Translations under genes and position numbers: made by a program | From: Peptococcaceae bacterium | Lineage (GTDB): Bacteria > Bacillota > Dehalobacteriia > UBA4068 > JAAVYR01 | DNA length: 64,000 nucleotides | Direction of reading: 5' to 3' | NCBI GenBank assembly: GCA_022791255.1 | Contig: JAAVYR010000014.1 | Span: 1 to 64,000, forward strand | Notes under the pieces: generated by a model | What the model was told of the DNA's origin: nothing | Databases searched by the model: none | Seen by the model: the letters and a program-made list of their open reading frames with translations, nothing else | In this document: one piece after another, positions 1-64,000 of the stretch | Numbering within the stretch: the stretch's first letter is position 1 | Layout of the letters: every line of letters begins with the position of its first letter

Positions 1-275
1 CAGCCGTTATTGTAGTCGTCAATGGTAACAGCTACATTCTTCGGTACTACCACTGTAGCCGTTCTGCCGCTAGCCACTTCAATAACTGTGTTGGAAACGC
101 TAGCCGCACTTAATGTGTACGTCTTGCCGTTTTCCAGCTGGTACTTCACATTGCTGGCCAATGCTAAGCTCAACGCCGGCGCACTATTGGTACTGCTTGG
201 CGCCGCCCATGCCGCCTGTGGGATAGGGGGAACCATGGAGAGCAGCAGGGAGTAGTGCCACGTTCTACGAAAGCA
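1..275 (-). CDS. Secreted protein of unknown function, partial, 5' end possibly disrupted
   Basis: The minus-strand frame is open from position 275 (just after a TAA at 276-278) to the left edge. It reads a hydrophobic stretch (LLLSMVPPIPQAAWA) that resembles the second half of a signal peptide with an Ala-x-Ala cleavage site, then a Thr/Ser/Val-rich beta-type segment (for example KYQLENGKTYTLSAASV). The only ATG (234-236) sits inside the hydrophobic core, has no clear ribosome site, and would leave no basic n-region. The DNA upstream is a small inverted-repeat element (251-352) that reads into the frame. The original start may therefore have been displaced by that element, or an unusual start codon is used. 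No family is recognised. The C-terminal part lies outside the window. Confidence 0.6.
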
Positions 276-352
276 TTATTTTCTACTACCGACAATTACA
301 TACCTTTCTGTCAGAAGCACCCAATATTTCTCATGTACAGCGTAGCACTACT
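251..352. repeat. Small inverted-repeat element, copy 1 (about 100 bp)
   Basis: The ends AGTAGTGCCACG (251-262) and CGTAGCACTACT (341-352) are inverted repeats with one mismatch. The interior matches the copy at 386-480 over its whole length, for example the shared strings TCTACGAAAGCA, CAATTACATACC, CTGTCAGAAG and TTTCTCATGTACA. It has no coding capacity of its own. The size and terminal inverted repeats are those of a MITE-like element. It abuts the truncated-looking gene on the left and another repeat (353-516) on the right. Confidence 0.7.
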
Positions 353-516
353 TGTCATCCTGAGCATAGCGAAGGATCCTAGATGGTGCCACACTCTACG
401 AAAGCACTACTTCCTACTACCGAGCAATTACATACCACCTGTCAGAAGTAATCGGCATTTCTCATGTACATCGTGGCACTATAGGATGCTTCGTCACTGT
501 GCTCCTCAGTATGACA
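353..516. repeat. TGTCAT-type palindromic repeat, copy A, split by a nested element
   Basis: The left arm TGTCATCCTGAGCATAGCG (from 353, continuing to GAAGGATCC at 379) and the right arm (484-516, ending CTCCTCAGTATGACA) are inverted repeats. The same arms occur joined by only about 6 bases in the copy at 46478-46542. Here they are separated by the 95-bp element at 386-480, so that element looks inserted into a pre-existing TGTCAT repeat. Other copies are at 10534-10584, 20916-20979 and 46478-46542. Confidence 0.75.
386..480. repeat. Small inverted-repeat element, copy 2 (about 95 bp)
   Basis: This is the second copy of the element at 251-352. Its ends GTGCCAC (386-392) and GTGGCAC (473-479) are perfect inverted repeats and its interior runs collinear with copy 1. 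It lies between the two arms of the TGTCAT-type repeat at 353-516. I cannot find an exact target-site duplication; TAGATG on the left and TAGGATG on the right are similar but not identical. Confidence 0.7.
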
Positions 517-574
517 GAATGAAACTATTTGCTACAAAAAACACTCTGGATTTTATATAATTTCATTATTAAGT

Positions 575-611
575 AAAAAAAATTGACAAATTCAATTACG
601 AATTTGTCAAT
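575..611 (-). terminator. Rho-independent terminator of tRNA-Leu(GAG)
   Basis: The arms ATTGACAAATTC (582-593) and GAATTTGTCAAT (600-611) form a perfect 12-bp stem with a 6-base loop. Read on the minus strand it is followed by a run of seven T. It lies seven bases past the tRNA 3' end. Confidence 0.85.
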
Positions 612-617
612 TTATCT

Positions 618-702
618 TGGTGCGAGCAGCGGGACTTGAACCCGCACGCCATACGACATACGCCCCTCAAACGTACCTGTCTGCCAGTTCCAGCATGCTC
701 GC
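618..702 (-). tRNA. tRNA-Leu (anticodon GAG)
   Basis: An 85-base tRNA including an encoded CCA (plus-strand TGG at 618-620). The acceptor stem is GCGAGCA paired with TGCTCGC, and the T-arm is GCGGG-TTCAAGT-CCCGC. The anticodon stem TACGT/GCGTA closes the loop TTGAGGG, giving anticodon GAG (plus-strand CTC at 666-668), which reads CUC and CUU. The long variable arm is typical of tRNA-Leu. Confidence 0.95.
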
Positions 703-742
703 ATATTAGGCTTATTCTGGTGTTTCCATCAGAACGAGGTTT

Positions 743-771
743 ATTATACCACATAAAAGAAACTTCTGCAA
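743..771 (-). promoter_or_regulatory. Sigma-A promoter for tRNA-Leu(GAG)
   Basis: On the minus strand, TTGCAG (766-771) and a perfect TATAAT (743-748) are separated by 17 bases, about 40 bases upstream of the tRNA. Confidence 0.8.
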
Positions 772-775
772 GCAA

Positions 776-816
776 AAAGAAAGCAGCAAACCATAAAATA
801 TTTGCTGCCTTCTTGT
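776..816 (-). terminator. Terminator of the solute-binding protein operon
   Basis: GCAGCAAA (783-790) pairs with TTTGCTGC (801-808), extended by partial pairing outward. On the minus strand it is followed by TTTCTTTTT. It lies just past the stop codon at 835, before the tRNA promoter. Confidence 0.7.
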
Positions 817-834
817 TTTACATTTACTGCCCTT

Positions 835-2550
835 TTAATGAATAATATCTGTTATTTCTTGTATGCGTTCTAAAATTAGGTTACCACCATTGGTTACCAT
901 AACCCCCTGCCATTTTTCGTTACTCAATACAGAGGTCTGTACCGCATAGAGAAATTTCAAGTCATGATTTGCAGTTAAGATTTGCTCTGCTTGCTCAAAT
1001 AGCTGATACTTCCTATCCGTTTCGGCAAGGTATCCCTGCTGCAGAAGATGGTTAACCCCACTACTATTCAGCACCTTCTGATAGCGACCATCAATAATTT
1101 CATAGAAAAAAGTATCAATGCCCCCACCCTTATCAGCAAACTGCATGGTGTAAAAAGACACTTCTCCTCGACGAATAGCTAAGCGCAAATCTTTATACGA
1201 CATCGGTGAAACCGTTACCTGCAAACCCAGCTGAGCTAAATCGGCCTGAATACTTTGGGCGACTGCCTGATCTTCCGCTGTATCAGGACAATATAAAACC
1301 ATCGGCCCGATACCTTGTCCATCAGCTAAACCATGATTGGCTAAGATAACTTTGGCGGCTTCTATATTTCCACTGCTACCACTACTACCAGCGTTCAGCG
1401 TTCGCCAATATTCTGTAAATAACCCACCAATTACCGCACCTTGGTTGTCTCTTCCTGCTGCTAAAGCATTGTCTGCATTGATTGCAGTCATAATACTATT
1501 CCGCACTGCTGGGTTATTAAAAGGAGCTTTTTGATCATTTAATGCTACAAACTGCACCAACCGCACCGGTTCCGTATATAAATTCAACTTCTCTGGCTTG
1601 CCCCACCAATCAGCACCATCCCGCGGCAAAAAATCCTGGATAATGTCAATTTCTCCTGCATCAAACCCAATAAGCCTATCTTTCACAGATAAATTTAAGA
1701 CAAACTTAATCCGTTCCAGCCAAGGTCTTTCCTCCCAATAAAGGTCGTTCACCCCCAAAACCAACTGTTCTCCATGGTTCCACTCTACCAGCTGAAAAGG
1801 TCCAATGCCACTAGGTAAGCTGCCTCCAGGACGAGCAAAACTTGTACCCTGTTCCACCAGCTCAAATCGGTCTAACACAGCAGCAGCAGGTTGTGCCAAT
1901 AAGGTAACAAAATCCGGTTGCGGCTGCACCAAATGAACCCGCAGTGTATAATCATCCATCACTTCCACACCGCTTAATTCTTTGCTTCGCTCAGCCAACA
2001 CATCTCCAGCCCCCACAACATTCTCAAAAATATAAGAAGTAGGTGCCGAGACCCGCAAAGACCGCTCCCAGGTAAACTTACAATCACCTGCCGTCACATT
2101 TCGCCCATTATGAAAATAGACATTATCTTTTAAGTAAAAAGTAATGGTCCGACCGCCATCGCTTACTTCCCACTTTTCAGCAAGAGCAGGCGCAAGAATA
2201 CCCTGAGCATCATAGGCTACCAACCCTTGAAAAATCAATCGAGAAATAGTAATCTCCCCATCAGACCAAGCATAGGCAGGGTCAATATCCTGCACTGAGG
2301 AAGAGATTTGCACGACCAACTCTTTATCCAGCGGCATTTCCCCCTCTCCCGTAGAAAAGCCCCCAGAAACAAAAATACCAAATACTAACAAGATAACAGC
2401 ACATAGCAGCAAGTAGCCGTTTCTTCTCTTGCGAAAAAAGGCTTTTTGCCGTACTTTTTCTTCTGCACTTTTGCTGTATTGCATGATTTCACTGCCGGTC
2501 AGGTCACGGCCTTCCCTGCTGGATATCATAGGAAAGTCATTTTTACTCAT
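835..2550 (-). CDS. Membrane-anchored family 5 extracellular solute-binding protein
   Basis: A 571-residue protein of the SBP_bac_5 (oligopeptide/nickel-binding, DppA/OppA-like) family. Residues 1-44 are hydrophilic and basic, residues about 45-64 form one transmembrane segment, and the binding domain follows. Family hallmarks include DIDPAYAWSDGE near residue 90, the LAPALAEKWEVSDGGRT region and FHNGRNVTAGDCKFTWER. There is no lipobox, so the protein would be tethered by the N-terminal helix with about 40 residues in the cytoplasm, which is unusual because most Gram-positive homologues are lipoproteins. No permease or ATPase gene is adjacent. It lies 28 bases downstream of the nicotinate phosphoribosyltransferase gene and probably shares its transcript. 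The substrate is unknown. Confidence 0.85.
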   Translation of the reverse strand: MSKNDFPMISSREGRDLTGSEIMQYSKSAEEKVRQKAFFRKRRNGYLLLCAVILLVFGIFVSGGFSTGEGEMPLDKELVVQISSSVQDIDPAYAWSDGEITISRLIFQGLVAYDAQGILAPALAEKWEVSDGGRTITFYLKDNVYFHNGRNVTAGDCKFTWERSLRVSAPTSYIFENVVGAGDVLAERSKELSGVEVMDDYTLRVHLVQPQPDFVTLLAQPAAAVLDRFELVEQGTSFARPGGSLPSGIGPFQLVEWNHGEQLVLGVNDLYWEERPWLERIKFVLNLSVKDRLIGFDAGEIDIIQDFLPRDGADWWGKPEKLNLYTEPVRLVQFVALNDQKAPFNNPAVRNSIMTAINADNALAAGRDNQGAVIGGLFTEYWRTLNAGSSGSSGNIEAAKVILANHGLADGQGIGPMVLYCPDTAEDQAVAQSIQADLAQLGLQVTVSPMSYKDLRLAIRRGEVSFYTMQFADKGGGIDTFFYEIIDGRYQKVLNSSGVNHLLQQGYLAETDRKYQLFEQAEQILTANHDLKFLYAVQTSVLSNEKWQGVMVTNGGNLILERIQEITDIIH

Positions 2551-2578
2551 TTTATTTTCATCGCCATAACTTTACTTT

Positions 2579-3628
2579 TTATAATAACTGTACCAAACGG
2601 TCATTGCTGCGAATACCAGGAATTCTGCCCCGTTTAGCAATGGGTTTCCCATCTACTTCCTTGATATCCATGGTCATATCAATGGCAGACGCCCCAGAAA
2701 TATAGCTGCCTACCCCGAAGGAGTCTACACCTGCTTCTTTCAATACCCGCACCCGCTCTGGCGTAAGACCACCAGAAACAAAGATTTTTACCTTTTCATA
2801 GCCGGCGATATCTAACCGCGCCCGTAATTCTTTTACCAGCTCGGTCGTAACACCGCCTCGTTCTCCCGGCGTATCTAGGCGGATACCGTCTAGGCTATCA
2901 CCTAATGCCTCTGCTACCCGCAAAGACTCTTCTCCTTCATCTTTAAAGGTATCCACTAATACCAGGCGCAAAGCACCATTTGGCATTACTTTATGATAAG
3001 CAAGAGCTGCCTCTACCGTATCCCCAACAATGAGCATTAAGGCATGAGGCGCTGTACCCTGTGGCTCCCGGCCCATGAGCTTTGCTCCTAAAATGCAGCT
3101 AGCACCATCTGCACCACCAACAAGAGCTGCCCGTTCCATGACAGGAGCTACAGCAGGGTGCACATGTCTGGCACCAAAGCAAGTAATGGGGTAGTCGCCT
3201 GCCGCCTCTTTGATTTCTTTTGTTGCAGTAGCCCAGCCACAAGAGGAAGCAAGCATCCCCAAAATCACTGTTTCCATCAGACCAAAGCTGCTATATGGAC
3301 CAGAAATAGTAGCTACGACTTCTTTATTATGAAACTCCGCCCCTTCCGGCAGTGCCCATAGCTCAATGCCAGGCTTCCCTTGCAGCAAGTTTTTCACTTC
3401 GCCAATGCCTGCAAAAATGCCATCTCGACGGGCAAAGATTTCTGCCTTTACCTGTGCATTTTCTCTACCCAGATGAGATAATATCTCCAGCGTCTTTACG
3501 AAATAAATATCCGTTGTTGCCCCAGCTAAGATTTCATCATGGTTCGCAGAGTAAAATAATCTGTCTGCCTCAGGTTGAAATGCTGCTACCGCCTGCATCG
3601 TATTGAGTTCCTGTTTCATTTCCTTCAT
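2579..3628 (-). CDS. Nicotinate phosphoribosyltransferase family protein
   Basis: A 349-residue NAPRTase-family enzyme, expected to join nicotinate and PRPP to give nicotinate mononucleotide in NAD salvage. The motif GARHVHPAVAPVMERAALVG (near residue 150) and the C-terminal alpha/beta-barrel region KVKIFVSGGLTPERVRVLKEAG, with phosphate-binding SGG, fit the shorter archaeal and clostridial branch of the family. It follows coaE by 58 bases, so it may be the distal part of a polA-mutM-coaE operon. Two cofactor genes (CoA and NAD) are then neighbours. Closely related quinolinate phosphoribosyltransferases share the fold, but length and motifs favour the nicotinate enzyme. Confidence 0.85.
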   Translation of the reverse strand: MKEMKQELNTMQAVAAFQPEADRLFYSANHDEILAGATTDIYFVKTLEILSHLGRENAQVKAEIFARRDGIFAGIGEVKNLLQGKPGIELWALPEGAEFHNKEVVATISGPYSSFGLMETVILGMLASSCGWATATKEIKEAAGDYPITCFGARHVHPAVAPVMERAALVGGADGASCILGAKLMGREPQGTAPHALMLIVGDTVEAALAYHKVMPNGALRLVLVDTFKDEGEESLRVAEALGDSLDGIRLDTPGERGGVTTELVKELRARLDIAGYEKVKIFVSGGLTPERVRVLKEAGVDSFGVGSYISGASAIDMTMDIKEVDGKPIAKRGRIPGIRSNDRLVQLL

Positions 3629-3686
3629 AAAATATCCCCACTCCTTTTTGCACTATTAGCACCTGATTTGCTATCCTATCTATCAC

Positions 3687-4286
3687 TTATTTAACATCAT
3701 GAGACCTTTGCCACGCTTTTGTTACTACTTCTCTCAATTCTTCTCTATCACCACTATTTGAGATAATCACATCTGCATAAGGGATTTTTTCCGTATCTGG
3801 CATTTGACTATTTAAGGCCCGCTCTGCCTCTTGCCGCGTATAACCTCGATAGATAACCAATCTTGCCAATACATCTTCTCGCTGGCTGATTACCAGCCAA
3901 ATAGTATCCACCAGACTAGTAAGACCAGCTTCTATCAGAAGAGGCGCTTCTAAAACCACACAGCAAACACCTTTGCTTTCATTTACTGCTATTTGCCGCT
4001 GTACTTCTGCTGTGATAGCAGGATGAAGAATTCGCTCTAATTTTTCTTTTTCGGAAGAATGAGAAAAAATATTTGCTGCCATCTTCTTCCGGTCCAAACT
4101 ACCGTCAGAAAGCAAATACGCTTCCCCCCACTGCTGGACAATCTGCTGCAGACAAGGCATACCGGGAGCCGTCAGTTGTCGACTAACCACATCACAGTCA
4201 ATAACCACAGCGCCAAGCTCCGCAAGGATCCGGCCTACCGTAGATTTCCCACTACCGATATTTCCTGTTAGCCCTATTACTTCCAT
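3687..4286 (-). CDS. coaE: Dephospho-CoA kinase
   Basis: A 199-residue P-loop kinase that phosphorylates the ribose 3'-OH of dephospho-CoA, the last step of CoA synthesis. The Walker A motif GNIGSGKST is at residues 7-15, followed by the DCD region and HPAI of the CoA-binding/lid segment. I chose the ATG at 4286 because AGGAGAAGGTGGAAAGG lies directly upstream; a longer frame from a TTG at 4316 has no ribosome site. It is 42 bases from mutM and lies in the order polA-mutM-coaE, conserved in many Firmicutes. Confidence 0.95.
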   Translation of the reverse strand: MEVIGLTGNIGSGKSTVGRILAELGAVVIDCDVVSRQLTAPGMPCLQQIVQQWGEAYLLSDGSLDRKKMAANIFSHSSEKEKLERILHPAITAEVQRQIAVNESKGVCCVVLEAPLLIEAGLTSLVDTIWLVISQREDVLARLVIYRGYTRQEAERALNSQMPDTEKIPYADVIISNSGDREELREVVTKAWQRSHDVK

Positions 4287-4328
4287 TGCCTTTCCACCTT
4301 CTCCTGCCTCATACAAAATTTATTTTCA

Positions 4329-5174
4329 TTATTTCTGACAATGGGGACAAAAATGACTACTTCTACCTGCAATTTTCACTCGTTGGATGATTGTGCCGCA
4401 ACGAGAACAAGGCATGCCTTCCCGCCGGTACACTTGGAGAAAATCCTGGTGACTGCCTTTTTTACCTTCGCCATCTACATAATCCCGAAAAGTGGTACCT
4501 TTATGTAACACCGCCTCTGCCAATATGTTTTTGATACATTGACACAAGCAGTCCACTTCCTGCCGGGATAGGCTACAACAAGGCCGCGTCGGTAAAACCT
4601 TCGCTACAAATAACACCTCATCTGCATAAATATTACCTAACCCTGCCACAATTTCCTGGTCTAAGAGTGCTGCTTTTATTTTTATCTTCTTCTGATTTAT
4701 CTTAGTATAGAAATATTTTGGCGAAAATTTCTCTGATAAGGGCTCTGGCCCTAACGCTGCAAGGCCATGCTCTCTAGAAAAATCGCCCCCAGGGAATACT
4801 GCCATTTTACCAAAACGGCGCACATCTGTAAATCTGATTTCCTTCCCATTTCTTAAAGTAAGCACCACATGGGTATGCTTCTTCAGCGGTGCGTCTGGTG
4901 CCTCACAGACCAGCTGCCCCGTCATACGCAGATGGACCATGAGCACATCCTTTAGTATTTCTGCTCCATTTTTCTCCTGCAGAGAAAACAGCAAATATTT
5001 TCCCCGCCGCCGGACAGCAGCAATGGTTCTCCCCACCAGAGCAGCAGCAAATGCCTCTGCTGTCAAGGGTGAGATAACGCCTGCATGATATATCATTACG
5101 TTTGTGATTTCCTGCCCGCAAAGTAAGGGCTCTAAACTGCTGCGCACAGCCTCCACTTCTGGTAATTCCGGCAT
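4329..5174 (-). CDS. mutM: Formamidopyrimidine-DNA glycosylase
   Basis: A 281-residue bifunctional glycosylase/AP lyase that removes 8-oxoguanine and formamidopyrimidines. The N-terminus PELPEVE supplies the catalytic Pro (after Met removal) and Glu. A DNA-binding helix-two-turn-helix region includes LGNIYADEVLF, and the C-terminus carries a four-cysteine zinc finger (CSRCG ... CPHCQK). The length is normal for the family. The start has AAAGGTG upstream. It sits 44 bases after polA, giving a compact DNA-repair operon. Confidence 0.97.
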   Translation of the reverse strand: MPELPEVEAVRSSLEPLLCGQEITNVMIYHAGVISPLTAEAFAAALVGRTIAAVRRRGKYLLFSLQEKNGAEILKDVLMVHLRMTGQLVCEAPDAPLKKHTHVVLTLRNGKEIRFTDVRRFGKMAVFPGGDFSREHGLAALGPEPLSEKFSPKYFYTKINQKKIKIKAALLDQEIVAGLGNIYADEVLFVAKVLPTRPCCSLSRQEVDCLCQCIKNILAEAVLHKGTTFRDYVDGEGKKGSHQDFLQVYRREGMPCSRCGTIIQRVKIAGRSSHFCPHCQK

Positions 5175-5218
5175 AGCTGCACCTCTTTTCTTTTCCCGTA
5201 AAATTTGATAAATCCTTT

Positions 5219-7852
5219 TTATAATTTCTTCATATCATACCAGTTTGGCCCCATTTTCATATCTGCAATGAGCGGCACTTTTAGGCTGACCGCTTGTTCC
5301 ATACATTCCTTTACTAAAGGGATAAGGATATGCTGCTCTTCTGCTGCCATATCAAAGATTAATTCGTCATGAACTTGTAAAATCATTTGTGACTGCAGCT
5401 GGTTCTCTTTCATAGCCTGGGCTGTTAATATCATGGCTTTTTTGATAATATCTGCAGCACTACCTTGGATAGGACTATTCATAGCCAGCCGCTTGCCAAA
5501 ATTCCGCACCGTAAAGTTTTTACTAGCCAGCTCCGGTAAATACCGCCGTCTGCCCAGGATGGTCGAGACAAAGCCATCTGCCTTGCCCTGCTCCACAATA
5601 TTCTCAAAGTAGGCAGAGATTTTCTCATAGCGCTGAAAATACTTTTCAATATAAAGCTTTGCTTCTTTCCGACCAATACCCAAATCCCGCGCTAGCCCAA
5701 AATCACTGATACCATAAATAATACCAAAGTTCACAGCCTTTGCCTTCCGCCGCATTGCAGCGTCTACTTGTTCCAAGGGAATTTCAAAAACCTCCGCAGC
5801 CGTCCGTGCATGGATATCTTCCCCCTCTAAGAAAGATTTACACAATACTGGATCCTCAGAAATATGAGCAAGAACCCGCAGCTCAATCTGAGAATAGTCC
5901 GCCGCCAGGAGCAAATTCCCCTCTTGTTTTGGGATAAACACTTTGCGGATTTGCCGCCCCATTTCCATCCGAATAGGAATATTCTGCAAGTTAGGTTCTG
6001 TAGAAGAAAGTCGCCCTGTGGCTGTTACCATTTGGTTAAAAGAGGTGTGCAAATAACCGCTAACAGGCGATACCGCTTCTTGCAGTCCTATGGCATAGGT
6101 AGAGTTTAGTTTGGCATAGGCCCGGTAGTCTAGGATTTTTTCAATAATAGGATGGGCCTCAATGAGCTGTTCTAAGACCTCCCCATCGGTAGAAAAGCCC
6201 GTTTTCGTCTTCTTGATAGGAGTCAAGCCTAAATCCTGAAATAAGATTTCCTGTAATTGTTTCGGAGAGTTAATATTAAATTCTTTTCCTGCCAATTGAT
6301 AAATGTCTTTGGCCAAAATATCGATTTCTTTTGATAGTTTCTGAGAAAAGTCCACTAGCTGTTCTTTATCTACTTTTACGCCGTTTAGCTCCATTTGCGC
6401 TAAAATCATGCTAAGTGGCAGCTCGATTTCCCGATAAAGGGCCAGCATTTGGTCCTGCTCTAATTTTCCCTGGAGCGTTGGCACCAAAGTAGCAATCAGC
6501 CCGCAACCCTGGGCAGCCTTTAGAGCAAGATTTTCCTCATCTTTTATCATTCCTACATATTGCCCGGCAATTTCCCCGATCGCATACTTGCCAGTCGTGG
6601 GGTTTAAGAGGTATGCCGCTAGCGCTACATCTTCGGTGACGCCCTTGAGTGAGATACCATTTTGGGCCAAGGCCACATAAGCTTCTTTTCCATCCACCAC
6701 ATATTTGCGGATAGTTTCATCTGCTAAGATTTCACCTAATGCAATAAGCTTTTCTTTTTCCAGCCAACCATTGACCACAAAGCCTACTGCTTCGTTTTCC
6801 CAGCCAATGCCTACAGCCAGTACATCCCCAGCTAAGGCTCGCCCCTGTAAAAGCAAGGTAAGACTCATAGCCCCTGCCGCCTTTATTCTTTCAGCAGCAG
6901 CTTGAATTTCTTTTACTGTAAAGATTTCCCGATAAGGGAAAGACCATGACTGTTCCTGGGACGCTGCAAATACATCTTCACTGTCTTTGACTTTTTCCTG
7001 GAGCGCTTTTAGAAGAGAGTGAAACTCTAGCCGTTGATAAAGAGATACTAATTTCTCATAATCTGGCTGACGGAAGGCAAATAAATCTCTGCTTTTCTCC
7101 ATTGGCACTTCACATAAAATGGTCGCTAGCTCCCGAGAGAGATAGGCGACTTCTTTGCCTGTTACCAGTTTTTCTTTCAGCTTCTCTGGCTTCACTTCGT
7201 CTATCCGTTCATAAATGCTATTTAAATCCCCAAATTCATGCAAAAGCTTGGTAGCAGTCTTTTCACCAATGCCGGCAACCCCAGGAATATTATCGGAGCT
7301 ATCGCCCATCAAGGCTTTCATATCGATAATCTGCGCCGGGGATAAGGCATATTGCTCCAAGAGCGCCGCCTCATCATAGGCACGAATATCCGTAATGCCC
7401 TTTTTCGTTAGGTACACTGTTGTATGTCCATTGATGAGCTGGAGAAGATCCCGGTCCCCAGTGAGAATATGATTGACCATATTTTCTGTTTTTCCCCATG
7501 CGGCAAGGGTCCCTAGGATATCATCGCCTTCATAACCATCTAACTCCTCCCAATGAATAGAAAGTGCGTCCAATACCTCTTTGACCAATTGAAACTGAGG
7601 TTTTAATTCTGAAGGCGTTTCCTTCCGAGTACCTTTATAGTCTGCATATTTTTCTGTACGGAAGGTATGCCGACTTTTATCAAAGGTAACACAGAGATAA
7701 TCTGGCTGTTCCTGACTGATAACTTTATTAAGCATCATGATAAACCCATATACTGCGTTGGTATATTCCCCACCCTGGGTCGTCAGCACCGGCAATGCAT
7801 AAAAAGCCCGGTGCAATAAACTACTACCATCTACTAAGAGAAATTTATCCAT
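5219..7852 (-). CDS. polA: DNA polymerase I
   Basis: An 877-residue family A polymerase for Okazaki-fragment processing and repair synthesis. Residues 1 to about 290 form the 5'-3' flap nuclease (FLLVDGSSLLHRAFYA, GDRDLLQL, GDSSDNIPGVAGIGEKTA). The middle 3'-5' exonuclease-like region lacks the acidic DxE proofreading motif, as in other Firmicutes, so proofreading is probably absent. The polymerase domain has motif A DYSQIELR, motif B RRKAKAVNFGIIYG and motif C QVHDEL. The start is supported by AAAGGATGA and by a promoter at 7900-7929. It heads the run polA-mutM-coaE. Confidence 0.97.
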   Translation of the reverse strand: MDKFLLVDGSSLLHRAFYALPVLTTQGGEYTNAVYGFIMMLNKVISQEQPDYLCVTFDKSRHTFRTEKYADYKGTRKETPSELKPQFQLVKEVLDALSIHWEELDGYEGDDILGTLAAWGKTENMVNHILTGDRDLLQLINGHTTVYLTKKGITDIRAYDEAALLEQYALSPAQIIDMKALMGDSSDNIPGVAGIGEKTATKLLHEFGDLNSIYERIDEVKPEKLKEKLVTGKEVAYLSRELATILCEVPMEKSRDLFAFRQPDYEKLVSLYQRLEFHSLLKALQEKVKDSEDVFAASQEQSWSFPYREIFTVKEIQAAAERIKAAGAMSLTLLLQGRALAGDVLAVGIGWENEAVGFVVNGWLEKEKLIALGEILADETIRKYVVDGKEAYVALAQNGISLKGVTEDVALAAYLLNPTTGKYAIGEIAGQYVGMIKDEENLALKAAQGCGLIATLVPTLQGKLEQDQMLALYREIELPLSMILAQMELNGVKVDKEQLVDFSQKLSKEIDILAKDIYQLAGKEFNINSPKQLQEILFQDLGLTPIKKTKTGFSTDGEVLEQLIEAHPIIEKILDYRAYAKLNSTYAIGLQEAVSPVSGYLHTSFNQMVTATGRLSSTEPNLQNIPIRMEMGRQIRKVFIPKQEGNLLLAADYSQIELRVLAHISEDPVLCKSFLEGEDIHARTAAEVFEIPLEQVDAAMRRKAKAVNFGIIYGISDFGLARDLGIGRKEAKLYIEKYFQRYEKISAYFENIVEQGKADGFVSTILGRRRYLPELASKNFTVRNFGKRLAMNSPIQGSAADIIKKAMILTAQAMKENQLQSQMILQVHDELIFDMAAEEQHILIPLVKECMEQAVSLKVPLIADMKMGPNWYDMKKL

Positions 7853-7899
7853 CTAGTTTCATCCTTTTATTTTTTAATCTCACCGAATTCTATTATTTT

Positions 7900-7929
7900 A
7901 TTATACTTGATTTTCCCTAGTCTTATCAA
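7900..7929 (-). promoter_or_regulatory. Sigma-A promoter for the polA operon
   Basis: Minus-strand TTGATA (7924-7929) and a perfect TATAAT (7900-7905), spacing 18. It overlaps the edge of the terminator of the preceding gene. Confidence 0.75.
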
Positions 7930-7955
7930 TAAAAAATGAGCCTATTCTTTAGGCT
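7926..7955 (-). terminator. Terminator overlapping the end of the anti-sigma gene
   Basis: AAAAATGAGCCTA and TTAGGCTCATTTTT form a strong stem closed by a TTCT loop. The stop codon (7942-7944) and the last codons of the anti-sigma gene lie inside the hairpin. The minus strand continues with a T run. Confidence 0.8.
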
Positions 7956-9510
7956 CATTTTTAGAGGAAGCAACAGCTGCCGGCTTCCGTAATAATTTAT
8001 GCATCACCAGATAAAAGAGAATAGATAAAATCAATACCACTGCAAAAATCTCAAACATAAAACCGAACCCCACCAAGAGATTATCAGGGAACGACTTACA
8101 AAAGCCGACAAAGGCCTGAAATCCTAACTGGAACCGGTCGCCCAAAGTAACGCTCCCCGCACCTGCCAGAGGATCGGTAGAGATATTGATTACCAAAGCA
8201 GAATATTTCCGTTGTTGAGAGATTTTTTCTAGGTTTGCAATAATCGTTTCGATTTCGGTTGTTACTTTTTCCAGTTCCTGTTCTAGAGCATGAATGGTTT
8301 CAACATCTTTAGCCTCAGCAATGAGCCGCAATAAAGATTGCTCCAATGCTCGTTGCCGTGTGAGCCGTCCTTGCGCGTCATAATAAGCTTCTGATAAATC
8401 CACCCGGTTGACAGACTGGGCCGTCACCTTGCCAAAGCCTGCAATCTCTGTCATAGCAGTCCCTAAATGCTCGCTTTTCACACAAATGGTCAAACGAATA
8501 TGACGATTACTGTCCCCGCCATCACCAGAAAGCACTACTTCTTCATCTACAAAGCCATCATATTGAGCAGCAACAGATACCACTTTCTCTTTCACACCAT
8601 CGACATCTTCTGTGACCAATGCCATATATCCATTGTATACTTCCCGGCTAGAAGCATTTTGCGCTACGGTCATTTGTTGGGTGGCAGCCTTTTCTAACTG
8701 GCTGTTTTGTGTGCTTTGCAGTTTACGGCTACTTACCCCACCGTCTGCAGACGCTGGCATATTGTCAGTGCCTTCAGATCCTGCCGCTATCGAAACCGGT
8801 GCAATCCCCGTCTCATTATCAAGTTCGCTAACAGGCAAGCCATCAGCTTCTGACGGAATACCCTCGCTCTTCATTTCATAAGGCTCTGCTAAGATATAGT
8901 GTTCTACCGCACTGCCATCTCGACTAGAAGCAGAAAAACCTTCTTCCTCTCGAACAGCCTTGCTAACGCTCAAATCAGGAAAGATGCCTCCATTGTACTG
9001 GTCATCATTGACCACCGCAGTGTTTTTTTGCATAGCAGCGCTTTCTTGATAAGCCTGCTCACCATTAACGGTTTCCTGATACAGACCGTTCCGAACAAAA
9101 TGGTCATAACCATGATTGATATGCCCACCAATCACACTCACAGAAAAGCATAGCAACACCGTAGCCGCAATCCCCACAAACCGCCGAGATTGAAACCAAT
9201 GCTTCTTCCGAACAGTCCCCAAAGGAATAACAGAAGCAGCTGCTTCCTCCGGTTGGTCAGCCAAATGGTCGGCCGCAAGCTCTGCTGCAAACCGGGCCTG
9301 GAAACTTTCCTGAAAACCGGCAGGGAGAGGAATGTCCGGCATTTCCCGTAAAGCAGCAACAATCAATCGTAACTCTGCTAACGCTTGCCTGCAATCCGCA
9401 CAGCCGGCAATATGCTGTTCCACTGCTTGCTTTTCCAGTTCAGAACAAGCGTCATCTACATAGCTAGACAATAGCTCTTTGATTTCTTCCTTGCAACAAG
9501 ACATCCTCAT
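7942..9510 (-). CDS. Anti-sigma factor: zinc-finger domain fused to DUF4349
   Basis: A 522-residue membrane protein encoded directly after an ECF sigma factor, with a 4-base ATGA overlap. Residues about 5-45 form a zf-HC2 anti-sigma zinc finger (CCKEEIKELL ... HIAGCADC) that should bind the sigma factor. A transmembrane helix lies near residues 107-126, a Ser/Glu/Asp-rich linker follows, and residues about 290-460 match the DUF4349 pattern with a coiled-coil core (LEQELEKVTTEIETIIANLE). A second transmembrane helix near 475-505 leads to a basic tail. DUF4349 usually occurs alone in lipoproteins or membrane proteins, so the fusion suggests that the extracytoplasmic DUF4349 part senses the signal. 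That role is inferred. Confidence 0.85.
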   Translation of the reverse strand: MRMSCCKEEIKELLSSYVDDACSELEKQAVEQHIAGCADCRQALAELRLIVAALREMPDIPLPAGFQESFQARFAAELAADHLADQPEEAAASVIPLGTVRKKHWFQSRRFVGIAATVLLCFSVSVIGGHINHGYDHFVRNGLYQETVNGEQAYQESAAMQKNTAVVNDDQYNGGIFPDLSVSKAVREEEGFSASSRDGSAVEHYILAEPYEMKSEGIPSEADGLPVSELDNETGIAPVSIAAGSEGTDNMPASADGGVSSRKLQSTQNSQLEKAATQQMTVAQNASSREVYNGYMALVTEDVDGVKEKVVSVAAQYDGFVDEEVVLSGDGGDSNRHIRLTICVKSEHLGTAMTEIAGFGKVTAQSVNRVDLSEAYYDAQGRLTRQRALEQSLLRLIAEAKDVETIHALEQELEKVTTEIETIIANLEKISQQRKYSALVINISTDPLAGAGSVTLGDRFQLGFQAFVGFCKSFPDNLLVGFGFMFEIFAVVLILSILFYLVMHKLLRKPAAVASSKNEPKE

Positions 9511-10130
9511 CCCCTCCTTTCATCTTTTAGACGGAGAAGTTTGCCTTCTTGTTCCCGGTCTTTTAAAATACTTTCTCTTAAATATTTTCTAGCTCGATTT
9601 AAGCGAGATTTTACCGTACCAAGAGAAATCCCCAATTGACGGCTGATTTCTTCATAAGACAATTCCATTTGCTCCCGCATCACTACCACGATACGATAAT
9701 CAGGAGAGAGACAAGCAATAAATTTTTCTAAATAAGCCTTTAATTCCTGTTGTTCGTATAACTCTTCTGGTAACGGTCTATCATCTGCCAGCTGGGGATA
9801 TAAAGACTCGCTTTCTTCACTAACTGGCTCGTCCAAACTTTGGGTAAAAAGGTGTCCACGCTTTCGCAAAGCGTCCTTGCATAAATTTACCGTAATGCGA
9901 TAAATCCAAGTGCTAAGAGAAGCGTCTCCCTTAAAATTGGCCAGAGAACGATAAACCCGGATAAAAGTTTCCTGGGCCACATCAGCCGCGTCTTCCCCAT
10001 TTTCTAATATGCGAAAAGCTACTGTATATATCTTTTGCTGATGAGCAGCCACTATCTCTTCAAAGGCCGCCATATCCCCAGTCTTTGCCCGTTCTACCAA
10101 TTCTAATTCTGCACGAGACACCTTTCTCAC
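9507..10130 (-). CDS. ECF-type RNA polymerase sigma factor (SigW/RpoE-like)
   Basis: A 207-residue group 4 sigma factor. Region 2 includes YTVAFRILENGEDAADVAQE and region 4 includes EQMELSYEEISRQLGISLGT. The first codon in frame is a GTG at 10130; the next GTG (10121) is preceded by AGAGGTGAG at good spacing and may be the true start. A TATAAT lies about 40 bases upstream of the gene without a clear -35 element. The stop overlaps the anti-sigma start, so the two proteins are probably made in a fixed ratio. Target genes are unknown. Confidence 0.92.
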   Translation of the reverse strand: MRKVSRAELELVERAKTGDMAAFEEIVAAHQQKIYTVAFRILENGEDAADVAQETFIRVYRSLANFKGDASLSTWIYRITVNLCKDALRKRGHLFTQSLDEPVSEESESLYPQLADDRPLPEELYEQQELKAYLEKFIACLSPDYRIVVVMREQMELSYEEISRQLGISLGTVKSRLNRARKYLRESILKDREQEGKLLRLKDERRG

Positions 10131-10281
10131 CTCTTTTCGACATACATAGGGCCATTATACAACACTTCGTCAAAAAACAACATCCCTTCAGAAAAATTTT
10201 TCTTACCAAAATTTACGAACCAATCCCAAACCAATTTTCCGATAATCCTAAAAAAATCTTTTTAAATCATAAAAAAAATAC

Positions 10282-10310
10282 TTGCAAAATTTTTTTGTTT
10301 ATTGTAGAAT
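10282..10310 (+). promoter_or_regulatory. Sigma-A promoter for tRNA-Leu(CAA)
   Basis: TTGCAA (10282-10287) and TAGAAT (10305-10310) are spaced by 17 bases, about 33 bases before the tRNA. Confidence 0.8.
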
Positions 10311-10343
10311 AAACCATGCAGTTGAAAACAACTGTTTCTTTAT

Positions 10344-10430
10344 GCCGAAGTGGTGGAATTGGCAGACGCGTCGGACTCAAAATCCGATCCAGGTTGCTGG
10401 GTGTGGGTTCAAGTCCCACCTTCGGCACCA
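10344..10430 (+). tRNA. tRNA-Leu (anticodon CAA)
   Basis: An 87-base tRNA with encoded CCA. The acceptor arms are GCCGAAG and CTTCGGC, the anticodon stem TCGGA/TCCGA closes the loop CTCAAAA (anticodon CAA, reading UUG), and the T-arm is GTGGG-TTCAAGT-CCCAC. The long variable arm is typical of tRNA-Leu. Confidence 0.95.
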
Positions 10431-10438
10431 GCTCCAAA

Positions 10439-10477
10439 AGAGCCTAAGCACATTTTGTGTTTAGGCTCTTTTTTTAT
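10439..10477 (+). terminator. Terminator of tRNA-Leu(CAA)
   Basis: AGAGCCTAAGCACA (10439-10452) pairs with TGTGTTTAGGCTCT (10456-10469), followed by a run of T. It starts nine bases after the tRNA. Confidence 0.9.
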
Positions 10478-10533
10478 TTATGATTTGCAATCAAATAGGG
10501 AACTCTTTATAATAAAGACAAATGAGCAGGCGC

Positions 10534-10584
10534 TGTCATCCTGAACACAAGTGAAGGATCTTATTGATTGCGTCCGGAATAACA
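10534..10584. repeat. TGTCAT-type palindromic repeat, copy B (51 bp)
   Basis: It starts TGTCATCCTGAACACAAGTG and continues AAGGATC. It ends TCCGGAATAACA, the decayed inverted repeat of the start. It is related to the repeats at 353-516, 20916-20979 and 46478-46542 and lies between the tRNA and the two-component operon. Confidence 0.65.
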
Positions 10585-10635
10585 GGCAACAGCTAAAAAA
10601 TATCTTTTATAATGCTATAAAAAGCAGGTGAGACT

Positions 10636-11340
10636 ATGAATGCAGAGGGGAAAAATCGTATTTTAATCGCTGATGACAGTGAGGAAATCCGTGATATCAT
10701 TGAAATTCTCTTAACAGGGGAAGGCTATGAAGTCGTGGCAGCTAAAAACGAACAAGAAGCGATCGATCTAACAGATGACACCATTGATTTATTCATCTTA
10801 GATGTGGTTATGCCCATAAAATCCGGCTTCCGTGCCTGTGTGGAAATCCGTAACAAAACCACCGCTCCCATTTTGTTTTTAACAGCAAAAGCCCAAGACT
10901 CCGATAAAACCATGGGCTTCTCTTCCGGCGGTGACGATTATCTCGCCAAACCTTTTTCCTATGCAGAGCTTATCTCCAGAGTCAAATCCCTTTTACGACG
11001 TTATTTCGTCTATCAGGGAAAAGCTCCTGTCACCTGTAGCGCTAAGCTTACTGCAGGAGATTTAACAGTAGATACCGATACCAAGCAAGTCCACTTAAAA
11101 GAAAAAGAAATATTCCTTACCGATATCGAATATCAAATACTTGTCCTGATGCTCCGCAATAAGAAAAAAGTATTTTCCGCCGCTGACCTTTATGAACAGA
11201 TTTGGCAAGAGCCTTATTTCTACTCTGCCAATAACACCGTCATGGTCCATATCCGCAACCTACGCAAGAAAATAGAAACAGACCCACAAAACCCACTGTA
11301 TCTGAAAACGGTCTGGGGAAAGGGGTATTACATTGGCTAG
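10636..11340 (+). CDS. OmpR/PhoB-family response regulator
   Basis: A 234-residue two-domain regulator. The receiver domain (residues 5-120) has the phospho-acceptor Asp in LFILDVVMP and the conserved Lys in YLAKPF. The C-terminal winged helix (about 135-232) contains LTDIEYQILVLMLRNKKKVF and the recognition-helix region NTVMVHIRNLRKKI. It resembles VanR-type regulators. The start has GCAGGTGAG upstream. It overlaps the histidine kinase gene by 8 bases. TTAAG direct repeats downstream (12773-12810) are a candidate binding site. Confidence 0.93.
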   Translation: MNAEGKNRILIADDSEEIRDIIEILLTGEGYEVVAAKNEQEAIDLTDDTIDLFILDVVMPIKSGFRACVEIRNKTTAPILFLTAKAQDSDKTMGFSSGGDDYLAKPFSYAELISRVKSLLRRYFVYQGKAPVTCSAKLTAGDLTVDTDTKQVHLKEKEIFLTDIEYQILVLMLRNKKKVFSAADLYEQIWQEPYFYSANNTVMVHIRNLRKKIETDPQNPLYLKTVWGKGYYIG

Positions 11341-12706
11341 TATTCGGAACTTCCTAGACTCCCGGAAAGCCCTTTATTCTAAGCTTGGCCTTACCATCGT
11401 TCTCTATCTCTTTATCTCTTTTGCCATTGCCGCCGTACTGGGAGTTATCACTTACTTGATAACGGAAAGCGCCGTCATCTCTATCACCCGCAATGAAAAT
11501 TACTTTAATCAGGAAATCAATGATACCATTGCCGACCTACAAAACTATATTACCGTCAATCAGATTTCCGCTACCAATCAGGACGCCATTTCTGCATGGA
11601 ATGACGCTTATTGGTATGTAATGATACGCATTTATAATCAAGACGGTATTATTTATGACTCTTTATTTTATCAACCCTCCGTTTATGAAGACAGTCAATC
11701 TACTGCACCAGAAGTCATCTTCTCCGATGGCCTAGATTATAAATACGGTTACGATATTACCTTTACAGACACAAAAGGCAAAGTCATCATTACCGCTCTT
11801 TTTCAAATGCGTTATGAACTAGTTATCAAATACGGCTGCTATATCTTCACCTTTGTGGTTTGCATTCTTATCTTTATGACGCTCCTAAAAAAGAAAATCC
11901 ATTATATTAATCTCATCGAGAAGGGCATTAAAATCATTGAAAGCGGCGGTTTAAAATACCGCATTCCACTGCAAGATGACGATGAACTGACCTCTCTTGC
12001 CATCAGCATTAATGATATGAGCCGCGCTATGCAGGAACGCTTAGAATGGGAAGAAAAAGCGAAAAAAGAAAATTATGATATGATTACCGCTATTTCTCAC
12101 GATATCCGCACGCCCCTTACCTCCGTCATCTGCTATTTAGATTTACTGGCAGATGGTAAATATGATAGCCCGGAAATGCTCCACACCTATCTAGAAAATG
12201 CAAAAAACAAAGCTTATCAAATCAAAGGTCTTGCTGATAATTTATTCGAACATTCTCTTGTAACCAATGAAGAAATCCCCTTCAAATACGAAGCAGTCAA
12301 CGGCAATGAACTAATGGCCCAGTTTATTTCCGACTGCATTTATGTATTAGAAGACAAAGGCTTTGTAGTAGAATATGAAGATAAAACGACCCTTCCTTAC
12401 ACCCTTTCTGTTGATGTGCAACAACTAGGCAGAGTCTTCGACAATCTCTGTTCCAACATTATGAAGTATGCTGACCAAACACAGCCAGTTTCTTTTTCTA
12501 CCAAAATCATCGGACAGGAACTTATGCTGACCCAAAGCAACCAAATCGCTACCGAAACCACGAGCCAGGATAGCTCTGGTATTGGCATTCAAACCTGTAA
12601 GAAAATCGTAACCCGCCATAACGGCGCCCTTACCGTTACCAAAACGCAAAAATACTTTTCCATTCTGATTACGTTACCAGTACAGCAAAATATCCTCCAA
12701 GCCTAA
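11333..12706 (+). CDS. Sensor histidine kinase (VanS-like)
   Basis: A 457-residue membrane kinase, partner of the upstream regulator. One transmembrane helix lies near residues 20-45 and a second near 165-185, framing an extracellular sensor region of about 120 residues. A HAMP linker, the phospho-acceptor box AISHDIRTPLTSVICYL and an ATPase domain with FDNLCSNIMKYAD (N box) and GIGIQTCKKIVTRH (G box) follow. The DxGxG box is shortened, as in several VanS-like kinases. It starts with TTG at 11333, with GGGGAAAGGGG upstream and an 8-base overlap with the regulator gene. The signal sensed is unknown. Confidence 0.9.
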   Translation: MASIRNFLDSRKALYSKLGLTIVLYLFISFAIAAVLGVITYLITESAVISITRNENYFNQEINDTIADLQNYITVNQISATNQDAISAWNDAYWYVMIRIYNQDGIIYDSLFYQPSVYEDSQSTAPEVIFSDGLDYKYGYDITFTDTKGKVIITALFQMRYELVIKYGCYIFTFVVCILIFMTLLKKKIHYINLIEKGIKIIESGGLKYRIPLQDDDELTSLAISINDMSRAMQERLEWEEKAKKENYDMITAISHDIRTPLTSVICYLDLLADGKYDSPEMLHTYLENAKNKAYQIKGLADNLFEHSLVTNEEIPFKYEAVNGNELMAQFISDCIYVLEDKGFVVEYEDKTTLPYTLSVDVQQLGRVFDNLCSNIMKYADQTQPVSFSTKIIGQELMLTQSNQIATETTSQDSSGIGIQTCKKIVTRHNGALTVTKTQKYFSILITLPVQQNILQA

Positions 12707-12730
12707 ATAACAGTTTCTAAAACCCCTTTT

Positions 12731-12759
12731 AGAGCAGTCCCAGAGACTGCTCTTTTTTA
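12731..12759 (+). terminator. Terminator of the two-component operon
   Basis: AGAGCAGTC (12731-12739) pairs with GACTGCTCT (12745-12753), followed by TTTTT. Confidence 0.9.
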
Positions 12760-12771
12760 TATGGTTTCTTC

Positions 12772-12826
12772 CTTAAGAATTCTTAAGAATTATCATAGCC
12801 TAAATTTAAGTTTTATCTATTATGAT
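12772..12826 (+). promoter_or_regulatory. Putative regulated promoter with TTAAG direct repeats
   Basis: CTTAAGAATTCTTAAG (12772-12787) is a perfect palindrome and also a tandem repeat of TTAAG at 12773 and 12783 (10-bp step). A third TTAAG is at 12806. A TATGAT -10-like hexamer follows at 12821-12826 with no recognisable -35. Direct half-sites upstream of a -35-less promoter are the usual layout for activation by OmpR-type regulators. The rest of the 296-base gap is AT-rich and contains a GCTAGC-flanked imperfect hairpin near 12838-12878. Confidence 0.45.
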
Positions 12827-13002
12827 AAAAACATAAGCTAGCAAAATAGAAGCATACTACTAAAAGCATGCTAGCAAAGATAACAAGCTAAAAAAATTTT
12901 TTGAAGATAAAATTCTCTTTTTCTCGTTATGATAGTGAGAGTAGTTAGATAAGAGAACCAAATAAAAAATACTTTAAGCCTATCTTTTGGGAGGATATCA
13001 CC

Positions 13003-14139
13003 ATGAATATTTTAATTTTAACTGGACGATTTGGCATGGGACATTATTCTGTAGCAAAAACCCTTGTGCAGGAAATCGAAAAAAATATGCCAGAAGCCTG
13101 CATCGAAACCCAAGATATTTTTACCTACACCACACCGTTTATAGCCAAAACCGTTTACAGCGCCTATACCCTGCTGATGAATAAAGGTAGCAAAATCTAT
13201 AACTTCTTTTATAAGAAAATCGAAACAGGGAAAAAGCCTAATATTGGCTCCAGTCCTATTTCGTTCTATTTACCTTATCTCCTGGGCCTGGATAGCCTGA
13301 TAAAGAAAAATCAACCAGACTTGATTATTTCCACCTTGCCCTTTTGCTCTCAGCTAGTTTCTGAATATAAAGAAAAATATCATAGCAATATTCCACTCTT
13401 CACTTGCATTACAGATATCAGCAGTCATGTAGAATGGATTACCCCTGAAACAAACACCTATTTGGTAGCTTCTCAGATGACAAAACAAGAATTAATCAGC
13501 CAAGGCATCCCCGAAGAACGCATTATCATTACAGGCATCCCAGTACGGGAACAATTCAAACAACCTATCATCAAAAGTCATTCCGCAGAGAAACACTTGT
13601 TGATTATGGGCGGTGGCTTAGGCTTACTACCAAAACAGGACAGATTTTATCAGCAGCTCAGCAGCCTACCAGGAGTTCACACCACCATCATTACCGGGAA
13701 TAATCTGGCACTCTACAACCGCCTATATAATCGCTTTCCTGATTTAGAGGTCATTGGCTTTACAGACCAAGTTTATCGCTACATGCAAGAGGCAGATTTG
13801 ATTATTACCAAACCAGGTGGCATTACCCTTTTTGAAACCATCCATAGTGAACTGCCTATCCTTGCCTTTACGCCATTTTTAGCCCAAGAACAAGAAAACG
13901 CCGCTTTTATCCGCCACTATCAGATTGGCAGAATTATGCAGTCTGCACCCAATAACTGCATCGAAGAAATCGCTGCCGCGCTCTATGATGATAACTTCTT
14001 AGCCGCTTGCCGAGAAAATATCCGCTATATAAAGGATAATCTGCCAACCGACGCCTTAATCAATACATTAAATCAAATAACCACAAATCCAATCACCGCT
14101 CCAGAAACACAAAAAACAGCAGGGGGTGCTTGTGCATAA
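13003..14139 (+). CDS. MGDG synthase-like glycosyltransferase (GT28/GT-B family)
   Basis: A 378-residue GT-B glycosyltransferase. The N-terminus MNILILTGRFGMGHYSVAKT is typical of the MGDG-synthase/processive diacylglycerol glycosyltransferase group. The C-terminal nucleotide-sugar half has GGGLGLLPKQ, a TGNN loop and the donor-binding TKPGGITLFE. It probably transfers a hexose or HexNAc to a membrane lipid; acceptor and sugar are not determinable. The start follows GGGAGG. It heads a three-gene operon with a polysaccharide deacetylase and an eight-helix-type membrane protein, placing it in envelope glycolipid work. Confidence 0.88.
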   Translation: MNILILTGRFGMGHYSVAKTLVQEIEKNMPEACIETQDIFTYTTPFIAKTVYSAYTLLMNKGSKIYNFFYKKIETGKKPNIGSSPISFYLPYLLGLDSLIKKNQPDLIISTLPFCSQLVSEYKEKYHSNIPLFTCITDISSHVEWITPETNTYLVASQMTKQELISQGIPEERIIITGIPVREQFKQPIIKSHSAEKHLLIMGGGLGLLPKQDRFYQQLSSLPGVHTTIITGNNLALYNRLYNRFPDLEVIGFTDQVYRYMQEADLIITKPGGITLFETIHSELPILAFTPFLAQEQENAAFIRHYQIGRIMQSAPNNCIEEIAAALYDDNFLAACRENIRYIKDNLPTDALINTLNQITTNPITAPETQKTAGGACA

Positions 14140-14846
14140 TGCTAACCACCTGTGCCATCGCTGGTGCTATGGTAAGCACCATCTTCCTCATGTATGCACT
14201 CCTTCCCACCTTCTACCATAAATATTGGAATAAAAAAAATATCCATACCTTGCCTGATAAAAAGCAAATTCTGCTTTCCTTTGATGATGGTCCCGACCCT
14301 CGTTATACCGGTAAGCTATTAGATTTATTGCAAAAACACGGGGCAAAAGCAACCTTTTTTGTAGTTGCAACCAAGGCTATGCAGTATCCGCAGCTCATCG
14401 AACGAATGCAAGCAGAAGGACACACGGTAGCCCTTCACTCCTGCGAACATAAAAATCCCTGGTATAAAAATTATCGTGCCACCCAAGAAGACTTTGCTTT
14501 TTCTCTGGCCTTAATGAAGACTTATGGCTGGCAAGTGCAATATTACCGCCCACCCTGGGGCAGAAGTAATTTATTCACCGAGTCCATCGCACGGCAACAT
14601 GATTTACAAATGGTATTCTGGAATGTAGACGCAAAAGATTGGTCAGAAAAAGCCACCGTTCATTCTATAGCCAATCAATTACTGAGAAAAACGAAAAACG
14701 GCGGTATCATCTGCCTCCACGACAGTGGTGAAGACAATGGCGGCGCCAAAGACGCACCTCTAAAAACCATTGCTGCTCTTGCTGAAATCCTGCCCATCTG
14801 GAAACAAGAACACTACGAATTTGTAAAACCAGAAAGCGTTGTATAA
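14139..14846 (+). CDS. Polysaccharide deacetylase (NodB domain), membrane-anchored
   Basis: A 235-residue carbohydrate esterase 4 family protein with an N-terminal transmembrane helix (residues about 3-24). NodB motif 1 is LLSFDDGPDP, motif 2 is HSCEHKNP (a variant of HSxxH), motif 3 is YRPPWGR and a later motif is CLHDSG. It should remove N-acetyl groups from an envelope glycan. The ATG at 14139 overlaps the upstream stop in TAATG and has AGGGGG in front, which is better than a TTG at 14130. Given its neighbours, the substrate could be a HexNAc-containing glycolipid rather than peptidoglycan; this is inference. Confidence 0.9.
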   Translation: MLTTCAIAGAMVSTIFLMYALLPTFYHKYWNKKNIHTLPDKKQILLSFDDGPDPRYTGKLLDLLQKHGAKATFFVVATKAMQYPQLIERMQAEGHTVALHSCEHKNPWYKNYRATQEDFAFSLALMKTYGWQVQYYRPPWGRSNLFTESIARQHDLQMVFWNVDAKDWSEKATVHSIANQLLRKTKNGGIICLHDSGEDNGGAKDAPLKTIAALAEILPIWKQEHYEFVKPESVV

Positions 14847-14849
14847 ACT

Positions 14850-15899
14850 ATGAACCAAGAATATTCTCTCTTGAATGATAAAAAGAAATATTGGGCTAGC
14901 CTTGGACTGCTCGCCTTACTAATAGGGCTTACAGTCTACCTACTCTGCAAAGATTATAGCTTAGAACAGCTAATAAAGAGCCTAAGTCAGGCCAATCCCC
15001 TCTTTCTTTTAAGTGGGCTTTTTATCATGTTCTGCTATATCTGCTGTGAAGCACTAAACACCCGACGGATTATGGCTACCTTTGGGCAAAGATTACCCTT
15101 AAAGCAGTGCTTAAAGTATGCCTTTATCGGGTTTTACTTCTGCGCCATCACACCTTCTGCTACTGGGGGACAACCAGCTCAAATTTATTACATGAAAAAG
15201 GATGGTATCCCTGTCGGGTTTTCTGCCCTGACATTGCTGATAAATCTTGCGATTTATCAGACTGTAACCTTGTTGTGTGGTATCGTTTTCTTCTTACTCA
15301 AGTCAGATTTTATTTTAGCCGCCATGAAAGGTTTAGGTCCACTCTTTCTCTTAGGTATTACCATTTATCTAGCAGCCTTAGGACTCATCCTTGCCGCTAT
15401 TTTCTCGCAGACGCTTATTCAGAAAATCTTTTATGCAGTCATTAAACTAGGTACCTTCTGTAAAATCGTAAAAGATCCTGAGCAAGCAAGAGAACACGCA
15501 GATCAGCAACTAGCCGAGTACGCTCAATGCGTCGCTCATATGAAACGCCACCCTCAGCTATTAACCTATAATTTTCTCATTACCTTGCTACAGTTACTCT
15601 GTTATTTTTCCATTCCCTACTTCGTTTACATGGCCTTTCATCTTTCTGGATACAGCTTCTGGGAGATTATCGCCATGCAGGTAGTGCTGACAGTTTCCGT
15701 CTCAGCCCTGCCACTACCTGGTGCAGTAGGCGCCTCAGAAGGTAGTTTTTTAAAGTTATTTGAGATATTTTTTGCACCGGCCATCTTGCTGCCAGCCATG
15801 CTCCTCACTCGGTTTATTAATTTTTATGCCATGCTGGTGATTAGCGGTATCATTGCTGTAGCTGCTCACTGGCGCATGACCAAAACCATTGGCATTTAA
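14850..15899 (+). CDS. UPF0104 / lysylphosphatidylglycerol synthase TM-region membrane protein
   Basis: A 349-residue polytopic membrane protein of the LPG_synthase_TM (YbhN/AglD-like) family. The signature region is FYFCAITPSATGGQPAQIYY (near residue 90), followed by several more helices and the LPLPGAVGASEGSFLKLF segment near residue 285. It lacks the cytosolic aminoacyltransferase domain of MprF. Stand-alone members are often found with lipid glycosyltransferases and are thought to move or modify lipid-linked substrates. It begins three bases after the deacetylase stop, so it is translationally coupled. Confidence 0.88.
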   Translation: MNQEYSLLNDKKKYWASLGLLALLIGLTVYLLCKDYSLEQLIKSLSQANPLFLLSGLFIMFCYICCEALNTRRIMATFGQRLPLKQCLKYAFIGFYFCAITPSATGGQPAQIYYMKKDGIPVGFSALTLLINLAIYQTVTLLCGIVFFLLKSDFILAAMKGLGPLFLLGITIYLAALGLILAAIFSQTLIQKIFYAVIKLGTFCKIVKDPEQAREHADQQLAEYAQCVAHMKRHPQLLTYNFLITLLQLLCYFSIPYFVYMAFHLSGYSFWEIIAMQVVLTVSVSALPLPGAVGASEGSFLKLFEIFFAPAILLPAMLLTRFINFYAMLVISGIIAVAAHWRMTKTIGI

Positions 15900-15900
15900 A

Positions 15901-15940
15901 AAAGACTGTAAAGCTAAAATGTCTTTACAGTCTTTTTATT
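15901..15940 (+). terminator. Terminator of the glycolipid operon
   Basis: AAAGACTGTAAAG (15901-15913) pairs with CTTTACAGTCTTT (15923-15935), followed by TTATTTTTTT. Confidence 0.9.
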
Positions 15941-15988
15941 TTTTTAGTTTTTCCCTTATTCTATCATACAGTCGTCCTTAAAAATTGT

Positions 15989-16894
15989 TTACGGCTTCCC
16001 ATTGTGAAAATTATCTGGTAAATTCACAAAAGATTGCTCACTAAATTCTTTCGATAGTACCTTGATGGTTTCCCGTACGCTCATTTTTAATAAATCACTT
16101 AAAGAGTCATAACGAACCTCATCAGGTACATTCACATTATACCAAGGACGATGGACATCATTTAAAATATCATAGATTTTTTCATCTTGAGACGGTCGCC
16201 ATAGCTCCTTTTTCTTAGCGAGAAGAGAGACCACCTTTTTAGTGGTACGGTTTACCGCCATAGACTGAGGATAAAAATAGCGATAAAGCCGCTGGCTGAA
16301 ACGAAAGGCCCGCGCTACATCCTCTTCCGTTACCACCGTATTCAAAAGAGTATCACATAAGTAACCATATAGCCCACTAACTGCCTGCACCAGTTCTGGC
16401 GTTACCTGATAACTCTCTTTGAGCCCCGCAAAGGAAACCCCCTCTAAATACCAATATTGATAAAGAATTGCATCAATATCCCGCTCTATGGCACCATGAA
16501 GGGCTGAAACGCCGATTTTTGGCAACTTCTTCCGCAGCTTTTCCTGTAAAAAATAAATATATGGATGAACAATAGAGTCTACCATATAATGGCAAACAAA
16601 CCCTGCCAAGTATGCCTGGAGCATCGCATAATCCTCGTATTCTCGCCGACTCTCTACAAAATGCCAAGCAGCAGTGAGGATTAATTCCCCAGAGAACTTA
16701 TGTAACAAAGAAGCACAATGGGGCACCGTCCGTTTGAAACTAACAGGCTTGGTATAAAAAAGCAAATCAGGGCCTTGCAGCCCCCAGTTATAAGCAGCTT
16801 CATAATTTCTCACCGCAATGGCGAGCGTCGTGTCCCGAGGAAGGGCCGGCAGCACCTGCTGTCCCACAATATGATGGGTCGTAAAATCCGGCAT
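15989..16894 (-). CDS. Zinc-dependent phospholipase C-like protein
   Basis: A 301-residue protein of the Zn_dep_PLPC (PF00882) type. The N-terminus PDFTTHHIVGQQVL and the segment AGFVCHYMVDSIVHPYIYFL contain the His/Asp residues expected to bind zinc. No signal peptide follows the chosen start, so it is probably cytoplasmic, as in many clostridial relatives of unknown substrate. I chose the ATG at 16894 because AAGGGGGTAGC precedes it; a longer frame from 16954 has a basic, amphipathic 20-residue leader but no ribosome site. It is divergent from the rhodanese gene. Confidence 0.8.
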   Translation of the reverse strand: MPDFTTHHIVGQQVLPALPRDTTLAIAVRNYEAAYNWGLQGPDLLFYTKPVSFKRTVPHCASLLHKFSGELILTAAWHFVESRREYEDYAMLQAYLAGFVCHYMVDSIVHPYIYFLQEKLRKKLPKIGVSALHGAIERDIDAILYQYWYLEGVSFAGLKESYQVTPELVQAVSGLYGYLCDTLLNTVVTEEDVARAFRFSQRLYRYFYPQSMAVNRTTKKVVSLLAKKKELWRPSQDEKIYDILNDVHRPWYNVNVPDEVRYDSLSDLLKMSVRETIKVLSKEFSEQSFVNLPDNFHNGKP

Positions 16895-17009
16895 ACCAGC
16901 TACCCCCTTCTTAAAAATCTCTAACAAGAATGCCTTTTTCTGTTTTCCCTTCATATACTATTTTGAAAAGAAAAATCTGTCACTGGGAAACAGAAAGGAA
17001 TAAATCTCT

Positions 17010-17444
17010 ATGGTTCTATTATCCCATATTTTTGAAAAAATAAAAGACTTACCTACAAATATGCGTTTTTATCTTCGGCAAGGGCAAATCGCCCTGCTCC
17101 CAGAAGAAAAAAGACCTTATCATAAGCTGTATCCCCAAGACTTAAAACGTCTTTTGCGGGAAAAAGAAGATTTCTTATTGCTGGATGTCCGCACCAAACT
17201 AGAGTATGAAGCCGAACATATTCCCCAAAGCATTCATCTGGATATAGCAGAAGCAGAGACTCAAATCCCTATCCTAGCTCCCAACCAAACAACAAAAATC
17301 GTTATCTATTGCCATGGTGGAGAACGCAGTATCGAAATGGCAGAAAAACTCCACCAGCTAGGCTATAGCCAACTTTATTATCTCCATAAAGGCATTTCTC
17401 AGTGGTATTATGCCACAGAAAAATCTGCTACGTCCAATACTTAA
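17010..17444 (+). CDS. Rhodanese-like domain protein
   Basis: A 144-residue protein with one rhodanese domain (residues about 42-140). DVRTKLEYEAEHIPQSIHLD is the CH2A-like region and VIYCHGGERS carries the active-site Cys that would bear a persulfide. The residues before the domain (about 40) are basic and unrelated to known targeting signals. It has AAAGGA upstream of the ATG and its own terminator. The sulfur acceptor is unknown. Confidence 0.88.
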   Translation: MVLLSHIFEKIKDLPTNMRFYLRQGQIALLPEEKRPYHKLYPQDLKRLLREKEDFLLLDVRTKLEYEAEHIPQSIHLDIAEAETQIPILAPNQTTKIVIYCHGGERSIEMAEKLHQLGYSQLYYLHKGISQWYYATEKSATSNT

Positions 17445-17462
17445 AAGTAAATAAATCGTATA

Positions 17463-17498
17463 ACAAAAAGACATGGTAAACACGCCCATGTCTTTTAT
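17463..17498. terminator. Bidirectional terminator between convergent genes
   Basis: AAAAGACATGG and CCCATGTCTTTT form a stem around TAAACACG. It has A/T runs on both sides and separates the rhodanese gene (plus) from the SdpI-like gene (minus). Confidence 0.8.
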
Positions 17499-17503
17499 AT
17501 TAC

Positions 17504-18196
17504 TTATTTTTTCTTTTGCTTCTTTTTGCCGCCGTTTACTTCTTTTTGATACAAATACATAGAGTAAAAGATAGGCGCAAAGCAGCAAAGCAACATACAA
17601 ATAATCCACATTGACTGGCTAATGACATTTTCTTTCGTGAAAATTTGCTTACTAAGAAGCATATAAACCCCTACCAAAAAGAAAGCAGTCCCAGCAAAGG
17701 AATGAGTTTTCTTCCAGATTTCCTTACTATAAAGGGTCCAGGGATTACGAAAACCTACAAAATAGTTATATGGAATACGCGGCAGGTAGTAAGCCACCAT
17801 CAAAAACATAATCCCCATTACCAGCGATATAATGGTAGACATAGGGATATCATGCCCTAAGGCCGCATAAGTAGAAACAGCCAGCACGATATCTAAAACA
17901 CCCACCAGCGTAGCGCGGATTAAATAGTAGATGGAACTTTTCATGATGGCCTCAGCCCGCCCAGCATCCAGCTTCGGCACAAATAATAACAGGATATTGA
18001 AAAACACCGGCACTGACATCATCAAAAGATATAACATGCCTTTCGGCGTCCAGCCATCTACATCGCCTGCTGTATTCCAGTGGGTCGGGATAGACTCCGG
18101 CAGCTTGCCATAAGATATTACCACATATAGCAGTGGGATAAAAGCGATGGCAAACAAAATAATTTCCCGCATCAACCTTTTATTATGTTCATTCAT
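17504..18196 (-). CDS. SdpI/DUF1648 family membrane protein
   Basis: A 230-residue polytopic membrane protein. The N-terminal DUF1648 signature is GKLPESIPTHWNTAGDVDGW, and the later PYNYFVGFRNPWTLYSKEIW region is the SdpI-type element; about six helices are predicted by eye. B. subtilis SdpI confers immunity to the SdpC toxin, but no sdpC-like gene is near, so the toxin-immunity role does not transfer directly. The C-terminal tail is basic (GGKKKQKKK). The start has AAAGGAG and a promoter at 18288-18317. Confidence 0.87.
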   Translation of the reverse strand: MNEHNKRLMREIILFAIAFIPLLYVVISYGKLPESIPTHWNTAGDVDGWTPKGMLYLLMMSVPVFFNILLLFVPKLDAGRAEAIMKSSIYYLIRATLVGVLDIVLAVSTYAALGHDIPMSTIISLVMGIMFLMVAYYLPRIPYNYFVGFRNPWTLYSKEIWKKTHSFAGTAFFLVGVYMLLSKQIFTKENVISQSMWIICMLLCCFAPIFYSMYLYQKEVNGGKKKQKKK

Positions 18197-18287
18197 ATAG
18201 ATTACTCCTTTAATGGGTTTCCCCGATTTCGCCCCAAGCTATCGCTTACAGTCTTGCCAAAGAAGGAAATAAGGACGAATTAGATTT

Positions 18288-18317
18288 AGTATACCACACT
18301 TACCACTGTTTTTTCAA
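18288..18317 (-). promoter_or_regulatory. Sigma-A promoter for the SdpI-like gene
   Basis: Minus-strand TTGAAA (18312-18317) and TATACT (18288-18293) spaced by 18, about 90 bases upstream of the start codon. Confidence 0.7.
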
Positions 18318-18345
18318 GAAGCGGTAACGAATGCCTCCGCCTCAA

Positions 18346-18376
18346 ATAAAAAAGACCATCCTCGCAAGGACGGTCT
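18346..18376 (-). terminator. Terminator of the ECF S-component genes
   Basis: AGACCATCCT (18353-18362) pairs with AGGACGGTCT (18367-18376) around CGCA. The minus strand continues TTTTTTATTT. Confidence 0.85.
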
Positions 18377-18394
18377 GGTAAAACAGAAAGAAAT

Positions 18395-18961
18395 TTATTC
18401 TTCTGTAAAGTCAAAGAAGGCATTGCGTTTGATAAGCATTTGATAAACAGCAAAGGAAATCACTGCATTGAGCCCCGCTTTAATAGCGTTAAAAGGAATA
18501 ATCACCGGCAGCATCATTTCTTTTACCATCTCCTGCGGCACACCAAAAAAGTGAACAGTAAAGATAAAATTCATCGGTATCATCATCGCTACCATGGTAC
18601 AAGCGCCCACCGCAAGCCCCATAACTAGCCCTAGCAAAGTTTGCTTTTTCTGATAAATAACAGAAGTAAGAAATACCAGCGAGCCAGAAGCAATAAAATG
18701 CATGAGAAAACCTACCATGCCATCTCCACCAAAATACATAGCTTGGATAAGAGAAACAGCCGCTAAAATCATCAGCCCGGAAACAGGACCTAAGTAAAGA
18801 GAAGCAATGATAACCGGCACATCCGCCATATCATATTTCATCCAAGGTGCCGCCGCAAAAAGAGGCACCTGCACCAACATAATCAGCACCACTGAAAGAG
18901 CCACCCACATAGCGCTATGAACCAAGATACGCGTTTGACGCCGCGACCTAGACACACTCAT
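18395..18961 (-). CDS. ribU: ECF transporter S component, riboflavin-type
   Basis: A 188-residue integral membrane substrate-binding (S) component. The segment KYDMADVPVIIASLYLGPVS is the RibU-type signature (xDxADxPxxIGxxxxGP), with about six helices in all, including GDGMVGFLMHFIASG. It should bind a flavin precursor and dock to a shared EcfA-EcfA'-EcfT module, which is not in the window. The start follows AAGAAAGGAG. It lies 17 bases after another S component and is followed by a terminator. No FMN-riboswitch consensus is visible upstream. Substrate assignment comes from family pattern only. Confidence 0.82.
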   Translation of the reverse strand: MSVSRSRRQTRILVHSAMWVALSVVLIMLVQVPLFAAAPWMKYDMADVPVIIASLYLGPVSGLMILAAVSLIQAMYFGGDGMVGFLMHFIASGSLVFLTSVIYQKKQTLLGLVMGLAVGACTMVAMMIPMNFIFTVHFFGVPQEMVKEMMLPVIIPFNAIKAGLNAVISFAVYQMLIKRNAFFDFTEE

Positions 18962-18978
18962 GCCCCAAAACTCCTTTC

Positions 18979-19551
18979 TTATTTCGCCATATAAAGTGCA
19001 GCTTTTTCTACCATTTTCACCAAAAGAGGCAGTAATACTAGCTGCAAAATAATTCCCGGCAATGCCACCACAAAAGAAGCACTAATAAAAGTCTCCAACC
19101 CATAAGGCATCCCCTTTAATCCCAACAAAAAGAAGTTCGCAACTCCAGCCACACACCGTCCGCTCATCATAGCTAAGATAAGAGATGGGTATACCCCCAG
19201 CCGCCCATAAGAAAGACTGGTCACCAAACCATAGGTAGCCAATTCCAAGCACATCGCAATAGCGGTAGGAAAAAGTACCGGCATACCGGTAATCACCGAG
19301 GATAAAAGAGGCATCACCATACCGCATAACAACCCATAACGCCAGCTACAGATAAACCCACACAAAAGCGCAGGAATATGCATTGGTAAAAAAGCCGGCC
19401 CTGCCCCGCCAATAAGATGAAAAAAGCTGGGTAACACCAACCCCATACTAACGCAAAGAGCCGCAAAAACCAATTGAAATACTTGATTGTGCACAACAAC
19501 TGTATGTTTCTTTAAAGAAAGCATATTTTCATTTTTTATCAAGGAAAGCAC
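18979..19551 (-). CDS. ECF transporter S component, substrate unknown
   Basis: A 190-residue hydrophobic protein with about six helices. FLPMHIPALLCGFICSWRYG and GMVMPLLSSVITGMPVLFPT resemble ECF S-component cores (helix 1-3 PxHxP and GxxxP patterns). The first in-frame start is GTG at 19551; an ATG at 19524 is an alternative and neither has a strong ribosome site. It is co-transcribed with the riboflavin-type S component and probably uses the same external energising module. I cannot assign the vitamin or metal it carries. Confidence 0.7.
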   Translation of the reverse strand: MLSLIKNENMLSLKKHTVVVHNQVFQLVFAALCVSMGLVLPSFFHLIGGAGPAFLPMHIPALLCGFICSWRYGLLCGMVMPLLSSVITGMPVLFPTAIAMCLELATYGLVTSLSYGRLGVYPSLILAMMSGRCVAGVANFFLLGLKGMPYGLETFISASFVVALPGIILQLVLLPLLVKMVEKAALYMAK

Positions 19552-19615
19552 CTACTTTCTCATCAAGCCAATTATCAAGCTGTTTTATTTAATACATACC
19601 AAATTCCTGTGAATT

Positions 19616-19644
19616 ATTTTAACAGAAGTCATACACATTGGCAA
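19616..19644 (-). promoter_or_regulatory. Promoter for the S-component pair
   Basis: Minus-strand TTGCCA (19639-19644) and TAAAAT (19616-19621), spacing 17, about 65 bases upstream of the GTG start. Confidence 0.65.
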
Positions 19645-19676
19645 TAGAAAAAGGACCGACAAATATCGGTCCTTTT
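19645..19676 (-). terminator. Terminator after serA
   Basis: AAAAGGACCGA (19649-19659) pairs with TCGGTCCTTTT (19666-19676). The minus strand continues TTTTTCTATT. Confidence 0.85.
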
Positions 19677-19713
19677 CAAATCTTTTATTTTTCGTGTCTT
19701 TCACTTTTTCAAA

Positions 19714-20871
19714 CTAGCCAAAACAGCGCACCGTAATCACACCAGGGACTTCCTTTGCAGCTGCCAGCGCTTCAGCAGAACAACCTTCTGCAACGCCCAG
19801 CAAAGTATAAGAGACGCCCTTTTTCACACCATGAGCCTGATTTTGCACAGTAACCCCAAGAGCAGCTATAACTTGGTCAAGATGAATATCCTCTCTGGCT
19901 ATGATACCAATGCGCTTCCCACCTTGCCAAGGGGCCACAACAGCTGGTAGATTAACAGAGTTGGTAATATTACCAGCCTGCAAATAGTCCGCCACCTCTC
20001 TTGCGGCCATAGCAGCACAGTTTTCTTCACTTTCTGCCGTAGAGGCTCCCAGATGAGGCAAAGCCAGTGTATTTGGCATCGTCAGTACTTCTGCATTAGG
20101 CAAGTCTGTAACAAAATAAGCCACCTTACCGCTTTCTAAAGCAGCTTTTAGCTCTGCATTGTTGATGAGGTCTGCCCGAGCCATATTGATGATTTTTACA
20201 CCATCTTTCATTTTGCTAATGCTTTCAGCACAAATCATCCCCTTCGTATCCGGAAGAGAAGGAACATGGAGAGATACATAATCACTTACCGCATATAAAT
20301 CAGCTAAATCAGAAACAAGCTGTATCCCTTTTGCCTGTAGCGCTGCAGCCTTTTCGGCAGGAAGAACTGGGTCATAGCCCACCACCTGCATACCTAGGGC
20401 GCCTACCGCCTCTGCTACTAGGGAACCAATAGCACCCAGCCCAATGATACCAATGGTTTTCCCGGTGATTTCATTGCCGGCAAAATTACTTTTACCCTTT
20501 TCCACCAGCTTGCCTACTTGTTCACCTTCAGGAGCCAAGGTTCTTACCCAAGTAATCCCTTCATAGATACGACGAGAAGCCAAAAGGATAGCACAAATAA
20601 CCAGTTCCTTTACAGCGTTAGCATTGGCCCCCGGTGTATTAAAGACCACAATGCCCTGTTCCGTACAACGGTCTAAGGGAATATTATTGACCCCAGCACC
20701 AGCCCGGGCAATGGCCTTTAACGAGTCGGAAAATACCATCTCATGCATGGCAAAAGACCGTACCATAATAGCGTCAGGATTTACCGCTTGGTCATCAATG
20801 GTAAAGACTCTCTCGTCCAGCTGGGCTAACCCTTTTGGTGAAATTTTATTTAAAGTTTGTATGGTAAACAT
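19714..20871 (-). CDS. serA: D-3-phosphoglycerate dehydrogenase
   Basis: A 385-residue NAD-dependent dehydrogenase for the first step of serine synthesis. The NAD-binding region has IGIIGLGAIGSLVAEAVGAL, the substrate/catalytic Arg lies in NMARADLINNAEL, and the catalytic His in PHLGASTAESEENCA. The C-terminal ~70 residues form a short ACT-like domain (KRIGIIAREDIHLDQVIAAL), so serine feedback is possible. This short form is common in anaerobes. Two consecutive ATGs occur; the second (20871) has better spacing to AGGAGG. It lies downstream of serC, but 170 bases with a repeat and hairpin separate them. Confidence 0.93.
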   Translation of the reverse strand: MFTIQTLNKISPKGLAQLDERVFTIDDQAVNPDAIMVRSFAMHEMVFSDSLKAIARAGAGVNNIPLDRCTEQGIVVFNTPGANANAVKELVICAILLASRRIYEGITWVRTLAPEGEQVGKLVEKGKSNFAGNEITGKTIGIIGLGAIGSLVAEAVGALGMQVVGYDPVLPAEKAAALQAKGIQLVSDLADLYAVSDYVSLHVPSLPDTKGMICAESISKMKDGVKIINMARADLINNAELKAALESGKVAYFVTDLPNAEVLTMPNTLALPHLGASTAESEENCAAMAAREVADYLQAGNITNSVNLPAVVAPWQGGKRIGIIAREDIHLDQVIAALGVTVQNQAHGVKKGVSYTLLGVAEGCSAEALAAAKEVPGVITVRCFG

Positions 20872-20915
20872 CATAGACCTCCTTATTTCTTTTCGTATGC
20901 TTACTTATGATTTCA

Positions 20916-20979
20916 TGTCATCCTGAACGAATGTGAAGGATCTTTAAATTCTTCGTCGTTTTACTCCCCAGAATGAAAA
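20916..20979. repeat. TGTCAT-type palindromic repeat, copy C (about 64 bp)
   Basis: It starts TGTCATCCTGAACGAATGTG and continues AAGGATC. After ATTCTTCG comes the decayed inverted end CCCCAGAATGAAA. It lies between serC and serA and is related to the copies at 353-516, 10534-10584 and 46478-46542. Confidence 0.7.
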
Positions 20980-20994
20980 TTAAGCACATATAGA

Positions 20995-21025
20995 ATATGG
21001 TATGACAAAACTTGCCATACCATAT
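20995..21025. other. Hairpin between serC and serA
   Basis: ATATGGTATGACA (20995-21007) pairs with TGCCATACCATAT (21013-21025) with one mismatch. On the minus strand, the direction of serC, it is not followed by a T run; on the plus strand it is followed by six T. It may attenuate or process the serC-serA transcript, or act as a weak plus-strand terminator. Confidence 0.5.
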
Positions 21026-21041
21026 GATTTTTTATGGTTTC

Positions 21042-22130
21042 TTATTTATGTTCCGCTTCAAATTTCGCCATAAAGTCAACCAAATCTTTTACACCTTGGA
21101 GCGGCATCGCATTGTAGATAGACGCCCGCATACCGCCTACCAAACGGTGTCCTTTTAAGTTTACAAAGCCGGCAGCCGCCGCTTCTGCTACAAATGCAGC
21201 GTCTAAGTCAGCATCTCCCGTTACAAAAGTCACATTCATCATGGAACGGCTATCCTTTTGGATTTTCCCTTGAAAGAGATTGCTTTGATCTAAGAAATCA
21301 TAGAGAAGGGCAGCCTTTTCCTGGTTACGCTTTTGCATAGCAGTAAGCCCGCCTAAAGACTCTACCCATTCTAAAACCAGCTTCAAAATATATATCCCAT
21401 AAGTAGGCGGTGTGTTATACATAGAGTTGTTTTCTGCCATCAGTTTATAACCATACATAACAGGTGTTTTTTCTTGAGGTTCGCCTAATAAATCTTTACG
21501 GACAATAACGACCGTAAGACCAGCAGGTCCCATATTCTTCTGAGCACCAGCATAAATGACCCCGTATTTCGCTACATCTACCGGCTCTGATAGAATGCAG
21601 GAGGACATATCGGAGACAATGGGCACCCCATTTGTTTCCGGCAAATAGCTCCACTTGCTGCCATAGATGGTATTATTTTCACACATATGAAAATAGTCTG
21701 CATGAGGTGTCAGCACCAATTCTTCTTGCTTTGGCAGACGGCTATAGTTTTCCTCTTTGCTATCATAGGCAATACGAGCATCACAAAACCGTTTCCCTTC
21801 CTGATAAGATTTTTTGCTGAATACCCCTGTCAGCGTGTAGTCAGCAACACCACTTTTCGTGGCCAGGTTCATAGGCACCATGGTAAATTGCGAGGTAGCC
21901 CCCCCCTGGAGAAAAAGCACTGCATAGTCCTCGGGGATAGCCATGACGCTGCGCAGCTTTGCTTCTGCCGCAGTGATAATACCATCATACACCTTAGAAC
22001 GGTGGCTCATTTCCATGACGGACATCCCAGAATTTTCATAGTTTAAAAGTTCAGAAGCAGCCTTGGTCAATACTTCCTCCGGCAACATAGAAGGACCGGC
22101 AGAAAAATTATAAACCCGTTTACTACTCAT
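21042..22130 (-). CDS. serC: Phosphoserine aminotransferase
   Basis: A 362-residue PLP-dependent class V aminotransferase converting 3-phosphohydroxypyruvate and glutamate to phosphoserine. The N-terminus YNFSAGPSMLPEEVL and the segment GVIYAGAQKNMGPAGLTVVI, with the PLP-binding Lys, identify it. PTYGIYILKLVLEWVESLGG and the C-terminal MRASIYNAMP are also family hallmarks. The start follows AGGAGGGG. It is upstream of serA and driven by the promoter at 22271-22299 with a roughly 130-base leader. Confidence 0.97.
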   Translation of the reverse strand: MSSKRVYNFSAGPSMLPEEVLTKAASELLNYENSGMSVMEMSHRSKVYDGIITAAEAKLRSVMAIPEDYAVLFLQGGATSQFTMVPMNLATKSGVADYTLTGVFSKKSYQEGKRFCDARIAYDSKEENYSRLPKQEELVLTPHADYFHMCENNTIYGSKWSYLPETNGVPIVSDMSSCILSEPVDVAKYGVIYAGAQKNMGPAGLTVVIVRKDLLGEPQEKTPVMYGYKLMAENNSMYNTPPTYGIYILKLVLEWVESLGGLTAMQKRNQEKAALLYDFLDQSNLFQGKIQKDSRSMMNVTFVTGDADLDAAFVAEAAAAGFVNLKGHRLVGGMRASIYNAMPLQGVKDLVDFMAKFEAEHK

Positions 22131-22270
22131 TTGAGAACCCCTCCTAAATTTTCTTCTTTCCAGCTTTTACATTGTGATGATTATCTATTCCCGGCAAGAG
22201 AAAATCCCAAGGAATTGCCATCAATACCACCTGTCAAAATCCTTGAGAAATATCCCTTTTATCTAAGTTA

Positions 22271-22299
22271 AGTATCTTACAATCCCCTACTGAAGTCAA
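22271..22299 (-). promoter_or_regulatory. Sigma-A promoter for serC
   Basis: Minus-strand TTGACT (22294-22299) and GATACT (22271-22276), spacing 17. The 312-base divergent gap (22131-22442) also holds a plus-strand TATAAT (22386-22391) in front of the FAD protein gene, without a good -35. The serC leader contains a weak CAAGGA/TCCTTG pairing; I recognise no riboswitch or T-box. Confidence 0.65.
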
Positions 22300-22442
22300 G
22301 AGCCTTTTCGCTTTTTCCCATTCTTTATTCTCAAATGATAAGCCCACCAAATAGGATACCTCTTCCCCTCTTTTCTTCTTCATAGTATAATAAGCATAAT
22401 AATATTTATAGTAGAAGTATCACTCGTCCAAGGAGAGAAACC

Positions 22443-24071
22443 ATGTTACGCATTCGAGATATCAAACTAACTTTAGATGAAGTTGTAAATAGCTCTGGAC
22501 AGCCAGTAGAAACAGACAATCTAGAGAAACAAATCTGCCGCCTACTCCGTCTAACATCTAGAGATATAGAAAAAATAATTATCTACAAAAAGTCTCTGGA
22601 TGCCCGAAAGAAACAGCTCGCCTTCATCTATACGGTTGATGTTATCTTACAGCACCAACAAGAAGAGAAACTCCTAAAAAAGCTAAAATCTACAAAAATC
22701 ACAAAGGCTCCCCCTTACCACTATGCAGCGCCACAACCAGCACAAAAGCAAAATAAATCTCGTCCCATCATTATCGGTTGCGGACCAGCAGGGTTACTTG
22801 CCGGTGTTATTTTAGCAGAAGCTGGCCTTGCCCCCATTATCTTAGAACGAGGCTGCCCAGTATCCCAGCGCAAACAGGATATCGAAACTTTTTGGCAAAC
22901 AGGGAGGCTAAACCCGGACTCCAATGTACAGTTTGGCCAGGGCGGTGCAGGCGCCTTCTCAGACGGGAAGCTGACCACAGGCACCAAAGACCCCCGCAAC
23001 CGCAAGGTTTGTCAGGAGTTTGTAGCTGCCGGCGCTCCAGAAGAAATCCTCTATCTGGCAAAACCCCATATTGGTACAGATATTTTACTAACTGTTGTAG
23101 AAAACTTAAGCAAAAAGATTATCCGTCTTGGTGGAGAAATCCATTTTCAAACCAAGATGGAACAGCTCATCATAGAACATAACCAGGTAATAGGCGTCAT
23201 CGCTTCTAGCCCTCAAGGCCCAAAAACTTGGCAGACAAACCAAGTAATTTTGGCCATTGGCCATAGTGCCCGAGATACATTTACTGCTTTATATGAACAG
23301 CAAGTGCCCATGGAACAAAAGCCTTTTGCTATCGGTGCCAGGATAGAACACCCTCAAGAATATATAAACGACCTGCAATATGGCACCTATGCAGGACATC
23401 CTGCTCTTGGTAGTGCTGATTATAAGATATTTACTCACCTGCCTAATGGCAAAACGGTTTATTCTTTCTGTATGTGTCCTGGTGGCTTTGTGGTAGCTGC
23501 TGCTTCTGAAGCAGGCGGCATTGTCACCAATGGCATGAGCTACCATGCCAGAGACGGCATAAACGCCAATAGCGCCCTGCTGATAAGCATTACCCCAGAG
23601 GACTTTCCTTCCAGCCATCCCTTAGCAGGCATAGAGCTGCAGCGCACCATCGAGCAAAAAGCTTACCAAATGACCAAAGATACCTATCTGGCCCCTGCCC
23701 AAGTATTAAAAGACTTTTTACAAGATAGGCCATCTACTGCTTTTGGCAATGTATTACCTACCTACAAGCCAGGTGTTGTACTCACCAATCTAGCTAATCT
23801 CTTCCCTGTAGAAATCACTAAAAGTCTACAAGCAGGCATCCTTGCCCTAGACAAAGTCATGCCTGGCTTTGCCTATGAAGAAGCGCTTCTGACCGCACCG
23901 GAAACCAGAAGCTCTTCGCCTATCCGCATTCCTCGGGATGAGAGCTGTCAATGCAGCATCAAGGGGCTCTACCCTTGCGGAGAAGGGCCAGGCTATGCCG
24001 GTGGTATTATTTCTGCAGCAGTAGACGGCATCCGCTGTGCTGAACAAATCATCAAAAACATAGATTTTTAA
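22443..24071 (+). CDS. FAD-dependent dehydrogenase-like protein (COG2509 type)
   Basis: A 542-residue flavoprotein. About 100 N-terminal residues form a small alpha/beta domain, followed by the dinucleotide fold IIGCGPAGLLAGVILAEAGL at about residue 110. FGQGGAGAFSDGKLTTGTKD and the C-terminal CGEGPGYAGGIISAAVDGIR, near the flavin, are hallmarks of this uncharacterised family. The expected activity is an oxidoreductase of unknown substrate. The start follows AAGGAGAG. The next gene begins 42 bases later and may be co-transcribed. Confidence 0.88.
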   Translation: MLRIRDIKLTLDEVVNSSGQPVETDNLEKQICRLLRLTSRDIEKIIIYKKSLDARKKQLAFIYTVDVILQHQQEEKLLKKLKSTKITKAPPYHYAAPQPAQKQNKSRPIIIGCGPAGLLAGVILAEAGLAPIILERGCPVSQRKQDIETFWQTGRLNPDSNVQFGQGGAGAFSDGKLTTGTKDPRNRKVCQEFVAAGAPEEILYLAKPHIGTDILLTVVENLSKKIIRLGGEIHFQTKMEQLIIEHNQVIGVIASSPQGPKTWQTNQVILAIGHSARDTFTALYEQQVPMEQKPFAIGARIEHPQEYINDLQYGTYAGHPALGSADYKIFTHLPNGKTVYSFCMCPGGFVVAAASEAGGIVTNGMSYHARDGINANSALLISITPEDFPSSHPLAGIELQRTIEQKAYQMTKDTYLAPAQVLKDFLQDRPSTAFGNVLPTYKPGVVLTNLANLFPVEITKSLQAGILALDKVMPGFAYEEALLTAPETRSSSPIRIPRDESCQCSIKGLYPCGEGPGYAGGIISAAVDGIRCAEQIIKNIDF

Positions 24072-24113
24072 GAATATCAATCCTTCTAAAATATATTCTC
24101 GGAGGCGTCTCCT

Positions 24114-25589
24114 ATGATGCGTAAAATTTTAAATAAACAGCAAGTCCATAAAACTGTCCTGGTTCTTTTCTGGTGCTGCAGCCTTCTCTTCTTTTGCAGC
24201 TGTAGTCAGAAACCAGCCCCCCCTGAAAACCAGGATACTCCATTACAGAGAGAAACCAAAGAAATCAGCCTCTTAGAGTTGCCTCAAGAGACAGACCTGC
24301 TTTATCTGGGACGAGAAGGAGATTTTGATTATTTCATCGACCCAGTGCTACCTGGACAAGAAATCAAAGTCGCTGTAGATAAACGAGCTTCTCAGTTTTT
24401 AACCAAAGTACATCCCTTTTCTATGCTGCAGGTGATTTATGATAGTAACAATCCCCAAGGTATCCCAGAAATGCGTATTTATTCCCTATCTAGCATCAAC
24501 ACGCACTTTTTCTGTGGCGTAGAAACACCACCGGGCACAGCAGAGGAAATCGTGTATGGCAAAGAGTTTTTAAACAGTTTTCTCTTTACTCGCCTCTTCC
24601 CTGCCTTTGCTATCAGCGATTATCAGCTATTAGAAGCAAAACTTACACCATTAGATGAGAAAAATCATATGTTCATGCTTTCCCTCTCAGCTAATCTTAT
24701 CCCGGAAAAAACAGAATTTCACAAGCTAGGCTATAAATGGAGCGGTTATCAAGAACAAAACGATACCATTACCGGACAACAACTGACCACCATGCTTTAC
24801 CACTATGACGGGAAATGGGGCTGCTATTACAATAGCGAAGATAACACACCGCTCACAGATGGCTACAAAAAAAATCCTATCGTCCCAGAAATGGAATATA
24901 GCTACCAGGTAGAAGACAGTAACTTTGACGATGTCTTTGAGGGAAAACCAGTACAGGCAGTCTTTTACGAAGACGGAAATTATTCCTATCTCACCCAAAC
25001 CATTTTCGTTATTACCGAGAAATCCCAAGATGCCTCTACCATAGAAAGCGGCTATTTCCGCACTCAGTTGCTGCAATATGAGCGAGAAACTGGTTATCAG
25101 CGAGAAATGACTATTTTAAGTGACAATCTACTCTTCCCAAAAGTTATTGCCAGAAACCAAAATCTTATCTACCTAGCCACTAGCCGCACCGAATACCCTT
25201 CCGGAGAAATGCCAGGTAATATCAGCCGCCTAGATGCAGAAAGCGGCAAAGTAGAGGACCTCTTCCTAGACGCCACCCCACTCCTAGCCACAGCCGGAGA
25301 AATCTTCGTATTGCAATTAGGAGAAACCACTTCCTACTCCCCTGGCATTTATGTCATTCATATTGCAGATGGTGGTATTGAGCGTCTCTCGAACCTGCCA
25401 GGTCCTGGCTATTCCACAGAGCATGAAGCCGCCTTCCTCACCCGAAAAATCACCCAAGCAGCAGGGGAAAACAACCAAGAAGTAACCTACCTCTATCTGC
25501 TTTGGCCTTGCAGCGACTATACCCGACAGGATTTCTACGATGGCTTTGTGATTAACACCAGAACAAGCGAGATTACAACCATCAACTAG
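24114..25589 (+). CDS. Putative lipoprotein of unknown function
   Basis: A 491-residue exported protein. The N-terminus has basic residues, a hydrophobic core and the likely lipobox LFFCSC (Cys near residue 30), so it should be lipid-anchored on the outer face of the membrane. The mature part is rich in aromatic and acidic residues and repeats YxYxxE-type strands, suggesting a beta-propeller-like fold in the C-terminal half (repeated YLATSRTEY, GEIFVLQLGE and IYVIHIADGG patterns). I cannot name a family. It starts after GGAGG with two adjacent ATGs. Confidence 0.75.
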   Translation: MMRKILNKQQVHKTVLVLFWCCSLLFFCSCSQKPAPPENQDTPLQRETKEISLLELPQETDLLYLGREGDFDYFIDPVLPGQEIKVAVDKRASQFLTKVHPFSMLQVIYDSNNPQGIPEMRIYSLSSINTHFFCGVETPPGTAEEIVYGKEFLNSFLFTRLFPAFAISDYQLLEAKLTPLDEKNHMFMLSLSANLIPEKTEFHKLGYKWSGYQEQNDTITGQQLTTMLYHYDGKWGCYYNSEDNTPLTDGYKKNPIVPEMEYSYQVEDSNFDDVFEGKPVQAVFYEDGNYSYLTQTIFVITEKSQDASTIESGYFRTQLLQYERETGYQREMTILSDNLLFPKVIARNQNLIYLATSRTEYPSGEMPGNISRLDAESGKVEDLFLDATPLLATAGEIFVLQLGETTSYSPGIYVIHIADGGIERLSNLPGPGYSTEHEAAFLTRKITQAAGENNQEVTYLYLLWPCSDYTRQDFYDGFVINTRTSEITTIN

Positions 25590-25614
25590 ATATTCGATGC
25601 AACTATAAAAAATA

Positions 25615-25643
25615 AAAAGCAGTGCATGTTATGCACTGCTTTT
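25615..25643. terminator. Bidirectional terminator between the lipoprotein gene and hydF
   Basis: AAAAGCAGTGCAT (25615-25627) pairs with ATGCACTGCTTTT (25631-25643) around GTT. It serves both convergent genes. Confidence 0.9.
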
Positions 25644-25644
25644 C

Positions 25645-26829
25645 TTAATAACACACCCTATCCAATATTCCTCCAGCATAGGCAAAAACCATGCCAAAGT
25701 TAGTAATAGGAATACCCGCTTCTTCTGCCATATGGAGCCGGGCCATGACTTGGGGCTGGTTCAGCATACAACCACCACAGTGGACGATAAGCTGATAATC
25801 CTGGATATTCTCTGGGAAATCCTTCCCACTATGACAATGAATATCTAAGGGTTGACCAGCAATTTTTGCCAGCACATGAGGCAACTTTTCCCGAGCAATA
25901 TCTCCCTTCTGCACATGGTGCGTACAGGCTTCCCAGATGAGGACAGGTTTTGCTGGAGTCAATTGTGCTAAAGCCTTAGCCCCTGCCAACCAAATACCCA
26001 TGTCGCCTTTATACCGCGCCATGAGGATAGAAAAGGAGGTAAGTCGTACCTCTCTGGAAAGCAATGCGTCTACCTGGCTAAATACTTGGGAGTCCACGAT
26101 AACCAAATCCGGTAACGGCATTTCCTGCAAATATTGAGGAAGCTGCTCTAATTTCACCATAGCTACCAGCGCGTTTTTATCCAGCAAATCTCGGATGGTC
26201 TGCACTTGTGGCAAAATCAATCGCCCTTTAGGCGCCTGAGCGTCTTGAGGAATGACAAGCAGCACCCGGTCACCGGGATTTACCAACCCTGCCGTTAAAG
26301 ACCGCTCTTCTTGGAGCTCCTCAGTTGTTGCTTTCCGGATAATGGCCTCTTTTACCTTTTCACAGCCTGCAGCATGAAAAGGATTTGCCAAAACTATCTC
26401 CGTATCGCTAGGCAAACCAGTAGGAAACTTACTACTACCAAAGTCATTAACCAAAATCAGAAAAGGGATTTTCTTCTCTCGAAGCAATGCAAAATACGCC
26501 TGATACAAAGGAGATAAAGGTCTATCGTTTCCTACCACAACAACTGCTAGGTGAAGCTGGGCAAGCGCCTTCTGTATATTTTCTTCTCTGACACCACCTA
26601 GTTCACTGTCATCACCAAAGCCTGGCATATCCATAAATAGCACTGGCCCCAGAGGCAAAAGTTCCATGGTTTTTTCTACGGGGTCAGTGGTCGTACCCGC
26701 CACAGCAGAGACCAAGCTCATTTCTTTCCCGGTTAGCGCATTCATCCAAGTAGACTTCCCAGCATTGGTTAATCCTAAAAAACCTATATGGATACGCTCC
26801 CCACTAGGCGTTTCCCATAAATTTGCCAT
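25645..26829 (-). CDS. hydF: [FeFe] hydrogenase H-cluster maturation GTPase
   Basis: A 394-residue scaffold protein that receives the 2Fe precursor and delivers it to the hydrogenase. The N-terminal GTPase has GLTNAGKSTWMNALTGKE (P-loop), GTTTDPVEK (switch I) and DMPGFGD (G3). The C-terminal iron-sulfur domain has CTHHVQKGD and later HCGGCMLN, matching the HydF CxH...HCxxC cluster ligands. It is 12 bases downstream of hydG and last in an operon TM1266-hydE-hydG-hydF. The structural gene hydA is not in the window. Confidence 0.96.
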   Translation of the reverse strand: MANLWETPSGERIHIGFLGLTNAGKSTWMNALTGKEMSLVSAVAGTTTDPVEKTMELLPLGPVLFMDMPGFGDDSELGGVREENIQKALAQLHLAVVVVGNDRPLSPLYQAYFALLREKKIPFLILVNDFGSSKFPTGLPSDTEIVLANPFHAAGCEKVKEAIIRKATTEELQEERSLTAGLVNPGDRVLLVIPQDAQAPKGRLILPQVQTIRDLLDKNALVAMVKLEQLPQYLQEMPLPDLVIVDSQVFSQVDALLSREVRLTSFSILMARYKGDMGIWLAGAKALAQLTPAKPVLIWEACTHHVQKGDIAREKLPHVLAKIAGQPLDIHCHSGKDFPENIQDYQLIVHCGGCMLNQPQVMARLHMAEEAGIPITNFGMVFAYAGGILDRVCY

Positions 26830-26841
26830 AGTCTTCCCTTC

Positions 26842-28266
26842 TTACCACTTAAAGTTGTTTTCCCCTTGTTCAATGCGAGTGAGATATTCTTTGGTTTTTT
26901 CCCGCACCTTTTCATTAGGGATTTTTTCCACTTCTGCTGCGATTAACGCGTCAGTCAATTGCTGAAACTCTGCATCCCCATAGCCAATGCTGTACTCCTT
27001 TAAAGTCAGGATAGCATTTGCCTGGCAGAAATTGCTAATCTGACCGGTTTTTGCAAAGGACATAAAACGGTCCCCTGTCCGCCCCGAACCATAGCAAGCC
27101 GTGCAAAAACTAGGAATATAACCTCGCCGCAAAAGATTTTTCGTCACTTCCAGAGGGGTCCGTTCATCTGCCACTTCAAACTGAGGCGGCTGAGAGCCGT
27201 CTGCATAGCCGCCTACACCTGTGGCAGAGCCAGCACTCACCTGAGATACCCCTAAGTCAATGACTTCATCACGATAGCTTTGTTCTTCTCTGGTGCTTAA
27301 AATAATGCCTGTATAAGGCACTGCCATGCGGATAATGGCAACTAATTTCTTGAAATCTTCATCATCTACTGCATAAGGAAAACGATTTTCTGTAGCGTCT
27401 GCCGTGGGGCGAATACGCGGTACCGAGATAGTATGAGGCCCCACCCCAAAAACTGCCTCTAAATGTTCTTTATGAAAAATAGTCCCGGCTAGCTCAAAAT
27501 GCCAATCATATAAGCCGTAAAGCGCCCCAAAACCAACATCGTCAATACCTGCTTCCATAGCCCGGTCATGGGCCGTGGTATGGTAATCATAATTCCGTTT
27601 AGGGCCTTTCAAGTGATATTTTTCATAAGTAGGTTTATGGTAAGTTTCCTGGAAGAGAATGTAAGTGCCAATACCAGCTTCTTTTAATTTACGATAATTT
27701 TCTACAGTGGTTGCCGCAATATTTACATTAACGCGACGGATTTCTCCCGTGCCGCCAGCCGCCGCTGCTGTTTTCTTACTGTAAATGGTTTTGATACATT
27801 CTAAGATATAGTCGATAGGACAATGTTTCGGGTCTTCTCCTGCTTCCAGTGCCAACCGCTTATGGCCCATCTTTTCTAGCACTTCTACCTCTTTGAGTAG
27901 TTGTTCCATAGTCAGTTGTTTCCGCGGCATAGGACAAGTAGCATGATACCCGCAATAAGCACACTCATTGACACAGTAATCTGACACATAAATAGGCGCA
28001 AACATCACGATACGCTTTCCATAAATGTGGTCCTTGATGGCTTTTGCAGTAGAAAACATCTCCTCTAACAAATCCCCATCTTCTACATAGCTTAAGGTAA
28101 TAGCTTCCCCCGCAGTGAGCCCACCAAAGCCGGCAGCCTTCTTTATGATTTCCCGCACCAGAGCCTCATTACCAGCATCCTTTTTTCCTTGCTCCAAGAT
28201 GTTTTCTATGGTTTCTTGATGAATAAATTCCTCTGCCAAATGAGAAGCCTTATTATATACGACCAC
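26842..28266 (-). CDS. hydG: [FeFe] hydrogenase H-cluster radical SAM maturase (tyrosine lyase)
   Basis: A 474-residue enzyme that splits tyrosine to supply CO and CN ligands for the H cluster. The radical SAM motif is CVNECAYC (CX3CX2C), and the C-terminal auxiliary-cluster motif is CTACYGSGRTGDRFM with a further Cys in NFCQ. The length is typical. The first in-frame start is GTG at 28275; the GTG at 28266 has better spacing from AGGAG, so I prefer it. It lies between hydE and hydF. Confidence 0.96.
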   Translation of the reverse strand: MVVYNKASHLAEEFIHQETIENILEQGKKDAGNEALVREIIKKAAGFGGLTAGEAITLSYVEDGDLLEEMFSTAKAIKDHIYGKRIVMFAPIYVSDYCVNECAYCGYHATCPMPRKQLTMEQLLKEVEVLEKMGHKRLALEAGEDPKHCPIDYILECIKTIYSKKTAAAAGGTGEIRRVNVNIAATTVENYRKLKEAGIGTYILFQETYHKPTYEKYHLKGPKRNYDYHTTAHDRAMEAGIDDVGFGALYGLYDWHFELAGTIFHKEHLEAVFGVGPHTISVPRIRPTADATENRFPYAVDDEDFKKLVAIIRMAVPYTGIILSTREEQSYRDEVIDLGVSQVSAGSATGVGGYADGSQPPQFEVADERTPLEVTKNLLRRGYIPSFCTACYGSGRTGDRFMSFAKTGQISNFCQANAILTLKEYSIGYGDAEFQQLTDALIAAEVEKIPNEKVREKTKEYLTRIEQGENNFKW

Positions 28267-28299
28267 AGTCCTCACTCCTATCTTAAATAATATCTATCA

Positions 28300-29322
28300 C
28301 TAAATCCCCATATATCCTAATGATTTTAATTGTGTCACCAACAACTGCCGTTTTTCTTTTAAAGAATATTCCTCTTTCACCGGCCGAGGATAGATTTCAT
28401 AAAGGCGTTGCTTTTCCGCAGGTGTGGCCTTCTGCATAATCACATCCGCTCCTGCAGCTAGGGCCTCCGCTCGCCCTCCCTGCACTGTCAGAGCTGTCGT
28501 CGCCGGCAAATGAACGGTGGGCAACAAAAGCCGGGTAATGGCTAATACTCGATTAGTCAGGGCAATATCCCCCTTTGCCGCCCCAGCAAGAGATGTATCA
28601 GGATGAGGGATGAAAGGACCAATGCCTGCCATGGCCACCTGCATTTTCTGCAACAACAAAATGTCTTCCGCCAGCATTTCCATTGTCTGACCGGGAAGTC
28701 CCACCATGAAGCCACTACCCATCTCATAGCCAAGTGCCTGCAAATGCTGCTGACAATCCAGCCGCTTCTCTAAAGAATGTCCAGGATGTAATTTCTCATA
28801 AAGAGCAACATCTGCTGTTTCATGCTTGATTAGATAACGGTCCGCCCCACAGACACGCCAATGGGCATAATCCCCATAAGGCCGCTCTCCTACGCTTAAA
28901 GTCACTGCTACAGCAGGTGCATATGCTTTTATCTTCCGGATAACAGCACCCAACATTTCTCGGGTATAGGATAAATCTTCCCCACTTTGCAGCACGATAG
29001 TTTGGTATCCCGCATCAATAGCAGCATAGGCAAGTCCTAGGATTTCGCCAGCCGGCATTTGGTAACGAATAATATTTTGATTTTCCCTGTTAATCCCACA
29101 ATATCGGCAAGCACAACGGCAAACATTAGAAAATTCAATAATAGCACGGATATAAATATCCCGACCAAAAACAGCTTCTTTTACCGCCAGTGCCTGAGAA
29201 AATAGATAATTTATAACTTCTTCATCCTCACAGGAAAGTAGGGCCGATATTTGTCCAGCTGAAGCTTTATGGCTAGCTGCCATTTCATCAATAAGACTCA
29301 AAAGTTGTTGTCTATCCAGCAT
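28300..29322 (-). CDS. hydE: [FeFe] hydrogenase H-cluster radical SAM maturase HydE
   Basis: A 340-residue radical SAM protein needed for the dithiomethylamine bridge and diiron precursor of the H cluster. The CX3CX2C motif is CRCACRYC near residue 70, followed by GINRENQN. The barrel motifs VLQSGEDLSY and MVGLPGQTMEMLAEDI fit HydE (related to BioB and PylB). The ATG at 29322 and a TTG at 29328 both fall near AAGGAGGAG; the ATG is listed. The gene order and full maturase set make HydE more likely than PylB. Confidence 0.94.
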   Translation of the reverse strand: MLDRQQLLSLIDEMAASHKASAGQISALLSCEDEEVINYLFSQALAVKEAVFGRDIYIRAIIEFSNVCRCACRYCGINRENQNIIRYQMPAGEILGLAYAAIDAGYQTIVLQSGEDLSYTREMLGAVIRKIKAYAPAVAVTLSVGERPYGDYAHWRVCGADRYLIKHETADVALYEKLHPGHSLEKRLDCQQHLQALGYEMGSGFMVGLPGQTMEMLAEDILLLQKMQVAMAGIGPFIPHPDTSLAGAAKGDIALTNRVLAITRLLLPTVHLPATTALTVQGGRAEALAAGADVIMQKATPAEKQRLYEIYPRPVKEEYSLKEKRQLLVTQLKSLGYMGI

Positions 29323-29371
29323 TAACAAAATCTCCTCCTTCCCTAGTTATGAAGTACTCTATTTTATTTAT

Positions 29372-29629
29372 CTATTTATTTAAGATTTCTTTATGTACAG
29401 CTGATTTTACATTCACCCCAGAGATTTGGCCTAATTGCCCCGTTAGACTGGAGATTTCATCGGTAGTTCCCTTCACAATGAGAGAAATCACCGCCACACC
29501 ATATTCCCGGTAAGGCAACCCCATACGACCTAAAATCAACCCGCTATGGGCATGTAAGATATCATTAACCTGGGCTGCAAACTCATTACTATCTAATAAA
29601 ATCCCCACAATTCCTATTCTTTCTTCCAT
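29372..29629 (-). CDS. TM1266-family iron-only hydrogenase system putative regulator
   Basis: An 85-residue ACT-like protein. Its pattern (RIGIVGILLDSNEFAAQVNDIL, LILGRMGLPYREYGVAVISL) matches the small NikR-C/ACT-type proteins regularly found beside hydEFG and called iron-only hydrogenase system regulators. The start follows AAGGAAG. It is first in the operon. Its ligand and DNA-binding activity are not evident from sequence; it has no DNA-binding domain of its own. Confidence 0.88.
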   Translation of the reverse strand: MEERIGIVGILLDSNEFAAQVNDILHAHSGLILGRMGLPYREYGVAVISLIVKGTTDEISSLTGQLGQISGVNVKSAVHKEILNK

Positions 29630-29671
29630 CTTTCTTCTTCCTTTCTCTTCTCATTTATAATTACACCCAAT

Positions 29672-29707
29672 AAAAAACTCCCACTTAGCAACAGACTAAA
29701 TGGGAGT
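29672..29707 (-). terminator. Terminator of the SulP gene
   Basis: ACTCCCACTTAG (29677-29688) pairs with CTAAATGGGAGT (29696-29707) with one mismatch. The minus strand continues TTTTTTATT. Confidence 0.85.
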
Positions 29708-29789
29708 AAAACAATGCCATACTAAAATAATATGTCTTTGCTTCCTTCCAATCAGACTGCTCCTTTTGGTTAGACGCGTTTCGTTAAAA

Positions 29790-31406
29790 TTAATCTTCGT
29801 CATCAAATCTAATTATATCACCTTGGATACCAGAAATCAACTCATGATAATCAACGCTGTAAACAACAGCCTCGCTGGCAAACTTGAAACAGCGGCTAGG
29901 TTTCACTGTTTCGATTACTTTCATCCGGTTCATAATTTTTTCGATGCGCTTTGGTGTGCCAGCCAGCGTCACCATAATGCCCTGTTCCTGCAATTTGATA
30001 ATACTGTCTCTCAACGCCTTGGCACCAGTAGCGTCCATCACTTCCACATGATGGATATCTATTACCAAATATTTTTCGCCACTTTGATTTTGTAGCAAAT
30101 TAGAAACAAACTCAGCTGTACCAAAGAACAGCGGACCATCAACAGAACAAACCTTCAAACCACATTCCTCTGCATTCACACGAATAACATCAGAAATAGG
30201 CAAAGTATCCAAAGACTTTTCACTTACTCTTAATTTCCCCATATCACGAATGAAGAAAAGACAAGCAAAGAGCATACCAACCCCTACTGCAACGATTAAG
30301 TCCACCGCTACCGTGAGGACAAAGGTCAATAACATAATAATCGTATCTGTAATCGGCTGGATTTTCATGTCTTTAATCCCTGGGATATCAAACATGCCAA
30401 GACCCGTGACAATCAAAATACCGGCAAGTACAGACATAGGAATGATGCTGGCAATAGGCGCTAATACCAAAAGCACCATTAAGAGCATAACACTATGGAC
30501 CATACCGGAAAGAGGGGTTTGCCCACCTTCTCTTACATTTACCACAGAGCGGACAGTCGCCCCGGCACCACCCATGCCGCCAAACAAACTGGACACAGCG
30601 TTCCCAATCCCTTGGCCCATCAATTCTTTGTTACTGTTATGTTTACTATTGGTAATCCCATCTACTACTACAGAGGTGAGCAGTGAGTCGATACTGCCTA
30701 AAATCGCCAACGTAAAAGCAGGAGAAATTACATTTTGAATAACAGAAAAATCTGTAATCTTAGGAAAAGCAAATTTTGGCAACCCCTGCGGAATAGCACC
30801 AATGGTTTCAATATTCCTTACTAAGAAACCACCCTCAAACATAGGTGCTATATAAATGGCAAATAAGGTGCCAAAAATCAGCGCCAAGAGAGACGCTGGT
30901 AACTTTTTATTGATACGAGGAATAACCCACATTAAAATCATCGTCACGATAGCAACTAACGGCGCCTGTAAAAAATAATCCTTTTGCTGCATGATAATGA
31001 TAACGGCAATCCCATCCATAAAGCCAGACACTACCGGATAAGGAATTAACCGCACCAAAGAACCTAACTTCAATAACCCAAAAATAATCTGGAGAAGCCC
31101 CGCAAGTAAAATAGCAAGCAGTGCATATTCTCTGCCATAAGTGCCAACGACTGTAGCAGTTACTACCGTCATCGGACCTGTAGGCCCAGTTACTTGTGCT
31201 TTCGTTCCACCAAATAAAGAAGCAAAGAAACCGCAAAAAATAGCGCCATATAGACCGGCAACAGCACCTAGTCCACTGGCAACCCCGAATGCCAATGCCA
31301 ACGGCAGCGCAACAACAGATACGGTAATCCCTGCGATAACATCATTTTTCACATTGCTGAATAACCCAGGACCTTTATTTTGCTTTTGTGCGATAGCTGA
31401 TGACAT
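29790..31406 (-). CDS. SulP-family anion transporter with STAS domain
   Basis: A 538-residue membrane transporter. The N-terminal 400 residues form the SLC26/SulP core, with AGITVSVVALPLALAFGVAS, a TGPTGPMTVVTATVVG-type motif and LLTSVVVDGITNSKHNSNKE. Residues about 430-520 form a cytoplasmic STAS domain (VIDIHHVEVMDATGAKAL). It likely carries sulfate, bicarbonate or a dicarboxylate; the substrate cannot be told apart here. The start follows AGGGGCG. It has its own promoter (31484-31512) with two direct repeats across it, and its own terminator. Confidence 0.93.
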   Translation of the reverse strand: MSSAIAQKQNKGPGLFSNVKNDVIAGITVSVVALPLALAFGVASGLGAVAGLYGAIFCGFFASLFGGTKAQVTGPTGPMTVVTATVVGTYGREYALLAILLAGLLQIIFGLLKLGSLVRLIPYPVVSGFMDGIAVIIIMQQKDYFLQAPLVAIVTMILMWVIPRINKKLPASLLALIFGTLFAIYIAPMFEGGFLVRNIETIGAIPQGLPKFAFPKITDFSVIQNVISPAFTLAILGSIDSLLTSVVVDGITNSKHNSNKELMGQGIGNAVSSLFGGMGGAGATVRSVVNVREGGQTPLSGMVHSVMLLMVLLVLAPIASIIPMSVLAGILIVTGLGMFDIPGIKDMKIQPITDTIIMLLTFVLTVAVDLIVAVGVGMLFACLFFIRDMGKLRVSEKSLDTLPISDVIRVNAEECGLKVCSVDGPLFFGTAEFVSNLLQNQSGEKYLVIDIHHVEVMDATGAKALRDSIIKLQEQGIMVTLAGTPKRIEKIMNRMKVIETVKPSRCFKFASEAVVYSVDYHELISGIQGDIIRFDDED

Positions 31407-31483
31407 TTGATATTCACGCCCCTTTCTGAAAAAATAACATATAAAATATTTCTACATATAAAGACAAGATAATCCTACTAAAA

Positions 31484-31532
31484 AGTATAGTGCATTTCAT
31501 ACTTTTTGACAATAGAAATTTCTTTTTGACAA
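31484..31532 (-). promoter_or_regulatory. SulP promoter with direct-repeat operator-like sites
   Basis: Minus-strand TTGTCA (31507-31512) and TATACT (31484-31489), spacing 17. The 11-mer TTGTCAAAAAG (minus) occurs twice, at 31502-31512 and 31522-31532, exactly 20 bp apart (two helical turns). The first copy covers the -35 box. This suggests a regulator binding to one face of the helix. Confidence 0.65.
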
Positions 31533-31623
31533 AACAACTTGTCCAATCAGACAGCGCGCCTTCTTGCAAAACAAGCACAAAATAAGACATCCTGCATATA
31601 ATAAAAGCAGGAAGCAACCACAT

Positions 31624-31800
31624 ATGCTTTCTCCGCTTCTGCACATTCGGGATAAGCCGGATGATATCGCAATCCGGCCAGCAGAAGTGCGCCATGCCTT
31701 ACAATGTCTTAGTTATGTTGAGATGGTACCGCAACAATCCATTGTAACAGGCTTTATCCCCCTCCAGGATAAACGCATAACGATTGCCTTTATCCACTAG
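31624..31800 (+). CDS. Small hypothetical protein (58 residues)
   Basis: The ATG at 31624 has AGGAAG nine bases upstream and a TATAAT at 31597-31602, and a hairpin with a T run overlaps its stop codon. The product starts MLSPLLHIRDKPDD and has no Cys-rich or transmembrane character (one Cys). No family is recognised. It occupies the middle of the 575-base gap between the SulP promoter (minus) and the terminator at 31908. The combination of signals favours a real gene, though it could instead be the coding-looking part of a small RNA. Confidence 0.5.
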   Translation: MLSPLLHIRDKPDDIAIRPAEVRHALQCLSYVEMVPQQSIVTGFIPLQDKRITIAFIH

Positions 31801-31839
31801 CCGCTACTAGGCCTCCCGGTCGAAAGCGGCTCTTTTTTT
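31799..31839 (+). terminator. Terminator of the 58-residue ORF
   Basis: AGCCGCT (31799-31805) pairs with AGCGGCT (31825-31831), followed by seven T. It overlaps the stop codon of the small ORF. Confidence 0.75.
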
Positions 31840-31907
31840 ATGGATTTTAGTCCTGATTTCTTTTTCATTCTATGATGAGCATCGTCTGCCGGTGTGTGTC
31901 CTAAGAT

Positions 31908-31948
31908 AAAAAGGAGCCTTCCTCTTTTTTAGAGGAAGGCTCCTTTTT
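31908..31948. terminator. Strong bidirectional terminator
   Basis: AAAAAGGAGCCTTCCTCT and its perfect complement flank a short T loop. On the minus strand it ends the gene at 31982-33760. Confidence 0.9.
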
Positions 31949-31981
31949 ATACCCCAAATACAACCATCATGTTCATCGTTT

Positions 31982-33760
31982 CTATTCTAATGCTCCAAAG
32001 CCACCAACCAATTGATTAAATCCATTGTTATATTCCATCATCCAGTTCATTAATTCCATTTCACTCATAGTGAAGATGTTGGTATAAGAAACTTCTTCCA
32101 CTTGGTCAATAGCATGTTGTTTTAACCCCAGAGAGAAATCAAAGCCCATAGACTCTTCGCCATCATCAATGAGCATACCCAGACGCTCTAAGTTGTAAAC
32201 CAACGCTTCTCCATCTACATAAGCGTCCCCTATGCAATACATATCTAAGATGTCCATTTGGTCTATGCCCATGGTCATATCAAAATAAATATTGTCTTTA
32301 TCAGTATTACCATCAATTTCATAATCAAAAGACATATCCATTTGTTCATCATCTACCATCATGCCCATGACAGCATTAATAGCATATACTTTGTCAAGGT
32401 AGCTAGCGTCACAGGTCATGATAATATCCAAGGTTTCCCCCTCGATACTCATGGAAAATTCCCCATAAATATTACCACTGGTACCATCACCATCGCTGGT
32501 TAATGTGAATTTTTCTAATTTCACAGCATCATCTGCACTAGCATTTGGCGTGGTCACATTCATTTCCATACGAACGATTTCCGTATCTTCGTTAATGTCA
32601 TAAACAATTTCCACAGCTAAATCCGGCATATGTTCTTTCATAGCAGCCAAAACTTCTTTCATATCAGACTCATAGTCGCCGCCTTCGTACATCATAGCTG
32701 TATTATATTCCGTTTCATAAATAGCACGGAGCGGAGAGTCTAACATGATATAAGACATAAGAGATACTACATAGTTTTTCACATCTTTCGGCGCAATAGT
32801 TACGGTGTATTCTGTAACATCACCGACCGTTTCTCCTTGGGTATAAGTAGCTTTATCCATCAAGTCTTCAGTCATCTTTTGGATTTTCTTTGTCATAGCG
32901 TCCATGGCGTCATTAGAAACAGCGCTAGATTTTAAGCTTGCTTTCATTTCGTCGATAGAGTTAATCATTTCATCTACTTCCAACCCTGCGTCTTTTAATG
33001 GGCTGTTTTCGATATCCTTTTTATAAGTGTTTAAGTCAATACCAACGATTTTCTGACTGATGGAAGGAAGTCCGAAAGCAATAGCGTCAGGAGATTGATA
33101 CAATGTCGCAGAGATAAATTCCCGGCCCATCACATTTAATGCACCGTTTAAGGACATAGTATCCATATCTGGTGTCATTTCTACACTCCCTTGGATATTT
33201 GCCCCAGAGAATAAGAGGTTAAAAGCTTCTGCCCCTTCTATACCGTTCAAAGAATTCAAAGTGATATTAAAATCTGTATGGGTGTTTTTATCTTGGAGCT
33301 CTGCCGCTTTCTTCATGAAAGGGATTTCTTCCTGCATTTGTGCGACTAAGGCTTCGCTCTGAGCATAGCTGTTGGCGATAGCTTCTTTGACGATTTTCTT
33401 CGGGCCAGAGTCCCCGCCAAGCATAGCAAAGGCCGCACCACCAACGACAATAGCAGCAGCCACAATGCCGATAATCAATCCTGTTTTCTTCTTTTTCGGT
33501 GGTTGTGTTTCTTCTAATGCAGGAGCTGGTGTTTTTTCTACAACGATATCCTGCCCAGAGGCTACGACTAATTCCTCAGTAGCTTCTGCAGCTTCCTCTG
33601 GTTCCACAACAGCTTCAGTTGCTTCTCCTTCTACTACTGCTTTCTCTACAGCAGCTTCCTCTACAGGCACTTCATCTACAGCAGGTACTTCAACAGTTAC
33701 CTCAGGTTCTGTCTGTAATTCCTCTGGAGTCTGCACTTCTTTGTTTTCGTCCATCATCAT
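31982..33760 (-). CDS. Membrane-anchored protein with acidic N-terminus, unknown function
   Basis: A 592-residue protein. Residues 1 to about 85 are acidic and low in complexity (Glu/Val/Ala-rich), residues about 91-112 form one transmembrane segment (TGLIIGIVAAAIVVGGAAFA) after a KKKK stop, and the rest is an extracytoplasmic domain of about 480 residues rich in Met, Asp and beta-strand patterns. By topology the acidic part is cytoplasmic. I recognise no catalytic motif. Three ATG codons stand in a row; the second or third fits the GGAGGA ribosome site best. It is monocistronic, with a strong terminator. Confidence 0.8.
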   Translation of the reverse strand: MMMDENKEVQTPEELQTEPEVTVEVPAVDEVPVEEAAVEKAVVEGEATEAVVEPEEAAEATEELVVASGQDIVVEKTPAPALEETQPPKKKKTGLIIGIVAAAIVVGGAAFAMLGGDSGPKKIVKEAIANSYAQSEALVAQMQEEIPFMKKAAELQDKNTHTDFNITLNSLNGIEGAEAFNLLFSGANIQGSVEMTPDMDTMSLNGALNVMGREFISATLYQSPDAIAFGLPSISQKIVGIDLNTYKKDIENSPLKDAGLEVDEMINSIDEMKASLKSSAVSNDAMDAMTKKIQKMTEDLMDKATYTQGETVGDVTEYTVTIAPKDVKNYVVSLMSYIMLDSPLRAIYETEYNTAMMYEGGDYESDMKEVLAAMKEHMPDLAVEIVYDINEDTEIVRMEMNVTTPNASADDAVKLEKFTLTSDGDGTSGNIYGEFSMSIEGETLDIIMTCDASYLDKVYAINAVMGMMVDDEQMDMSFDYEIDGNTDKDNIYFDMTMGIDQMDILDMYCIGDAYVDGEALVYNLERLGMLIDDGEESMGFDFSLGLKQHAIDQVEEVSYTNIFTMSEMELMNWMMEYNNGFNQLVGGFGALE

Positions 33761-33901
33761 TCCTCCATTTAGTCCTTATTTTCGTCAAAATTCTCTTTCC
33801 TTTTAAAGATACTCCTTTTTCCAGCTGGTGTCAAATAACCAGTATTTCCCAATCAAAAAGAGAGCATATATTCATCTATATGCCCCCTCGTCTGTTTCTA
33901 T

Positions 33902-35062
33902 TTATTTATATTGCAAATCTTTAATGGTTCCTTCCTGGAAATAGGACGCCATGTTATATAAAATCAAAACATCTTCGTTTTCTCCGCCCTGGATATAATC
34001 AGCAAAGGCGTGATGAAAATACCGTAAATCATACAGATGGATTTCATCATAATGGAGCGCCAAGAATGGCACCAAACAGTGAGAAAAAGAGTCTTTTATT
34101 AGGTGCAGTCTTTTCCCTGTACCGGCCCCAGTCTCTATTTTCACATAAGCATGGTTGCCCCCTAAGAATAGGGTGTACTGGTCTTTTTCCAGCAATTTCT
34201 CCCGCACATAAAAACTATCGTATTCTGTTCCATCGTCTACCACTGTCACCTGGATATTTTGTTCTTTACCCGCCAACGCATCCTTCAGATGAAATAATTC
34301 TATCTTATCCGGCGGGATAAAAGAAAAATTCCCCTTAGAATAAAGAGTTCCATAGAAAGTATCACTAACCGGCTCTCTGGTAAAGGCAGATAAATCGTAC
34401 GGTTCATAACCTAGGAAATCCCCTAACGCCACATAACCATAATAAGCGCCTAGTGTGGTCCAATGATGGTCCGTATGATAATAAATAGTCTCTTCTTTAT
34501 GAGCCGCTAATTCTGGATAAAGAGAGAACACAGGAATTTGTCCTTTTCCCTTCTGTTCTGCTTGCTGCATAATTGCAACTTCATCTACTGGCTGAGCATA
34601 ACGCGGTAGGTAGTCTGCCAACACCGCTGTAGAAGTAGGTATCAGCGCCAATTTCACACCATAATCAGGATGTTTCTCTGCAAAGGTAAGGATTGCCAAG
34701 AGATTTTCGTCCAGCTTTTCCTGGTTAGGCAGGTCCAGCTTTTGCAGAAGATAATCATGATCGCCCAAATACACCCCATTGATATCTTTCTGCCCCATTA
34801 CCTTTTGCAAGAGACTTTTTCCGCTAATCCAAAGGTTACGGCCAGGGAATTGGTCAGAGGTATATTTTTCCCATTTTTCCGTCCATTTCCCTTCATACAC
34901 CTGCCGCCAAGAAAAGGCCGGCATTTGCTGGAGCACACGATTTTCCTCTGGAGAAAAAGATTGGTCTGGCAACAACAAAGAAAACGCCAAAAAACCACCG
35001 AGAAAGAGGACAAAAAGACAGATTAAAGTTTTTTCATAAAATAGCTTTACATCAGCACCCAT
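33902..35062 (-). CDS. AlgJ/AlgX-like SGNH-type acetyl-transfer protein (DHHW family)
   Basis: A 386-residue exported protein with an N-terminal membrane anchor (residues about 8-28). EENRVLQQMPAFSWRQVYEG and DQFPGRNLWI are the DHHW/AlgX family opening; YYHTDHHWTTLGAYYGY carries the Asp-His-His-Trp motif of the catalytic site. It should work outside the membrane, moving acetyl groups to a polysaccharide, together with the MBOAT protein encoded 13 bases upstream. The ATG at 35062 follows AGGAGGTG; a GTG at 35071 overlaps that ribosome site. The polysaccharide receiver is not encoded nearby. Confidence 0.9.
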   Translation of the reverse strand: MGADVKLFYEKTLICLFVLFLGGFLAFSLLLPDQSFSPEENRVLQQMPAFSWRQVYEGKWTEKWEKYTSDQFPGRNLWISGKSLLQKVMGQKDINGVYLGDHDYLLQKLDLPNQEKLDENLLAILTFAEKHPDYGVKLALIPTSTAVLADYLPRYAQPVDEVAIMQQAEQKGKGQIPVFSLYPELAAHKEETIYYHTDHHWTTLGAYYGYVALGDFLGYEPYDLSAFTREPVSDTFYGTLYSKGNFSFIPPDKIELFHLKDALAGKEQNIQVTVVDDGTEYDSFYVREKLLEKDQYTLFLGGNHAYVKIETGAGTGKRLHLIKDSFSHCLVPFLALHYDEIHLYDLRYFHHAFADYIQGGENEDVLILYNMASYFQEGTIKDLQYK

Positions 35063-35074
35063 CTTTTGCACCTC

Positions 35075-36505
35075 CTAAAAACGAAAATATAAAAAAGGAT
35101 TATACGAGTCATTGACCAGATAAGCTACGGCCATCAAGAGCACCGCAAACAAAGCAAGGATTTTCAAACACAAGAGAAACACCATTTTCCAAACTTGTCT
35201 TTTTTCTGTAACAGTGGTGATTGCCCGCTGCCAAAGGCTGCTCAGAAGCGGTGTAGAGCCAAGCAGCGCCGCCAGCCAAAGCACACCGTAACTGGTCAAA
35301 TAATAAAGAAAATGGTTGTCCAGCCAAGGGTTCGCATAGCCGCCAAAGAGGGTCAGCACATATTGTTCCAACATCCTGCCATCTTCAAAGTAGAATAGCA
35401 CCCAACCAAAACAAATGAAAAACAATGCGTAAGCGTGCTGCACCCAGCTAGGCAATTTATTTAAGAACTTCTGCAAAAAAGCCTTTTCTGCCATGATAAT
35501 GACGCCAAAATACAGTCCCCAGAGGATAAAGTTCCAGTTAGCGCCATGCCATAGCCCCGTAAGAAACCAAACAGCAAAGATATTCCGGTATTGCAGAAGT
35601 TTTCGACAGCGATTACCCCCCAGGGGGATATAAACATATTCCCGGAACCAAGTACCTAAAGAGATGTGCCACCGCCGCCAAAACTCACTGATACTTTTTG
35701 ACACATAAGGATAACGGAAATTCTCTGGAAAGGTAAAGCCAAACATTTTCCCTAGCCCAATAGCCATATCCGAATACCCACTGAAGTCAAAATAGATCTG
35801 GAAAGTAAAGGCAATCACCCCCAGCCAAGCAGTAGCCAGAGACATTTGTTCTACCGGGATTTTAAGTAACTCACTCCAAATAAAGCCCATGTTATTGGCT
35901 AAGAGCACCTTCTTGCCCAGACCAATAAGGAAACGCTCTACCCCTGCAGCGAATAGAGAAATAGACTCTTTCCGCCCCAACATCTGCTCCGCCACATCCC
36001 GATAGCGAACAATAGGACCTGCAATGAGCTGCGGAAACAAAGATACATAGGTAGCAAAGGCGATAAAGTTTCGCTGTACCGGGGTTTCATTACGATAGAC
36101 ATCAATGGTATAAGACATCGTTTGAAAAGTGTAAAAAGAAATACCGATTGGCAGTGGTAATTCCAGTAGCGGCAGTGCCGTTCCCAGAAATTGATTGATA
36201 TTCAAAATCAAGAAATCTGCATACTTAAAAAAACCTAAAAGCGCTAGATTAATAAACACAGATAGCCATAAGAAAAGTTTTGCCCGCGTTTTCCGCTCCC
36301 TATTTCTTTCGATACCCAGGCCATTAAGATAATCCACCACACTGGAAAAAATCATTAACCCCACATAGACCGGCTCTCCCCAGGCATAGAAAAACAAGCT
36401 ACCTAAAAACAGCAGAAAATTTCTACATTTTCTAGGCGCCAAATAATACAGTAATAATATGCATGGTAAAAAATAAAATAAAAAATTAATCCCAGAAAAA
36501 ACCAT
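35075..36505 (-). CDS. MBOAT family O-acyltransferase (AlgI/DltB-like)
   Basis: A 476-residue polytopic membrane O-acyltransferase. The N-terminus FSGINFLFYFLPCILLLYY, the segment FDFSGYSDMAIGLGKMFGF, the PENFRYPYVSKSISEFWRRW motif and the catalytic-His region GLWHGANWNFILWG are all typical of AlgI. It passes acetyl groups across the membrane to the AlgJ-like protein encoded next. A GAGG ribosome site lies nine bases before the ATG. The pair forms a two-gene O-acetylation module. Confidence 0.94.
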   Translation of the reverse strand: MVFSGINFLFYFLPCILLLYYLAPRKCRNFLLFLGSLFFYAWGEPVYVGLMIFSSVVDYLNGLGIERNRERKTRAKLFLWLSVFINLALLGFFKYADFLILNINQFLGTALPLLELPLPIGISFYTFQTMSYTIDVYRNETPVQRNFIAFATYVSLFPQLIAGPIVRYRDVAEQMLGRKESISLFAAGVERFLIGLGKKVLLANNMGFIWSELLKIPVEQMSLATAWLGVIAFTFQIYFDFSGYSDMAIGLGKMFGFTFPENFRYPYVSKSISEFWRRWHISLGTWFREYVYIPLGGNRCRKLLQYRNIFAVWFLTGLWHGANWNFILWGLYFGVIIMAEKAFLQKFLNKLPSWVQHAYALFFICFGWVLFYFEDGRMLEQYVLTLFGGYANPWLDNHFLYYLTSYGVLWLAALLGSTPLLSSLWQRAITTVTEKRQVWKMVFLLCLKILALFAVLLMAVAYLVNDSYNPFLYFRF

Positions 36506-36575
36506 AAACTAGCCTCGTTAAAAATAATCCACTTTAATTAAGATAACAAAATTTCGTCATAAAATCCATAAAAAT

Positions 36576-36606
36576 AAAAGGCGCTGCTTTTCTTGCAACG
36601 CCTTTT
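36576..36606. terminator. Terminator after the DUF4358 gene
   Basis: AAAAGGCG (36576-36583) pairs with CGCCTTTT (36599-36606), with inner GC/GC pairing. It has flanking A and T runs. Confidence 0.75.
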
Positions 36607-36659
36607 ACCTATATCAGGTTTTCTATCAGGTCTTTCTTTTATCCCATTAGAAGCTGTTT

Positions 36660-37172
36660 TTATTTGAAAGCAGCGTTAAATTGTTCTTCTGCAATTTCTT
36701 TATCAGCGTCACTAGCAATGAGATACATCACATAGTTGCCTTTGGTAATCATGGTATAGTTTTCCATTTTTTCGATTTCTTCCGGCATATAACCAGGCAT
36801 CCAACCAGCAATCTTATTTTCTACATGTTTTTTGATAGCTTCTTGCATAGCTGCAGCTTGGTCTGCACTTGCCATCTTGAAGATACCGATTTCATCTGTA
36901 CGAATATTCATCATATTCATATAAATGCTGTATTCTGCTAACCCATCTACAGAAAGCAGACCTTCTGTTTTCAATTGTTCTACGAAAAATTCTTCAGTGG
37001 TAACATCCATCATAGAGCCAGTTTCCTGCACATTGTCTAAGATAGGGGTCATAATATCTGCTACAGCTGGTTGTTTTTCAGGTTCTTTGCCGCCGTCATC
37101 TTTACCACAGCCTACAAAAGCACACATCGCACAAACAAGAGCAAGGGCTAATGCTACATATTTTTTCTTCAT
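36660..37172 (-). CDS. DUF4358 family lipoprotein
   Basis: A 170-residue lipoprotein. The signal peptide ends in AFVGC (Cys near residue 22), followed by an acidic/Lys-rich linker. The domain, with GLAEYSIYMNMMNIRTDEIG, the MASADQAAAMQEAIKK segment and YTMITKGNYVMYLIAS, matches the pattern of DUF4358, common in Clostridia and of unknown function. The start follows AGGAGG. It has its own terminator. Confidence 0.85.
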   Translation of the reverse strand: MKKKYVALALALVCAMCAFVGCGKDDGGKEPEKQPAVADIMTPILDNVQETGSMMDVTTEEFFVEQLKTEGLLSVDGLAEYSIYMNMMNIRTDEIGIFKMASADQAAAMQEAIKKHVENKIAGWMPGYMPEEIEKMENYTMITKGNYVMYLIASDADKEIAEEQFNAAFK

Positions 37173-37393
37173 TGATTTTCCTCCTAAACTTTCCAGATTA
37201 TTTACATTTTGTTTCTTAGACGAAAAGCAATATAAAAAAGTTCCTAAAAATCTTTTTTTCTTTTTACGGTTGCTTCTATCTAAGCCACTGGTATTTCATT
37301 ATGAAGTAAAATAAACAAACTGTCAACGAAAAAAATTCAATCTTTCTTAACTAATCTTTACTTCTCATACTAGTTCTTGTTAAATAATTCCGG

Positions 37394-37422
37394 TTTTTAT
37401 TTCTCTTAAAATATGGTATACT
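37394..37422 (+). promoter_or_regulatory. Extended -10 promoter for the stalk-domain protein
   Basis: TGGTATACT (37414-37422) is a TGn-extended -10 box; the -35 region is only TTTTTA. The 355-base divergent gap (37173-37527) is otherwise AT-rich and I see no gene or repeat in it. Confidence 0.55.
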
Positions 37423-37527
37423 TTTCTTTAATTGGACACAATTTGGTAACAACTGCGAACAAAATCAAATTATTTTCGTCTAAAAGATATTTATCAGCAA
37501 GAAATAAATGAAAAGAAGGTTGAAAAC

Positions 37528-39750
37528 ATGTCTACAAAAAAACCAGTTCTCGCTGCCCTAGTAGGAGCCTGCCTTTTACTTTCTATGCCCGCCCTGGCAG
37601 AGGATACCACCCCTCTCCCAGATAATACGGCAGTACAAAATCAGGAAAATAGCGGAGAAAACAACGCCACTGATACCCCCATAAGCCAAGATAACCCTAC
37701 TGGTGAAGAAAACGAGGAAAATCAAGCGCCCACTACACCAGCCAATACCAGCCCGCAACCACCAGATACTAATAAAGTAGGTACTGCCAGCATCCAGGAT
37801 AAAGTTTATCTCTATCCTGCCAATCAAACAGCCATCGTCAATGAAAACAAAATCCTCATGCCGGCTGCGCCTTTTGTAGACCGGGACATTACCATGGTGC
37901 CACTGCGCTTTCTCACCCAAGATATCTTAAAGGCTACCGTTACTTGGAACCAAGAAGATAAAACAGTGACCATTATCTCTCCTGAGAAAACTGTAAAAAT
38001 CGATTTAGCCAACCAGACAGTACTGGATGGAGAAGCCATATATGAGGCCCCATTACCACCAGTAGAAAAAGACGGTTACACCTTTGTACCGCTGCGTCTT
38101 CTAGCAGAAGTATTTGGCTGCACCGTAAGCTATGATGCCCCTTCTAGCCAAATCACCATTATTACTCCAGCAAGGGAAATCATCTTACCGATTGCTGAGT
38201 TTAAACAAGAAAGTACTGTTACTGCCGGTCAAATGTTGACCTTGTATGACTATAGCTACGACCCAACAGGACGGGCTATCATCGATAAAGAATGGAAAGT
38301 AGAAAAAGATGGGCAATTAGTTACCAGCACCCATGATTTAAGCAAAACCTTCTCCTATCCTCAAGCAGGCACCTATACCATCAGCCTGCGGGTGCAAAAC
38401 GATAAGAAGATTTGGAGCGACTGGTTTACCCAAACAGTAGAAATTCTTGTCAACGAACCACCGGTTATTACGAAGTTTAATGCTACCACCACCAGACTCT
38501 ATCCGGGCGAAGACATTGACTTTACTTTTGTAGCAGCCAACGAACACTGGGAAGAAATCACCCAGAGTCGGTACACCTATTCCTGGAAAGATGCAGACGG
38601 CGTCGTACAGGAAGTCACTGAAAAACCAAGAAGCTTTTGGTCTCCCGGTTTTGTCACCGTTGCCCTCCAAGTAAAGGACGCCTACGGCAACTGGAGCGAA
38701 CCCAAAACCCTAGATGTGCAGGTATATAAAAGAGAGGTTTTCTCGGAACTTGCTTATAAATTCCAATCTGTCCTGCCTGGGGAAATTTATTTAAATCACA
38801 ACAATGTGAACTATAATGACTATGACGCTGCAGAAATCACCAGCGTCTCTCACCAACCGGTTACCCTCATTGCCAGCAATAACCCAGAAAAAGTTTCTAT
38901 GACCGGCATCCTCTATCAAGACAGCGCCAGCGGCGATATCCGCCTGCGTTATCACCATAGAAATACCGCTACTTATAAAATCAATATCTGGGCCATTGCG
39001 CGCAATACCAGCGACCACCCTATCCAACTAACCATCAAGAAGAAAGCCCAAGTAGGTCCATGGCCGGATGTGCTGCAAGTAGGACAACAAGTAGTCGTCA
39101 ACTATCTACAAGGGGAAGAACGACCAGAAACTGTTACCATTCAACCAGGAGAACAATATATCATCAATCATGGACAGCGAGCTCTTGCTATTGACGACTT
39201 AGTTGCCGGCCTCATTGATGTATCTTGCCCAGAGCCATTAGAATTTACCATTTGCTCTGTACCAGATACGATGAAAAAACCAGACGTCACCCAGCTGGTA
39301 AAGTTAGATAAAATTCTCACCCACATCCGCGGCACTTTTGCCAACGCAACAATTGACCTAGCTGTCACCGCTAGCGGCAAAGAAATCGAAAAAATCATCG
39401 TAGGCAGAGAGGACGCTTATGACGGTTATTTCCTCTCCGGTAATGACGCCATGACCAATACCCCAACGGTGAACAACGGCAACCGCGGTGTGCTGCACCA
39501 CATTACCATCACCGCTGAAGAAAAAGTCGGCGTGATGCTCAACCCCCGCGGCACTATGTTCCAAGGCTCCCTCATCAACTTTGACGGCAAGCTTTGCTAT
39601 CTGGCTAATAGCGGCTTGCTAAAAGGCAGCCACAACGGCATCATCATCGGCACATTAGAAGCGGGAGAAACCAAAACTCTCACCTATATGGCGCCTAGCG
39701 GCTCCGACTCCCCTATCCTCATCATGCTCATCCCAGAAACAGACTGGTAA
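37528..39750 (+). CDS. Secreted protein with copper-amine-oxidase-type N-terminal domains and PKD-like domains
   Basis: A 740-residue exported protein. A signal peptide (cleavage after LSMPALA) is followed by an Asn/Pro/Thr-rich linker to about residue 85. Two Cu_amine_oxidN1-type repeats follow (VPLRFLTQDILKATVTWNQE and VPLRLLAEVFGCTVSYDAPS), then two PKD/Ig-like repeats (about 235-400), and a C-terminal 330-residue region of unknown fold. No copper-enzyme active site is present; these stalk domains are generally cell-surface modules in Clostridia. It is monocistronic with its own promoter and terminator. Confidence 0.85.
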   Translation: MSTKKPVLAALVGACLLLSMPALAEDTTPLPDNTAVQNQENSGENNATDTPISQDNPTGEENEENQAPTTPANTSPQPPDTNKVGTASIQDKVYLYPANQTAIVNENKILMPAAPFVDRDITMVPLRFLTQDILKATVTWNQEDKTVTIISPEKTVKIDLANQTVLDGEAIYEAPLPPVEKDGYTFVPLRLLAEVFGCTVSYDAPSSQITIITPAREIILPIAEFKQESTVTAGQMLTLYDYSYDPTGRAIIDKEWKVEKDGQLVTSTHDLSKTFSYPQAGTYTISLRVQNDKKIWSDWFTQTVEILVNEPPVITKFNATTTRLYPGEDIDFTFVAANEHWEEITQSRYTYSWKDADGVVQEVTEKPRSFWSPGFVTVALQVKDAYGNWSEPKTLDVQVYKREVFSELAYKFQSVLPGEIYLNHNNVNYNDYDAAEITSVSHQPVTLIASNNPEKVSMTGILYQDSASGDIRLRYHHRNTATYKINIWAIARNTSDHPIQLTIKKKAQVGPWPDVLQVGQQVVVNYLQGEERPETVTIQPGEQYIINHGQRALAIDDLVAGLIDVSCPEPLEFTICSVPDTMKKPDVTQLVKLDKILTHIRGTFANATIDLAVTASGKEIEKIIVGREDAYDGYFLSGNDAMTNTPTVNNGNRGVLHHITITAEEKVGVMLNPRGTMFQGSLINFDGKLCYLANSGLLKGSHNGIIIGTLEAGETKTLTYMAPSGSDSPILIMLIPETDW

Positions 39751-39776
39751 AATTCAGCTACACAAAAAATAAAAAG

Positions 39777-39806
39777 GAGCTATCTTATAGAAGATAGCTC
39801 TTTTTT
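39777..39806 (+). terminator. Terminator after the stalk-domain protein gene
   Basis: GAGCTATCTT and AAGATAGCTC flank ATAG, followed by six T. Confidence 0.92.
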
Positions 39807-39896
39807 ATTGCATTGAACCAGCAATCAAAAGATGTTAGAATGAAAGTAAGAATACAGCTTTTCAGAAAGAAAATTTAATTTACAGGAGGAACCATT

Positions 39897-40844
39897 ATGC
39901 GTATCGTACTTGCAGAGCCATTAGGTATCGCCCCCGAAATTTTAAGGAAGTTAAGTCAGTCTTTAGCCGGTCATGATTTTGTAGCTTTTGACAGCCGTCC
40001 TGCAGATGAAACTGACTTAGTCAGCCGGGTAAAAGATGCAGATGTTGCCATCATCGCCAACTACCCCTTCTCAAACGATGCTATCGCCCAATGTCCAAGT
40101 TTAAAAATGCTCTCTGTGGCATTTACCGGCACCGACCATGTAGGCTTAGACGCTTGTCGCGCTCAGAATATCGCCGTTTCTAATGCAGCAGGATATTCTA
40201 CCTTTGCTGTGGCAGAGCTTACTTTCGGCTTTATGATTGGCCTTTCCCGCTTTATGCTGCCATGCGATGCCGCAACACGCGCCTCTCAGAACAAAGGCAA
40301 CATGATTGGCACCGAGCTAAAAGGCAAAACTTTAGGCGTGATTGGCACAGGGGCAATCGGCCTTCGTGTAGCAGAACTGGGTAAAGCCTTGGGCATGGAT
40401 GTCATTGCCTATAGCCGCAGTGAAAAACAAGCTGCCCTTAATATGGGCGTCCGTTATGTATCCTTAGACCAGCTGATGGCTACAAGCGATTTTGTTTCTG
40501 TCAACTGTCCATTAAACAACGATACCAAAGGCCTCATTGGCAAAGAGGCTATTGCTAAAATGAAACCAACTGCTTGCCTCATTAACACTGCTCGTGGCCC
40601 AGTGGTAGATAGTCAGGCACTGGCAGACGCCTTAAATAGTGATGCCATCCGCGGTGCAGGCATTGATGTCTTTGAGATGGAACCACCAGTCCCAGCCGAC
40701 CATCCACTGCTCCATGCAAAAAACACCATCCTTGCGCCCCATGTAGGCTTTGCTACCAAAGAAGCACTGGTAACAAGAGCAGAAATTGCCTTTGACAATA
40801 TCACCACCTGGCTCAAAGGAGAACGGATTAACCAAATTTTATAA
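39897..40844 (+). CDS. D-2-hydroxyacid dehydrogenase family protein
   Basis: A 315-residue NAD(P)-dependent enzyme of the D-isomer-specific 2-hydroxyacid dehydrogenase family. The nucleotide fold is TLGVIGTGAIGLRVAELGKA. The catalytic Arg lies in NTARGPVVDSQAL, the Glu in DVFEMEPPVP, and the His in APHVGFATKEAL. It could reduce a 2-ketoacid or hydroxypyruvate. It lacks the ACT domain of SerA, so it is not a second serA. The start follows CAGGAGG. It stands alone between terminators. Confidence 0.9.
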   Translation: MRIVLAEPLGIAPEILRKLSQSLAGHDFVAFDSRPADETDLVSRVKDADVAIIANYPFSNDAIAQCPSLKMLSVAFTGTDHVGLDACRAQNIAVSNAAGYSTFAVAELTFGFMIGLSRFMLPCDAATRASQNKGNMIGTELKGKTLGVIGTGAIGLRVAELGKALGMDVIAYSRSEKQAALNMGVRYVSLDQLMATSDFVSVNCPLNNDTKGLIGKEAIAKMKPTACLINTARGPVVDSQALADALNSDAIRGAGIDVFEMEPPVPADHPLLHAKNTILAPHVGFATKEALVTRAEIAFDNITTWLKGERINQIL

Positions 40845-40866
40845 TCGGCAAACACTTTCTTCATAT

Positions 40867-40899
40867 AAAAAAGAACGGCTAAAATAGCCGTTCTTTTTT
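40867..40899. terminator. Bidirectional terminator between convergent genes
   Basis: AAAAAAGAACGGCTA and TAGCCGTTCTTTTTT flank AAA. It overlaps the end of the Mrp gene by two bases. Confidence 0.9.
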
Positions 40900-41731
40900 A
40901 TTTACTTGTTTTTATTTTCTCAGCAATAACATCAAAGTAAGGAGCGTCAAACATTTCCACCAAGCCTTTATCACAGGCTGCCGCTAGTTCTGGGTCAATA
41001 GGGATTTTCCCTAAAAGGGGTAAATGAAAGGTCTCACAAATTTCCTCTACATGGCTTTCGCCGAAAACAGAGATTTTCTTATCACAGTCAGGACAGGTAA
41101 TGTAGCTCATGTTTTCTACCACACCTAAAATAGGGATATTCATCAATTCTGCCATTTTTACAGCTTTGGCCACAATCATAGAGACCAATTCCTGAGGAGA
41201 GGTGACAATGATGATACCATCTAAGGGCAAGGACTGAAACACCGTCAGCGGCACATCACCTGTCCCCGGCGGCATATCGACAAACATGGTATCTACTTCC
41301 CCCCAAACCACATCTGTCCAAAATTGTTTTACCATGTTAGCAATGATAGGTCCACGCCACACTACCGGGTCTGTATCGTTTTCTAAGAGCATATTGGTGG
41401 ACATGACTGTCATACCAGTCTTTGTCGCCGCCGGCAGCATATAGTTATCCATACCTTGCGCTTTTTCGGTAATGCCAAACATTTTGGGGATAGAAGGTCC
41501 GGTAATATCCCCATCAAGGATAGCTACGGACTGCCCTTGTCTGCGGGTAGCAGCCGCTAGCATCCCCGTTACCAGAGATTTCCCCACGCCGCCTTTGCCG
41601 CTGACGATACCGATAACCCGTTCTATTTTACTCAAAGGATTTGTCTCTGCTAAAAAGCTTTTTGGCTCTGCTGTCCGCTCACTGCAGGTTTTGCCGCAAG
41701 TCTCACAGTTATGCGTACATGCTTCTGTCAT
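40898..41731 (-). CDS. Mrp/NBP35-type iron-sulfur carrier ATPase
   Basis: A 277-residue P-loop ATPase of the Mrp/ApbC family, which carries and transfers iron-sulfur clusters. The deviant Walker A is SGKGGVGKS and the MRP signature region is FVDMPPGTGDVPLTVFQSLP. A CxxC pair in NMSYITCPDC binds the bridging cluster. The N-terminus adds a four-Cys motif CX3CX2CX3C (ACTHNCETCGKTC), as in NBP35-like proteins. I chose the ATG at 41731, seven bases after GGGAGG; the frame extends upstream to 41746. Confidence 0.93.
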   Translation of the reverse strand: MTEACTHNCETCGKTCSERTAEPKSFLAETNPLSKIERVIGIVSGKGGVGKSLVTGMLAAATRRQGQSVAILDGDITGPSIPKMFGITEKAQGMDNYMLPAATKTGMTVMSTNMLLENDTDPVVWRGPIIANMVKQFWTDVVWGEVDTMFVDMPPGTGDVPLTVFQSLPLDGIIIVTSPQELVSMIVAKAVKMAELMNIPILGVVENMSYITCPDCDKKISVFGESHVEEICETFHLPLLGKIPIDPELAAACDKGLVEMFDAPYFDVIAEKIKTSK

Positions 41732-41832
41732 GTGCATACCTCCCATTTTATTCGTATAGAATATAAATTAGTTTTATTATACAGCATTTTTCAGATTTTA
41801 CTACCTCTTCCCAAAAAAATTTAAAAAACACC

Positions 41833-41888
41833 TTGACAAAAGAAAACACCTATCGTATTATTGTATTAAGCAGTTAATACAATAATAC
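41833..41888 (+). promoter_or_regulatory. Autoregulated promoter and palindromic operator of the ytrA-like operon
   Basis: TTGACA (41833-41838) and TATTAT (41856-41861), spacing 17. A perfect 15-bp inverted repeat, GTATTATTGTATTAA (41855-41869) and its complement (41874-41888) around GCAG, begins inside the -10 box. This fits repression by the GntR/YtrA-type product of the first gene. Confidence 0.85.
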
Positions 41889-41917
41889 AAACAACAAGAT
41901 AAAGGAGGGGGGCCTAT

Positions 41918-42292
41918 ATGTCTTGGGAATTTGACTCTAATCGACCGATTTACCTACAGTTGATGGAGCAATTAAAGATAAATATTATCACCGGCGTTTA
42001 TCCGCCCGGCAGCAAAATCCCTTCTGTCAGGGACCTAGCCATGGAAACAGGCGTGAACCCCAACACCATGCAGCGGGCTCTTACAGAATTAGAACGAGAA
42101 AATTTATTATATAGCCAAAGAACCAACGGCCGTTTTGTTACGGAGGATGAAAAGATGATTAAAGCGTTACAACAAGACCTTGCCCAGCAGCAGATTAAGG
42201 AGTTTATCTCTCATATGAAAACCATCGGACTGCAACGACAAGAAATTATAGATTTGTTAGCCAATCTTTTACAGGAGGGAGAAATCAAATGA
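41918..42292 (+). CDS. GntR-family transcriptional regulator, YtrA subfamily
   Basis: A 124-residue regulator. The winged helix (residues about 10-75) has the GntR signature SVRDLAMETGVNPNTMQRAL with a following wing (GRFVTED). The short helical tail for dimerisation, without a large effector domain, defines the YtrA type, whose members usually control an adjacent ABC transporter. It starts after AAAGGAGGGGG. Its stop overlaps the ATPase start (ATGA). The palindrome at 41855-41888 is its likely operator. Confidence 0.93.
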   Translation: MSWEFDSNRPIYLQLMEQLKINIITGVYPPGSKIPSVRDLAMETGVNPNTMQRALTELERENLLYSQRTNGRFVTEDEKMIKALQQDLAQQQIKEFISHMKTIGLQRQEIIDLLANLLQEGEIK

Positions 42293-42987
42293 CAGCGTTA
42301 TTAGAATGTAAAAACCTATCTAAAGTCTATGATAAAAAGCAAGCCCTAAACACCGTTAATCTATCTATTGAACGAGGTAGGATTGTCGGTCTTTTAGGCC
42401 CCAATGGTAGCGGCAAAACGACCCTGATTAAACTAATCAATGGCCTCTTACAACCAACCACCGGCGAAGTACTAGTCAACGGCATCGCTCCTGGTATAGA
42501 GAGCAAAAAGGTAGTAGCCTACCTGCCTGATAAAACCTACCTGAATGAATGGATGACCATTAAGGATTTACTGCAATTCTTTGCTGATTTCTATGATAAT
42601 TTTAATATGGAAAAAGCAAAAGCCATGCTGAAAGATTTAAGCATTGATGAGACCGTAAAATTAAAGACTCTCTCAAAAGGGAATAAAGAAAAAGTACAGC
42701 TCATCCTAGTCATGGCCAGAGAAGCCGAGTTATATTTGCTGGATGAACCTATTGGCGGCGTAGACCCTGCTGCCAGAGATTATATTTTGAAAACCATTCT
42801 CACCAATTACAACAGCAATGCTTCTATTCTTCTTTCTACTCACCTCATCCAAGATGTAGAGCAAATTTTTGATGACATTATCTTCTTAAATCAAGGCAAT
42901 ATCGTCTTAGACGAACCTGTAGATAAAGTTCGTGAGGAACGAGGCAAATCCATTGACGCGCTATTTCGGGAGGTATTCAAATGTTAG
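42289..42987 (+). CDS. ABC transporter ATP-binding protein (YtrB-like)
   Basis: A 232-residue ABC ATPase. Walker A is GPNGSGKTTL, the signature motif is degenerate (LSKGNKEKVQL), Walker B is LYLLDEPIGGVDP and the switch His is in LSTHL. It pairs with the membrane subunit encoded next (7-base overlap) and is coupled to the regulator gene upstream. The cargo is unknown; in B. subtilis related systems respond to cell-wall-active antibiotics, but that cannot be assumed here. Confidence 0.94.
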   Translation: MTALLECKNLSKVYDKKQALNTVNLSIERGRIVGLLGPNGSGKTTLIKLINGLLQPTTGEVLVNGIAPGIESKKVVAYLPDKTYLNEWMTIKDLLQFFADFYDNFNMEKAKAMLKDLSIDETVKLKTLSKGNKEKVQLILVMAREAELYLLDEPIGGVDPAARDYILKTILTNYNSNASILLSTHLIQDVEQIFDDIIFLNQGNIVLDEPVDKVREERGKSIDALFREVFKC

Positions 42988-43781
42988 GAAAATTATTAAA
43001 ATACGAATTCAAATCCACAGCCCGGACCTTCTTACCTTTATATGGTATCCTGCTTCTTTCTGCTTTTATTTCCGGGCTTTTGACCGATAGCAATTCTTGG
43101 AACCTTGCCACTAGAATTAGCAATACTATTTTCTTTGGGCTTTGTTTCGCTGTACTTGTTTTGACCGTCCTCACCTTAATTCAGCGTTTCTCTAGAAACC
43201 TTTTGCAGGACGAAGGGTACTTAATGATGACCTTGCCTGTCAAAACCTATCAATTAATTTTATCCAAGCTGCTATGCGCTATGGTCTGGTCTATTGGCAG
43301 TATATTCGTAGGAATGTTTGCCTTTTACTTGCTGTTTTCTGCCACAAGTATTCTAAGCCTATCCTTTTGGCAATCGATTTTTACCGACTTCCTGCCTTCC
43401 TTCTTTGACCTTCTTGCCACTATCCCCGGCGTTTATTATTGGACGCTGACCCAATCCTTCCTGCTGAGCTTGCTTACCCTTAGCAGTTTTATCCTCATGG
43501 TTTATTTATCCCTCGCCACAGGGCAGCTGCCCATGGTGGCAAAACACAAAAAGCTAGCTTCCTTTGGTGCTTTTATCCTGCTTTACATCTTTAATCAAAT
43601 CATCATGATAAAAAGCCTCGCCTTTATCACCGAGACTTATTACCCTCACATGTTTTTTTCCAGCAGTATCAGCGACCTCAACAACTCCTTATCCTTAATG
43701 ATTGCTGTTGTCTTTGCCTTAAACTTAGCATTTTTCGCCGGTACAAATCATATTTTGCAAAAACACTTAAACCTAGAATAA
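42981..43781 (+). CDS. ABC transporter permease subunit
   Basis: A 266-residue hydrophobic protein with about six transmembrane helices (starting near residues 18, 52, 105, 150, 185 and 235). It has no sequence motif beyond an N-terminal LGKLLKYEFKSTARTFLPLY of the ABC-2 type. It overlaps the ATPase gene by 7 bases and ends the operon, followed by a terminator. The function is inferred mainly from position. Confidence 0.88.
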   Translation: MLGKLLKYEFKSTARTFLPLYGILLLSAFISGLLTDSNSWNLATRISNTIFFGLCFAVLVLTVLTLIQRFSRNLLQDEGYLMMTLPVKTYQLILSKLLCAMVWSIGSIFVGMFAFYLLFSATSILSLSFWQSIFTDFLPSFFDLLATIPGVYYWTLTQSFLLSLLTLSSFILMVYLSLATGQLPMVAKHKKLASFGAFILLYIFNQIIMIKSLAFITETYYPHMFFSSSISDLNNSLSLMIAVVFALNLAFFAGTNHILQKHLNLE

Positions 43782-43827
43782 ATAACTCTAACAGACTTTT
43801 ATCACTATTTTTACCACCATTTCAAAA

Positions 43828-43868
43828 ATAAAAGAGTGTAACCCAGCAAGGTTATGCTCTTTTATTTT
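43828..43868 (+). terminator. Terminator of the ytrA-like operon
   Basis: ATAAAAGAGTGTAACC (43828-43843) pairs with GGTTATGCTCTTTTAT (43850-43865) with one mismatch, followed by TTTT. Confidence 0.85.
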
Positions 43869-43972
43869 TCGCTGTAATTTGGGATAATATAAATCAATAA
43901 ATCTTAAGTGTTTTTATCAATTTTCTTGTACTATAATCGACTAGTCAATTTCACAAAAAAGAGGTGAAGACT

Positions 43973-44527
43973 TTGCAAGACGCCCAAATCATAGAAAAGA
44001 TTAAACATAAAGATGAGGCCGCCATGGCAAAAGTGATAGACCAATATGCCCGTCTTCTCTGGACCATCGCCGATGCAGTACTGGAAAAAGTAGGCACCAC
44101 CCAGGATGTAGAAGAATGTGTGGCAGATGTTTTCATCTACCTCTGGCAACATGCAGAAAACTATAACCCCGAAAAAGGGAAGCTCAAAGTCTGGCTCTCT
44201 ATCATCACTAGAACCAGAGCCATCAACCGCTATCGGAAATTATGCCAAAGCCAAGCGTTACCCTTACAGGAAGAAATTTTCCTGCAACGACTGGACCTAA
44301 CGGAACACCTGGAAAGTCAAGAGAAAAAGACTTTGCTCCTCTCCGCCATCAACCTGTTAAAAGAAGAAGAACGGGATATTCTCACTCGGCGCTATTATTA
44401 CGAACAAAAGCCCAAAACCATCGCCACCGCATTGGGACTCTCCGTCAAACGCGTGGAAAATATCCTCTATCGCGCCAAACAAAAACTGCGGCAAATCCTC
44501 GCTGACCAAAAGGAGGTCTTACTATGA
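43973..44527 (+). CDS. ECF-type RNA polymerase sigma factor
   Basis: A 184-residue sigma factor. Region 2 (DQYARLLWTIADAVLEKVGT, DVEECVADVFIYLWQH) and region 4 (RRYYYEQKPKTIATALGLSV) are clear. I chose the TTG at 43973 because AGAGGTGA lies just before it; a GTG at 43964 would overlap that ribosome site. A TATAAT lies at 43932-43937 without a strong -35. The stop overlaps the next start by four bases, a typical sigma/anti-sigma arrangement. Confidence 0.9.
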   Translation: MQDAQIIEKIKHKDEAAMAKVIDQYARLLWTIADAVLEKVGTTQDVEECVADVFIYLWQHAENYNPEKGKLKVWLSIITRTRAINRYRKLCQSQALPLQEEIFLQRLDLTEHLESQEKKTLLLSAINLLKEEERDILTRRYYYEQKPKTIATALGLSVKRVENILYRAKQKLRQILADQKEVLL

Positions 44528-45747
44528 ACCGCTTTCAACGAAAAAATCTCATGCACATCAAAGAACGCTTTCAGCAGGAAACAGGCGTCAACCTGAACAC
44601 AAAAAAATCATATGGTCACTATCGGAAACCCCTACTGTTATTCGCCGCCATCCTTCTTTGCAGCATCAGCCTTACCGCCTTTGGATTTCAACTATTTTCT
44701 GGATTAACAGGCGATGAATTAGTCTTAGGTGCCACCTACCAAGGAAACGGTATCATTACCATCGCAGTAGAAAATCAATCGGATAAAGATTTATATTTTC
44801 AACCCAAACTAAAGCTGATGAAATGGAACAGTGGAGAAGAAATCCAACCCCGCTCCAATAGCATCACCTTTACCGGCAGGGCAATTCCGTCTCAGGGTAA
44901 AGGCACGATGACCATTGATTTATCGTCCGCTTATGATATCGCTTTACTAGAACAACCTCTTCTGAACGACAGCTATTATCTGGTGCTCACCAACAATAAT
45001 TTCATCTTTGGCCAGGACTGGATGTGCAATATCAATTTTACAGAGAATAGCTATACACCACAACCATCAGTTATTCCCCAACAAGCAGAAGCCCCTATTT
45101 TAAAACAAATACCAGAACAACTTCACTTTTATTTTGAAGCAGACTCCACCAATGCAGAAGAAAGAAGACAGCTAAACACAGCTTACAAAGAAGCTTATAC
45201 CAAACTATTTGCAGATTTTGACGGCAAAATAATCTCCTCTGTCTCTCCTATCCTCCCTGGTAATCGAATAGACAGCACAAAACCTTATCCTCACATCAAA
45301 GACCTGTCAAAAGAAGAAAGCCAGCTTATCACCATGCAATGGCATTCTACAGATAGTCGCTTCAAGCTCCTTGCGACAGAAGGAGAACACGCCTTAGTAA
45401 TTTCTGCCGCACTCCCCCTAGAAAAATATGAGGATGCCTCTACAATGCTGCCTCTCTTCTTCCTACTCACCTACGAAAAAGAACAGATTGCGCATGAACA
45501 TGTTTATGCATTTATTTATGGACAGACTATCCCCTTTTCACAGCTTACACCATATGAGGTCTACTCTGATGAAACTTATGTCTGCTACGAGATAAGCCCA
45601 TTTATTTATACCGATTTTAATAACTACCTGCAAGACTTCGCCGGGTCACACCCAGAAATCAGTTTAGATGAAACAACCACTCAACAGGCAAAAGATACTT
45701 ATCAATACTACCGGGAAAACTTACCTGACCTGATTTACTTTCCATAA
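44524..45747 (+). CDS. Membrane-anchored protein coupled to an ECF sigma factor (possible anti-sigma factor)
   Basis: A 407-residue protein. Residues 1-35 are cytoplasmic and basic, residues about 37-55 form a transmembrane helix, and about 350 residues lie outside. The first external part (ELVLGATYQGNGIITIAVEN) is an Ig-like beta domain. No zinc-finger or known anti-sigma domain is seen, so the role as anti-sigma or signal sensor rests on its 4-base overlap with the sigma gene. The start follows AAAAGGAGG. Confidence 0.75.
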   Translation: MNRFQRKNLMHIKERFQQETGVNLNTKKSYGHYRKPLLLFAAILLCSISLTAFGFQLFSGLTGDELVLGATYQGNGIITIAVENQSDKDLYFQPKLKLMKWNSGEEIQPRSNSITFTGRAIPSQGKGTMTIDLSSAYDIALLEQPLLNDSYYLVLTNNNFIFGQDWMCNINFTENSYTPQPSVIPQQAEAPILKQIPEQLHFYFEADSTNAEERRQLNTAYKEAYTKLFADFDGKIISSVSPILPGNRIDSTKPYPHIKDLSKEESQLITMQWHSTDSRFKLLATEGEHALVISAALPLEKYEDASTMLPLFFLLTYEKEQIAHEHVYAFIYGQTIPFSQLTPYEVYSDETYVCYEISPFIYTDFNNYLQDFAGSHPEISLDETTTQQAKDTYQYYRENLPDLIYFP

Positions 45748-45751
45748 ACCG

Positions 45752-45789
45752 AAAAAGAGAGCGTGCCGTTTTATAGCACGCTCTTTTTT
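45752..45789. terminator. Bidirectional terminator
   Basis: AAAAAGAGAGCGTGC and GCACGCTCTTTTTT flank a short loop, between the ECF module (plus) and the cyclodeaminase-like gene (minus). Confidence 0.9.
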
Positions 45790-45795
45790 ATAAGA

Positions 45796-46428
45796 TTATT
45801 GAATTTTCTCTTGTACCAGTTTGTAACAGTTATCTGCCAAAGCACGCCCCTTTGCCAGGAGTGCATCCATAGACTGTCGCTTTTCCTGCACCCAGTCTTC
45901 CTCTGTAATGGTACCTAAGTTGATCACCACATTGAGCCAGGCTGCTTCTAATGCCGCCCGCAAAAATACCGCCCCACAGCCCACATCAGAAATTACCAAG
46001 CGACTGCCGATTTCTGCCAAACGACTGCTGATTTCTAGGGCTTCTACTGTAAGATTAGCGATCTCATAAGGCACAGCACAAGCGTTTTTACTTTCCTTGC
46101 TGAGCATTGCTTTTTTATAAGCCTTCTCTTCTTCTGTAGAAGTAAGCAACCCATAACAACGAGAAAGAGGCGCAAAGCAAAGAGCGTCTTCCTGCACCAA
46201 GTCCAGCAACCGTTCCTGAATAACCTGGCTCCGTCCCAGAAGCGTTTTTACCTCCGGCTCTACATCCGCATATTTCTTCTTACCGATGGTATAGTTTGCC
46301 AGCATATTCGTAAGCGCTGCCCCCAACGCACCGCCAAAGGCCGCTGCCCCTCCGCCGCCTGGCACGGGCTGAGCAGCAGACAATGCGCCGATAAATTCCC
46401 GACAGGAGCCGTTCATCATATCTTCCAT
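45796..46428 (-). CDS. Cyclodeaminase/cyclohydrolase family protein (FchA-like)
   Basis: A 210-residue helical protein of the FTCD_C family, acting on 5,10-methenyl- or 5-formimino-tetrahydrofolate. AAQPVPGGGGAAAFGGALGA is the diagnostic glycine-rich folate-binding segment near the N-terminus. I chose the ATG at 46428 with AAGGAGG upstream; the frame runs open to 46470. It is next to formate-THF ligase and fits a one-carbon pathway, as fchA of Clostridia. Confidence 0.9.
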   Translation of the reverse strand: MEDMMNGSCREFIGALSAAQPVPGGGGAAAFGGALGAALTNMLANYTIGKKKYADVEPEVKTLLGRSQVIQERLLDLVQEDALCFAPLSRCYGLLTSTEEEKAYKKAMLSKESKNACAVPYEIANLTVEALEISSRLAEIGSRLVISDVGCGAVFLRAALEAAWLNVVINLGTITEEDWVQEKRQSMDALLAKGRALADNCYKLVQEKIQ

Positions 46429-46477
46429 AAAAAACCTCCTTACAAAAAGAGAGCCAGTCATTAGAACCATTCAAAAT

Positions 46478-46542
46478 TGTCATTCTGAGGAGCAATTGCG
46501 ATGAAGAACCTTTTCAGATCCTTCGCCTTGCTCAGGATGACA
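46478..46542. repeat. TGTCAT-type palindromic repeat, copy D (65 bp)
   Basis: TGTCATTCTGAGGAGCAATT (from 46478) and its inverted partner, ending CTTGCTCAGGATGACA (46542), form a nearly complete stem. It is the best-preserved copy and shows the undisturbed order of the arms seen split at 353-516. Confidence 0.8.
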
Positions 46543-46585
46543 TTTTGACATACATTCGTCAAACTTGCTCCTTTTTTATTAATGT

Positions 46586-48343
46586 TTAGAATAATCCTTT
46601 TACTTTCCCAGTCTGGCAATCTACATCAATGCGGCGATATGCTGGGTCAGAGCCGGTACCAGGCATCAAAGTAATATCCCCAGCCATTGGGCAGATAAAT
46701 CTAGCTCCACCATAAATCAATAAATCACGAACAGGCAGACGCCAACCAGTAGGCACCCCTTTTAAGGTTGGGTCATGACTTAAGCTCAAGTGGGTTTTTA
46801 CCATCATCACGCTGAAGTTAGCATAGGCTGGGTCTGCTTCAAACCGTTTGGCTTTTTCCAGAGCCAAAGGAGACCAATCTACTCCATCCGCACCATATAC
46901 TTCTTTGGCGATTTTTTCCACTTTTTCTCTAAGTGGCATATCGTCTGGATATAAGAATTTGAAGTCTACCGGTTCTTTGCAGCTTTCTTTTACCGCTTCT
47001 GCTAGTTCTACAGCGCCTTCGCCGCCTTTTAACCAGTGTTCAGAGAAGGCAAATCTAGCTCCGGCTGCTTCTACTGCACTGCGAACTGTTTGGATTTCTT
47101 CTTTGGTGTCACCATAGAAGCCGTTTAAGCAAACAACTGGTTTAATACCAGATTTCTTCACCACTTCAATGTGGTGCAATAAGTTTTCTAAGCCCTTTTC
47201 TACCAAGCCGATATTCTGCTTGGTGTATTCTTCAGGAAGAGGTCTCCCTGGTGTTACCTGAGGACCGCCACCATGCATCTTAAGAGCACGGATAGTAGCC
47301 ACGATTACGCTAACATTTGGTTTCAGTCCGCTTAAACGACATTTTACATTCCAGAATTTTTCAAAGCCGATATCAGCAGCAAAACCACTTTCCGTTACAT
47401 GATAATCAAACATCTTGAGGCCCAATCTATCCCCGATAATAGAGGACTGACCAATCGCAATATTGGCAAATGGACCAGCATGTACCAGACATGGCTGATG
47501 TTCTACCGTCGAGCAAAGAGTTGGGTTAATGGTATTACGCATCCAGGCAGTCATAGCCCCTGCTACCTCTAAATCCCCAGCTGTTACAGGATTTCCCTTT
47601 TTATCATAAGCCAAAATCATATTATCGATACGGTTCCGCAAATCCTGTAAATCTGTAGCTACCGCAAGGATAGCCATGAGTTCAGAGCTTACGGTAATAG
47701 CAAAGCGAGAACTCATCATAAAACCGTCCCGCATACCGCCAATACCAATATTGATATTACGGAGACATTGGGCCGCAAAGTCGATAACCCAGTTAAATTC
47801 CACTCTTCTTGCGTCGATGTCTAACCGTTTTAAACCTCTCTTAGCCAAGGTTTCATCATCATAGTTATATTCGTGCTGCATCCGAGCATTGAGGGCTACC
47901 ATCCCTAAGTTGTGGGCGTTAGCGATATCATTAATATCTCCAGTGAGCCCCAAGGAAAACTCAGTCATCGGGATAAGGAGCGCATTACCGCCGCCAGCAG
48001 CAGTTCCTTTAATATTCATAGTAGGACCACCGGAAGGCTGACGGAGGCAGCCCCCTACATTTTCTCCCAGATAACCTAAGCCCTGCATAAGTCCTAGTGA
48101 AGTGGTTGACTTGCCTTCCCCTAAAGGCGTTGGAGTAATCGCAGTTACCTCGATGTACTTCCCATCAGGACGGTCTTTTAAGCGGTCCATGATTTTCAGG
48201 AAATCCAGCTTGGCCACCTTTCCATAAGGAATAACTTCGTCCTTTTCCAGGCCTAACTTTTCCTGCCATTGTTCAGGTGTTGGCATGTTTTTTTCTGCTT
48301 CTTCTGCAATCTGCCAGTCTTTGTATTCGCGAGGATCTAACAT
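46586..48343 (-). CDS. fhs: Formate-tetrahydrofolate ligase
   Basis: A 585-residue ligase that makes 10-formyl-THF from formate, ATP and THF, the entry of the methyl branch of the Wood-Ljungdahl pathway and of one-carbon supply. The ATP-binding P-loop is [14 protein letters not shown], followed by [10 protein letters not shown] and later [20 protein letters not shown]-like folate-site sequence. It is about 25-30 residues longer than common 556-residue forms. The ATG at 48343 follows AAGGGTGG. It has a promoter at 48387-48415. Confidence 0.97.
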
Positions 48344-48386
48344 AAGCAAGCCACCCTTCTTAAAAAAATTATCTTTATACTTTAAA

Positions 48387-48415
48387 ATTGTAATAGATTA
48401 CCAGCCAGATTGCAA
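48387..48415 (-). promoter_or_regulatory. Sigma-A promoter for fhs
   Basis: Minus-strand TTGCAA (48410-48415) and TACAAT (48387-48392), spacing 17. Confidence 0.75.
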
Positions 48416-48447
48416 CATATATTTTCCTGAAAGACTCCCGCTAACAA

Positions 48448-48477
48448 GAAAAGCACCACCGAATAAAGGGCGGCGCT
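48448..48477 (-). terminator. Terminator after the GT4 gene
   Basis: On the minus strand AGCGCCGCC pairs with GGTGGTGCT (two G-U pairs), followed by TTTTC. It abuts the stop codon at 48478. Confidence 0.6.
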
Positions 48478-49599
48478 TCATCGTTTCTCACAAAGCTGTT
48501 GATATATTTTAATGGTCTGGGCGGCAGTTTTTGTCCAAGAAAATGCTTCTGCCCGTTTTAACCCCTTTTTCACCAATTGCTCCTGATAAGGAATATCGGT
48601 TAGCCCCTGATAAATCCCTTCTGCTAGACTATCTCGGCTATAGGGATCGATAAGAATAGCGCCATCCCCTACCACTTCCGGCAGAGAAGAAATATTGCTC
48701 ACCACTGTGGGCGTACCACAAGCCAGCGCCTCTAAAGGCGGCAAACCAAACCCCTCATACAAAGAAGGATAGACAAAGAGACTTGCCGCATTATAGAGAA
48801 AAATCAAATCCTGCATAGGCGCAAACCCAGGAAACAACACCTGTTCCCCAAAACCTTGCTTCTCTACATAAGCGGAGATATTCTGATAATTCGGCGAATG
48901 CCTGCCAAAAATCACTAATTTATGAGGCATCGACAACTCCTGATTAACTTTCATAAAAGCGTCAATGAGCCCTTGCAAATTTTTTCGAGGACTAAAGCCC
49001 CCTAGATAGAGAATGAATGGGCCCTCTATCCCATATTTATTGGCTACACGAGCCTTCGCTATTTGCTTCTGGATAGGCTTATAGGTAGACTCTGGCGCTT
49101 CATAAATGACAGAAATCTTTTTCTCATCTGCATGGAGCTGCTCTACCAAATCTTTTTTAGAGTGGTTTGATACGGTAATAATATGGTCAGCTTTCTCGAT
49201 AATCCCCGGCATCTGCTTTTTAAAAATTTCTAAGTAGGCAGGCCCCACCGTTTCTGGTAATACATAAGGAATAATATCATGAATGGTCACCACCCAGGGG
49301 CAAGTCTTTTCTTTTGGCAGTCCTAATCCGTTTTGCGGCACATGGTATAAATCCATTCCTTCTGGATGAATATGATTTTCCTCTACCGTCTCCCAAAATT
49401 TATCTTTCGTCTGAGAAATGCTCTGAAAAACACCGCTATTTAAGGGGTCTGTTCCTTGAAATTTCTCATTAGGCAAGAAGAAGTGATATTCATTTTTTTT
49501 ATCAATGAGATAAATATTTCGGATAAGCTGGTAGGTATAAGTGCCGATACCAGTACCGCGATACCAAATAGCTGCTCTGCTATCAATGCCTATTTGCAC
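48478..49599 (-). CDS. Glycosyltransferase family 4 protein
   Basis: A 373-residue GT-B glycosyltransferase. The N-terminal acceptor half starts QIGIDSRAAIWYRGTGIGTY. The C-terminal donor-binding half has LYLGGFSPRKNLQGLIDAF and YPSLYEGFGLPPLEALACGTP (the E-x7-E-type motif). Sequences of this type use GDP- or UDP-sugars, and the neighbouring mannose-1-P guanylyltransferase suggests GDP-mannose. GTG at 49599 has better spacing from AGAGGGAG than GTG at 49608. Operon order is guanylyltransferase, CotS-like kinase, glycosyltransferase. Confidence 0.9.
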   Translation of the reverse strand: MQIGIDSRAAIWYRGTGIGTYTYQLIRNIYLIDKKNEYHFFLPNEKFQGTDPLNSGVFQSISQTKDKFWETVEENHIHPEGMDLYHVPQNGLGLPKEKTCPWVVTIHDIIPYVLPETVGPAYLEIFKKQMPGIIEKADHIITVSNHSKKDLVEQLHADEKKISVIYEAPESTYKPIQKQIAKARVANKYGIEGPFILYLGGFSPRKNLQGLIDAFMKVNQELSMPHKLVIFGRHSPNYQNISAYVEKQGFGEQVLFPGFAPMQDLIFLYNAASLFVYPSLYEGFGLPPLEALACGTPTVVSNISSLPEVVGDGAILIDPYSRDSLAEGIYQGLTDIPYQEQLVKKGLKRAEAFSWTKTAAQTIKIYQQLCEKR

Positions 49600-49653
49600 A
49601 TGTCTCACTCCCTCTGCCCGAAGGCACCTTTTGTATGTTCTGCCTACACTTAT

Positions 49654-50637
49654 TTACAACCATTTTGCCAGACTGCGGATAGCAGCATTTTTTGCAGCGC
49701 TAGCGTCCAGCACGCCTTGGAGCCGCTTCTCCATTTTTGCTTCTGGTCGGTTTTGCTCTACAAAATAAGTAAAACCACACTGCCAAAATTCCTGAGGAAA
49801 TAACATAAAGGCAAGAGATACTTCCTTTGCACCCTTGGGCAGTAACCGTTCTTTCTGATATTCCTGCCAAGCTCCATAGGCTAAATCCTCTTGAAACTCA
49901 TTTTTCTTTAAGACCCGACACATGAGGCTGGCTAAATCATGACACCCGGTATCACTAATGCAATAGTCAAAGTCAATGATTTGCCCTACACCATCAGGAG
50001 AGAGCACGATATTGTGAGGCGCATAATCATGATGACAAAAGCCGCCCCACCGCTCCTCCATACGATTAAAGTCACCATATACCGGCACCAAGCTCTGGAC
50101 CACCTCTTGCCCTAATCCGATCATCTCGTCTAATGCTGCCCTATAATCCTGACAAAACACCGTATCTGTAAAAGCCTGCCGCCAACCATCCATCTGCGCC
50201 AGCTTAGTTCTGAAATTCTCTATTAACTCTCCCCATTTGATACGCCCTTTATAATAAGGCGGCAAGAAGCCTGCTGCGGCACCATGCATCTGCGCTAACG
50301 TTGTCGCGGCCACTGTCACATCCTCTTTTATCGTATAATCCAACTGTCTGCCAGGCAGCCAGGGCGCGATAAAATACCGCTTTTCCCCCAGCTGAAAGCT
50401 AGCCTTTCCTGCCTCATTAAGTAACATATAATTAATATGAGAAAAGCCATTGCTCCTTAAGTGTTCCGTTGCCGCAAAAATATAAGCAAACTCTTCTTCT
50501 GGATATTTTATCTCTTTGATAGCATAAGTACCCTCTGCCGTATAGAGACGATATACCGTATCATATTGCTCCAATAGCCGTGGTTTCAAATGAAAATCTT
50601 CCGTCAGCACCTGCCACAATTCCTCTTGCCAAAACAC
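49654..50637 (-). CDS. CotS/YutH-family spore coat kinase-like protein
   Basis: A 327-residue protein of the aminoglycoside-phosphotransferase fold, CotS-type. The Brenner motif HHDYAPHNI and the metal-binding DFDYC are intact, so kinase activity is possible. Bacillus relatives (CotI, CotS, YutH) are spore coat proteins, and CotI-type proteins phosphorylate coat proteins. It starts with GTG after GAGGTGA. Its placement between a nucleotidyltransferase and a glycosyltransferase suggests a role in a spore-surface polysaccharide, by inference. Confidence 0.86.
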   Translation of the reverse strand: MFWQEELWQVLTEDFHLKPRLLEQYDTVYRLYTAEGTYAIKEIKYPEEEFAYIFAATEHLRSNGFSHINYMLLNEAGKASFQLGEKRYFIAPWLPGRQLDYTIKEDVTVAATTLAQMHGAAAGFLPPYYKGRIKWGELIENFRTKLAQMDGWRQAFTDTVFCQDYRAALDEMIGLGQEVVQSLVPVYGDFNRMEERWGGFCHHDYAPHNIVLSPDGVGQIIDFDYCISDTGCHDLASLMCRVLKKNEFQEDLAYGAWQEYQKERLLPKGAKEVSLAFMLFPQEFWQCGFTYFVEQNRPEAKMEKRLQGVLDASAAKNAAIRSLAKWL

Positions 50638-50674
50638 GCCTATTTCACCTCATTTTCCCATTGTCCGCAAAGCC

Positions 50675-51772
50675 CTAGAGATATTCTTCCAGCCCCAGAG
50701 CCGCTAATTTTTGTACCATTTTTTTCACTTCTTGGTCTCGTTCCCTAGGTGCAATGAGCAAAATATCCCCTTGCCGCACGATAACCATATCCTCCAGCCC
50801 AATGGTTGCCACCAGCCCCGTATCTACAGATATAATACAGTGTTTGGTATCAATACCCACATGACGGCCGTTATCCGCTAACGAATTAGCCTTTTCATCT
50901 TTGGGCAGGTATTTTTCTAATGCCTGCCAACTGCCCACATCATCCCAGCAAAAATCAGCAGGTACTACTGCTACATTGATGGCCTTTTCCATAATGCCGT
51001 AATCAATGGAGATTTTCGGTGCTAACACATATTCTAGCTGCAGCATCGCGTCACGCTGACTTTTATTTTCTATCTGCTGCCAGTTGGCAAGGAGCGCCCC
51101 CAGCTCTGGCAAATGCTCTTTCATAGCGCCCAGCAACACATTGGTCTGCCAGATAAAAATACCGCTGTTCCATAAATAATTACCACCGCTAACAAATTGC
51201 TTTGCCAAAGGCAAGGAGGGTTTTTCTAAAAACTTCTTTACTTCATAGACCCCTTTCCCCCGAGCCTTACCGCAATCTAAATAGCCATACGCCGTTTGCG
51301 GAGCAGAAGGCTTGATACCGATGGTAGTCAAGTCCGGATGATGAGCCGCCCAATTGGCTGCTCGCTGCAAGGTGCGAACAAAAGCTTCCTCATCTTCAAT
51401 ATAATGGTCAGAAGGCAGCACGATCATAATGGCATTTTCACACCGCTCTTGTATTTTCATGGCCGCTAACCCCAGACACGGCGCCGTATCTCGATTTACA
51501 GGTTCACAGATAATATTTTCTGCTGGGATATGAGGAACAATCTCCTTGACGATATCACCATAAAGCTCTTCTGTCATAATCAAGCACCGCTCAGGGCTGG
51601 TAAGGAGCAGCGCTCGCCGCACCGTTGCAGCTAAAATGCTTTCTTCTCCCCATAAATTCAAAAACTGCTTCGGCTTCGCAAGGCGGCTCTGAGGCCAAAA
51701 CCGAGTACCAGCTCCGCCCGCCATGATTACTACATATACCGGCAAGTGTTGAGAAATATTGGCATCACCCAC
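50675..51772 (-). CDS. Mannose-1-phosphate guanylyltransferase
   Basis: A 365-residue nucleotidyltransferase making GDP-mannose from mannose-1-P and GTP. The N-terminal IMAGGAGTRFWPQSRLAKPK is the pyrophosphorylase signature. The LEKP motif (KFLEKPSLPLAKQF) and a C-terminal half of the GMP (short ManC) form follow. It starts with GTG after GAGGTGA. It lies 37 bases upstream of the kinase-like gene in the same operon. The isomerase domain of bifunctional forms is absent. Confidence 0.93.
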   Translation of the reverse strand: MGDANISQHLPVYVVIMAGGAGTRFWPQSRLAKPKQFLNLWGEESILAATVRRALLLTSPERCLIMTEELYGDIVKEIVPHIPAENIICEPVNRDTAPCLGLAAMKIQERCENAIMIVLPSDHYIEDEEAFVRTLQRAANWAAHHPDLTTIGIKPSAPQTAYGYLDCGKARGKGVYEVKKFLEKPSLPLAKQFVSGGNYLWNSGIFIWQTNVLLGAMKEHLPELGALLANWQQIENKSQRDAMLQLEYVLAPKISIDYGIMEKAINVAVVPADFCWDDVGSWQALEKYLPKDEKANSLADNGRHVGIDTKHCIISVDTGLVATIGLEDMVIVRQGDILLIAPRERDQEVKKMVQKLAALGLEEYL

Positions 51773-51997
51773 AAAATCACCTCAAACAATGTATGATACC
51801 ACATCTTATGTATTCCGCTCTGGATGAGTGCATAATTACCTCTATCACTTTTATATCTCTTTTAACCTTCTCATATCTGGCTACCACATCGAGAAAATAC
51901 ACTCTGTCTATTACTATATAAATTTCCCCATAAAACAGAACTAAAAAGTTTATTTTCTTACTGAAATATACAGATGCAATAGAATAAATACGATTAA

Positions 51998-52044
51998 TAA
52001 AAAAGACAGCAGTTTGATGATATTCCACCAACCGCTGTCCTTTT
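51998..52044 (-). terminator. Terminator after the Ppx/GppA gene
   Basis: GACAGC and GCTGTC with inner CAA/TTG pairing form a stem. The minus strand continues TTTTTTATT. Confidence 0.8.
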
Positions 52045-52049
52045 CTATT

Positions 52050-52928
52050 TTATGCTTTTAATAATAAGCCGTCCAAAATACCGGCGTCGCTAACAGTAAA
52101 TGCCTCACATTGAAAGGCTGCCAATATCTGCAATAAAATATCCAATCCGCCAATGATAATCTCCGCCCGCTCTCCTAAAATAGGATACTTTTCCCAGCGT
52201 TCCCCACCGGTTAGCGGCGCTAATTCCTTCTTTAAGTCTGTTAATGCTGCCTCTGTCAATAAAAACCCATGGACCTTTTCTCGTGCATATTGACGAATGC
52301 CTAAAAGCGCTGCAGATACATCTGTGGCGGTACCCCCTACCGCAATGATTTTTTTGGGAAGTCCGCCTAGTGCTTCTGCTATTTTTTCCCGAATAGAAGC
52401 GATACGCGTCGCGATTTCCGCTGTACTTAACTGCTCCTGTGCCACTCGTACAATGCCCAAAGGAATGCTTTCTGCAAGAAATAATCCCGCTCTGCCACTG
52501 CAAATAAACTCCGTACTACCACCGCCAATATCCACCACCATCATCGGTTCCTCTTGCATCGGCAACAAAGAAGTGGCCCCGGCAAAGCTAAGAGCTGCCT
52601 CCTCCTCTCCAGAGATTGTCTTTACCTGCCAACCAGTTATTGCTTGTATTCTTTCTAACAACACACTAGCATTTTTCGCTTCCCGGATAGCACTGGTAGC
52701 TACGATTTTTGGTGGTTCCGTCACACCATGGTCTAATAAAACATCTTGAAAATCAGCCAATGCGTGAACAGTACGCTCCATAGAAACATCTAACAACACG
52801 CGGTCCTTACACCCCTCACCCAGACGTGTTGTACGCACTACCTGCAATGCTACCTCTACCTTACCATTTTTTACTTCTCCCACTAATAAATGGACCGTAT
52901 TAGAACCAATATCAATTGCCGCACGCAT
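52050..52928 (-). CDS. Ppx/GppA family phosphatase
   Basis: A 292-residue ASKHA-fold phosphatase, expected to act on polyphosphate or on pppGpp. The two phosphate-binding loops are AIDIGSNTVHLLVGEV (N-terminal) and VVDIGGGSTEFICSG (near residue 130). It lacks the C-terminal HD domain of E. coli Ppx, as do most clostridial forms. The start follows AGGAGG. It is the last gene of the run HTH-divIC-S1-ppx. Confidence 0.93.
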   Translation of the reverse strand: MRAAIDIGSNTVHLLVGEVKNGKVEVALQVVRTTRLGEGCKDRVLLDVSMERTVHALADFQDVLLDHGVTEPPKIVATSAIREAKNASVLLERIQAITGWQVKTISGEEEAALSFAGATSLLPMQEEPMMVVDIGGGSTEFICSGRAGLFLAESIPLGIVRVAQEQLSTAEIATRIASIREKIAEALGGLPKKIIAVGGTATDVSAALLGIRQYAREKVHGFLLTEAALTDLKKELAPLTGGERWEKYPILGERAEIIIGGLDILLQILAAFQCEAFTVSDAGILDGLLLKA

Positions 52929-52957
52929 AACCTCGACCTCCTACTCTCTTCTGCTAC

Positions 52958-52988
52958 CAAAAAGGCGCCCTTTTTACTAAGGGCGCCT
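52958..52988 (-). terminator. Terminator after the S1-domain gene
   Basis: AGGCGCCCTT pairs with AAGGGCGCCT, loop TTTAC. The minus strand continues TTTTTGG. Confidence 0.85.
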
Positions 52989-53020
52989 GCTCAAAAAGCA
53001 CATATGTTACCAAAAGACTT

Positions 53021-53413
53021 TTAACGACCTTTTCGTCCATCCTGGTGCCGTTTCAAATCTACCAATCTGTCATTACTATCTTTCATAAATTTTGCCAGCT
53101 TATCTTCAAAAGGCATCTCATCTTTTTGTCTCGGAGCTGAAAATACAGGTTGGGGAGACGCCACAACCTTAGGCTTTGGCGGAAGTGCCTGCTTAATGGA
53201 AAGACCAATCTTACCATGGTCACCAATGCTGACTACCTTTACTTTAACAGCATCCTTTTCCTTTAAAAAATCGCTAACTTCCTTCACATAAGCGTCAGCC
53301 ACCTCAGAAATATGCACCAGACCCGTTACCCCCGGCGCGATTTCTACAAAGGCACCAAACTTTGTAATGCCAGTTACTACCCCATCTACAACGCTTCCAA
53401 CGGTCAAATCCAT
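53021..53413 (-). CDS. S1 RNA-binding domain protein (YabR/GSP13-like)
   Basis: A 130-residue protein with one S1 domain at the N-terminus (DLTVGSVVDGVVTGITKFGA, GLVHISEVADAYVKEVSDFL), followed by a basic Pro/Lys-rich tail of about 60 residues ending in KRHQDGRKGR. It probably binds RNA or ribosomes. I chose the ATG at 53413, which gives the family-typical N-terminus; GGAGG is 13 bases upstream, and an ATG at 53425 is too close to it. It lies between divIC and ppx, as in many Firmicutes. Confidence 0.9.
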   Translation of the reverse strand: MDLTVGSVVDGVVTGITKFGAFVEIAPGVTGLVHISEVADAYVKEVSDFLKEKDAVKVKVVSIGDHGKIGLSIKQALPPKPKVVASPQPVFSAPRQKDEMPFEDKLAKFMKDSNDRLVDLKRHQDGRKGR

Positions 53414-53479
53414 GAGAAAAACCATACCTCCAGTGTTCAATTTACTTTTCCTTATTATATTCTGGGCAGCGTTGTTTTG

Positions 53480-53911
53480 TCAATGCAAATCCCCTGCTTT
53501 AATATTTGGGTTATATTCAGGAATATCGTCATCTACCGTTTTTCCCGGCAATACCAAAGTCTCTCCTTCATAGACAAAACCTAAATGTTCTCTAGCCACC
53601 CGCTCTATATAAGAAGGGTCATCCAAAAGCGCTTTGGTTTCTTCTAATTCTTTCTGCTTATCCAATTTATCCTGCTTCACTTGTTCAAAATAAGCCACTT
53701 CTGCCTGGATTTGTTGAAACTGCACAAACTGCTTGCCAAACTGTAAACAACAAAAGCCTAGCCCACAGATAATGCATAGCTTGGCAAAGGATAACTTCCT
53801 TCGCTTAGGCGCTCTCCTCCTGCCTTGGCCGGCAGATGGCTGAGAGGCAGGAACCATTTCCAGTTGGTCAGCGTCTGACCAATCAGGCACTGCATCATAC
53901 TTCTGTCTCAT
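53480..53911 (-). CDS. divIC: Septum formation initiator (DivIC/FtsB-type)
   Basis: A 143-residue bitopic division protein. Residues 1-38 are cytoplasmic and basic toward the membrane, residues about 40-62 form the transmembrane helix, and residues about 65-95 an extracellular coiled coil (QAEVAYFEQVKQDKLDKQKE). The conserved DPSYIERVAREHLGFVYEGE follows. It should join FtsL and DivIB in the divisome. The ATG at 53911 is preceded by GGAGGAGG within the upstream gene, which it overlaps by 17 bases, so translation is probably coupled. Confidence 0.92.
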   Translation of the reverse strand: MRQKYDAVPDWSDADQLEMVPASQPSAGQGRRRAPKRRKLSFAKLCIICGLGFCCLQFGKQFVQFQQIQAEVAYFEQVKQDKLDKQKELEETKALLDDPSYIERVAREHLGFVYEGETLVLPGKTVDDDIPEYNPNIKAGDLH

Positions 53912-54134
53912 CTTCATCCTCCTCCATCTCCGCCATGTCAAGTACTGCACCAGGAATGACAATGACTACTTCATAACCTTTGGTTCTTGCCCGATTATAA
54001 AGAGTAGCAACAGAGCTTGCGCTGATTTTCAGCATCTTGGCAATTACTTCTGCAGACTTTCCCATTTCCTTTAATGTTACTACTTGCTTTTCTCGAAAGC
54101 TTAGCTTTTCCGCGCCACGGATTTCCATCTGCAT
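53895..54134 (-). CDS. Small helix-turn-helix protein (sigma region 4-like)
   Basis: A 79-residue protein. Residues about 10-50 form a LuxR/sigma-region-4-type helix-turn-helix (LSFREKQVVTLKEMGKSAEV, SASSVATLYNRARTKGYEV). The C-terminus is strongly acidic (EMEEDEDETEV). No sigma region 2 is present, so it is not a sigma factor itself. The start follows GAGGGGTGA. It is first in the operon carrying divIC, behind a promoter overlapped by DnaA-box-like sequences (54243-54295). The function is unknown; regulation of the division operon is inferred from position. Confidence 0.82.
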   Translation of the reverse strand: MQMEIRGAEKLSFREKQVVTLKEMGKSAEVIAKMLKISASSVATLYNRARTKGYEVVIVIPGAVLDMAEMEEDEDETEV

Positions 54135-54242
54135 CTGTAATCACCCCTCTCTAACTTCCTCTAACTGTCCCTACCTGGCAAATCCCCTAAAAGGAGCATT
54201 CTATCCCAAAGAAAGTCAGAATTATCCCAAACCCTTCTCTCT

Positions 54243-54295
54243 TTATCCACATTATATCCACATTTTGTGGACAAATCAAGTACAAGATATACACA
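54243..54295. promoter_or_regulatory. DnaA-box cluster over the HTH-divIC promoter
   Basis: Minus-strand TTGATT (54274-54279) and TATAAT (54251-54256) are spaced by 17. Around and within them lie TTATCCACA (54243-54251, perfect DnaA box), ATATCCACA (54254-54262), TTGTCCACA on the minus strand (54266-54274) and ATATACACA (54287-54295), each one mismatch from TTATNCACA. The first two are 11 bp apart. The second and third form a TCCACA/TGTGGA inverted repeat. Confidence 0.7.
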
Positions 54296-54306
54296 AATAC
54301 ACATAA

Positions 54307-54345
54307 GGAAATGCCAATATTTAGTAAATACTGTCATTTCCTTTT
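54307..54345 (-). terminator. Hairpin after yabQ
   Basis: AAGGAAATG and CATTTCCTT form a stem with inner ATATTTA/TAAATA pairing. The T run is good on the plus strand and weak on the minus strand, the direction of yabQ. Confidence 0.6.
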
Positions 54346-54386
54346 TCCCATTGCCTTTTACAGCCGTCTCTATTCACTTTTGATTT

Positions 54387-55073
54387 TTATAATTTATTTA
54401 AATTATCTGTAGTTTCCTCATCAAGACCATCCATATCCAGATCGCCTGCCCCAGGCTCTTCTAGTTCCCCTGGCTCTTCTGCCCGTTTTTGTTCCGGCCA
54501 GAGGACTGATAATACTTTATGTTTCAGCCTTTGTCGTTCTGCCTGCAGTTGCTTCTTCCATTTTTCAGTGGCGGCCTGCTGCTTTTTCTTCGCGGTCAGG
54601 TAGTGCTGCTTCCCATAAGCATAACTCTGATAAATGCCCTCTGCCGCCACATCAAACGGTTTATCCAGGAAACTGCCAACCCGTTTCTCTCCTGCCCGCT
54701 CCCCTCGCGGAGAAAGAGAGTGGGACCTATTTCTTGCCTGGTCATGAGCAATGGGCGGTTTTGGCTTACCGCTAAATATTGCTGCCAATTTACCACATAA
54801 GGGCCGCCAGAGAAACGTATACCCCAACAGAAACCCCAAAAATAACCAGAGAAAAAACAACACGCGAAGTGCGCCCCATTTCAAAAAGAATAAGGTCAAC
54901 ACCGTTACCAAGGCAGCAAATAGCCACCAAAGACTATCTGTCAACCATAACCACTGACGAGAATAATTGCGGCTATGAAATTGCAAACGATAGCAGGCAT
55001 AAAAGAAGCTTAGACCCACCCCGAGAGATATCCCAACAAGAAACTCATATAACTGATTTACGATTAAATCCAT
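54387..55073 (-). CDS. yabQ: Spore cortex biosynthesis protein YabQ
   Basis: A 228-residue protein. The first about 100 residues form four membrane helices with the YabQ opening DLIVNQLYEFLVGISLGVGL. The rest is a charged cytoplasmic tail, basic then acidic (LEEPGAGDLDMDGLDEE). YabQ localises to the forespore membrane and is needed for the cortex in B. subtilis. The ATG at 55073 follows AGGTGG; a GTG at 55082 overlaps that site. It lies directly after yabP. Confidence 0.9.
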   Translation of the reverse strand: MDLIVNQLYEFLVGISLGVGLSFFYACYRLQFHSRNYSRQWLWLTDSLWWLFAALVTVLTLFFLKWGALRVLFFLWLFLGFLLGYTFLWRPLCGKLAAIFSGKPKPPIAHDQARNRSHSLSPRGERAGEKRVGSFLDKPFDVAAEGIYQSYAYGKQHYLTAKKKQQAATEKWKKQLQAERQRLKHKVLSVLWPEQKRAEEPGELEEPGAGDLDMDGLDEETTDNLNKL

Positions 55074-55082
55074 GGGAACCAC

Positions 55083-55397
55083 CTACTTCAAAAGGCGGTC
55101 TAACAAATGCTTTCCAGCAGCTTTTACCCGCTTACCATCTTTTGTATTGACAGTATAACGAACGCCGCAGATTTTCCCACAGACTTTTAACTCTTTTCCA
55201 TCTAAATCCAGATGGGCAATATGCAATTCTTCCCCCTCTATCACCAAATCGCCTCTATTGGTTTCCAGCCAAATAGAACAAGGGTCAAAGTTTTCTACCT
55301 TACACACACCCTGCAAATGCAGACTTTCCTGATTATCTATAAATACACGATGCAGGTTATTCAAATTTTTCACTTCGTTGTCTTCTGCAAAATCCAT
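55083..55397 (-). CDS. yabP: Sporulation protein YabP
   Basis: A 104-residue all-beta protein. NLHRVFIDNQESLHLQGVCK and LVIEGEELHIAHLDLDGKEL are YabP-family features. It is required for sporulation in B. subtilis, where it acts with YabQ. I chose the ATG at 55397, eight bases after AAGGAGG; the frame extends upstream to 55418. yabQ follows within ten bases. The last residues are basic (KHLLDRLLK). Confidence 0.93.
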   Translation of the reverse strand: MDFAEDNEVKNLNNLHRVFIDNQESLHLQGVCKVENFDPCSIWLETNRGDLVIEGEELHIAHLDLDGKELKVCGKICGVRYTVNTKDGKRVKAAGKHLLDRLLK

Positions 55398-55498
55398 ATG
55401 AAGGACCTCCTTATCCATATAAACGATAGACTTACGACTTTATCCTTACTTACTTATTTCTATTTATCTATATGTTGCAGATTTCGCTTTAGACCAAT

Positions 55499-55528
55499 AA
55501 AAAAAGAGAGCTCCCCGCTCTCCTTTTT
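55499..55528 (-). terminator. Terminator after rqcP
   Basis: AAAAAGAGAGC and GCTCTCCTTTTT pair around TCCCC. The minus strand continues TTTTTTTATT. Confidence 0.8.
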
Positions 55529-55553
55529 ATTCTTAGAAACAAAGACCCATTTT

Positions 55554-55823
55554 CTATGCCAAATCGTCAACAATCCTCTCTTCCGATAAGATTTCATACA
55601 TCTCAGCAGCTTCTTGGGTTTTTACCGTCTCACTGACCTTTGCTATTTTTACTTGCATGATACGATTTGCAAAACGCAATTCCAGTGTATCGCCGACCAC
55701 CACCTCAGAGGAAGCTTTTGCTGTTCTGCCATTTATCATAATTTTCCCAGCGTCACAGATTTCTTTGGCAATGGTGCGTCTTTTGATAAGACGAGATACT
55801 TTTAAAAATTTATCTAATCGCAT
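55554..55823 (-). CDS. rqcP: S4-domain RNA-binding protein RqcP (YabO/HslR-like)
   Basis: An 89-residue protein with an S4 domain at the N-terminus (MRLDKFLKVSRLIKRRTIAK, DAGKIMINGRTAKASSEVVV). In B. subtilis RqcP works with RqcH in poly-alanine tailing of stalled nascent chains on 50S subunits. The start follows AGGAAGGAT. It lies between hup and yabP, the conserved position of yabO. Confidence 0.93.
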   Translation of the reverse strand: MRLDKFLKVSRLIKRRTIAKEICDAGKIMINGRTAKASSEVVVGDTLELRFANRIMQVKIAKVSETVKTQEAAEMYEILSEERIVDDLA

Positions 55824-55873
55824 TGATTTATCCTTCCTCTATATTTTTAAATAGATTTCTAAAACGTCCAAAA

Positions 55874-55904
55874 AAAGGGAGCCCCCCATCGAGAGGCTCC
55901 CTTT
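55874..55904 (-). terminator. Terminator after hup
   Basis: AAAGGGAGCC and GGCTCCCTTT form a 10-bp stem. The minus strand continues TTTTTTTGG. Confidence 0.88.
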
Positions 55905-55919
55905 CTCTGATACGATTTC

Positions 55920-56198
55920 TTATTTGTTGTCTACTGCATCTTTGAAAGCTTTACCAGCTTTGAATGCAGGAATTTTCCCAGCAGGGATTTCCAAAGGAGC
56001 ACCAGTTTGTGGGTTTCTACCAGTTCTAGCAGCACGTTCTCTTACTTCAAAGGTACCAAAGCCTACTAATTGAACTTTGTCCCCTGCTGCTAATGCATCG
56101 ATTACAGATTGCATTACAACATTGATAGCCATTTCAGCATCTTTTTTGGTCAAGTTTGCTTTTTCAGCAACTGCACATACTAAATCAGTTTTATTCAT
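55920..56198 (-). CDS. hup: HU family DNA-binding protein
   Basis: A 92-residue histone-like protein that bends and compacts DNA. It has [20 protein letters not shown], the conserved [20 protein letters not shown] beta arm and the [20 protein letters not shown] finish. The length and all key Pro and Arg residues are normal. The start follows GAAAGGG. It has its own terminator and probably its own promoter, as expected for an abundant protein within this block. Confidence 0.97.
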
Positions 56199-56291
56199 GT
56201 TTCAATCGCCCTTTCAATCCTATTTTTGTTATATAAAAGTCTTTAAGAGTTATTCGCGCTTTTTTTCAAAAATCCTTCTACATTCTCATAT

Positions 56292-57134
56292 TTATTTACA
56301 TATTTTTTCCTGTTTTTTAGCTTTTTCCCACAGCTGGTTTTGCTCCGCTATTGAGCAATCTTTCCAGGTTTTTCCAGCCTCTCGCAATGCTTCTTCAACA
56401 TAAGCAAAACGAGTTAAAAATTTCTTCGCACTCCCACGCAAAGCAGACTCGCTATCCACCTGATAAAACCGAGCTAGATTAATCACCGTAAAGAGCACAT
56501 CCCCCAGCTCCTCCTGCTCTTCCTCAGAAGTCTTTGCCGCCTTTAGCTCAAGGAGCTCACTTTCCAACTGCCGCCAAACTTCTTCTCGTTCCTGCCAATC
56601 AAAGCCTACCCGAGAAGCTTTCTCCTGAATTTTTTGGGCATAGAGCACCGCTGGCAATTGGTCCGATACAGAAATAGTTGCAGTAGGTTTAGCACCGTTA
56701 ATGCCATCTTTTTTCTCCTGGGCTTTGATTTGCTCCCAATTGGCCCATACACCATCGGTATCAGCTGCCTGTTGCCCGCCAAAGACATGGGGGTGGCGAC
56801 GTATCATCTTCCGGCAAACATTGTCCACCACATCGTCTATTTGAAAATCGCCCCGTTCCTTGGCCAACTGACTGTGAAAGACCACCTGAAAGAGAACATC
56901 ACCTAATTCATCTTTTAAAGATGGCATGTTTTTCTCATCAATGGCGTCAATGACTTCATAACATTCCTCTAATAGATACCGCCGCAAACTTTCATGGCTT
57001 TGTTCCTTATCCCAAGGACAGCCTGCCGGCCCTAAGAGGATAGACATAATCACCTGTAAATCCGCCCAGGTATAATCCCCTTTTTTCACTACTAATTCTT
57101 TTACCAAGTCTTCTATTTTTTGCTTTTCCGCCAT
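56292..57134 (-). CDS. mazG: Nucleoside triphosphate pyrophosphohydrolase MazG
   Basis: A 280-residue enzyme that hydrolyses NTPs to NMP and PPi for nucleotide-pool cleaning. Two tandem MazG domains are present; the first has CPWDKEQSHESLRRYLLEEC and ExxE...ExxD metal ligands (DELGDVLFQVVFHSQLAKER), the second EEQEELGDVLFTVINLARFY. The YabN N-terminal methylase domain of Bacillus is missing. The start follows AAGGGAG. It lies between hup and spoVT. Confidence 0.96.
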   Translation of the reverse strand: MAEKQKIEDLVKELVVKKGDYTWADLQVIMSILLGPAGCPWDKEQSHESLRRYLLEECYEVIDAIDEKNMPSLKDELGDVLFQVVFHSQLAKERGDFQIDDVVDNVCRKMIRRHPHVFGGQQAADTDGVWANWEQIKAQEKKDGINGAKPTATISVSDQLPAVLYAQKIQEKASRVGFDWQEREEVWRQLESELLELKAAKTSEEEQEELGDVLFTVINLARFYQVDSESALRGSAKKFLTRFAYVEEALREAGKTWKDCSIAEQNQLWEKAKKQEKICK

Positions 57135-57251
57135 CCTAATCTCCCTTATCTATCATAATAACTCCAATAGCTGTCTAGCTAAAGTGTACCATGACAGATA
57201 GACGAAAACAAGAAGCAGCGCCCATCTCAATGGTTGCTACAAGATAATTAT

Positions 57252-57818
57252 TTATTGCTCCATTTGCTTCGCCAGGAAACCTGCACCGGTTTCTGCCATT
57301 TTCTGTTCCATCTCACCCAGGGTATCATCCTCAGACTTACTAAGGATCATCACCGAACCAATCGGGTCTCCCTGAGCCACAATGGGCGCAATAATAGCAC
57401 CGGCAAAAACCATGGGTTCTTCTGTACCAGTGGTTTTGACAACCCCGTTTTTATTATCAGAGACAATGGTCTGCAAATGAACCACAGTCCGGCGGTCCTC
57501 CATAGCCTGGTCTACCATTTTACCAATGCCCCGATTAAGCAAGTCCTTTTTTGCATAGCCGCTAACAGCAATAATACTATCTCTATCTGCCACACAAACC
57601 ACATGACCAATGGCGTCATAAAGAGATTGGGCATATTCTTTAGCAAAGGCGCTCAACTCGCCAATGGGAGAATATTTTTTCAAAATCACTTCTCCATCAC
57701 GGTCTACAAAAATTTCTAATGGATCCCCTTCTCTAATCCGCAAAGTCCTGCGAATTTCTTTTGGGATAACAATTCGCCCTAAGTCATCTATTCTTCTCAC
57801 GATACCGGTTGCTTTCAT
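57252..57818 (-). CDS. spoVT: Stage V sporulation protein T
   Basis: A 188-residue forespore transcription factor that adjusts sigma-G-dependent genes. The N-terminal AbrB/SpoVT DNA-binding swapped hairpin is KATGIVRRIDDLGRIVIPKE. Residues about 60-180 form a GAF-like domain. The length and fold are normal. The start follows GAGGAGG. It is monocistronic here, between prsA and mazG. Its presence is strong evidence for an endospore former. Confidence 0.97.
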   Translation of the reverse strand: MKATGIVRRIDDLGRIVIPKEIRRTLRIREGDPLEIFVDRDGEVILKKYSPIGELSAFAKEYAQSLYDAIGHVVCVADRDSIIAVSGYAKKDLLNRGIGKMVDQAMEDRRTVVHLQTIVSDNKNGVVKTTGTEEPMVFAGAIIAPIVAQGDPIGSVMILSKSEDDTLGEMEQKMAETGAGFLAKQMEQ

Positions 57819-57937
57819 TTTTTCTCCTCCTCAGAAACAAATTCACTTCGCTCGTAAATGTTTTCCTCAACGTTTTTTAGTATTATTTGCAAATCATTGT
57901 TTTTTATACGATTTCCGTAAATTTTTACCAAAGAAAA

Positions 57938-57975
57938 AGAAAAAGCCACCTTGAAACATCAAGATAGCTTTTTAC
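57938..57975 (-). terminator. Terminator of the prsA-like gene
   Basis: AAAAAGCCACCTTGA pairs with TCAAGATAGCTTTTT (two mismatches) around AACA. The minus strand continues with a T run. Confidence 0.8.
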
Positions 57976-58036
57976 AAACAAATATTAGACTTGGTAGATA
58001 TCATTGCAGTATCTAAGAAAGTAAAGAAACCTGCCC

Positions 58037-59074
58037 TTAGTCGTTCTCCTGAGGAGCAAACGGATTGGCATTGTTACCTTCGTTGCCTTCCGTCCAATAT
58101 TGGAAGGTATAGTCTACGACTACTTCTGCTGCGAGAGATTTTTCATCCATATAAGCATAATAGGCTTCTGTTTTCAGAGGAGCTGCCAGAGAGTCTTTTA
58201 CCTCTTCTTTGACGCTTTCAAAGTCATCGTCTTTGGTATCGATTTTAATGATATGGAAACCAAATTGACTTTGTACCGGTTCTTTAGAATATTCGCCTAC
58301 TTCATGAAGTTGGAAAGTACCGTCTACAAATTCTTTGACAAATTTCGTATCATTTCTGGAAAACTTATAATCCATGGCACCGCCTGCAGGCGCACTGGTA
58401 TCCTCAGAGTATTCTCTAGCAAGAGTCGCAAAATCCTCTCCATTATCTAAGCGTTTGATAATATCTTTCGCTTTATCACGAGCAGCGTTTAGCTCTTCTT
58501 CGCTAGCATTATCTCTATCTGCCTTAAAGAGAATGTGAGAGACGCTAACCTTCTGCCAATCTTCTTTATTAGCATCATAGGCAGCTTTTGCTTCTTCATC
58601 ACTAATGCTGATATCAGCAGTTACTTTATCAAATAATTTTTGACTTAACGCATCCATACGGAAAAGATACAACATTTCATCTCTGGTATAGCCCATAGCT
58701 TTGAGCCAATCGTTAAAACCTTGTTCAGAGTCAAAACTTGCTTTTACTTGGGCGTCAAGAGCATTTTCTACTTCCGCACCCGTCACCTGGATACCTTCTG
58801 CCTGGGCCAAGGCTTCTACTAATGTATTTTGTACGATGGTATCCCATGCGCTTTGTTCTATCATGGCATAAACAGCTTTGTTTTCCTCATTGACTTCTGT
58901 TAAATCTACAATAGAACCATACTGACTTTTTAAATTATCCATATAAAAATCAAATTTACTTTGATCTATGGCAACCCCATTGACAGTGCCCATGGAGACA
59001 ATCTCTTCTTCTCCGCAGCCAGCAAAAATGCACGCACACAAACACAATAACGCCCATATCTTTATTTTTTTCAA
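58037..59074 (-). CDS. prsA: Foldase lipoprotein with parvulin-type peptidyl-prolyl isomerase domain
   Basis: A 345-residue lipoprotein that helps exported proteins fold. The lipobox IFAGC puts the lipidated Cys near residue 20. A SurA-like N-terminal helical domain (about 30-165) and one parvulin domain follow (VSHILFKADRDNASEEELNA, GGAMDYKFSRND, GFHIIKIDTK). It uses a TTG start with GGAAAGGT upstream. A paralogue between mfd and spoVT is common in Clostridia, so the name rests on domain architecture rather than on orthology to B. subtilis PrsA. Confidence 0.9.
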   Translation of the reverse strand: MKKIKIWALLCLCACIFAGCGEEEIVSMGTVNGVAIDQSKFDFYMDNLKSQYGSIVDLTEVNEENKAVYAMIEQSAWDTIVQNTLVEALAQAEGIQVTGAEVENALDAQVKASFDSEQGFNDWLKAMGYTRDEMLYLFRMDALSQKLFDKVTADISISDEEAKAAYDANKEDWQKVSVSHILFKADRDNASEEELNAARDKAKDIIKRLDNGEDFATLAREYSEDTSAPAGGAMDYKFSRNDTKFVKEFVDGTFQLHEVGEYSKEPVQSQFGFHIIKIDTKDDDFESVKEEVKDSLAAPLKTEAYYAYMDEKSLAAEVVVDYTFQYWTEGNEGNNANPFAPQEND

Positions 59075-59144
59075 ACGAATACACGACCTTTCCTTTGTTT
59101 TGGGAACAGAAACCTATATTTTTATTTTATCATAAATTTATCAT

Positions 59145-62100
59145 TTAAGAAATATCAGAAACAGGTTCTCTTACATAAGACATACGACTAATTTCCTTCA
59201 GCAGCTTTTGCAAAAGCGCTAACACCTTTTCCCCTGATAGATTTTTTGTATCCATACGAATGATAAATTCATCTTCATTGCCAGGTTTAAAGTGTAAAGT
59301 CTTCCCCATCAGCGTATTCAAGCTTAACAGGTCATTGCCACCTAGTGAAAACTCCGGCCCAAATATAACATCCACCCGCTGGGCTGTCTGCACCATAGAG
59401 CGTACGCCGATGCGTTCTCCCTGTATTTTGATTTCCGTAATTTTGAATAGATTTTGCACTGGACGAGGCAACTTCCCATAGCGCTCTACTACTTCGGCTT
59501 TTAATTCTTCTAAAGCAACCACATTGGCCACCTGGGCCATTCGCTTATACACTTCCATCTTCAGCTGAGAGTCTTCCATATAGTCATCAGGGATGTATCC
59601 ATCCAAAGAAAGTTCCAAAAGCAGTGGTTTCTTGAGAATGTTCTTTTGAGGCAAGGCTTTTACCACTGGCAACGGTCCTTCTGTTCTAGCTTCCATACCT
59701 GCTTCCCGAGCCACCATCTTCTTTTGCACTTCTTCTTCTACCATCTGACAATACAGGTCAAAGCCTACTGCTGCGATATGTCCATGTTGCTGCGGTCCTA
59801 AGATATTACCAGCTCCGCGGATTTCCATATCTCGCATGGCGATTTTAAAGCCAGAGCCCAGCTCCGTAAAGTCCCGGATAGCAGCAAGCCGTTTCCGCGC
59901 TATATCAGAAAGGATTTTTCCTCTTGCATAAGTGAAGTAAGCAAAGGCCTGCCGCTTGCTCCGCCCGACTCTACCCCGCAGCTGATAAAGTTGAGCTAAA
60001 CCAAAATTATCTGCATCTGATACGATAAGTGTATTTACATTAGGGATGTCCAGCCCCGACTCAACAATAGTAGTAGAAACTAAAATATCTACTTCCCCAT
60101 CGATGAAGTCCTGCATCACTTCTTCCAGCACTTTCTCAGGCATCTGTCCATGGGCCACGGCAATGCTGGCCTCTGGCACCAGTTGCTGGATTTGTGCCGC
60201 CACTTCAAAAATATTTTCTACACGGTTATGAATGTAATACACCTGGCCCATACGGGAGAGCTCCCGGATAATCGCGTCTTTTATCAGGCGAGCATGCCAC
60301 TCCACTACAAAGGTCTGCACCGGCAGCCGGTCCTCCGGTGGGGTCGCAAGGATACTCATATCCCGCATGCCCACCATAGCCATATGCAACGTGCGAGGAA
60401 TAGGCGTCGCTGATAAGGTAAGCACATCAATATTTTTTCTTAGCTCTTTGATTTTTTCTTTATGAGCAACACCAAAGCGCTGCTCCTCATCTATAATCAA
60501 TAACCCTAAATCTTTAAAAACTAATTCTTTCGAAAAAAGACGATGGGTGCCAATCACTACATCAATGGCACCTTGCAGCAGTCCTGCTAAGATTTCTTTT
60601 TTCTGTTTCGCACTGGTAAAACGGCTCAGGCAAGCTACCTTCACACCATAATCCCGGAAACGGTCCTGAAAGGTAATCATATGCTGGGTAGCAAGAACGG
60701 TAGTCGGCACCAGCACCGCCACCTGTTTGCCATCCATCACCGCTTTAAAGGCTGCTCTAAGAGCTACTTCCGTCTTTCCATACCCGACATCGCCGCAAAG
60801 AAGCCGGTCCATAGGGCGAGAGGACTCCATATCCTTTTTGATTTCCTGCACAGCCTGGAGCTGATGTTCTGTTTCCGCATAGGGAAATGCATCCTCAAAC
60901 TCCTTTTGCCAAGGCGTATCCTTGGAAAAAGCAAATCCCGGCTCCAACGCCCGCTGACTGTATAAATCCAATAGCTTATCGGCAAGCTCGGCAATGCCTT
61001 TTTGGGCCTTCATGCGAGTCCGCTGCCATTCCGTGCCACCCAGCTTATACAGCTTCGGTTGAGTGCTGTCAGAAGCAATATATTTCTGGATAAGATTGAC
61101 CTGGTCTACCGGTACATACAGTTTATCGTTACCGGCATATTGCAGGTAGAGGTAGTCTTTTGCCACATCTCCTACCTGGAGACGCACCACCTCGACGAAT
61201 TTCCCAATACCGTGATTAATATGAACGACATAATCCCCTGGCGTCAAATCATAGAAATTTTCTATTTTTTCTCCAGCAGCAAACTTCCGCCGTTTTTTCG
61301 CCTTGGCTTCTTGGCCTAACAGCTCCTTTTCTGTAAAAACAGCCAGCTTTAAGTCTCCATTAGCCGCACCGCCAATACAATCAGAAAGTACAAAATGAAT
61401 AGTAGCAAAATTAATCTGCGGATAGTCTATTTCCAGCTGACTGAAACTTTCTCGTAATTTACCAAGACGGATGTCAGAGCTTGCCGTTACCACCAGCTGA
61501 TAGCCCTGCTTTTGATAAAAGGTCACATCCTCTTGAAGCAAATCCATCTTTCCCATATAAGCAGGAATATCCCGAGAAACATCGGTAAAGGTCCGACCGA
61601 CTAGAGAATAAAACTGCTGCGTCTCGTCCATGTGGTCCTCAAATGCTGCCATAGACTGCTGAACGATAGGAAAATCATGGAATAACACCATAGACTTCTT
61701 TTCTGCTGCAGCCATCACTTCCGCTACAGAAGCAAAGTTTTTCAGGAAAGAGGAGAGACAGGCGCCTGTTTCCATAGCGTCAGCAAAAATACTCTTTTGA
61801 TACCCCTCCTGCTGCAACATACTTTGGAAAATATCCTGACTTTGGCAGAAATAAATCAATGCCTCAGCTGGAAAATAAGCCAGCAGTTGGTCTAATGCAG
61901 GGAAAAAATGGCTGCCATAGCGCTCCATACCCTCTTGCCATTGGCCCAGCTCCATACTTTCAATGGCAGCAGGAATATCGCTCTCTTTATCACGCCCATC
62001 AAGCCCGTCACTTCCCAGCACCGCTTGTGCCTGAAGAAACTCTTCTTCTAATTGCCTAGCAGCTTGGGCCAATTGCTCCCTGTCGACTGGCAATTCATGA

Positions 62101-62789
62101 GCAGGACAAAGCAAAAACTCCTCTATAGCACTGGTCATTCGCTGGTTCGCCACGGAGAAAAAGTGGATAGCTTCCACCTCATCATCAAAAAACTCTACCC
62201 GAATAGCCTGCCCATAAACAAAGGGATAAATATCCAAAATATCCCCTCGCAAACTAAAACAACCAGCCTCTTCTACTTTTTTCTCTCTTCGATAGCCCAG
62301 CTTTATCAGGGTTTCTGGCAATTGCGTCAAATCCACCTGGTCACCTTTTTTCACCATACGGATATCTGCAGCAAAATGAGATAAAGGCGCCAGTTTCCGG
62401 GTAAGGCTGGCACCCTCTGCTACCACCAGGATTTTTTCTTTTTTTGCCAGTCTCGTCAATACCTGGATACGTTGACGAACCACTTCCAGGTTATTCCCCT
62501 GGACAGCAAAAGGCAGCAGCTCCAGATAAGGAAATAAATAAACCTGCTCCTCTCCTAATACACCAGACAGATTATGATACATAAGCTGAGCAGATTTCTC
62601 ATCCACTGTCACCACCAGTTGACTGCTACTGCCAGCTAGAAAGGTATTGATAATGGTGGCAGTCTGTGCTAAAAGATTAGTCGCGACTATCTCCGTCATC
62701 ACTGGACTTTTCTTATTATCAGCTACCAATTGTTCCCGCAAATAAGCATAATATGGCGTTTCTTGCCAACGGGCTAATACTTCTAACAT
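59145..62789 (-). CDS. mfd: Transcription-repair coupling factor
   Basis: A 1214-residue ATP-dependent translocase that removes stalled RNA polymerase and recruits UvrA. Residues 1 to about 450 form UvrB-like domains 1-3, about 510-580 the CarD-like RNA-polymerase-interacting domain (LTPGDYVVHINHGIGKFVEV), and about 630-1000 the RecG-like motor with GDVGYGKTEVALRAAF, DEEQRFGV and TATPIPRTLHMAM. The TRCF C-terminal domain follows. The length is normal. The start follows AAAGGAGG. It overlaps no neighbour and follows pth. Confidence 0.98.
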   Translation of the reverse strand: MLEVLARWQETPYYAYLREQLVADNKKSPVMTEIVATNLLAQTATIINTFLAGSSSQLVVTVDEKSAQLMYHNLSGVLGEEQVYLFPYLELLPFAVQGNNLEVVRQRIQVLTRLAKKEKILVVAEGASLTRKLAPLSHFAADIRMVKKGDQVDLTQLPETLIKLGYRREKKVEEAGCFSLRGDILDIYPFVYGQAIRVEFFDDEVEAIHFFSVANQRMTSAIEEFLLCPAHELPVDREQLAQAARQLEEEFLQAQAVLGSDGLDGRDKESDIPAAIESMELGQWQEGMERYGSHFFPALDQLLAYFPAEALIYFCQSQDIFQSMLQQEGYQKSIFADAMETGACLSSFLKNFASVAEVMAAAEKKSMVLFHDFPIVQQSMAAFEDHMDETQQFYSLVGRTFTDVSRDIPAYMGKMDLLQEDVTFYQKQGYQLVVTASSDIRLGKLRESFSQLEIDYPQINFATIHFVLSDCIGGAANGDLKLAVFTEKELLGQEAKAKKRRKFAAGEKIENFYDLTPGDYVVHINHGIGKFVEVVRLQVGDVAKDYLYLQYAGNDKLYVPVDQVNLIQKYIASDSTQPKLYKLGGTEWQRTRMKAQKGIAELADKLLDLYSQRALEPGFAFSKDTPWQKEFEDAFPYAETEHQLQAVQEIKKDMESSRPMDRLLCGDVGYGKTEVALRAAFKAVMDGKQVAVLVPTTVLATQHMITFQDRFRDYGVKVACLSRFTSAKQKKEILAGLLQGAIDVVIGTHRLFSKELVFKDLGLLIIDEEQRFGVAHKEKIKELRKNIDVLTLSATPIPRTLHMAMVGMRDMSILATPPEDRLPVQTFVVEWHARLIKDAIIRELSRMGQVYYIHNRVENIFEVAAQIQQLVPEASIAVAHGQMPEKVLEEVMQDFIDGEVDILVSTTIVESGLDIPNVNTLIVSDADNFGLAQLYQLRGRVGRSKRQAFAYFTYARGKILSDIARKRLAAIRDFTELGSGFKIAMRDMEIRGAGNILGPQQHGHIAAVGFDLYCQMVEEEVQKKMVAREAGMEARTEGPLPVVKALPQKNILKKPLLLELSLDGYIPDDYMEDSQLKMEVYKRMAQVANVVALEELKAEVVERYGKLPRPVQNLFKITEIKIQGERIGVRSMVQTAQRVDVIFGPEFSLGGNDLLSLNTLMGKTLHFKPGNEDEFIIRMDTKNLSGEKVLALLQKLLKEISRMSYVREPVSDIS

Positions 62790-62830
62790 GTCATGCCTCC
62801 TTTATATTGCTTTCCAGAGAGTGGTAAATC

Positions 62831-63397
62831 CTATTTATCTTGCCGATTATAACGGTTCATGGCCTCTGTGATACCATGCTTTACCCAGCAAGTAATGGCG
62901 TCCATGGCTTTTGCAATGCCATCATCAATCAGTGCGTCTTCTTCTGGGGAAAATTTTCCCAGAACAAAATCTTTGCCTTGGGCATACTGACTTTTCCCAA
63001 TGCCGATTTTCAGCCGAGAAAGCTGTTCCGTACCGAAAAGACGGATAATATCTCGCATACCGTTGTGCCCACCGCAGCTGCCCTTTTGCCGCAGTTTCAC
63101 AGTACCCACCGCTAAATCCATATCATCATACACAACCAGCAGGTCTTCTTTATCTACTTTATAAAACTGCATCACAGCAAGAACAGCCTGCCCGCTTAAA
63201 TTCATAAAAGTTTGGGGCTTTACTAATAACACCTTTTCCCCGTCAATTTTGGTCTCGCCGATGAGGGCCTGAAAGTTGTTTTTCCATCCTTGCACACTAT
63301 GTCTTTCCCCAAAGCTATCAATGGTCATAAAGCCCACATTATGACGAGTAGCCGCATACTCTATACCGGGATTACCTAATCCTACAACGATTTTCAT
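62831..63397 (-). CDS. pth: Peptidyl-tRNA hydrolase
   Basis: A 188-residue esterase that recycles peptidyl-tRNA. The N-terminal GLGNPGIEYAATRHNVGF carries the catalytic His and Asn. VVYDDMDLAVGTVKLRQKGS has the conserved Asp, and GGHNGMRDI the second Asn. The start follows GAGGAAG. It lies between prs and mfd, the same order as B. subtilis. Confidence 0.97.
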   Translation of the reverse strand: MKIVVGLGNPGIEYAATRHNVGFMTIDSFGERHSVQGWKNNFQALIGETKIDGEKVLLVKPQTFMNLSGQAVLAVMQFYKVDKEDLLVVYDDMDLAVGTVKLRQKGSCGGHNGMRDIIRLFGTEQLSRLKIGIGKSQYAQGKDFVLGKFSPEEDALIDDGIAKAMDAITCWVKHGITEAMNRYNRQDK

Positions 63398-63563
63398 TTT
63401 TCTTCCTCACGATTATTTTTTCTAGAGTTCTTTATTATAATCCTATTTTTAAGAATTAGTCAATGCACCTTTTGCCTTCGCTCTCATATAATAAGATTAG
63501 ATACTGAAAAGTATCTGATTTACCCTGGGCAATCTTTTACCCGCATTGTTACCTCTCCTCCTC

Positions 63564-63598
63564 AAAAAAGGTCTAAAGCGTTTGCTTTAGACCTTTTT
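63564..63598 (-). terminator. Terminator after prs
   Basis: AAAAAAGGTCTAAAGC and GCTTTAGACCTTTTT form a near-perfect stem with loop GTTT. Confidence 0.92.
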
Positions 63599-63633
63599 CC
63601 TATTCTTATATTTTCTTACATTAAGATACCATC

Positions 63634-64000
63634 TTAGTCAAATAATTTGCTGACAGATAAATCTTCATGGATGCGAATAATCCCTTCGCCCAAGAGAGAC
63701 GCTACAGAAATAGATTTAATTTTACTGGAGGTGCCTTGTCTGTCTGGCGTCAAGGGAATAGTGTTGGTAATCATCACTTCTTTTATCACCGAATTTTCCA
63801 ACCGTTCTACAGCAGGCGGAGAAAATACCGGATGGGTACAGCAGGCATAGACCGTCTTTGCCCCCATTTTTTTGAGCACTTCTGCGCCTTTGGTAATGGT
63901 ACCGGCCGTATCAATAATATCATCTACCATAATGACATTTTTATCTTTGATATTCCCGATAACATTCATGATTTCCGCTTTATTCGCTTCCGGACGCCGC
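63634..64000 (-). CDS. prs: Ribose-phosphate pyrophosphokinase, 3' part
   Basis: The C-terminal roughly 121 codons of PRPP synthetase; the gene continues past the right edge. The frame includes RRPEANKAEIMNVIGN at the edge, then the PRPP-binding loop VIMVDDIIDTAGTITKGA. The C-terminus (KSISVASLLGEGIIRIHEDL) is typical, with LFD at the end. It supplies PRPP, also used by the nicotinate phosphoribosyltransferase in this window. The ATG at 63969 is internal, not the start. Confidence 0.96.
   Translation of the reverse strand, partial: RRPEANKAEIMNVIGNIKDKNVIMVDDIIDTAGTITKGAEVLKKMGAKTVYACCTHPVFSPPAVERLENSVIKEVMITNTIPLTPDRQGTSSKIKSISVASLLGEGIIRIHEDLSVSKLFD

Follow-up and report, generated by a model that had tools for sequence, protein, structure and literature searches.

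In the 64,000-nucleotide stretch of a Peptococcaceae contig analysed here (the window), the promoter of an operon carrying a small helix-turn-helix (HTH) gene and divIC is covered by five contiguous 11-bp units, each with TGT in the same phase. Related genomes show the same phasing in front of their HTH genes, with which it is associated, and its DnaA-box-like sites carry an extra constraint that holds TGT in register. We infer that the cluster is a promoter-embedded operator through which the HTH protein, binding head-to-tail, regulates its own operon, and on which DnaA boxes would be superimposed in many lineages; taken whole, we give this reading an even chance of being right. Across these Bacillota, the HTH protein is strongly conserved and encoded beside a division gene, and many families retain the promoter array. 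Should the array serve both DnaA and the HTH protein, it would provide a direct, testable link from replication initiation to DivIC supply; otherwise it remains a pointer to the motif bound by a regulator that is uncharacterised and likely relevant to division or sporulation.

Array, promoter and operon

The original prediction named four DnaA-box-like sites in 53 bases over the -10 and -35 of the HTH-divIC operon, two of them 11 bp apart. All four are present at 54243-54295, each with at most one mismatch to TTATNCACA (Table 1), and they cover TTGATT-17-TATAAT on the minus strand. The starts of TTATCCACA (54243) and ATATCCACA (54254) are 11 bp apart, leaving 2 bp between the 9-mers, which is the cooperative tandem spacing of DnaA boxes. 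The four boxes are real, but an in-phase unit, TGTACTTGATT (54284-54274), had been overlooked, and the total is five units.

Table 1. Features at the HTH-divIC promoter, in window coordinates; array units are given in their order on the minus strand (54295 to 54241)
Feature	Position	Strand	Remarks
Operator array (putative), five contiguous 11-bp units	54241..54295	-	TGT every 11 bp; sole match to the 3-unit pattern in this genome
Array unit 1, TGTGTATATCT	54285..54295	-	
Array unit 2, TGTACTTGATT	54274..54284	-	includes -35 hexamer
Array unit 3, TGTCCACAAAA	54263..54273	-	
Array unit 4, TGTGGATATAA	54252..54262	-	overlaps -10
Array unit 5, TGTGGATAAAG	54241..54251	-	
Perfect DnaA box, TTATCCACA	54243-54251	+	within array unit 5
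DnaA-box-like site, ATATCCACA	54254-54262	+	1 mismatch; within array unit 4
DnaA-box-like site, TTGTCCACA	54266-54274	-	1 mismatch; array unit 3 within TTGTCCACA
DnaA-box-like site, ATATACACA	54287-54295	+	1 mismatch; within array unit 1
-35-like hexamer, TTGATT	54274..54279	-	
-10-like hexamer, TATAAT	54251..54256	-	spacer 17 bp
Inverted repeat	54305..54343		19-nt arms, 89% complementary, almost no loop; between yabQ and array
Small HTH gene, 79 aa	53895..54134	-	Pfam PF08281 (Sigma70_r4_2) above cut-off
divIC (FtsB/DivIC family)	53480..53962	-	PF04977; overlaps end of HTH gene
S1-domain protein gene	53021..53440	-	PF00575; next on same strand after divIC

One-mismatch DnaA boxes are not enriched over the whole window (61 seen, 66 expected), but their clustering here exceeds chance density: four sites per 53 bp are unique in the window, all other 53-bp stretches holding fewer than three, and first-order Markov simulation (n = 60 windows) never produced more than three. 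Coincidental grouping of AT-rich words at a promoter, with which the absence of window-wide enrichment would agree, is contradicted by this simulation and by the conservation of the phasing across the phylum; it was rejected, its probability being negligible. Genome-wide, the array is the best match to two tandem boxes at 11 bp (1 mismatch), followed by the dnaA promoter of the same genome (2 mismatches), which has a similar inverted box pair plus an 11-bp tandem pair. Rfam gave nothing close to gathering score on the array region.

Genes of the YabP and YabQ families lie upstream of the HTH gene. The inverted repeat at their end of the array, similar in sequence in both congeners, is possibly a terminator of these upstream genes. 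Within the operon, a perfect TTGACA-18-TATAAT promoter-like site (window 53483-53454, minus strand), between divIC and the S1-domain gene, suggests a second, internal promoter.

Phasing upstream of the HTH gene

HTH relatives were drawn from whole genomes and named contigs, and the set was later widened with other families (n = 130 upstream regions). These sequences are related, not independent, and p-values from their counts are therefore only nominal. The cluster is conserved between related genomes, a check proposed with the original prediction, in the form of its phasing: at least three TGT chained at exactly 11 bp were found in 103/130 regions, and the remaining 27 (about 20%) had no chain of three. 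Antisense strands and other step sizes served as controls, because sequence reversal is uninformative for a word that reads TGT in both directions. Chains at steps of 8, 9, 10, 12, 13 and 14 bp occurred in at most 1/130 regions each (12 bp, 1/130), antisense chains at 11 bp in 2/130, and shuffled upstream sequences gave a chain frequency of about 0.1%. For TGT[AG], 180 pairs spaced by 11 bp were counted against 2.2 expected; there were 117 at 22 bp and 90 at 33 bp, and all these counts, like those at 44 and 55 bp, greatly exceed expectation.

Arrays in the relatives usually comprise 3-7 units, mostly TGT[ACG][GC], in the typical order [TGTAG / TGTAA / TGTAC], then TTTGTMCACA, then TGTGGATAA units. 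A constrained 3-unit pattern, searched in 61 genomes, returned 16 matches, of which 11 immediately preceded HTH genes, in the sense orientation, and a 12th was at an HTH locus on the other strand (G044). A TGTGGA-type 11-bp array was also seen in another genome (G045:C7:157428-157468), inside a small coding region that looks prophage-like (ThyX-like and sigma-like ORFs, by eye).

A DivIC-like ORF followed the HTH gene in 123/123 loci with at least 700 bp of downstream sequence, as scored with a DivIC-like profile built iteratively from these very ORFs. Two genomes of one family (G058 and G342) have the HTH gene without divIC behind it, and the array is still at the HTH gene, as for an operator that stays with its regulator gene despite changed neighbours; the divIC of G058 itself is without an array upstream. 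No chain was found upstream of divIC in genomes lacking the HTH gene (0/20 loci). The array's presence at HTH genes without divIC and its absence at divIC in HTH-less genomes indicate that the element tracks the HTH gene. Judged from these comparisons, it is a conserved, putative regulatory element belonging to the HTH gene, not to divIC. Co-occurrence of this kind marks the gene as target, not its product as binder. Lineages differ in where the array sits relative to the predicted promoter (a -10-like element seems, by eye, to lie just upstream of it in Syntrophomonas-like loci), as would be expected of an operator more than of core promoter sequence.

The HTH protein and other candidate binders

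Alignment of the window's HTH protein with 43 relatives gave identities of 59-75% and an invariant core, and both PF08281 and PF00196 are matched by 44/44 HTH relatives. The regulator is widespread, being present in 121/300 genomes sampled from the phylum, and apparently undescribed: the literature searched contained no account of it. Its AlphaFold model (mean pLDDT, 81) consists of a beta strand, three helices, a second beta strand and a disordered acidic tail. The closest folds by Foldseek were GerE, NarL/LuxR-type proteins and sigma region 4, all with weak E-values; the best match was GerE 1fse (rmsd, 0.7-0.8 over 42-43 residues; E-values, 0.07-0.13, which are weak). A PDB sequence search yielded no informative relative, its hits being for the most part designed repeat proteins, plus one transposase. 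Like GerE of B. subtilis, the protein is a small, stand-alone LuxR-type HTH, but the flanking beta strands and acidic tail are its own. BldC of Streptomyces, likewise a very small protein made up of a DNA-binding domain only, binds direct repeats head-to-tail in variable number (PMC5859096), as we propose for the HTH protein; BldC, however, is MerR-like and reads 9-bp repeats, whereas the protein here is GerE/sigma-4-like and its repeats are of 11 bp. Membership of the BldC family was rejected, the best folds being GerE, NarL/LuxR and sigma region 4 instead of a MerR-like winged HTH.

Units of 11 bp place each TGT on the same helical face, making a direct-repeat array that the HTH protein most likely binds cooperatively, head-to-tail, in control of its own operon. 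Such occupancy would span the -35 to about the start site and block RNA polymerase, with negative autoregulation of HTH and DivIC as the expected outcome; because the array covers the -35/-10 region in this genome, the HTH protein is probably a repressor. Where units double as DnaA boxes (many lineages, this one included), DnaA might compete with the HTH protein or add to repression, and its binding there would link replication to HTH/DivIC expression. More specifically, the HTH regulator might polymerise head-to-tail on its own array while DnaA competes for the superimposed boxes, so that the replication state would set how strongly the regulator and DivIC are expressed; such a device, dedicated to coupling replication with division, is a tentative proposal, which we think may well prove too specific.

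The 11-bp TGT repeats might instead be the target of a response regulator of the OmpR family, the WalR (YycF) ortholog being the likeliest candidate, which would tie HTH-DivIC expression to cell-envelope signals. A TGT direct repeat at 11 bp is a WalR-type signature: the published sites, TGTWAH-N5-TGTWAH (PMC9210968) and, in S. aureus, TGTHH-N6-WGTNDD (PMC10746227), both have an 11-bp period. WalRK is described in all Firmicutes and is tied to division, WalR operators share with the array a link to division/envelope genes, and the dnaA promoter of S. aureus is among the targets of WalR. However, TGTWAH is fitted by only 46/429 units, and the B. subtilis-type pair occurs in only 6/130 loci and nowhere in the window array. 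By eye, units 3-4 fit the S. aureus motif, which is loose enough to be expected often by chance. WalR operators moreover consist of two repeats and WalR has many such two-unit targets, whereas the arrays described here are longer and differ in their unit consensus, and those with at least three constrained units occur almost exclusively at the HTH promoter. WalR is a serious rival as binder, but we regard it as an unlikely explanation of the array.

DnaA boxes within the phased units

A perfect TTATNCACA DnaA box is present in 71/130 HTH upstream regions, versus 1.3% in shuffles. With perfect boxes at these loci and in the window, DnaA might be the sole ligand, a high-affinity box and low-affinity sites spaced at 2 bp nucleating an oligomer that would repress or tune HTH-divIC with replication state. 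The 2-bp spacing matches that of low-affinity DnaA arrays in E. coli (PMC6727663) and the optimum of T. maritima DnaA, for which pairing is best when two boxes share their orientation and are separated by 2 bp (PMC10316083). The dnaA promoter of this genome shows the same combination of inverted and tandem pairs. There is also precedent in B. subtilis, where DnaA binds the ftsL promoter (PMC8203912, PMC11019786); with that promoter and the E. coli and T. maritima oriC arrays, the cluster shares TTATNCACA-type sites, 2-bp tandem spacing and a division-gene context. Among the papers searched, none combined divIC and DnaA box.

It differs from those arrays in that many lineages, Pelotomaculum for example, lose the boxes and keep the phasing: of the 38 regions that contain neither TTATNCACA nor TTGTNCACA, 30 have a chain of at least three. 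Yet TTATNCACA boxes are present in most of the oriC regions checked in the box-less lineages, and box identity is thus not conserved in step with oriC. The target is the HTH gene, and an 11-bp preference was not found in oriC regions of these bacteria. The units TGTAG, TGTAC and TGTAA, at the upstream end, make poor DnaA sites. The forward box deviates systematically from the consensus: the ratio of TTGTMCACA to TTATMCACA in the forward (sense) central box is 79:19 at HTH loci versus 8:121 at oriC (odds ratio, 63). Antisense boxes at HTH loci are canonical (TTGT:TTAT, 16:87). The sense box, with TTGT in place of TTAT, therefore departs from the DnaA consensus in the direction that keeps TGT in phase. 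On this balance, we consider DnaA acting alone rather improbable.

Binding by the HTH protein, with DnaA boxes laid over its units, would accommodate a further pattern. Position 7 of the unit is C in 74% of TGTCC units, completing TTGTCCACA, and T in 75% of TGTGG units, completing TGTGGATAA; one protein reading TGT units does not itself predict base correlations that rebuild DnaA boxes. Two constraints, TGT phasing and DnaA boxes, seem from these patterns to be superimposed. The function first proposed for the cluster, a coupling of DnaA level to divIC expression, survives in part: DnaA binding is plausible (perfect boxes, 2-bp tandem spacing, similar pairs at the dnaA promoter), but coupling is not the best primary reading, since the phasing is tied to the HTH gene and survives without DnaA boxes.

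The other function proposed, passive titration of DnaA as by datA or oriC-proximal DnaA-box clusters, was rejected on box numbers and dnaA distances and is highly improbable. Several boxes do fall in 53 bp, and four of the relatives with both on one contig have the locus 64-95 kb away from dnaA; strong boxes, however, usually number 0-2 versus up to 11 in the oriC regions of near relatives, and the array sits on a promoter and tracks a gene, not a chromosomal position, its distance from dnaA being 357 and 768 kb in two further genomes with both on one contig. The cluster had also been described as far from any dnaA/oriC signature; dnaA is on another contig than the array, so distance from oriC is not decidable from the window. 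The array was rejected as oriC itself, which would be beside dnaA/dnaN with many boxes; the oriC of this genome lies around dnaA at C10:134192-136275.

Two other sites were seen in this genome. Three perfect TTATCCACA lie in a 35-bp stretch inside the comF-ftsE intergenic region, upstream of ftsE-ftsX (G000:C10:77951-77985; L151:2452-2486), forming another DnaA-box cluster at a division operon. The second (G000:C23:112770-112801; L152) is CTATCCACAAAATGTGGATAGTCTGTGTATAT, an inverted plus 11-bp arrangement between D-Ala-D-Ala carboxypeptidase-like and acetolactate-synthase-like genes (named by eye).
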